Shown here in pieces: positions 1 to 25,068 of a stretch of 25,068 bases of DNA. Made by a program: the position numbers and the translations under genes. The stretch covers positions 1 through 25,068 of IMG/VR virus record IMGVR_UViG_3300025543_000194. One strand, given 5' to 3'. Each line of letters opens with the position of its first letter. The first letter of the stretch is position 1. The notes beneath the pieces are model-generated. The model saw only the letters and a program-made list of their open reading frames with translations. It had not been told where the DNA came from and searched no databases. This DNA comes from a virus.

Positions 1-2
1 AT

Positions 3-1310
3 ACAGCCACTGCCGCTAATGTAACAGGATCTACTTTCCAAATGAAAGGAAGTGGAAATACTGGATACTCTCAAATTACAGGATCTTTAAGAATAAATGG
101 AGCTATAAATATGGGAGGAGTCCCGGGTGGGATTGCATTAACAGATGGAAATATTATGCTTACGGGATCAAGCATAAACATTTCTGCCAATAGTACTTCA
201 AATAAATTAATCAATGTTGGAGATGGAAATAATCTCACAAAAATGCAATATAATGGTGTGACATCCCAATATGTTAATGGATCTTATAATTCTTCTACAA
301 TCCTTGCCCCATGGGAAATCACGATGGAGAATGTCAACGGATATAATAACCAAGGCAATAAACTTTATATTGGGAACTATTTGAATTTATTTGATCCTGG
401 ATCTCCAGCGGGTCGTTGGGGTATGGTTCAATCTAATTCATCCAATAGCTATACAACAAGATTAGTATTTGATGACGTTACTACAACTCAAACATCTAAC
501 ATCTTCATACCAACAAATACAGGTGATGGTACATTGGCTTTAACATCAGATAAGGTAACAATAGGAACAACCGAAATAGATTTAATCACTCCTGTAGCAA
601 CATTAGCGGGTGTAACACTAACAGGAGCAACAGCAACAGGTTCATTCACAGGCTCATTCGCTGGAGATGGTTCTCAATTAACTGGAATAACTTCTACTCC
701 TTTCCCATATGATGGAGCTGCTATAATAACAGGTTCATTATTAGTAACTGGAAGTGGAATTACTGTTACAGGTTCTATAAATTTAGATACAAATAATACA
801 ACAACAAGTTATCTTAATGTTGGAACAAGTGATAATTATGTAAAAACATCTTACAATGGTAGTGGTAATCTTATACAATTTGTTGATTTTAGAAGTGGTT
901 ATGACCAAATTAATACAATAAGTACAACTGAGATAGAGATTTTAGATAATATCCCATCAAATGCAAATGCTAATTCTTTAAAAGTAGGATCAACATTAAT
1001 TGGTGGGGCACCAGCCGCGATTCACTTTGGTATGATTCAAAACCAAGGTTTATATGCAACAAGATTAGTATTTGATGATGCTAGTGGTGTAAATACAACC
1101 TCTACTTTAATTATACCTACAAATACAGGTGATCGTACAATAGCATTAAAAGATGAAGGATATTTAGTAGCAAATTTACCAACAGGGACATTAGGAGATA
1201 GAGCATATGTAACAGATGCTACCTCACCCACATATTTAGGAACATTAACAGGTGGAGGAGCAATAACTTGCCCTGTATTTTATAATGGATCCGCTTGGGT
1301 TAGTGCCTAA
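3..1310 (+). CDS. Tail fibre-like structural protein, C-terminal part (partial)
   Basis: The reading frame is open from the left edge, so the gene starts outside the window; the first in-frame ATG at 42 is probably internal. The visible part is about 436 residues, rich in Gly, Thr, Ser and Asn, low in charge and without Cys-rich or enzymatic motifs, as in beta-rich phage fibres. Counting from the ATG at 42, a GDGSQLTGI element lies near residues 208-216, a motif common in repetitive phage fibre and virion proteins. Two long units repeat about 201 codons apart (TRLVFDD near residues 139 and 340, each followed by an IPTNTGD-like stretch). The last 45 residues (LGDRAYVTDAT, then a FYNGSAW-like end) resemble the C-terminal tip seen in many phage fibres. 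No S74 autoprotease is visible. Function inferred: virion attachment or decoration. It is followed at once by a terminator. Confidence 0.75.
   Translation, partial: TATAANVTGSTFQMKGSGNTGYSQITGSLRINGAINMGGVPGGIALTDGNIMLTGSSINISANSTSNKLINVGDGNNLTKMQYNGVTSQYVNGSYNSSTILAPWEITMENVNGYNNQGNKLYIGNYLNLFDPGSPAGRWGMVQSNSSNSYTTRLVFDDVTTTQTSNIFIPTNTGDGTLALTSDKVTIGTTEIDLITPVATLAGVTLTGATATGSFTGSFAGDGSQLTGITSTPFPYDGAAIITGSLLVTGSGITVTGSINLDTNNTTTSYLNVGTSDNYVKTSYNGSGNLIQFVDFRSGYDQINTISTTEIEILDNIPSNANANSLKVGSTLIGGAPAAIHFGMIQNQGLYATRLVFDDASGVNTTSTLIIPTNTGDRTIALKDEGYLVANLPTGTLGDRAYVTDATSPTYLGTLTGGGAITCPVFYNGSAWVSA
456..1140. repeat. Internal repeat of the fibre gene, 201-codon period
   Basis: The block around 456-535 (TRLVFDD, then IPTNTGDGTLAL) returns 603 bases later at 1059-1152 as TRLVFDD, then IPTNTGDRTIAL, with long stretches of identical bases. 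It marks a duplicated structural module. Confidence 0.8.
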
Positions 1311-1336
1311 AAATAAATTAATATATTTCTTAAATT

Positions 1337-1362
1337 GGGGTTGGCTTTGTCAACCCCTTTTT
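1337..1362 (+). terminator. Intrinsic terminator after the fibre gene, fused to the polymerase promoter
   Basis: The arms 1337-1345 and 1349-1357 (GGGGTTGGC and GTCAACCCC) form a 9-bp stem with one G-T wobble and a TTT loop, followed by five T. It stands 27 bases after the fibre stop codon. The T-run leads straight into the TATATT box of the next promoter. Confidence 0.85.
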
Positions 1363-1369
1363 GTATATT
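1340..1369 (+). promoter_or_regulatory. Promoter of the DNA polymerase-clamp unit
   Basis: GTTG at 1340-1343 is the -33 element, then exactly 20 bases, then TATATT at 1364-1369. The -33 TTG lies in the left arm of the terminator hairpin and the spacer holds its loop, right arm and T-run. The polymerase ATG follows 18 bases after the -7 box. The layout fits the Bacteroidota consensus (TTTG, about 19-20 bases, TAnnTTTG). Confidence 0.75.
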
Positions 1370-1387
1370 GTGGAAAAATTAAAAGTT

Positions 1388-4048
1388 ATGTACCAATCAG
1401 TTTATTACGATAGAGATGAAAAGCATTATTATCTAAGAGATGATAAAAAAGGTTGGAAACATTTCCAATACTGGCCTACATTTTATGCTGCCGATGTAGA
1501 TGGGGACTTTGAAACTTTAGAAGGAGTTAAAGTATCCCCCGTCAAAAGAATGGATAATTGGAAGGATCCCAAATATTATGAGAAAGATGTAGATAAAAAC
1601 ACACGTTTATTAGTAGATATGTATTTCGAATCAGATGATACACCTACATTCCATAATATAGTTTATTTAGATATTGAGTGTGAGATAGCAGGTGCTCTTA
1701 CACCTTCAAATATTCGAAACCCCCAAGGTAAAATTACATCTATTGCTCTATATGATAATAATAGTAAAAAATATTACTGTTTAATTTTAGATGAGAAAGG
1801 TAAAATGTCTAAAACAGTCAATGATGACAAGGAAATTATTCCTTATTTAACTGAACAAGATTTACTTAGTGGTTTTTTAGATATTTGGATTGAGCTAGAT
1901 CCTACAATCATTTCAGGTTGGAATAGTGCTTTTTTCGATATGCCTTATTTATACAACCGTATTCGATTAGTTTGTGGTGAGGAAGTAGCATTATATCTAT
2001 CACCAATACGTAAAGTAACATATAACGAATATAATACAGATAATCCAATTACAATTGGTGGTTTAAATCATCTCGATTATATGTTATTGTTTAAAAAATT
2101 TATTACAAAACAAGAACCAACATATCGATTAGGTGAAATAGGTAATAAATACGTTAAGCTAGATAAAATAGAATACCAGGGTTCCCTTGATAAATTATTT
2201 GAGGAAGATATAAATAAATTCATCGATTATAACATTCGAGATGTTGAAATCATTGTTGAGTTAGAGCAAGTAATGAAATTTATTGAACTAACGGTTACTA
2301 TTGGTCATTTATGTCATACAACTTATGAATCAATATATTATTCAACCGTATTAAATGATGGTGCTATTTTAACCTACCTAAAACGTAAAGGTATTGTTTC
2401 ACCTAATAAACCAACAACTTACAACCCATCATTAAGAGATATTAGTGTTAAAAAAGCTGAATATGAGTATAAAGCAGGTCGTATTGATAAAACAGAATAT
2501 GAGGAAATAAAATTACTAGCAGAATATGCTGGTGGTTATTTAAAAGATCCTAACCCTGGGTTATATGAATGGGTTATTGATTTAGATTTTACTTCACTAT
2601 ACCCATCAATAATTAGAACACTTAATATAGGTATTGAAACATTAGTTGGACGTATTGTAAATCGTGACAAATACGATAATCAATGGTCAATGAAGGAACT
2701 CAGAGCAATGGATCCTGAAGAATTGGTTGAAATTGAAAAGGTAAAACCTAATAAAACATTATCACGTTCTAAAGTAAAAATAGGAGATATTTTACATTTA
2801 ATAGAATCAAATGATATGCTCATATCAGCACCAGGAGTTATTTTCCGTAAGGATAAATCAAGTGTTGTATGTGAAATTTTAGCTGATTGGTTTGCTAAAC
2901 GTCAAGAATATAAGGCGTTAATGAAAAAAGCATATAAAGCTGGTGATGCCGTTAAAGGTGAGTTCTATAATAAACGTCAACACGCGTATAAAATCAAGTT
3001 AAATGATGTTTACGGTGTATTCGCTATAAATGGATGGAGATACACAGATGGACATAAATTCATCAGTAAAGCTATTACATTAACTGGACAACGATTAACA
3101 CAGGATTCAATAACATTTGTTAATGAATGGATGAATAAAAAATTAAAAACTGATAATATAGACTATGTTGTAACATCAGATACCGATTCCTTATTTATTC
3201 AAGTAAAGGATCTAGCATTACAGATGAAACCTGAATTAGTAAATGCTGATAAGGATGAATGGATTAAAGTTGTATTGGAAATAGCTAATGAAATACAGGA
3301 ATTAGCAAATGAATATATGCACACTCTAGTTAAGGATTTATTTAACGTAAGTTATCCAACCGAACCACATTATTTTGAATTAAAACAAGAGGTTGTAATT
3401 GAACGAGGTTATTTTGCTGGTAAACGTAGATACGCCCAATATATTGTAAATAAGGAAGGTGTTAAAACAGATGAATTAGATATGAAAGGTTTAGATCTAA
3501 TGAAATCAAATTTCCCTCCATTATTTAAAAAGTTCGGAGAACATATTTTAACTGAAATTATGTTTGGTAAACCCAAATCACAAATAGATGCTGAAGTATT
3601 AGAGTTTAGAGAATCACTTAGAACAGTTGATTGGAAACAAATTCTAAAACCTACCGGACTTAAAAAAATGAAGGAATATATTGCTGGTCCTCCAAATGCT
3701 GGTGAAATATTTTCTAAATTAGGACTAAAATGCCCTATTAATACTAAAGCAGCAATATTTTACAATGATGTACTCCGTTTCAAAAAACAAGATAAAACAT
3801 TTCCTACATTTCAGATAGGAGATAAAATGTATATTGCGTATCTTAAAAATAATCCATACCGTATAGATGTTATTGGTTTTAATGGTTATAACGATCCACC
3901 TGAGATACTTGAATTTATTGAAAAATACATAGATAGAGATGGATTATTTGATTCAGTTATTAAAAACAAATTAGAGAGTGTTTATATGGATATAGGATGG
4001 GGACAACCAATATTTAATAAAAAAATAAATAAATTTTTTCAATTTTAA
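1388..4048 (+). CDS. 43: DNA polymerase, family B (T4 gp43-like)
   Basis: Replicative DNA polymerase with 3'-5' proofreading, 886 residues, close to T4 gp43 (898). Exonuclease motifs are intact: Exo I DIE (residues 95-97), Exo II in WNSAFFD (Asp184), Exo III in YNIRD (Asp285). Polymerase motif A is DLDFTSLYPS (Asp398/Asp400), motif B is KIKLNDVYGVF (535-545) and motif C is SDTDS (597-601), so both activities should work. I chose the ATG at 1388 because it sits in the AAAAGTTATG context shared by many genes here. A TTG nine codons upstream lies inside the promoter -7 region and would not be in the transcript. The clamp gene follows after three bases, which fits co-transcription. Confidence 0.96.
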   Translation: MYQSVYYDRDEKHYYLRDDKKGWKHFQYWPTFYAADVDGDFETLEGVKVSPVKRMDNWKDPKYYEKDVDKNTRLLVDMYFESDDTPTFHNIVYLDIECEIAGALTPSNIRNPQGKITSIALYDNNSKKYYCLILDEKGKMSKTVNDDKEIIPYLTEQDLLSGFLDIWIELDPTIISGWNSAFFDMPYLYNRIRLVCGEEVALYLSPIRKVTYNEYNTDNPITIGGLNHLDYMLLFKKFITKQEPTYRLGEIGNKYVKLDKIEYQGSLDKLFEEDINKFIDYNIRDVEIIVELEQVMKFIELTVTIGHLCHTTYESIYYSTVLNDGAILTYLKRKGIVSPNKPTTYNPSLRDISVKKAEYEYKAGRIDKTEYEEIKLLAEYAGGYLKDPNPGLYEWVIDLDFTSLYPSIIRTLNIGIETLVGRIVNRDKYDNQWSMKELRAMDPEELVEIEKVKPNKTLSRSKVKIGDILHLIESNDMLISAPGVIFRKDKSSVVCEILADWFAKRQEYKALMKKAYKAGDAVKGEFYNKRQHAYKIKLNDVYGVFAINGWRYTDGHKFISKAITLTGQRLTQDSITFVNEWMNKKLKTDNIDYVVTSDTDSLFIQVKDLALQMKPELVNADKDEWIKVVLEIANEIQELANEYMHTLVKDLFNVSYPTEPHYFELKQEVVIERGYFAGKRRYAQYIVNKEGVKTDELDMKGLDLMKSNFPPLFKKFGEHILTEIMFGKPKSQIDAEVLEFRESLRTVDWKQILKPTGLKKMKEYIAGPPNAGEIFSKLGLKCPINTKAAIFYNDVLRFKKQDKTFPTFQIGDKMYIAYLKNNPYRIDVIGFNGYNDPPEILEFIEKYIDRDGLFDSVIKNKLESVYMDIGWGQPIFNKKINKFFQF

Positions 4049-4051
4049 AAT

Positions 4052-4786
4052 ATGATAGAAAAGTTAGATTTAACCACAATTATTTCAAAATATTACCTCA
4101 ATGGAATGATTGAGTCAGTTAGATGGGAAATCAATAAAAATAATATCCACATAGCATTCAACGCACCTACAAAGGAGATGATTGGTTATGTAAAAGCTAA
4201 AAACTTCCCATTAGAGGATTCAACCATAGGAATTGGTAATACCACTCAATTAAATAAATTAGTAGGTATTACAAATGGTTATTTAAGTTTAGATTATAAA
4301 AAACAAAATAAACTAAATACTAAATTAATAATTGCTGATAACCAGTATACATTGGATTATTCATTAGCCGATTTGATGATTATTCAACCTGCTGGGGTTG
4401 TTAAGGATGAACCTTCTTTTAGTATTTTTGCTGAAATAGATAATGAGAGTATTGGTGCTATTGTTAAAGCTAAAGGAGCATTAGCCGATACCGATACTGT
4501 AGTTATACGTCCTAACCCAAATGATGATGGTGAACCTCGCCTTGAAATGTGTTTTGGGGGTAATATTGAATATTCAAACAAAGTATCATTTTTCCTATCT
4601 GATGTCAATATGAATACAGATGAATTTAATGAAAATTATAATTCAAATATGATTAAGGAGATTATGTACTGTAATAAAGATATGGCTTCAGGTAAAATGA
4701 GTATTGATTTAGAAGGTATTATGAAACTTGAATTTGAAAATGAAAACATTCAAAGTGTTTATTACGTTATTGCAAAAGAAAAATAA
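4052..4786 (+). CDS. 45: DNA polymerase sliding clamp (T4 gp45-like)
   Basis: A 244-residue protein, near the size of T4 gp45 (228). The pattern fits a gp45-type clamp of two similar folds: an N-terminal half with an IGIGNTTQLNKLVG segment near residue 60, like the gp45 region where a short strand leads into the Leu-rich helix, a second half from about residue 120 (FSIFAEID, then a long helix), and a final strand YYVIAK near the C-terminus comparable to the gp45 end. No catalytic motif is expected. It would form the ring that tethers polymerase to DNA. The position three bases after the polymerase and in the same window as both clamp-loader subunits supports the call. Sequence similarity by eye is weak, so the call depends partly on context. 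Confidence 0.8.
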   Translation: MIEKLDLTTIISKYYLNGMIESVRWEINKNNIHIAFNAPTKEMIGYVKAKNFPLEDSTIGIGNTTQLNKLVGITNGYLSLDYKKQNKLNTKLIIADNQYTLDYSLADLMIIQPAGVVKDEPSFSIFAEIDNESIGAIVKAKGALADTDTVVIRPNPNDDGEPRLEMCFGGNIEYSNKVSFFLSDVNMNTDEFNENYNSNMIKEIMYCNKDMASGKMSIDLEGIMKLEFENENIQSVYYVIAKEK

Positions 4787-4811
4787 TTTAATATATGTAT
4801 AATAAACAAAA

Positions 4812-4841
4812 ATTGCAGTAGCTAGGGCACGCAGTTATGTT
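4812..4841 (+). promoter_or_regulatory. Promoter of hsp20
   Basis: ATTG at 4812-4815, exactly 20 bases, then TATGTT at 4836-4841, which matches the spacing of the other promoters and the TAnnTTT form of the -7 box. The spacer is unusually GC-rich and holds CTAGGGCACGC (4822-4832), which recurs inverted with one mismatch in the next promoter (5318-5328). The leader to the ATG at 4888 is about 40 bases. Confidence 0.55.
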
Positions 4842-4887
4842 TTTTAAAGTTAAACCGCGATCTCAGGACGCATAAATTAAAAATGAT

Positions 4888-5304
4888 ATGAGTACATTAA
4901 AAATCAATGAACGAAATCCGTTCGACATTCTATTTAGAAATTTCTTCAACGCTGAAGAACAGTTTGCTCCGGCATTCACCTCCAAACCCTCCCATCCCTT
5001 AGACATTTATTACGACGATGAAGGCTTACACTTTGATGTTGCCTGTACTGGACTCACTAAAGAAAATATTTCTATTAGTGTTGAGGGAGATTTATTAAAA
5101 ATTAGTTATAAAAAACCAGAAAATGAATTAGATTTTTCAGGTTATATTTACCACGGTTTATCCCGTAAGTCATTCGACTTGGGATATAAAATTTCTCCTA
5201 AGTTTAATTTAACTAAAATTAATGCTGAAATGGAGAATGGATTATTAAAAATCCACATCCCCGTTTCAGAGGAATCAAAACCAAAAACAATTAAAATTAA
5301 GTAA
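4888..5304 (+). CDS. hsp20: Small heat shock protein, Hsp20/alpha-crystallin family
   Basis: A 138-residue protein with the alpha-crystallin domain from about residue 37 to 130: the first strand LDIYYDDEGLHFDVACTGL, then KENISISVEGDLLKISY, and the typical second half ending in NGLLKIHIPV. The N-terminus has the usual NPFD...FRNFF amphipathic start of bacterial class A Hsp20, and the tail ends in a TIKIK element, close to the IxI motif that docks between dimers. It would hold unfolded proteins without ATP, handing them to the GroEL machinery encoded next. Hsp20 is known in T4-like cyanophages. The first third uses more C-ending codons than its neighbours. It has its own promoter and no clear terminator behind it. 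Confidence 0.93.
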   Translation: MSTLKINERNPFDILFRNFFNAEEQFAPAFTSKPSHPLDIYYDDEGLHFDVACTGLTKENISISVEGDLLKISYKKPENELDFSGYIYHGLSRKSFDLGYKISPKFNLTKINAEMENGLLKIHIPVSEESKPKTIKIK

Positions 5305-5318
5305 GTTTTATAATAAAG

Positions 5319-5348
5319 CGTGTCCTAGCGCAATTTTGTTCGTATATT
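5319..5348 (+). promoter_or_regulatory. Promoter of the GroES-GroEL unit
   Basis: CGTG at 5319-5322, 20 bases, TATATT at 5343-5348, then a 26-base leader to the ATG at 5375 in an AATAAGTTATATG context. The -33 element is weaker (CGTG rather than TTTG), like that at 23630. GCGTGTCCTAG (5318-5328) is an inverted copy of a spacer segment in the hsp20 promoter. Confidence 0.65.
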
Positions 5349-5374
5349 GACGACACAAAATAAAAATAAGTTAT

Positions 5375-5688
5375 ATGGCAAACACAACAATTAAAGATCC
5401 AGCGATCGAACCATTTTACATTTCTAGAGATCAATACTGTTATACAGTAATTGAAACTATTACCCCAGAAGAAAAAAATATTGGGAAATTTGGTAAAAAA
5501 GACAATGGTAACCAAGGTAAGGATTATGAAAAACCTTTAGGACATTATTCTTCATTAGCCTCTGCTTTGAAAAAAATAGCTAAGTCTAAACTTGATCTTA
5601 AAACTGAGTATTCTACAATTATGGAATACATCAATGAATGGCAGAGACAACAGGATGAAATGGAAAAATTATTAAATAAAATAGGAAT

Positions 5689-5692
<4 letters not shown>
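5375..5692 (+). CDS. Unknown protein, first gene of the chaperonin unit
   Basis: I do not recognise this 105-residue protein. The N-terminal half has a beta-like segment (EPFYISRDQYCYTVIETI), a Gly/Lys/Asn-rich linker near residues 38-52, and then a helix-forming C-terminal half (from SLASALKKIAKSKL onwards) with charged residues and a Gln/Glu-rich stretch. There is no signal peptide or membrane segment. It is the first gene after its promoter and its stop overlaps the GroES start (ATGA), so it is translated with the chaperonin. A role as a cofactor of the chaperonin or simply as a co-expressed early protein are both possible; nothing in the sequence decides between them. Confidence 0.8.
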
Positions 5693-7600
<1,908 letters not shown>

Positions 7601-7609
7601 GGAATAATG

Positions 7610-7636
7610 TCGGGAGATGTCTTTTATGTCTCCCGA
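7610..7636 (+). terminator. Hairpin after groEL, possible terminator
   Basis: TCGGGAGA (7610-7617) pairs perfectly with TCTCCCGA (7629-7636) around an 11-base loop, nine bases after the groEL stop. There is no T-run of five, only TAATATTTAC, so it may be a weak terminator or an mRNA-stabilising end. No promoter with the local spacing rule overlaps it. Confidence 0.55.
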
Positions 7637-7679
7637 TAATATTTACAAAAATCATAAATACACAATAAATAAAAATAAA

Positions 7680-7937
7680 ATGGTTGAAAAACAAGAATTT
7701 CTAGAATTAATAGCTATACGTGTTGCCCCAGGAGATTCTTGGACACTAGTGGGTGATAAAGTTATACATAAATCCCTCACTGAAGCCTTAGAAGCTTGGT
7801 TTGGAAAAACAGGTGAAAAAGTTGAATTTAGGCTTGCTCCTTTAGATAGTAAATTATATGCTATTCGCTCTGAGGAAGTTGAAATAAAAGCACCAGAATT
7901 AAAAAAATTCTCAATATATGGAGATTACTCTTTATAG
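7680..7937 (+). CDS. Unknown small protein between groEL and clamp loader
   Basis: I do not recognise this 85-residue protein. I chose the ATG at 7680, after an AATAAAAATAAA leader, over an upstream in-frame ATG at 7617 that falls inside the hairpin behind groEL. The sequence is soluble and mixed alpha/beta: a helix (EKQEFLELIAIRV), a short WTLVGDKVIHKS strand pair, a helix around EALEAWFGK, and two more strands near the end. There are no cysteines, membrane segments or metal motifs. Its stop (TAG at 7935-7937) touches the -33 element of the clamp-loader promoter, so the gene ends exactly where the next unit begins. Confidence 0.75.
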   Translation: MVEKQEFLELIAIRVAPGDSWTLVGDKVIHKSLTEALEAWFGKTGEKVEFRLAPLDSKLYAIRSEEVEIKAPELKKFSIYGDYSL

Positions 7938-7966
7938 TTGGATTATCAATATTAATTTCGTATATT
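7937..7966 (+). promoter_or_regulatory. Promoter of the clamp-loader unit
   Basis: GTTG (7937-7940), 20 bases, TATATT (7961-7966) followed by TACG. The 5' leader is about 10-17 bases and ends in AAAAAGTTATG. The first G of the -33 element is the last base of the preceding stop codon. Confidence 0.75.
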
Positions 7967-7983
7967 TACGTTAATAAAAAGTT

Positions 7984-8913
7984 ATGATAAAAAAAGAACA
8001 TTCACTTTGGGTTGAGAAATATAGAAGTACTGATTTAAATACTTATGTCGGTAATGAGAATATTAAAAAAACTATTCAACAATATCTTGACCAGAATGAC
8101 ATTCAGAATTTCATTTTCTCCGGACCGGCTGGAACTGGGAAAACGACTTTGGCTAAGCTTATTGTTAATAATCTGGACTGCGATTATATTTACATCAACG
8201 CTAGTGATGAACGTGGTATCGATACTATCCGAGATAAAGTATCGGGTTTTGCAAGTGCTGCATCTTTCAAAGGTATTAAAGTAGTTATATTAGATGAGGC
8301 TGATTTTATCACAATTCAAGGCCAAGCAGCACTTCGAAATGTAATTGAAACCTATTCTCGTACTACACGTTTTATTTTAACTTGTAATTTTGTTGAGCGT
8401 ATCATTGATCCTCTACAATCACGTTGTCAAGTACTTAAAATTGTACCCCCATCAAAAGCGGATATTGCAAAACATATAGCAGGTATCATTGAGAAAGAAA
8501 ATGTAGAATATAAAATAGATGATATTAAACTATTAGTTAACCAATTCTACCCAGACTTGAGAAAAATGCTTAACACAGCACAATTATCAACTCAAGAAGG
8601 TAAATTAGTAATTGATAAATCAATTATTGTATCCTCTAATTACACAGCTCAAGTATTAAAAGAATTAATTAAATCAAAACCTAGTTGGAATGAAATCAGA
8701 CAAATTATCGCAAACGCGAATGTTCAAGACTTTGAGGAATTATACCGTTTCCTTTATGATAACGCTTCTACTTTTGCCTCAGGAAACGAGGGAATGGTTG
8801 CAATTTATATCAACGAGTATTCGTACCAAGCTAACTTTAGAATCGATAAAGAAATTTGTACGATGGGATTAATTGCTCGTCTTATTGAACTATCACAACC
8901 ACGAGTATTATGA
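7984..8913 (+). CDS. 44: Clamp loader large subunit, AAA+ ATPase (T4 gp44-like)
   Basis: ATPase that opens the sliding clamp and loads it on primer ends; four copies act with one gp62. At 309 residues it is near T4 gp44 (319). An RFC-like start (LWVEKYR) leads to Walker A GPAGTGKT (47-54), Walker B VVILDEAD (100-107), sensor 1 in ILTCNF, and the SRC motif (146-148) typical of RFC-type loaders, where Arg contacts the neighbouring ATP. The C-terminal collar is helical. The 5' third uses more C- and G-ending codons than the rest. It opens a transcription unit and its stop overlaps the next start (ATGA). Confidence 0.95.
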   Translation: MIKKEHSLWVEKYRSTDLNTYVGNENIKKTIQQYLDQNDIQNFIFSGPAGTGKTTLAKLIVNNLDCDYIYINASDERGIDTIRDKVSGFASAASFKGIKVVILDEADFITIQGQAALRNVIETYSRTTRFILTCNFVERIIDPLQSRCQVLKIVPPSKADIAKHIAGIIEKENVEYKIDDIKLLVNQFYPDLRKMLNTAQLSTQEGKLVIDKSIIVSSNYTAQVLKELIKSKPSWNEIRQIIANANVQDFEELYRFLYDNASTFASGNEGMVAIYINEYSYQANFRIDKEICTMGLIARLIELSQPRVL

Positions 8914-9101
8914 AACAATTCCTAAAATTCTTAACGATTTGGATAAGTCAAAACTTATCCATCCCGTTTTGGATGATAGGACACGTTCATTTAAGTATAA
9001 ACGTTTACAAAGACATACACGAGATTTTAGCCAGCTTAGGTATGAATATTATAGTATTAATTGGCTTTCTTTTAGATTATAAACAAAACAAAAAACAATG
9101 A
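8910..9101 (+). CDS. Unknown small protein between clamp-loader genes
   Basis: A 63-residue protein of unknown function. It is chained on both sides by ATGA overlaps, with the stop of gp44 upstream and the start of the gene at 9098 downstream. Its codons follow the local preference (Leu almost always TTA, Lys always AAA), while an overlapping open frame (8873-9082) uses CTT, TTG and AAG and lacks such junctions, so I favour this frame. The protein is fairly hydrophobic; a segment near residues 41-57 (LASLGMNIIVLIGFLL) could be a short membrane helix, followed by a Lys-rich tail. A membrane link for a replication gene neighbour would be unusual, so this is only a suggestion. Confidence 0.6.
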   Translation: MKQFLKFLTIWISQNLSIPFWMIGHVHLSINVYKDIHEILASLGMNIIVLIGFLLDYKQNKKQ

Positions 9102-9322
9102 ATCAACAACAACCAAACATTGACTTGTCAAAAACGACGTCAATCGAAACTCCAAATGGAGGTAAAATCTGGCAACAAGGAGTTATGCTACGTAAAATTT
9201 CTAAATTTATTATTGGAGCAGATGAGGATGGAATTATCCCAATCCCTGTATTTTTTGATCCTGAAACAGGAGAAGTACTACAGGACACATTACCAAAAGA
9301 ACTAAGAAACTCAGCAGAGTAA
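9098..9322 (+). CDS. Unknown small protein between clamp-loader genes
   Basis: A 74-residue soluble protein that I do not recognise. It starts in an ATGA overlap and its stop shares a base with the next ATG (TAATG), so it is almost certainly translated with the clamp-loader subunits. It has a Gln/Asn-rich start, a Gly-rich turn (TPNGGKIWQQG), a strand-like block (VMLRKISKFIIG), then an acidic turn and a proline-rich segment (GIIPIPVFFDPETGEVL). The DPETGEVL end looks like a beta-hairpin. Position suggests a replication accessory role; the sequence alone shows none. Confidence 0.8.
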   Translation: MNQQQPNIDLSKTTSIETPNGGKIWQQGVMLRKISKFIIGADEDGIIPIPVFFDPETGEVLQDTLPKELRNSAE

Positions 9323-9744
9323 TGAATCTCTTTGATTGGCTAAATGTAATTACTTATACTAAACAAGACTGGAATTCCTTTACAGAGGATGAACAGTCTT
9401 CGTTTAGTCCTTACATTGTTCATAGATATGTGAGTATGTATTACGGATATACAGATATTGCAAACATCGCACAAAAGTTGCCGATGACTGAAAAAGAAAA
9501 AATTTTTACCGTTTACAAAACAATGTTGCCAAAGAAGAAAATGTTTTTAAAATACATTAAAAACCAAAACAAAAAGAATTACAAGGAATTATCAGAATAT
9601 ATAGCTGATTATTTTGAATGTGGGTTAGGAGAAGCCGAAGAATATATTGATATTATTCGAGTTACAGGTGTGCGAGAAATTCTATGGAAAATGGGGATAG
9701 ATGATAAGAAAACAGAAAAAATTATTAAAGAAGCAAAGTTATAA
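9322..9744 (+). CDS. 62: Clamp loader small subunit (T4 gp62-like)
   Basis: A 140-residue, mostly helical protein; T4 gp62 has 187. The opening NLFDWLNVITYTKQDW followed by a segment ending YIVHRYVSMYYGY resembles gp62 proteins of T4-like phages, which begin with a short helix, a lysine-containing turn and a conserved N/HRxxSM motif. gp62 has no ATPase site, and none is seen here. It would complete the 4:1 complex with gp44, whose gene is 408 bases upstream in the same overlapping run. The short length means the C-terminal part of T4 gp62 is absent. Identification is by motif and position. Confidence 0.8.
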   Translation: MNLFDWLNVITYTKQDWNSFTEDEQSSFSPYIVHRYVSMYYGYTDIANIAQKLPMTEKEKIFTVYKTMLPKKKMFLKYIKNQNKKNYKELSEYIADYFECGLGEAEEYIDIIRVTGVREILWKMGIDDKKTEKIIKEAKL

Positions 9745-9761
9745 AATAAATCAAAATAGTT

Positions 9762-10235
9762 ATGAGTTTAAAAAAATTAAAAAAAGATTGGGTTTCAACT
9801 TCAACAGGAACTGCTAATGGAATTTCAGGTTATAGTGAAGAAATTAATTTAGTTCCAATTTCTAGCACTAAAGAATTCAATCCCAATACTGGAGATGAAA
9901 AAGCAGTTTATGATTTCGAAAAAACATATCCTTCATTAGCTGAATCTTGGAAAGAAGTACAAGCAGAACAATATACTTTATTTGCTAAAAAAATGATGGA
10001 TTATGGTTTAGGAAACATTGCTCTCGGTACTTCACTTGAAGAACCTGAAGATATACAATTATCATTGACTGGTATTTGGTTGCGCGTTAACGACAAGATA
10101 AACCGCCTAAAAAACATACTAAGACGTAATGGTAAAAATTATGTTAACGGGGAAACAATGATTGATAGTTTTATTGATATTGCTAATTATGGTATTATTG
10201 CTATGTTAGTAATAAAAGATAAATGGAAAAAATGA
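9762..10235 (+). CDS. DUF1599-like protein (nucleotide-modification-associated type)
   Basis: A 157-residue protein. The C-terminal part, about residues 66-155, matches the DUF1599 pattern as I know it: a helix with EQYTLFAKKMMDYG, an N-I-A-LG turn, SLTGIWLRVNDKINRLKN, and a last helix DSFIDIANYGIIAMLV. DUF1599 (PF07659) has been grouped with domains found near phage DNA base-modification enzymes and is all-helical; the conserved Asp/Glu/Asn/Arg residues suggest nucleotide binding. The N-terminal 60 residues are low-complexity and polar. The start has the AAAATAGTTATG context. It directly precedes, and overlaps, the first FkbM methyltransferase of the glycan cluster, which raises the idea of a shared nucleotide- or DNA-modification role. 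Confidence 0.65.
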   Translation: MSLKKLKKDWVSTSTGTANGISGYSEEINLVPISSTKEFNPNTGDEKAVYDFEKTYPSLAESWKEVQAEQYTLFAKKMMDYGLGNIALGTSLEEPEDIQLSLTGIWLRVNDKINRLKNILRRNGKNYVNGETMIDSFIDIANYGIIAMLVIKDKWKK

Positions 10236-10888
10236 AAAGAGGAACTAGAATAGTTAGTATAAAAAACACCCCCATGATTATATTTGAACATCCTGAGTGT
10301 ATATCTGATGATATAGTAAAATATGATAATTTCTGGGAATTTGAACTATTTAATAAGTGGCGGAAATACTTCCCCACAGATGGTTTAATGTTGGATATAG
10401 GAGCAAATATTGGTTCACATTGTGTACAATTTAAAGTTGCTTTTCCCAATTTAAAAATATGGGCTTTTGAACCTTTCCCTGAAAATTTTAATTTATTAAA
10501 ACAAAATATTGAACAATTTGAAGATGTTCATGCTTTTAATGTAGGAATAGGAAGTAATAACTCAATGGTTTATTTTGGTGATGAATCCCCAAATAATTCA
10601 GGTGTGGTAAGAGTAATAGAAAAAAGTAATAATACTAATCTAGTTTTATCTTTAGATACTATTAAATTCCCAGAACCAGTGAAAATGATTAAAATTGATA
10701 TTGAAGGTCATGAATTATCAGCATTCGAAGGAATGAAACAATTATTGTTAAAGGATAAACCATTAATATGGTTAGAAGATTTAACCTCACTATCAACCTC
10801 AAATAACCCCGTTAGTTATTTAAAAACGTTAGGGTACAATATTATAGAACAAGAAATCTCATCTTGTGATTTCTTAATGAAAATTTAA
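10232..10888 (+). CDS. FkbM family methyltransferase
   Basis: SAM-dependent methyltransferase of about 218 residues. SAM-binding motif I is LDIGANIGSHC, about 55-65 residues from the start, followed by an acidic motif II (AFEPFPENF). The FkbM signature IKIDIEGHELSAFEGM lies near residues 153-168 and the protein ends with a normal FkbM C-terminus. FkbM enzymes usually O-methylate sugars or polyketides. I chose the ATG at 10232 because it forms an ATGA overlap with the preceding stop; an ATG at 10223 would add three residues. A second, divergent FkbM gene ends the cluster at 15978, suggesting that two positions of one product are methylated. Confidence 0.88.
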   Translation: MKRGTRIVSIKNTPMIIFEHPECISDDIVKYDNFWEFELFNKWRKYFPTDGLMLDIGANIGSHCVQFKVAFPNLKIWAFEPFPENFNLLKQNIEQFEDVHAFNVGIGSNNSMVYFGDESPNNSGVVRVIEKSNNTNLVLSLDTIKFPEPVKMIKIDIEGHELSAFEGMKQLLLKDKPLIWLEDLTSLSTSNNPVSYLKTLGYNIIEQEISSCDFLMKI

Positions 10889-10901
10889 AACATAAATAGT
10901 T

Positions 10902-11855
10902 TTGCCTAAAAAGAAAAAAACACTTCCTATAATAAAGGAAATATTAAAAAAATCGGAGCGTGAGGTAAACTATGGATATGAAAAAGGTATTTCATTTTCT
11001 CAAATGTCTATGTTTAGAAGTTGTCCTAGAAAATGGGCCTTACAATATAGAGATGGACATAAAACTCACGAATCCTCCATCCATATGACATTTGGAACAG
11101 CAATCCATGAAACAATCCAAAATTACTTAGATGTAATGTATGATACTAGTGGAGCCGAAGCCGATAGAATTGATATACAACAATATTTTGAGGAGCGTTT
11201 TAGAGAAACATATTTAAAAGATTATAAATCAAATAAAAATATCCACTACAGCAACCCTGCTGAGATGAAGGAATTTTTTGATGATGGAATGGAAATATTA
11301 AATCATTTCAAAAAGAAACGTAATAGTCATTTTAAGAAAAAAGGATGGCATTTAGTTAAATGTGAATTACCATTATTAATTGCGCCTAATCCCACGTATA
11401 AAAACGTATTATACCGCGGTTACCTCGATATTGTATTATACCACGAACCCACCAATTCAATCAAGATTATAGACATTAAAACATCTACTCGTGGCTGGGG
11501 TGATAAGGAGAAAAAAGATGAAGATAAACAATTTCAACTCATTCTATACAAAAAATACTTCTCAGAACAATTTGGATTCCCAGTAGATAATATTGATATT
11601 GAGTTCTTTATTGTTAAACGTAAATTGTATGAGAGTGAGGATTATGTAATTCCTCGTATTCAATTATTTAAACCTGCCTCTGGTAAAATTAAAATGAGTA
11701 GAGCAGAAAAAGCAGTAAATGAATTTATTGAAAAAGCATTCACACCCGAAGGTAAATATAAAGATGATATTATGATTCCAAATGAAAGTAAATGGAATTG
11801 TGGTTTTTGCCCATTTAAGAACAAAAAAGATTTATGCCCTGTAGGTATAACATAA
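10902..11855 (+). CDS. PD-(D/E)XK nuclease, Cas4/AddB-like with probable Fe-S cluster
   Basis: A 317-residue RecB-type nuclease. The order of motifs is FGTAIHE (His69), GYLD (Asp176), IIDIKTS (Asp191, Lys193) and an QFQLILY motif (near 210-216), which is the full RecB/Cas4 active site. One Cys lies at residue 41 (RSCPRKW) and three at 300, 303 and 312 near the C-terminus, the one-plus-three spacing that holds a 4Fe-4S cluster in Cas4 and AddB. It probably trims DNA ends in replication or recombination. The start is TTG in the AATAGTT context; the first ATG lies 34 codons further on and would cut into the conserved SQMSMFRSC segment. It sits between modification genes rather than CRISPR genes, and no array is seen. 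Confidence 0.9.
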   Translation: MPKKKKTLPIIKEILKKSEREVNYGYEKGISFSQMSMFRSCPRKWALQYRDGHKTHESSIHMTFGTAIHETIQNYLDVMYDTSGAEADRIDIQQYFEERFRETYLKDYKSNKNIHYSNPAEMKEFFDDGMEILNHFKKKRNSHFKKKGWHLVKCELPLLIAPNPTYKNVLYRGYLDIVLYHEPTNSIKIIDIKTSTRGWGDKEKKDEDKQFQLILYKKYFSEQFGFPVDNIDIEFFIVKRKLYESEDYVIPRIQLFKPASGKIKMSRAEKAVNEFIEKAFTPEGKYKDDIMIPNESKWNCGFCPFKNKKDLCPVGIT

Positions 11856-11877
11856 ATAAAAATAAATATTAAATACT

Positions 11878-12069
11878 ATGAGTAATAAAAACATGACATT
11901 AACATCAGTTAAAGTCCAATCAGAATTATTTGAAGAATTCAAAATATCTTGTGTAAGGTATAAATTTTCTTTACAAAAACTTACGGATCGTACAATCCAT
12001 TTATATCTTACAGATGAGGAATTTCGTAAAAAAATACACACACATACTGACTTAAATATAAACGAATAA
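11878..12069 (+). CDS. Ribbon-helix-helix-like small protein
   Basis: A 63-residue protein with a pattern like a CopG/Arc DNA-binding fold: a short strand (TLTSVKVQSE), helix A (LFEEFKISCVRY), a turn, helix B (SLQKLTDRTIHLYL), then a charged tail. Ribbon-helix-helix proteins bind DNA as dimers with the strand in the major groove, and small ones are common phage regulators. The basic and hydrophobic spacing fits, but the family is too short for certainty. It lies 22 bases after the nuclease and 12 bases before the first glycosyltransferase, so it may regulate the cluster or just be an unrelated early protein. Confidence 0.65.
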   Translation: MSNKNMTLTSVKVQSELFEEFKISCVRYKFSLQKLTDRTIHLYLTDEEFRKKIHTHTDLNINE

Positions 12070-12081
12070 TATAACTAATAC

Positions 12082-13524
12082 ATGAAAAATAGTTTTGATT
12101 ATCTCCCAAAAAATGAGAGGAAGAAAATAATGCTCATCTGTGATGACATCAGAGTCCACTCAGGAGTAGCTACAGTTGCGAGAGAAATAGTAACAAAAAC
12201 AGCACACCATTTTAATTGGATAAATATAGCAGGTTCTATAAAACATCCGGATAAAGGACAACGTTTAGATGTATCTGAAGATACTAATAAAATTATTAAT
12301 ATAGATGATTCATCCGTGATGTTGTACCCTGTAGATGGTTATGGTAATGCTGATCTTATTAGAGATATCATTAACTTAGAAAAACCAGATGCTATAATGT
12401 TGATTACCGATCCTCGTTATTTTGAGTTCATATTTGCTATGGAAAACGAAATTCGTAAACATATTCCAATTGCTTACTTAAATATATGGGATGATTACCC
12501 CGCTCCCTTATATAACAAGGCATATTATGAAGCATGTGATTTATTGATGGGTATTAGTAAACAAACAGTTAATATTAATAAATTAGTATTAGGTGATAAA
12601 AAAGATGATAAAATCAACCGTTATATACCTCATGGGTTAGATAAAAATACATTCTATCCCTTAGAAGAATCAAACCCACAATGGTTAGAATTTCAAAACT
12701 TCAAAAATAGTGTTTTAGTAAATAAAGATATAGACTTTGTATTATTTTTTAATTCTCGAAACATAAGACGTAAGCAAATTCCTGATACAATGTTATCTTT
12801 TAGGTATTTCTTAGATCAATTACCTAAAGAAAAGGCAAAAAAATGTGTTATGTTACTCCATACAGAGATAGTAAATGATCATGGAACTGATTTGAAAGCG
12901 GTTAAGGAATTATTATTTGAGGGTTTTGAAGATAATGTGGTATTTCATACTGATAAACTCCCACCAAATTATATGAACTATTTATATAATATGTCGGATG
13001 CACAAATATTACTTAGTTCAAACGAAGGTTGGGGATTAAGTTTAACAGAAGCTATATTAGTAGGTAACCCAGTTATAGCCAATGTAACAGGTGGTATGCA
13101 AGATCAACTTGGTTTTAGAAATGAAAAAGGTGAATGGATTGATTTTGATGCTGACTTTCCTTCAAACCATACAGGGAAATATAAAGAATGTGGTGAATGG
13201 GCATTCCCTATTTTTCCATCGAATCGTTCAATTCAAGGTTCACCTAAAACCCCTTATATTTGGGATGATAGATGTAATGCTGAAGATGCAGCCGAACAAA
13301 TAATGAATATTTATTCATTAAGTAAAAAAGAACGCAAGGAAATAGGAATAAAAGGACGTGAATTTGCTATAAATGAAGGTGGATTTACATCTGAAAGACA
13401 AGCAGATAGAGTAATAGAAGCATTTGATACATTGTTTAAAACTTGGATCCCAAGAAAAAATTATGAATTTATTAATGCTAATATTGTAGATAAAAAAGTT
13501 GTACCACATAAATTATTATACTAA
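12082..13524 (+). CDS. GT-B glycosyltransferase (GT4-like)
   Basis: A 480-residue glycosyltransferase with two Rossmann-like domains. The N-terminal domain begins with KIMLICDDIRVHSGVATVAREI, where the Gly-containing loop is like the acceptor side of GT4 enzymes. The C-terminal nucleotide-sugar domain has the E-x7-E motif (Glu315 to Glu323, in EGWGLSLTE) followed by GNPVIANVTGG, typical of GT4 donors. The enzyme would transfer a sugar from an NDP-sugar. The gene abuts the next glycosyltransferase with no gap, so the two are clearly co-expressed. Acceptor unknown: virion protein, host surface glycan, or modified phage DNA are all open. Confidence 0.85.
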   Translation: MKNSFDYLPKNERKKIMLICDDIRVHSGVATVAREIVTKTAHHFNWINIAGSIKHPDKGQRLDVSEDTNKIINIDDSSVMLYPVDGYGNADLIRDIINLEKPDAIMLITDPRYFEFIFAMENEIRKHIPIAYLNIWDDYPAPLYNKAYYEACDLLMGISKQTVNINKLVLGDKKDDKINRYIPHGLDKNTFYPLEESNPQWLEFQNFKNSVLVNKDIDFVLFFNSRNIRRKQIPDTMLSFRYFLDQLPKEKAKKCVMLLHTEIVNDHGTDLKAVKELLFEGFEDNVVFHTDKLPPNYMNYLYNMSDAQILLSSNEGWGLSLTEAILVGNPVIANVTGGMQDQLGFRNEKGEWIDFDADFPSNHTGKYKECGEWAFPIFPSNRSIQGSPKTPYIWDDRCNAEDAAEQIMNIYSLSKKERKEIGIKGREFAINEGGFTSERQADRVIEAFDTLFKTWIPRKNYEFINANIVDKKVVPHKLLY

Positions 13525-14811
13525 ATGAAACCACTATTTATAATTAGCTCACCATTTAATACTTATTCAGGTTATGGTGCCAGAAGTAGAGATATTATTA
13601 AAGCAATTATTGCTACTGAAAAATATGATGTTAAATTAATATCCCAAAGATGGGGAAATACCCCCTTTGGGTTCTGCAAAGACAACTCAGAATGGTCTAA
13701 TTTATTAGAATTATCAATCCCCCCTCAAGTAAATTCAAAACCAGATATATGGATGCAAATAACTATACCAAGTGAATTCCAATCAATTGGAAAATATAAT
13801 ATAGGAGTTACAGCCGGTATAGAAACAACACTATCACCTGGAGAATGGGTTGAAGGTATTAATAGAATGGATTTAAATTTAGTTTCATCTAATCACTCTA
13901 AAAATACATTTTTATCTACTATTTTAGAGAAAAAAGATAAAAATGGTAATATATTAGGTAAAGTAAAAGTTGAAAAACCAATTGAAGTATTATTTGAAGG
14001 AGCAAATACAGATGTATATAAATCTCAAAACACCCCATGTTCATTAGATATCCAAATTAAGGAAGATTTTGCTTATTTATTTGTAGGACATTGGATGCAG
14101 GGAGATATGGGAGAAGATAGAAAAAATATTGGGCTATTAATCAAAGCATTTTATGAAACCTTCAAAAACAAAGCCAAAAAACCAGCTTTAATATTAAAAA
14201 CTACACAAGTAGGTTCATCATATACTGATAGAGATGAAATACTTAGAAAGATTAACTTAATCAAAGATACAGTAAAGTCAAATGATTTACCTAATGTTTA
14301 TTTACTTCATGGGGAATTTACAGATGATGAAATGAATGAGATATATAATCATTCAAAAGTTAAAGCTATGATTAGTTTAACTAAAGGTGAAGGATTTGGA
14401 AGACCATTACTTGAATTTAGTTTATCTAAAAAACCAATTATCGTGAGTGGATGGAGTGGACATATGGATTTTTTAGATGAAAAATTCAATACCTTTTTAG
14501 GAGGTATACTAACTAATGTTCATCAATCTTCAGCAAACCAATTTTTACTTCCCGAATCCCAATGGTTCTCTCCCGACCATATGCAGATTAATCAGGTGTT
14601 AAAAGATGTATTTGAAAATTATAAAAAATATATAGATGGTGGAAAAAGACAAGCATATAAAAGTAGGAAAGAATTTAGTTGGGAAGCCATGAAAGATTTA
14701 TTATCTTCCCTCCTAGAAACAAATATACCTGAATTTCCAACCCAGATAGAATTAAAAATACCTCAATTAAAAAAAGTTGAATCACCTAAAATAGAAAAAG
14801 TAAATGGATAG
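13525..14811 (+). CDS. GT-B glycosyltransferase (GT4-like), second copy
   Basis: A 428-residue GT-B enzyme. The N-terminal part opens with FIISSPFNTYSGYGARSRD, a Gly-rich GT4 acceptor loop. The donor domain carries the E-x7-E motif at Glu289-Glu297 (EGFGRPLLE) followed by KKPIIVSGWSGHMDFL. A long insert near residues 185-200 (HWMQGDMGEDRKN) precedes the donor domain. It differs clearly from the upstream enzyme, so it likely adds a different sugar to the same chain. The first codon follows the upstream stop with no intervening base; its own stop is overlapped by the next gene. Confidence 0.85.
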   Translation: MKPLFIISSPFNTYSGYGARSRDIIKAIIATEKYDVKLISQRWGNTPFGFCKDNSEWSNLLELSIPPQVNSKPDIWMQITIPSEFQSIGKYNIGVTAGIETTLSPGEWVEGINRMDLNLVSSNHSKNTFLSTILEKKDKNGNILGKVKVEKPIEVLFEGANTDVYKSQNTPCSLDIQIKEDFAYLFVGHWMQGDMGEDRKNIGLLIKAFYETFKNKAKKPALILKTTQVGSSYTDRDEILRKINLIKDTVKSNDLPNVYLLHGEFTDDEMNEIYNHSKVKAMISLTKGEGFGRPLLEFSLSKKPIIVSGWSGHMDFLDEKFNTFLGGILTNVHQSSANQFLLPESQWFSPDHMQINQVLKDVFENYKKYIDGGKRQAYKSRKEFSWEAMKDLLSSLLETNIPEFPTQIELKIPQLKKVESPKIEKVNG

Positions 14812-15256
14812 TTTAATAAATTGTAATAAATGTAACTCAGATGCTTGTTATGTAGAAGAAGTAACGGCTGATATAAAAACATTTTTCTGCTATGGGTGCG
14901 GTTTCCAATCTAGTTCATTAATGAAAGACTCAGAAGAATTTTATGATGAACAACTTAAATCACTCCCTGAATTATATAAAGATTTAATATATAATGATGG
15001 TGAAAAAAATTGGATGCCTACATTGGTTAATTTACCTCAACAAGGTATGATATTTGCTAATGGGGTCAATAAACTTGATTGGAAATGGAGTGCAGTTAAA
15101 GCAATCCCCGTAACTGATGAAGATAAAATAAAATACCCAATCCCAGGAAAAGAAGGTGAATTTTACGAATGGAGAATGGACATGACAACTATGGAAAATT
15201 TTGAAGAGCGTGATTTTATGGAAGCATTAAGCTACATAGGTGTACTTCCTGAATAA
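14804..15256 (+). CDS. Zinc-ribbon protein of unknown function
   Basis: A 150-residue protein. The N-terminus has C7-x2-C10 and C29-x2-C32, a four-cysteine zinc ribbon of about 30 residues, and the rest is acidic with Trp- and Pro-rich stretches (KLDWKWSAVKAIPV, then YPIPGKEGEFYEWRMD). There is no catalytic motif that I know. Its start overlaps the end of the second glycosyltransferase by eight bases. Zinc ribbons in phages often serve protein-protein or protein-nucleic-acid contacts, but the C-terminal part could bind a ligand; I cannot assign a function. Confidence 0.8.
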   Translation: MDSLINCNKCNSDACYVEEVTADIKTFFCYGCGFQSSSLMKDSEEFYDEQLKSLPELYKDLIYNDGEKNWMPTLVNLPQQGMIFANGVNKLDWKWSAVKAIPVTDEDKIKYPIPGKEGEFYEWRMDMTTMENFEERDFMEALSYIGVLPE

Positions 15257-15268
15257 GGTTAGTATGTT
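15239..15268 (+). promoter_or_regulatory. Possible weak promoter before the GT-A gene
   Basis: GGTG (15239-15242), 20 bases, TATGTT (15263-15268) in the short gap before 15322. Both elements deviate from the better sites, so this is a low-confidence call that rests mainly on the exact spacing. Confidence 0.3.
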
Positions 15269-15321
15269 AAAATGAGAAAGAAACGAATAATAAAACACCT
15301 AAATTGTAAATATATAGAATT

Positions 15322-15981
15322 ATGGAAATAAAAATTTCATATGCTCTCACAGTTTGTGATGAGTTTATAGAGATACAAAACCTCCTCTATTTCCTCCTCA
15401 AACGTAAACGTCCTCAAGATGAAGTAGTGGTTTTAGTTGATATGACTAAAAACGAACCAACATCTCAATTATTAGGATATCTTCATAAATTGAGTTACAA
15501 TGATTATATTACTCTAGTAGAAGATAACTTTAATAACCATTTTGCCGATTGGAAAAATAGATTAACTAGAGCTTGTACAGGAGATTATATCTTCCAGATA
15601 GATGCTGATGAGATACCAAATGAATATCTTATAGAAAATCTACCATCCCTATTAGAAGCAAACCCTGAAGTTGATATGTTGAGAGTATCTAGAGTTAATA
15701 CTGTAGAAGGCTTAACTGAAGAACATATTAAAAAATGGGGTTGGAATGTAAATGAGAAAGGATGGGTAAATTGGGCGGATTGGCAAATGAGAATTTATAG
15801 AAACACATCAAACATTAAATGGGTTAATAAGGTACACGAGGTATTAGAAGGATTTAAACTCCATGGTATGCTACCTCTTGAAGAAGAGTGGGCATTATAC
15901 CACCCAAAAACAATTGAAAAACAAGAAAAAGCAGTTAAACTATATCAAACAATAAATCCAAACGTAAAAGAAAAAATATGA
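15322..15981 (+). CDS. GT-A glycosyltransferase (GT2-like)
   Basis: A 219-residue family 2-type enzyme. The beginning (ISYALTVCDEFIEIQNLL) fits the nucleotide-binding first strand of a GT-A fold, VVVLVDMT follows, and the metal-binding DxD motif is DAD at residues 94-96 (FQIDADEIP). A later segment, WADWQMRIYRN...WVNKVHEVLEG, resembles the acceptor-side region of small GT2 proteins of the Kdo/LPS type. The enzyme would transfer a sugar with inversion. Its stop overlaps the next methyltransferase start (ATGA), which binds it to the cluster. No membrane segment is present, so it acts in the cytoplasm. Confidence 0.85.
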   Translation: MEIKISYALTVCDEFIEIQNLLYFLLKRKRPQDEVVVLVDMTKNEPTSQLLGYLHKLSYNDYITLVEDNFNNHFADWKNRLTRACTGDYIFQIDADEIPNEYLIENLPSLLEANPEVDMLRVSRVNTVEGLTEEHIKKWGWNVNEKGWVNWADWQMRIYRNTSNIKWVNKVHEVLEGFKLHGMLPLEEEWALYHPKTIEKQEKAVKLYQTINPNVKEKI

Positions 15982-16625
15982 AATATTATGGTCAAGTTTT
16001 TAGTGGTATCCCTGTAGATAAATTTCTACACGATAATTACTTCTCAGGGAAAAAAGATGGTTTCTTCATTGAATGTGGAGCAGCCGATGGTTTTAATCTA
16101 TCATGTTGTAAGTTTTTTGAGGAACAGATGGGTTGGAAAGGAATAAATGTTGAAGCTAGTCCTGCTAAGTATAAAAAATTAGTTGAAAATAGACCAAACT
16201 CATTTTTAAATATAAATAAAGGTCTTCTTAATGAACCCGGTTCATTTGTATTTAGAGACGATACTGTAGAAGACCCAACTAAAGCACCAGGATGGGGTAA
16301 TGGTTCATTTCAACATATGGAAAATCACTACCATCAACTTCATAACATGGGAGTAACCCTTCAAGAATCAGTAGTAGAAGTAATTACATATAAACAATTA
16401 ATTGAAGAAAATAATATTAAAAATATTGATTTATTTATATTAGATGTTGAAGGTGTTGAACCTATGATTCTTGAAAGTATGAAAGAATGCGATGTATTAC
16501 CCACTCATTTATTTATTGAACATGAACATTTTGGTTTAGAATTATGTAAAGAATTAACATCACATTTGGGATATACATTAGATTGGAATGATTTTTGTAA
16601 CTCTATGTATATTCTAAATAAATAA
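15978..16625 (+). CDS. FkbM family methyltransferase, second copy
   Basis: A 215-residue methyltransferase, clearly different from the one at 10232. SAM motif I reads IECGAADG (31-38), preceded by GFF and followed by a Cys-rich helix; NVEASP forms motif II near residues 57-62, and the FkbM post-motif is LDVEGVEPMIL (155-165). The last part (FIEHEHFGLEL, NSMYILNK) is standard for this group. Its start overlaps the stop of the GT2-like gene. With the other FkbM gene it brackets the cluster, so it probably methylates a sugar added by the neighbouring transferases. Confidence 0.88.
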   Translation: MKYYGQVFSGIPVDKFLHDNYFSGKKDGFFIECGAADGFNLSCCKFFEEQMGWKGINVEASPAKYKKLVENRPNSFLNINKGLLNEPGSFVFRDDTVEDPTKAPGWGNGSFQHMENHYHQLHNMGVTLQESVVEVITYKQLIEENNIKNIDLFILDVEGVEPMILESMKECDVLPTHLFIEHEHFGLELCKELTSHLGYTLDWNDFCNSMYILNK

Positions 16626-16630
16626 AAAAT

Positions 16631-16786
16631 ATGAAACGTTATTATTTTTACATAAATACAGATAAAAACAAAGAACCTATAATGTCTTATAATGCATTCA
16701 GTAGATTAAAAGCAGCAAATTACTTTGCTGCTATGAAACAAATGGATTTAAAGACATTTTTAACCCTTTTTTCTATTAGTCGATGA
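16631..16786 (+). CDS. Small conserved-type phage protein
   Basis: A 51-residue protein. It has a tyrosine-rich start (KRYYFYINTDKNKEPI), then a helix with residues LKAANYFAAMKQM, and a C-terminal LKTFLTLFSISR. The pattern of an aromatic strand, a KEP turn and an AAxYFA helix resembles small proteins I associate with T4-like phages, but I cannot name the family. It lies five bases after the FkbM stop and its stop overlaps the next start (ATGA), which supports translation. Confidence 0.7.
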   Translation: MKRYYFYINTDKNKEPIMSYNAFSRLKAANYFAAMKQMDLKTFLTLFSISR

Positions 16787-17157
16787 AAGAACTTGGTAAA
16801 TATTTAAATATCAAAAAACGAAATTCCCTTTTATCGGAAAAAGAAATGTTTTGTGATTTGGTAGATTTATATGAATCACTCGTTTTAAGGGGGGATGAAT
16901 TAGATGAAAAATACTCCCTTAATTTAACAGAATATGAAGATGATTTTTACTTACTTATAGAAAATTTATTCTATCTCCACTATGGTGATTGGAAAACAGA
17001 AATAATTACCTGGTATGTATGGGAGAGAAAAAACCATTCAACTGGAGAAATTGGACTCTTAGAATGGACAAATATGGAAACAGATGAAACAAAAGATGTC
17101 ATAATTAAATGTGCTAAGGATTTGTGGGATATATTTAAAAAAATTGAAAATAAATAA
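16783..17157 (+). CDS. Unknown acidic protein
   Basis: A 124-residue acidic, mostly helical protein that I do not recognise. Tryptophans cluster in a central stretch (GDWKTEIITWYVWERKN) followed by ETGE/ETDE-like turns, and the C-terminus is a lysine-rich helix. There is no Cys motif, signal or membrane segment. Its start is in an ATGA overlap with the preceding small gene, and one base separates it from the zinc-finger gene at 17159. It may be a binding partner of host proteins; no function can be assigned. Confidence 0.8.
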   Translation: MKELGKYLNIKKRNSLLSEKEMFCDLVDLYESLVLRGDELDEKYSLNLTEYEDDFYLLIENLFYLHYGDWKTEIITWYVWERKNHSTGEIGLLEWTNMETDETKDVIIKCAKDLWDIFKKIENK

Positions 17158-17158
17158 T

Positions 17159-17449
17159 ATGAAAAGATATTGTATAGGATGTAAAGAATTAATTCACCCA
17201 AAACGCTTAGAAATAATTCCAAATACAAAAACTTGTGTTACTTGCTCAACTACCCCAGTAAAAAGAGGAGTAACAGTACTTAGAGGAAATGTTGATAAAG
17301 ATGATACTTGGGTTGATATTGTATTTTTAGAACAAGAAGAATATGAAGAATATGAAAAATCATTAGGTAGAATAAAAAAACCAAAAAAATTACCTAAAGA
17401 GAAAATCCAAAATTATAATATTGATGATAATATCAAAATTGTAGATTAA
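17159..17449 (+). CDS. DksA/TraR-type zinc finger protein
   Basis: A 96-residue protein with C5-x2-C8 and C26-x2-C29 joined by a segment (KELIHPKRLEIIPNTKT) that matches the C4 finger of DksA/TraR proteins, including the RLE and P-x-T/R-x-C turn. DksA acts in the secondary channel of RNA polymerase; phage TraR-like proteins can mimic it. This protein lacks the long coiled coil in front of the finger, and its acidic EEYEEYEKS region lies behind it, so it may be a reduced form or merely a finger of the same shape. The ATG at 17159 is preferred because an upstream in-frame start lies deep in the previous gene. Confidence 0.7.
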   Translation: MKRYCIGCKELIHPKRLEIIPNTKTCVTCSTTPVKRGVTVLRGNVDKDDTWVDIVFLEQEEYEEYEKSLGRIKKPKKLPKEKIQNYNIDDNIKIVD

Positions 17450-17480
17450 GAATACTTACTCACCTTTAAATATAAGAATT

Positions 17481-18116
17481 TTGCCGAAAGCCAAACCATT
17501 AACTAAAGAAATGATTTTAGCCTCTATAGCTAAGACTAAAAGTAACAGAGCAGCAAGTCGTTATTTAAATGTTTCCTATCAACATTATAAAAAATGGGCT
17601 AAATTTTATGAAGCTACAACCGAAGGATATAAAACATTATTTGACCAGCATCTAAATCAATCAGGTAAAGGTATTCCAAAATTTTTAAATCCTGGAAAGA
17701 GTGATTTTGATGTATTAGATATAATTGAAGGAAGACTAGATGCTTCATCTTTTAATCCATCCAAAATCAAACACAGAATGATTGAAAATGGTTATATTAA
17801 AGAAGAATGTAATCAGTGTGGGTATCATGAAAGACGTGTACTGGATTATAAAATGGCTTTATTACTTCATTTTAAAGACGGTAATAAAAAACACTATGGT
17901 TTAAACAATGTTGAATTTTTATGTTATAATTGTTATTTTACATCTATAGGTGATATATTTAATGATAAACAAATCGAAGGGATGGAAGATCATAAACCAA
18001 TAAACCAAGCAGAGGTAGATTGGCAGCTTGATGATTACACCAAACAACGTTTAAAAGAATTAGGTTTGGGAGAGGATGAAGATGATGATGAGTTAGATAT
18101 AATTTCAAGGATATGA
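17481..18116 (+). CDS. Helix-turn-helix plus HNH-like zinc protein
   Basis: A 211-residue protein starting at TTG in a TAAGAATT context. Residues 10-42 look like a homeodomain-type helix-turn-helix (ILASIAKTKSNRAASRYLNV, then a KKWAKFY recognition helix). Residues 110-151 have C110-x2-C113 and C148-x2-C151 around LHFKDGN and NNVEFLC, the layout of an HNH endonuclease zinc fold. The catalytic His of the usual DHIxGN-type motif is Phe131 here, and the last His of CxxCH is Tyr152, so it is probably not an active nuclease. The C-terminus is acidic (EDEDDDELD). A DNA-binding regulator or packaging-type adaptor is likely. Its stop overlaps the next start (ATGA). Confidence 0.7.
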   Translation: MPKAKPLTKEMILASIAKTKSNRAASRYLNVSYQHYKKWAKFYEATTEGYKTLFDQHLNQSGKGIPKFLNPGKSDFDVLDIIEGRLDASSFNPSKIKHRMIENGYIKEECNQCGYHERRVLDYKMALLLHFKDGNKKHYGLNNVEFLCYNCYFTSIGDIFNDKQIEGMEDHKPINQAEVDWQLDDYTKQRLKELGLGEDEDDDELDIISRI

Positions 18117-18274
18117 GTAAAAAAGACAATAAACATAGTAAGTTAATTAATGATTATGACTTACAAAAGAACAAACAATTAGAACGTTTAGCAACAAAAA
18201 TGTTGTCTGATCAAGATAAAATTAATACATTAAAGGAAAAGAATATAAATCCGAAATTTTTAGACTTATTTTAA
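18113..18274 (+). CDS. Small charged helical protein
   Basis: A 53-residue, Lys-, Asp- and Gln-rich protein predicted to be one long helix (YDLQKNKQLERLATKML, then SDQDKINTLKEKN). There are no cysteines or hydrophobic stretches. The start overlaps the stop of the helix-turn-helix gene and the stop lies one base before the next ATG, so it sits in a tight run. Function unknown. Confidence 0.65.
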   Translation: MSKKDNKHSKLINDYDLQKNKQLERLATKMLSDQDKINTLKEKNINPKFLDLF

Positions 18275-18275
18275 T

Positions 18276-18605
18276 ATGAAATTTAAACCAACAGAGTTCC
18301 AAGTATCAAGTTCTGAAGAATTTGAAGAAATGGTAATGAATAAAGATTTTAGGATAGCTCAAGCTATTGTTAATGGTATATTAGCAAACTTAACAACTAA
18401 AAGAAAAAATGTACATCTACTTTCTATAATAATAGAACCAGAAAATTCAGTATATGATATTACAATAGAACGTAATAATTTTGCTGAAACATTAGAGGAA
18501 AATTTACCATACTATATTCGTGAAGAATATTATGAAGATTGTAAACTTATAGCAGACACAATATCCAAACTAAAATCAAATAATTCAACAAAACCAAAAA
18601 AATAA
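18276..18605 (+). CDS. Unknown protein before the lysis region
   Basis: A 109-residue protein that I do not recognise. A Ser/Glu-rich N-terminus leads to a helix (MVMNKDFRIAQAIVNGIL), a possible beta strand pair (VHLLSIIIEPENSVYDITIE), and an acidic helix with many Tyr and Glu (LPYYIREEYYEDC), ending in Ser/Lys/Pro. The tail overlaps the -33 side of the next promoter only by proximity: the stop at 18603-18605 is two bases before TTTG. The gene is the last of a long co-directional run that starts at 7984. Confidence 0.75.
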   Translation: MKFKPTEFQVSSSEEFEEMVMNKDFRIAQAIVNGILANLTTKRKNVHLLSIIIEPENSVYDITIERNNFAETLEENLPYYIREEYYEDCKLIADTISKLKSNNSTKPKK

Positions 18606-18606
18606 A

Positions 18607-18636
18607 TTTGTTTCCCCAAAATAGGGTTTGTATATT
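18607..18636 (+). promoter_or_regulatory. Promoter of the lysis/lipoprotein unit
   Basis: TTTG (18607-18610), 20 bases, TATATT (18631-18636) followed by TCCG, the best match here to a Bacteroidota promoter. A 25-base leader ends in AATAAAAGTTATG. A short CCC...GGG pairing in the spacer (18614-18625) is too small to call a terminator. Confidence 0.75.
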
Positions 18637-18661
18637 TCCGTAAATTAAATAAATAAAAGTT

Positions 18662-19225
18662 ATGTTTTACAAATTCGACAAAAATGAGTTAATATGGAAG
18701 AAAAATTGGAAACGATTATTTCATTCAATTGTTATAGTTACTATCCTAATTTTAATTTCATTTATAGGTGGGCGTTATGTTAAGTTTCAATCATTAGACG
18801 AAGTTGAAAAGGAATTAATTGTTTTAAATGTTCAAGCCGAAAAAAACAAATTTACTAAGGAAAAATTTGTTGAGGAACTTAAACGGTTAAACATCAAACA
18901 ACCTCACATTGTTATGGCTCAATCTATTATTGAAACTGGACATTGGGGGAGTAAAATATTTAAAGAAAACCATAATCTATTTGGTATGAGAGAAGCTAGT
19001 GTTCGTATTAATACAGCATCAGGCACTCAAAATAACCATGCTTATTATGATACATGGATGGAAAGTATATATGATTACGCTTTCTATCAATGTAGATATT
19101 TGGGTGGTCTTAGAACCGAAGCTGAATATTACGCTTATTTGGGAGCTAATTATGCTGAAGACCCAGATTATGTAAATGTTGTTAAAGGAGTAGTAAAGAA
19201 GGAGCGTCTAAAGGAATTATTTTAA
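18662..19225 (+). CDS. Membrane-anchored glucosaminidase-type lysozyme (endolysin)
   Basis: A 187-residue cell-wall hydrolase. After a basic N-terminus (KKNWKR) a hydrophobic helix at about residues 20-38 would anchor it in the inner membrane with the rest in the periplasm. The domain from about 65 on is of the Flg/LytD glucosaminidase (GH73-like) type: QSIIETGHWGS with catalytic Glu91, NHNLFGMR, then YDTWMESIYDYAFY and YLGANYAEDPDYV. It should cut the glycan strands of peptidoglycan. The signal-anchor layout fits endolysins that reach the wall without a holin pore. It is the first gene of its promoter unit and two lipoproteins follow. Confidence 0.88.
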   Translation: MFYKFDKNELIWKKNWKRLFHSIVIVTILILISFIGGRYVKFQSLDEVEKELIVLNVQAEKNKFTKEKFVEELKRLNIKQPHIVMAQSIIETGHWGSKIFKENHNLFGMREASVRINTASGTQNNHAYYDTWMESIYDYAFYQCRYLGGLRTEAEYYAYLGANYAEDPDYVNVVKGVVKKERLKELF

Positions 19226-19277
19226 TATTTATTATTATATAGTTTTATAAAATAATAATTTATTAATAATCAGTTAA

Positions 19278-19412
19278 ATGGCAAAACAATCCTCTTCATC
19301 TACTACTGTAGTATCCAAAAAAGTATCTCGCCCCGGAGTACATGCAAAAACAAAAACAAGTAAAAACAAAAATTCAAAAAATTATAAAAAACCTTACGTG
19401 GGACAAGGTTAA
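19278..19412 (+). CDS. Small basic protein
   Basis: A 44-residue, very basic and Ser/Thr-rich protein (VVSKKVSRPGVHAKTKTSK and a NSKNYKKPYVGQG end). It is preceded by 52 bases with nothing but A and T except one G and one CAG, and followed by 19 bases to the lipoprotein. The RPGVHAKTK and KNYKK motifs look conserved rather than random, and the pattern is one I associate with small proteins of Bacteroidota phages. No function can be assigned; nucleic-acid binding is plausible given the charge. Confidence 0.7.
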   Translation: MAKQSSSSTTVVSKKVSRPGVHAKTKTSKNKNSKNYKKPYVGQG

Positions 19413-19431
19413 TTAACTAATTAAAAAAACA

Positions 19432-20127
19432 ATGAAAAAAACGTTATTATTAGTGATTGCAGCTACAATGTTGTTTAGCTGTGGTAAAAAGGAAGATGCT
19501 ATCGTAAAACTTCACGACGGTTATTATGCTTTTTGTGGAGCGTCTGGTGCTATTGCAACTGGTGACTCAATTACTGTTCAAGGTGTAAAATTTGCAGAAG
19601 GATGTGCTATATGTCCTGTATTCCCAGATACATCAATTTCAAATCTAGCAATGTATGGTGTAAGTCCAAGCTGGGGTAAATTAATGGGTACTGAAGGTCA
19701 ATTTGATGTTAGAAGGAATTTCCAATTTCCGGGTAACGATGGAAGTACAAGATGGGATGGAAAATCAGTTTGGTCATTGTATCATTATTTTGATACATCA
19801 ACTTATGTTCCTCAGTTCAATCCAGCTACTCTTAGTTGGGAAATGATGAAACCAGGTAATCGTGCATTTATTGTAAATACCGATTCAGCACACACAAGTG
19901 AAAGTAATATGTTCTGTATGCCTTGTCAAATTATTGACACTACAGAAACAGGTATTATATTAGCTAGATGTTTTGGTCCGTTAAATGAAGCAGCAGTTCC
20001 ATTACGAAAACCATTAGCAGTAAAATCAGGTATGGAGTCAATTACAGCAGCAATACCAGGTAAACCTTATCCTGTAGGAACACCAGTTCCACTTATGAAA
20101 TTAGGTAAAAAATCAAAAACTAAATAA
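19432..20127 (+). CDS. Phage-encoded lipoprotein with CxxC pairs
   Basis: A 231-residue secreted protein. Residues 1-17 (MKKTLLLVIAATMLFSC) are a lipoprotein signal peptide with Cys17 as the lipidated residue. The mature part has six further cysteines (35, 58, 61, 162, 165, 180), including CAIC and CMPC pairs, which could bind metal or form disulfides, and Trp/Tyr-rich central stretches (STRWDGKSVWSLYHYF). I do not recognise the fold. After signal peptidase II cleavage it would sit in the inner leaflet of the outer membrane or the inner membrane; Bacteroidota may export it further to the surface. Superinfection exclusion or lysis support are the obvious guesses. Confidence 0.8.
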   Translation: MKKTLLLVIAATMLFSCGKKEDAIVKLHDGYYAFCGASGAIATGDSITVQGVKFAEGCAICPVFPDTSISNLAMYGVSPSWGKLMGTEGQFDVRRNFQFPGNDGSTRWDGKSVWSLYHYFDTSTYVPQFNPATLSWEMMKPGNRAFIVNTDSAHTSESNMFCMPCQIIDTTETGIILARCFGPLNEAAVPLRKPLAVKSGMESITAAIPGKPYPVGTPVPLMKLGKKSKTK

Positions 20128-20128
20128 A

Positions 20129-20962
20129 ATGAAACAAGTATTATTATTAATCGTTGCAGTCACAATGTTATATAGTTGCGTATCTAACGTAAAGGAAATA
20201 GCAGGCACCACAATCTATACCCCAACCTTTAAAATTGATTATAACCAATGTGGTACGCCAATTATCGACAGTAACTCCGTATCATTCAACCCAGGCCGTG
20301 TAAGATCAGTAGAAACTTATAAAAATATTTCTAAAATATCGGCTACAGTAGATCTATCAGGTTTAACTGATGTAAATTGGGTAAATGCTTCTTTTTATAT
20401 GGTAAATGGAAGTGGAGATTATTGTGATGCCGGTAATTCAGGTTCACCTTATTGTAATGAGATTGATTTTCTAGAAACTAATGGTAATGTAGCAACACAA
20501 ACTACAATTCATTTAGACAACCAGCAAAATTATGAATATGCTTATTTAAAATCATTGTTTACAACCCCCTGTTGGGATCAAGACAAGATGACTTCACCAA
20601 CTAACAAGGGTATTTATGATGCTTCCGTTATTGATCCAACAAAACCATTTGATGTAATTACGGAATTTACTTCTGATTATAGTAATATGACTACAATATT
20701 TGCCCAAGATGGGGATACAGTAATGGTATATGATTATGTAAAAAACACCAGCTCCGAAGGTAGTAACTTACAGAATCTTGATGGTTTAGCTAAGTCAATG
20801 GATAATGGGTGGAAAGTTGTTGCTTCATTATGGCAAGGTTACTCACCAAATCCCAATTCAAGTTACTCGTATGAAGATGAGATGTGCCGAGAATGGTCTA
20901 ATGTTTGCGATAGTAAATTTATCATTTCAAATATTAGAGTAACAGCTGAGGATGAATTTTAA
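20129..20962 (+). CDS. Phage-encoded lipoprotein with glycosidase-like motif
   Basis: A 277-residue protein with a lipoprotein signal ending at Cys17 (MKQVLLLIVAVTMLYSC). The mature part looks like a concanavalin-type jelly-roll: alternating strands, six cysteines (41, 99, 109, 148, 253, 260) that could form three disulfides, and the motif YCNEIDFLETNG (108-119). E111-x-D113-x2-E116 has the ExDxxE arrangement of clan GH-B (GH7/GH16), which cuts beta-glucan-type chains. Other blocks (DPTKPFDVITEF and GWKVVASLWQGY) resemble strands of that fold. The enzymatic call is by motif only. Its start lies one base after the preceding stop, and a terminator follows. Confidence 0.7.
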   Translation: MKQVLLLIVAVTMLYSCVSNVKEIAGTTIYTPTFKIDYNQCGTPIIDSNSVSFNPGRVRSVETYKNISKISATVDLSGLTDVNWVNASFYMVNGSGDYCDAGNSGSPYCNEIDFLETNGNVATQTTIHLDNQQNYEYAYLKSLFTTPCWDQDKMTSPTNKGIYDASVIDPTKPFDVITEFTSDYSNMTTIFAQDGDTVMVYDYVKNTSSEGSNLQNLDGLAKSMDNGWKVVASLWQGYSPNPNSSYSYEDEMCREWSNVCDSKFIISNIRVTAEDEF

Positions 20963-20987
20963 TTAAAACCTTTTAACAATAATTGCG

Positions 20988-21016
20988 AAAGGGGTTGGCT
21001 ATGCCAACCCCTTTTT
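20988..21016 (+). terminator. Intrinsic terminator after the lipoproteins, fused to a promoter
   Basis: GGGGTTGGC (20991-20999) pairs perfectly with GCCAACCCC (21003-21011) around TAT, and AAA before it can extend the stem into the T-run. Five T follow. It is nearly identical to the element at 1337, with two base differences over the hairpin and promoter. Confidence 0.9.
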
Positions 21017-21023
21017 GTATATT
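20994..21023 (+). promoter_or_regulatory. Promoter of the SWIM-protein unit
   Basis: GTTG (20994-20997) in the left arm of the terminator, 20 bases comprising the rest of the hairpin and the T-run, then TATATT (21018-21023). The leader of 25 bases ends in AATAAGAGTTATG. Confidence 0.75.
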
Positions 21024-21048
21024 CACGGTATAATAAGAAATAAGAGTT

Positions 21049-21504
21049 ATGCCATTAATTAAGTTTACACATTTAAACAAACACAATAATCTTAGAAGTC
21101 GTATTATATATCACAAAGGAGATAAACCATTTACTGTAGGTAAAGGATTTGGTGAATTTGTAGATATAAAAGAATTCAAATATGATTACACAGATTTAAT
21201 GATACCACCCCATCTGTTTACAGATAGCGATGGTAAAAAATACATAGTGCCAATTTGGCAAGAGGTATTACCTGAAACCACATTAGATGATATTAATTGG
21301 ATCAGAACCGAAACAAAAACAACAAAAACAATCAAACCAGAAAAAAATGAATGGCTATTTGAATCAAGTAGTGATCCTGGGTTATTTTATAAAGTTACTA
21401 AAAAAGGTGATAAAATAAGTTGTAACTGTCCTGGAGTATGGAGGGCTAAAGATCGTCAGTGTAAACATATTAAAGAAGTAAAAAATGAAACAAGTTTGGG
21501 ATAA
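21049..21504 (+). CDS. SWIM-type zinc finger protein
   Basis: A 151-residue protein. The C-terminus has C125-x-C127 and C138-x-H140, the CxCx(n)CxH form of a SWIM zinc finger (ISCNCPGVWRAKDRQCKHI). SWIM domains bind DNA or proteins and occur in transposases, MuDR proteins and recombination adaptors. The N-terminal half has a mixed strand/helix pattern with a DPGLFYKVTKKGD turn leading into the finger; I see no catalytic site. Its last 20 bases overlap the next gene, so the two products are made from one message and may form a complex. Confidence 0.7.
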   Translation: MPLIKFTHLNKHNNLRSRIIYHKGDKPFTVGKGFGEFVDIKEFKYDYTDLMIPPHLFTDSDGKKYIVPIWQEVLPETTLDDINWIRTETKTTKTIKPEKNEWLFESSSDPGLFYKVTKKGDKISCNCPGVWRAKDRQCKHIKEVKNETSLG

Positions 21505-22039
21505 CAGATCAATTAGAGAACATTATTCTCATTTGACCAAAGAAGAATTACTTGATACTATTATAGGATTAGGAAGTGAAGGAAAAAATTTAATTAATAT
21601 TCTCAATCAAAAAGAATTAGCAAAAGTATTAAATGGTATATTTGTAGGTGATAAAGTAGATGATCATGACATTGTTGCTAACAGTATTAAATTAGAGTTA
21701 AAATGTAATGTAAATCAAGCTACAGATTTAGGAAAAACAGTTGGGTTTGCTTCATTCCTACAAAAAGAAGATTGGGATTATATTATTCACTACACTCCAA
21801 AAGCATTTAATGATTATCTAAATGAAGATAAATTTGTTGTTTTTTCCAAATCGGATCTTCCTGAATTAAAAACATATTGTAATAATAGTGGTGGAATACG
21901 ATGGACTCATAAAATATTTAACCCTAATCATGTAATTTATAATAGAGGGGGAAAAAGAGATAAGTTAAAATTTATTAAAAAAAGAATAATGAGTTTAAAA
22001 GAATTATACTTATTAATTTGGAATGAAAGTAATCAATAA
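21485..22039 (+). CDS. Unknown protein, possible PD-(D/E)XK-type nuclease
   Basis: A 184-residue protein, starting 20 bases inside the SWIM gene. The segment DDHDIVANSIKLELKCN (59-75) has an Asp followed after nine or more residues by E-L-K on a strand, an arrangement found in restriction-endonuclease-like folds; Asp60 or Asp62 with Glu71 and Lys73 could bind metal. The next part (TVGFASFL, then DWDYIIHYTPKAFNDYL) also fits the fold. The C-terminal half is basic (FIKKRIM). The family is unknown to me and the nuclease idea is only inference. A DNA-processing role with the SWIM protein fits the overlap. Confidence 0.5.
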   Translation: MKQVWDNRSIREHYSHLTKEELLDTIIGLGSEGKNLINILNQKELAKVLNGIFVGDKVDDHDIVANSIKLELKCNVNQATDLGKTVGFASFLQKEDWDYIIHYTPKAFNDYLNEDKFVVFSKSDLPELKTYCNNSGGIRWTHKIFNPNHVIYNRGGKRDKLKFIKKRIMSLKELYLLIWNESNQ

Positions 22040-22043
22040 CCTA

Positions 22044-22073
22044 TTTGGAAAAGCAGAATAGCGTTCGTATATT
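22044..22073 (+). promoter_or_regulatory. Promoter before the gene at 22116
   Basis: TTTG (22044-22047), 20 bases, TATATT (22068-22073), followed by TACCATG. From 22063 to 22088 the sequence is identical over 26 bases to 23649-23674, which covers another promoter and the start of its leader. Confidence 0.75.
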
Positions 22074-22115
22074 TACCATGTAATAAGAGTTAATAATTAA
22101 TAATATATAAAATAA

Positions 22116-22277
22116 ATGATAAGTGTTGATGTTTTAGTTGAAAGAAAAGAAATTATTCAAGAAGTAATAGATCGTTTACTGAGTAATCCAAATTACAAAG
22201 AAGAACTGATCAAATTTAACAGTAAATACTCAGTAAATCTTCAAGTTAGAAGAACAATAAAACCATCCCAAAAATAA
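22116..22277 (+). CDS. Small helical protein
   Basis: A 53-residue protein with a helix (VLVERKEIIQEVIDRLL), a turn (SNPNYKEE), and a mixed basic tail (VNLQVRRTIKPSQK). It has no metal or membrane motif. It is the first gene behind its promoter, and its stop codon is followed by five bases and the next ATG (TAA-AAGTT-ATG), a junction repeated further on. Function unknown. Confidence 0.7.
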   Translation: MISVDVLVERKEIIQEVIDRLLSNPNYKEELIKFNSKYSVNLQVRRTIKPSQK

Positions 22278-22282
22278 AAGTT

Positions 22283-22705
22283 ATGTCAATTGAACGTAGA
22301 GGTAGACCCGCAGAACAACCATTCATTAAATCAGATAAATATACTAGAGAATTTTATGACGTTCCCACAAAACCAGAAATAGGATGCAAACATGTTTGGT
22401 ATTATGATGTAGCTAAAACTGAAAGCGGCCCATATAAAACAGAAATTACATACCCTAAAGGATATAAACATGAACCTTTTAAGGTTGAAAAAGGTAAGGC
22501 ATATGCTAAACAACCTGTAGTTTTAGTATTTAAATTATCAGATCGTTCAAATGCTAAAGTTAAAATGAAAGTATTTGCTAATGAGAATATTGATTATATT
22601 CTATCCTCTCCCAAATTAACAGGTGTACCTACAACCGCAATCATATTAGAATGTGGAGTAGGTAATAGCTTTATCGAGAAATATACATTAAAGTATAATT
22701 TATAA
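22283..22705 (+). CDS. Unknown protein
   Basis: A 140-residue protein that I do not recognise. It has a basic start (IERRGRPAEQPF), an aromatic region with one Cys (KHVWYYDVAKTES), a strand-like central part (PVVLVFKLSDRSNAKVKMKVF), and an ILECGVGNSF segment near the C-terminus. The profile is beta-rich and soluble. It is preceded by the TAA-RAGTT-ATG junction and followed by 33 AT-rich bases in which I see no promoter. Host-takeover or unknown early function are both possible. Confidence 0.75.
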   Translation: MSIERRGRPAEQPFIKSDKYTREFYDVPTKPEIGCKHVWYYDVAKTESGPYKTEITYPKGYKHEPFKVEKGKAYAKQPVVLVFKLSDRSNAKVKMKVFANENIDYILSSPKLTGVPTTAIILECGVGNSFIEKYTLKYNL

Positions 22706-22738
22706 TATTTATAACATATAATTAAACAAAATTAAAAA

Positions 22739-23443
22739 ATGGCAACAAGAGCATTAATAGGTTGGATTGAATCAGATGCAGCAGGCAATCAAGTTCTAAC
22801 TTCAACATATAACCACTATGATGGTTACCCTGAAAATTTAGGTGTAGGTTTAAATAAATTTTATTCTGAACCCAATGAAGCATTAAAAGTAGCTAATATG
22901 GGCTACATTTCATTTCTAAATCCAGAAACTGGAGAAATTGAATCTAAACATAATGACCCAGCTGAAAAAACAGTATTACCTGATGATTTTGAAGAAGCAA
23001 TGAGAGAAATACATGCTGTTGCTGATTCAATGGGTGCTGATTATGTTTATCTTTATGATCAAGATGAAATGGATTGGATGCATTCAAAAATGAATGGTGT
23101 TTCAAACTTAATAAAAACATTCTCAATGTCAGGTATCGATAATCAATTCAATAGTTATGAAGATGATCAAGATTTAGGTGTACCTGGAGATAATGCTTTA
23201 GGATTAGAAGAAGGAGACGGAGACGTTATTGCTAAAGCAAAATCAGCACTTAAAGGTAAATCTAATTTAAAAACCTATATAGATTCATTAACAAATGATA
23301 TCCGTTTGAATGGAGATGATGCTTATACCGATTATGGTGATGATGATTGGGTTGAAGATTTTGATAATTATATTTATGATAAATCAGATTTGGATGAATC
23401 AATAAAAAATAAATGGCAATATAGAGCTGGAATAAAAAATTAA
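22739..23443 (+). CDS. Unknown acidic phage protein with YNHYDGYPENLG motif
   Basis: A 234-residue protein. Residues 1-40 (ATRALIGWIES, then a strand and YNHYDGYPENLG) match a pattern I associate with a widespread family of phage proteins of unknown function that begin with ATRS/ALI and carry an H-x-DGYPE-like turn. A long acidic, helical middle follows (about 80-150), and the C-terminus is extremely acidic (YGDDDWVEDFDNYIYD). There are no cysteines. A protein this acidic could mimic DNA, but that is only a thought. A terminator-promoter element follows the stop by about 27 bases. Confidence 0.75.
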   Translation: MATRALIGWIESDAAGNQVLTSTYNHYDGYPENLGVGLNKFYSEPNEALKVANMGYISFLNPETGEIESKHNDPAEKTVLPDDFEEAMREIHAVADSMGADYVYLYDQDEMDWMHSKMNGVSNLIKTFSMSGIDNQFNSYEDDQDLGVPGDNALGLEEGDGDVIAKAKSALKGKSNLKTYIDSLTNDIRLNGDDAYTDYGDDDWVEDFDNYIYDKSDLDESIKNKWQYRAGIKN

Positions 23444-23469
23444 TATAAGCTTTTAAAACAATAAATGCG

Positions 23470-23497
23470 AAGGGATTTGGTTTAGCCAGATCCCTTT
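23470..23497 (+). terminator. Intrinsic terminator fused to a promoter
   Basis: GGGATTTGG (23472-23480) pairs with CCAGATCCC (23486-23494) with one G-T wobble around TTTAG, and A-T pairs extend it by one or two. It is followed by TTTCG. The sequence differs from the other two hybrids, yet places the same promoter parts in the same hairpin positions. Confidence 0.8.
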
Positions 23498-23505
23498 CGT
23501 ATATT
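23476..23505 (+). promoter_or_regulatory. Promoter of the gene at 23515
   Basis: TTTG (23476-23479) in the left arm of the hairpin, 20 bases, TATATT (23500-23505). Only nine bases separate the -7 box from the ATG at 23515, so the transcript would be nearly leaderless. Confidence 0.7.
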
Positions 23506-23514
23506 TACGGCGTA

Positions 23515-23649
23515 ATGAATCAGGTAAAGGAAATACAATTAACACAACGTGAATGGTTTGATGCTACACGTGTTGCTCCTCCATTTCGTAATAAAAAGAA
23601 ATTTTTCCGTAAAGAAAAACACAAAAAAACGTGTCTACCCGAAAAATAG
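23515..23649 (+). CDS. Small basic protein with a near-leaderless start
   Basis: A 44-residue basic protein (a short acidic-amphipathic start, then a TRVAPPFRNKKKFFRKEKHKK stretch of positive charge that I shorten to its ends: TRVAPPF and RKEKHKK). No membrane segment or metal motif is present. The ATG lies so close to the -7 box that the transcript has almost no leader. Its stop (23647-23649) falls in the spacer of the next promoter. Another frame (23549-23731) is open but crosses that promoter and is less likely. Confidence 0.6.
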   Translation: MNQVKEIQLTQREWFDATRVAPPFRNKKKFFRKEKHKKTCLPEK

Positions 23650-23659
23650 TTCGTATATT
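23630..23659 (+). promoter_or_regulatory. Promoter of the two-helix membrane protein
   Basis: CGTG (23630-23633), 20 bases, TATATT (23654-23659), then TACCATG. Part of a 26-base identity with the promoter at 22044. It lies inside the 3' end of the small gene before it. Confidence 0.7.
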
Positions 23660-23677
23660 TACCATGTAATAAGAAAT

Positions 23678-23723
23678 AATAAAAGTTATGTTAAAAAAAA
23701 TAAAAGTTATGTTAAAAAAAATA
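23678..23723 (+). repeat. In-frame 21-bp tandem duplication of a start site
   Basis: The 21-base unit ATAAAAGTTATGTTAAAAAA plus one A occurs twice in tandem, from 23678 to 23723 with a partial third beginning. Each copy holds the AAAGTT context, an ATG (23688 and 23709) and the codons for LKK. As 21 is a multiple of three, the second ATG is in frame with the first. Confidence 0.95.
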
Positions 23724-23891
23724 GATTTTAAGTATTTAGTAGGAGCAATAGGTGCACTAATTTTAGGTTTACTTACAATGGCCGGTGTTGTTCAAAATTA
23801 TATTCACTTTGCGGGTATTAATAATGAAATGGGGTTTGCCTTTATGGCCATATTATTAGGTGTTATTTGTATATTTGGTATTAAAAAATAA
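23688..23891 (+). CDS. Small membrane protein with two transmembrane helices
   Basis: A 67-residue protein (or 60 from the second ATG at 23709). A short basic start (MLKKIKV, then MLKKIDF) leads to a helix near 19-37 (YLVGAIGALILGLLTMAGVV) and a second near 49-64 (MGFAFMAILLGVICIFGI), ending in lysines. With both ends basic, the N- and C-termini would lie in the cytoplasm. The start region is duplicated, so two products may be made from two consecutive start sites. It could be a holin-like or exclusion protein; no signature decides this. The stop is joined to the next gene by TAA-GAGTT-ATG. Confidence 0.8.
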   Translation: MLKKIKVMLKKIDFKYLVGAIGALILGLLTMAGVVQNYIHFAGINNEMGFAFMAILLGVICIFGIKK

Positions 23892-23896
23892 GAGTT

Positions 23897-24070
23897 ATGT
23901 TTGAAGAGCAAGTATTTTGGAAAGATGGATTTGATGGAGAAGCAAAAGGTGGTTTACATTTTAGATCATTTGATTTAAATCAATTCATTAAAAAAGTAGA
24001 AAAAGATGGTACTGAAGTAGTAGGTATCAAATTTGAAGGAAATAATTTAGAATTAATTATTAAAAAATAA
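23897..24070 (+). CDS. Unknown small protein
   Basis: A 57-residue protein. It has an aromatic, acidic start (FEEQVFWKDGFDGEAKGG), a short helix (LNQFIKKVEKDG), and two strand-like stretches (EVVGIKFEG, NLELIIKK). It resembles a small beta-hairpin plus helix and has no cysteines. Both its start and its stop sit in the same TAA-GAGTT-ATG joint, so it is tied to the membrane protein before it and the gene after it. Function unknown. Confidence 0.7.
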   Translation: MFEEQVFWKDGFDGEAKGGLHFRSFDLNQFIKKVEKDGTEVVGIKFEGNNLELIIKK

Positions 24071-24075
24071 GAGTT

Positions 24076-24387
24076 ATGTTAGTATTTAAAGATTTAATTT
24101 GGAAAAGTTGGCAAGATGGTGTATCATCATCACCAAAATTTGATAATGGGTTTGAATTAAGTATAGTTGCCGGTCCTGGTAAATACAGTTCACCTAAAGA
24201 TGAAAGTAATTCACCTGATGATTTTACCTCATTTGAAGTTGCTATTTTTAACCCTCAAGGTGATTGGGCAACTAAAGAATTTTTCCCTGATCATAATGAT
24301 GATGTTATGGGATGGCAAGATAGAGGGCAAATTAATGCATTAATGTTATTAATTCAATCAAAAAATAAAATTTATGAATTGGATTAA
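24076..24387 (+). CDS. Unknown protein
   Basis: A 103-residue acidic protein that I do not recognise. It has an aromatic opening (VFKDLIWKSWQDGV), a Ser/Pro/Asp-rich middle (GKYSSPKDESNSPDD), and a C-terminal half with FEVAIFNPQGDWATKEFF, then a helix (GQINALMLLIQSK). The profile is beta-rich with one helix. No metal or membrane motif. It follows the TAA-GAGTT-ATG joint, and its last 14 bases overlap the next gene. Confidence 0.75.
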   Translation: MLVFKDLIWKSWQDGVSSSPKFDNGFELSIVAGPGKYSSPKDESNSPDDFTSFEVAIFNPQGDWATKEFFPDHNDDVMGWQDRGQINALMLLIQSKNKIYELD

Positions 24388-24532
24388 ACGAAAAATATTA
24401 ACCTCCCTATTTAGTGAATGGGTTCAGGAAAGTAAAGATTTAGATACCCTACAGTTATCTAAGGAATTGATCCACAAACGTATCGTAGAGGTGGATAATG
24501 TCACTCAAGTAATAGGATTTAATAGAAAATAA
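24374..24532 (+). CDS. Small helical protein
   Basis: A 52-residue protein overlapping the previous gene by 14 bases in another frame. It has an amphipathic start (NWIKRKILTSLFSEWVQESK), a helix (LDTLQLSKELIHKRIVEV), and a short strand end (TQVIGFNRK). The start ATG has TTT before it rather than the AGTT context. Codon use (TTA, AAA) is like its neighbours. Function unknown. Confidence 0.6.
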   Translation: MNWIKRKILTSLFSEWVQESKDLDTLQLSKELIHKRIVEVDNVTQVIGFNRK

Positions 24533-24547
24533 ATAAAAATAAAAGTT

Positions 24548-24925
24548 ATGAAAAAAGTAGAAAAAATGTTTTTGACGCCTAAATGGCAAGAAATTAAAAC
24601 AATGTATGAGGTTGGAACAAACGGTTCAAGTGAATATGAAACAAACTTCCCAATTGATGGAGAACTGGATGAACTCACCCAACATTTTATAAAATACCTT
24701 CTAATATTAACTGAAAGTAAAGGATTTAATTGTATTGTTGAAGATGTATCTTTAAACTTGTGGAAAGAACGTATTTGGAATTTAATTGAAAACGCTGGTT
24801 TACTTCCAAATGTTGCTTGGAAGGATGAACGTGATGAAGATAATGAAATTATAGATACTTGGAACCAAGATGATGATGAGTTCTATGTTGATCTAGATAA
24901 ATTAGAAAAAGAAATTTATGGATAA
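24548..24925 (+). CDS. Unknown acidic protein
   Basis: A 125-residue protein starting in the AATAAAAGTTATG context. It has a basic start (KKVEKMFLTPKWQEIK), a helix near residues 42-57 (LTQHFIKYLLILTESK), two Trp (LWKERIW and NVAWKDER) and a very acidic tail (EDNEIIDTWNQDDDEFYVDLD). There are no cysteines except one at residue 62. I cannot assign a function. It overlaps the following gene by eight bases. Confidence 0.75.
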   Translation: MKKVEKMFLTPKWQEIKTMYEVGTNGSSEYETNFPIDGELDELTQHFIKYLLILTESKGFNCIVEDVSLNLWKERIWNLIENAGLLPNVAWKDERDEDNEIIDTWNQDDDEFYVDLDKLEKEIYG

Positions 24926-25052
24926 TAAAACCAAAGAATCCCTATATAGGGAATTAAACCAAGTTCTTGAAAACCTTGAAACAAGGAATTACAATGATGC
25001 TATGGAACAATTAGATATGTTAATATACAAAGTAGAATACAACCAAATATAA
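24918..25052 (+). CDS. Small acidic helical protein
   Basis: A 44-residue protein that overlaps the previous stop by eight bases. It seems to be two helices (ESLYRELNQVLENL and DAMEQLDMLIYKVEY) joined by ETRNYN, a helical hairpin. No membrane or metal motif. Function unknown. Confidence 0.6.
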   Translation: MDNKTKESLYRELNQVLENLETRNYNDAMEQLDMLIYKVEYNQI

Positions 25053-25055
25053 AAT

Positions 25056-25068
25056 ATGCAAGTACAAA
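25056..25068 (+). CDS. Start of a further gene, cut by the window edge
   Basis: An ATG follows the preceding stop by three bases in the same AT-rich context and reads MQVQ before the sequence ends. This is too little to support more than a possible start. Confidence 0.3.

Follow-up and report, generated by a model that had tools for sequence, protein, structure and literature searches.

A conserved glycosyltransferase core followed by a hypervariable sugar-enzyme cassette in Bacteroidota-type phages

Moraphages have been described as large aquatic Bacteroidota phages that carry PolB, have relatives in the T4 and Lak groups and are predicted to have Bacteroidota hosts; four putative glycosyltransferases stand among their core gene groups, a likeness by description to the core reported here, and both DNA and the virion are left as options for their target (PMC12619734). 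The passages considered describe neither a fixed order with a nuclease and a zinc-ribbon-like protein (ZnR) nor a hypervariable sugar cassette, in contrast to the locus family considered below. The cultured Flavobacterium phage vB_FspM_immuto_2-6A (immuto) shares the order of the present locus, namely a PD-(D/E)XK gene, a 60-aa gene, GT4a (53%), GT4b (56%), ZnR and GT2, followed by aminotransferase, epimerase and methyltransferase genes. It differs in having DNA polymerase A, no DUF1599 gene beside the core, and a larger, unrelated cassette. Since a cultured phage has the same core, the question of what the glycan is attached to is directly testable.

A fixed core beside the replication genes

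The stretch analyzed (the window) is the entire 25,068-base IMG/VR contig IMGVR_UViG_3300025543_000194, a genome fragment, and its locus (Table 1) is carried by a large family of Bacteroidota-type phages. DUF1599, FkbM1, GT4a, GT4b, GT2 and FkbM2 all share the + strand, and the gaps or overlaps in the run are small. A sequence-only reading of this DNA had reported that DUF1599 overlaps FkbM1, which it does by 13 nt, and that two GT-B enzymes, one GT-A enzyme and a second FkbM gene follow in a tight co-directional run, which the Pfam matches and the common strand bear out. The genes of the cluster as it was drawn are real, but the nuclease, the 63-aa gene and ZnR inside the run had been overlooked. 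The late-promoter motif TATAAATA occurs at a frequency no different from chance.

Table 1. Features of the locus and its flanks in the window
Feature	Position	Strand	Basis
Left flank: clamp loader gp44 (7984-8913), 74-aa gene (9098-9322), gp62 (9322-9744)	7984..9744	+	phrog_168, phrog_225; gene order kept in relatives
DUF1599 protein, 157 aa	9762..10235	+	PF07659, 30.1 bits
FkbM1 methyltransferase, 221 aa	10223..10888	+	PF05050, E 7e-13; TIGR01444 above cut-off
PD-(D/E)XK nuclease, Cas4/RecB-like, 317 aa	10902..11855	+	PF12705, E 7.5e-20; phrog_69 exonuclease
63-aa protein	11878..12069	+	blastp conservation in 160/197 loci
GT4a, GT-B glycosyltransferase, 480 aa	12082..13524	+	PF00534, E 6.5e-11
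GT4b, GT-B glycosyltransferase, 428 aa	13525..14811	+	PF13692; phrog_2170, E 4.1e-21
ZnR, zinc-ribbon-like, 150 aa	14804..15256	+	Alignment of 50; AlphaFold model
GT2, GT-A glycosyltransferase, 219 aa	15322..15981	+	PF00535, E 1.9e-8
FkbM2 methyltransferase, 215 aa	15978..16625	+	PF05050, E 8.5e-17
Right cassette boundary: 16783-17157, 17111-17449, HNH endonuclease (17481-18116)	16783..18116	+	Same genes end the cassette in 31 loci

When 197 related loci are compared, the constant unit proves to be nuclease–(63 aa)–GT4a–GT4b–ZnR–GT2, and it adjoins the DNA-copying (replication) genes. Counting only loci with enough contig room, the nuclease lies immediately upstream of GT4a in 139 of 146, GT4b follows GT4a in 171 of 172, ZnR comes next in 112 of 118 and GT2 follows in 109 of 118, a grouping that is more than chance would give. 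The PD-(D/E)XK nuclease is a constant upstream partner of the glycosyltransferases, and ZnR is a constant member of the core. Relatives of GT4a are encoded in at least 599 viral stretches and GT4b was confirmed in 249, while cellular homologs of GT4b were found at 16 loci, all in metagenome bins and most of them in the phage gene order.

Both GT4a and GT4b have a Glycos_transf_1-type domain with the EX7E catalytic pair that defines GT4 enzymes, invariant as E315/E323 in an alignment of 37 sequences for GT4a and as E289/E297 in an alignment of 38 for GT4b. Chlorovirus B736L is the best solved relative of GT4a (profile E 2.7e-13) and also the best match of the GT4b profile among solved structures. 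GT2 carries the PF00535 domain and a DXD-type motif (DAD) whose D94 and D96 are invariant, in keeping with the GT2 family. Its profile matches the structure of GmaR (22ao) at E 6.6e-14 over positions 3-202 of 207, and the single sequence does so at E 0.0012; judged by these comparisons, GT2 is homologous to the GmaR glycosyltransferase domain. The ZnR model is confident (pLDDT 94), yet comparison with the PDB gave no fold match, and one viral model was matched in structure comparison. The 63-aa protein looks ribbon-helix-helix-like by inspection, with neither a Pfam nor a PHROG match.

The DUF1599 protein scores above the gathering cut-off of PF07659 (25) and has conserved residues R108, D111, K112, R115, E131, D135 and D139. 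A MazG-like fold was sought for it, but its helical model (pLDDT 74) had nothing significant in the PDB (best match E 0.79), nor did its profile match any PDB entry significantly. It follows gp62 in 86 of 165 loci and is missing in the other 79, which still keep the sugar core and in which its place is often taken by a small unrelated ORF with no homology to DUF1599. Because of this synteny we reject it as a component; it is a neighbor from the replication block and probably does not belong to the sugar system. The earlier connection of DUF1599 with DNA modification is not supported, no consistent association with the modifying enzymes being seen, and neither DUF1599 nor the FkbM genes, which had been placed in one unit, belong to the conserved core in relatives.

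The FkbM genes and the variable cassette

Both FkbM proteins score above the PF05050/TIGR01444 cut-off, and they are not recent duplicates of each other. Between DUF1599 and the nuclease, FkbM1 occupies a small slot of variable content, which in relatives is empty or is filled by other methyltransferases, a GT2, a DegT aminotransferase or a HAD/NTP-transferase fusion. FkbM2 is the sole gene of a hypervariable cassette that always comes after GT2 and that consists of 1-10 genes in relatives, with roles in nucleotide-sugar synthesis, glycosyl transfer and methylation. In total the cassettes hold 735 ORFs, 566 of them non-redundant, in 167 families with 76 singletons, and their Pfam content includes epimerases, GDP-mannose dehydratases, DegT aminotransferases, UGDH, RmlC, GT2/GT10/GT11, FkbM and acetyltransferases. 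That the phage locus would build and methylate a sugar chain, as had been proposed, is well supported. The cluster does largely lie beside glycan genes in relatives, nucleotide-sugar and glycosyltransferase genes following GT2, a setting that the earlier proposal had counted against itself.

The cassette differs in almost every phage, and even cores that are nearly identical can be followed by different cassettes. Two loci whose GT4b proteins are 97% alike (L049 and L062) have 1 of 9 cassette families in common, and two others with GT4b 93% alike (L016 and L024) have 0 of 5. Among the 566 non-redundant proteins of the cassettes, not one is polytopic, with at least two membrane segments, by an estimator that returned 9 segments in rfbX and 6 in wbbH of the E. 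coli O16 locus as a control; the cassettes thus encode no flippase or polymerase.

What the glycan may be attached to

A DNA base, virion proteins and a host surface glycan had been named as candidate acceptors, and this still appears to be the right list. The most likely reading, which we hold with moderate confidence, is that the phage encodes a soluble pathway that places a glycan on a virion protein. The locus would then serve glycan assembly, with a constant stem and an exchangeable outer part. We infer an order of action in which GT4a, GT4b and GT2, aided by ZnR, would assemble a short invariant glycan in the host cytoplasm on a soluble target that is most likely one of the structural proteins of the virion, with the cassette enzymes making unusual nucleotide sugars and adding or decorating outer sugars. 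In the present phage the glycan would probably be methylated by the cassette's FkbM O-methyltransferase, FkbM1 possibly supplying a second methyl group, and since that single enzyme is the whole cassette, host sugar donors are probably used.

The full-length profile match of GT2 to a protein glycosyltransferase argues for a virion protein. GmaR-type domains also resemble LPS-core transferases, however, so that the homology does not fix the acceptor. The GmaR domain attaches GlcNAc to flagellin, and GmaR has TPR and antirepressor target-recognition domains as well, whereas the 219-aa GT2 is a transferase domain only (PMC9638930). Chlorovirus glycosyltransferases are mostly predicted to be soluble, which fits the same reading, although the acceptor of B736L is unknown and the capsid glycans of NY-2A are without mannose (PMC9614988). 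The complete phages Mel-JY01 and RM378 have homologs of all three transferases (the RM378 match to GT4b is weak), and the searches run found neither a TS-type hydroxymethylase nor DpdA in them. Against a virion protein, there is no structural gene within the locus, soluble transferases can act on inner-membrane lipid-linked glycans too, the core is set next to a nuclease among genes for replication, a position like that of the T4 DNA glucosyltransferases, and DpdA co-occurs in the clade of the window.

These last two points favor phage DNA, where GT4a, GT4b and GT2 would add a variable anti-nuclease sugar chain to a base put into the DNA by DpdA (7-deazaguanine) or activated by another enzyme, and an arms race would fit the hypervariability of the cassette. 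In ten contigs DpdA was found upstream of the core at a distance of 14.8-22.5 kb, and in immuto at about 14 kb; it was present in 9 of 9 window-clade contigs that reach 22.5 kb upstream; its expected position in the present phage falls past the window edge. PF01702 (TGT family) was replaced by a protein query for this search, since it missed even the annotated DpdA of immuto. FolE was present in both DpdA-bearing window-clade contigs tested for it. It had aptly been noted that modification of DNA would require genes outside the window; DpdA and a FolE homolog do lie elsewhere in large relatives, and on these grounds DNA is a possible acceptor. However, the core occurs without detectable DpdA in Mel-JY01, RM378 and two divergent contigs. 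Every TS-family gene in the window-clade records is an ordinary thymidylate synthase gene, its product having Asn at the position of the Asp in T4 gp42, and no dCMP hydroxymethylase was found in these records, the window itself being a fragment. A Tet/JBP search was likewise without a match, though its control was silent. Comparison of the glycosyltransferase profiles with the T4 alpha-glucosyltransferase was not significant and the beta enzyme reached just 4.5 bits with GT4b; the DNA glucosyltransferases known from phages belong to GT63/GT72 or TAGT, not GT4 (PMC13216743). Isoelectric point is uninformative on a DNA substrate because the T4 alpha enzyme is likewise acidic. Altogether we regard a DNA acceptor as unlikely, and its specific form, a variable sugar chain on DpdA-inserted 7-deazaguanine with serotype-like diversity of DNA sugar coats, as very unlikely. 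Two other candidates were set aside: a C5-methyltransferase, found only in Mel-JY01, has the ordinary PCQ motif as opposed to the SPPC reported for CmoX, and in the huge phage LR756508 the TS-family gene that lies about 2 kb upstream of GT4a has a variant motif but is still a thymidylate synthase by TIGR03284 and retains the Asn.

It is also doubtful that the core remodels a host surface glycan (e.g., the LPS/LOS core on the cytoplasmic face), blocking superinfection or changing receptors while the host flips and exports the product. The cassettes do have the kind of genes found in surface-polysaccharide loci, LPS cores are typically assembled by soluble GT4 and GT2 enzymes, and varied host surfaces could select for varied cassettes. 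However, the cassettes lack flippase, polymerase and any other polytopic protein, and the best full-length solved relative of GT2 acts on protein. Moreover, the core is part of the replication block, and no recognizable lysogeny genes are seen in the window, which makes lasting host conversion look unlikely. Modification of another intracellular acceptor (host protein, tRNA, etc.) during takeover is hardly probable: GT2- and GT4-type protein and RNA glycosyltransferases are known and relatives have 7-deazaguanine precursor genes, but there is no direct evidence for it, and an internal host target would not readily account for outer sugars that are hypervariable.

Comparison with known glycosylation systems

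Mycobacteriophage transferases reportedly decorate capsid and tail proteins, as Freeman is said to have described in 2023 (cited in PMC12619734); to our knowledge, virion glycosylation there involves few genes and no variable sugar-synthesis cassette. The alpha/beta DNA glucosyltransferase system of T4 is similar in that a T4-like phage has its glycosyltransferases in the region of the replication genes, but here the dCMP hydroxymethylase was not found and the transferase families differ (PMC13216743). If the acceptor is DNA after all, the range of known DNA sugars would be considerably widened. The autonomous glycosylation of chloroviruses likewise relies on virus-encoded, mostly soluble transferases, among them the nearest solved relative of GT4a and GT4b (PMC9614988); these are, however, eukaryotic giant viruses with no shared gene order.

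In at least several hundred environmental phage contigs, a constant set of glycosyltransferases precedes a sugar cassette that is almost fully exchanged between close relatives. The O-antigen and capsule loci of bacteria (E. coli O16 and the Bacteroides PS loci, PMC3090145) also place varying genes for nucleotide sugars, transferases and decorating enzymes between conserved flanks, but include a Wzx flippase and a Wzy polymerase, and the present locus family has neither. The locus type resembles an O-antigen locus minus its export machinery, and if the acceptor is the virion, the surface glycans of these phages would vary in a way comparable to the serotypes of bacteria.

Gene content of the run and its conserved core

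The locus is very probably a phage-encoded, soluble glycosylation system built from a conserved core and a hypervariable cassette, a reading that we regard as well supported. The window, the complete 25,068-base IMG/VR record, comes from a T4-like phage, and the run at 9762-16625 is preceded on its 5' side by PolB, a sliding-clamp-like gene, Hsp20, GroES, GroEL and homologues of gp44 and gp62. The sequence-only reading had proposed that this run was a possible DNA or virion modification system; every gene that it listed there was found, all co-directional, but three more inside the run had been overlooked (see table). Elsewhere in the window, Hsp20, GroES and GroEL lie at 4888-7600 between the sliding clamp and gp44, the same place that they hold across the phage group, and an adjacent gene pair near the endolysin gene (19432-20127 and 20129-20962) has lipoprotein-like signal sequences with a terminal Cys. 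In the related loci L024, L058, L062 and L092-L094, PolB appears in the form of two ORFs, which might reflect an intron, an inserted element or a split gene.

When the window proteins were compared with the ORFs of about 100, and later 197, related loci, the order of nuclease, 63-aa gene, the glycosyltransferases GT4a and GT4b, the zinc-ribbon-like gene ZnR and the glycosyltransferase GT2 proved to be nearly constant across the 197. The nuclease stood upstream of GT4a in 139 of the 146 loci with room for it, GT4b downstream of GT4a in 171/172, and ZnR and GT2 in their core places in 112 and 109 of 118 loci, respectively. Flavobacterium phage immuto (vB_FspM_immuto_2-6A) shares this order with the window, as does Microcystis phage Mel-JY01, in which ZnR was not seen, and a weaker case is Rhodothermus phage RM378, which has homologues of GT4a, GT2 and, by a weak match, GT4b at short distances from one another. 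Scanning with the GT4a alignment confirmed relatives of this protein in at least 599 viral stretches. Since the alignments show no variation in the EX7E pair of GT4a, in that of GT4b or in the acidic motif of GT2, all three are probably active enzymes. ZnR was modelled with a pLDDT of 94, yet no solved structure matched it; some members of its family have lost part of the putative zinc-ligand cysteines. Locus L128 of LR756508.1, a 484-kb uncultured phage, contains the nuclease and a distant GT4a, and GT25 transferases, sulfotransferases and a cytidylyltransferase lie downstream of them.

Genes of the window overlooked by the sequence-only reading, and genes of locus L128 in LR756508.1
Source	Feature	Position
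Window	PD-(D/E)XK nuclease	10902-11855
Window	63-aa gene	inside the run
Window	ZnR, 150-aa zinc-ribbon-like gene	14804-15256
LR756508.1	TS-family gene, variant motif IGAVWN, just upstream	9207-10022
LR756508.1	Nuclease	10256-11266
LR756508.1	GT4a, distant	11998-13314

The place of DUF1599

The DUF1599 gene had been tied to the modification system, a connection that we reject because it is present between gp62 and the nuclease in only 86 of 165 loci and the core is unaffected where it is absent; it is a neighbour of the core. In many of the loci without it (e.g. L131, L144 and L155) its place is filled by an ORF of 65-87 aa, with conserved R..GK.KY and E..D...Y residues and no detectable homology to DUF1599. 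DUF1599 is modelled as a bundle of helices, for which no match was obtained in the PDB; that it is an enzyme of the nucleotide pool is no more than a guess.

The hypervariable cassette

The cassette was delimited by GT2 on the left and by the genes starting at 16783 and 17111 and the HNH gene on the right. The 31 closed cassettes of relatives held 1-10 genes (median 6) in 0.3-7.9 kb. Over all loci, the 735 cassette ORFs of at least 100 aa reduced to 566 non-redundant proteins in 167 families, including 76 singletons. Pfam domains, searched for in 274 proteins of the first set, were those of enzymes that make nucleotide sugars and decorate glycans. Phages with 97% identity in GT4b can have as few as one of nine cassette families in common, and others with 93% identity had none. 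The cassette of the window is a single gene, FkbM2; the FkbM1 slot is a second, smaller variable site, in which relatives carry other sugar-type genes.

The acceptor

A virion protein is our best single guess for the acceptor, at about an even chance. Over its length, GT2 aligns with the transferase domain of the flagellin-glycosylating enzyme GmaR (PMC9638930), and the best solved relative of both GT4a and GT4b is B736L of a chlorovirus, whose own acceptor is itself unknown (PMC9614988). These homologies favour a protein acceptor but fall short of proof. Less probably, the core modifies an existing LPS core, an alternative with which the lack of multi-segment membrane proteins in the cassettes would be compatible.

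That the acceptor is the phage DNA seems unlikely. The TS-family genes in records of the window clade are thymidylate synthases, scoring above the TIGR03284 cut-off, with Asn at the position where T4 gp42 has Asp. The search for Tet/JBP gave no match, but its control was likewise silent. What speaks for DNA is that ten contigs (G007, G010, G017, G041, G043 and G046-G050) carry, 14.8-22.5 kb before the core, a DpdA homologue with 33-38% identity to the DpdA of immuto, which itself lies ~14 kb upstream of the core; the homologue was present in all nine window-clade contigs reaching 22.5 kb upstream. FolE homologues were found in both contigs tested, G007 and G017, and the DNA of this phage group probably contains 7-deazaguanine. 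Since the window ends short of the distance at which DpdA is found, its phage may well encode DpdA too. Against a functional link between DpdA and the core, however, the complete Mel-JY01 and RM378 both keep the transferases, and no DpdA was detected in either by profile search; it is for these opposing reasons that we hold a DNA acceptor to be improbable without dismissing it.

A complete surface-polysaccharide pathway is argued against by the absence of polytopic proteins from the cassettes: no more than one membrane segment was predicted for any of the 566 cassette proteins, against nine for the flippase and six for the polymerase encoded at the O16 locus of E. coli, with the same estimator.
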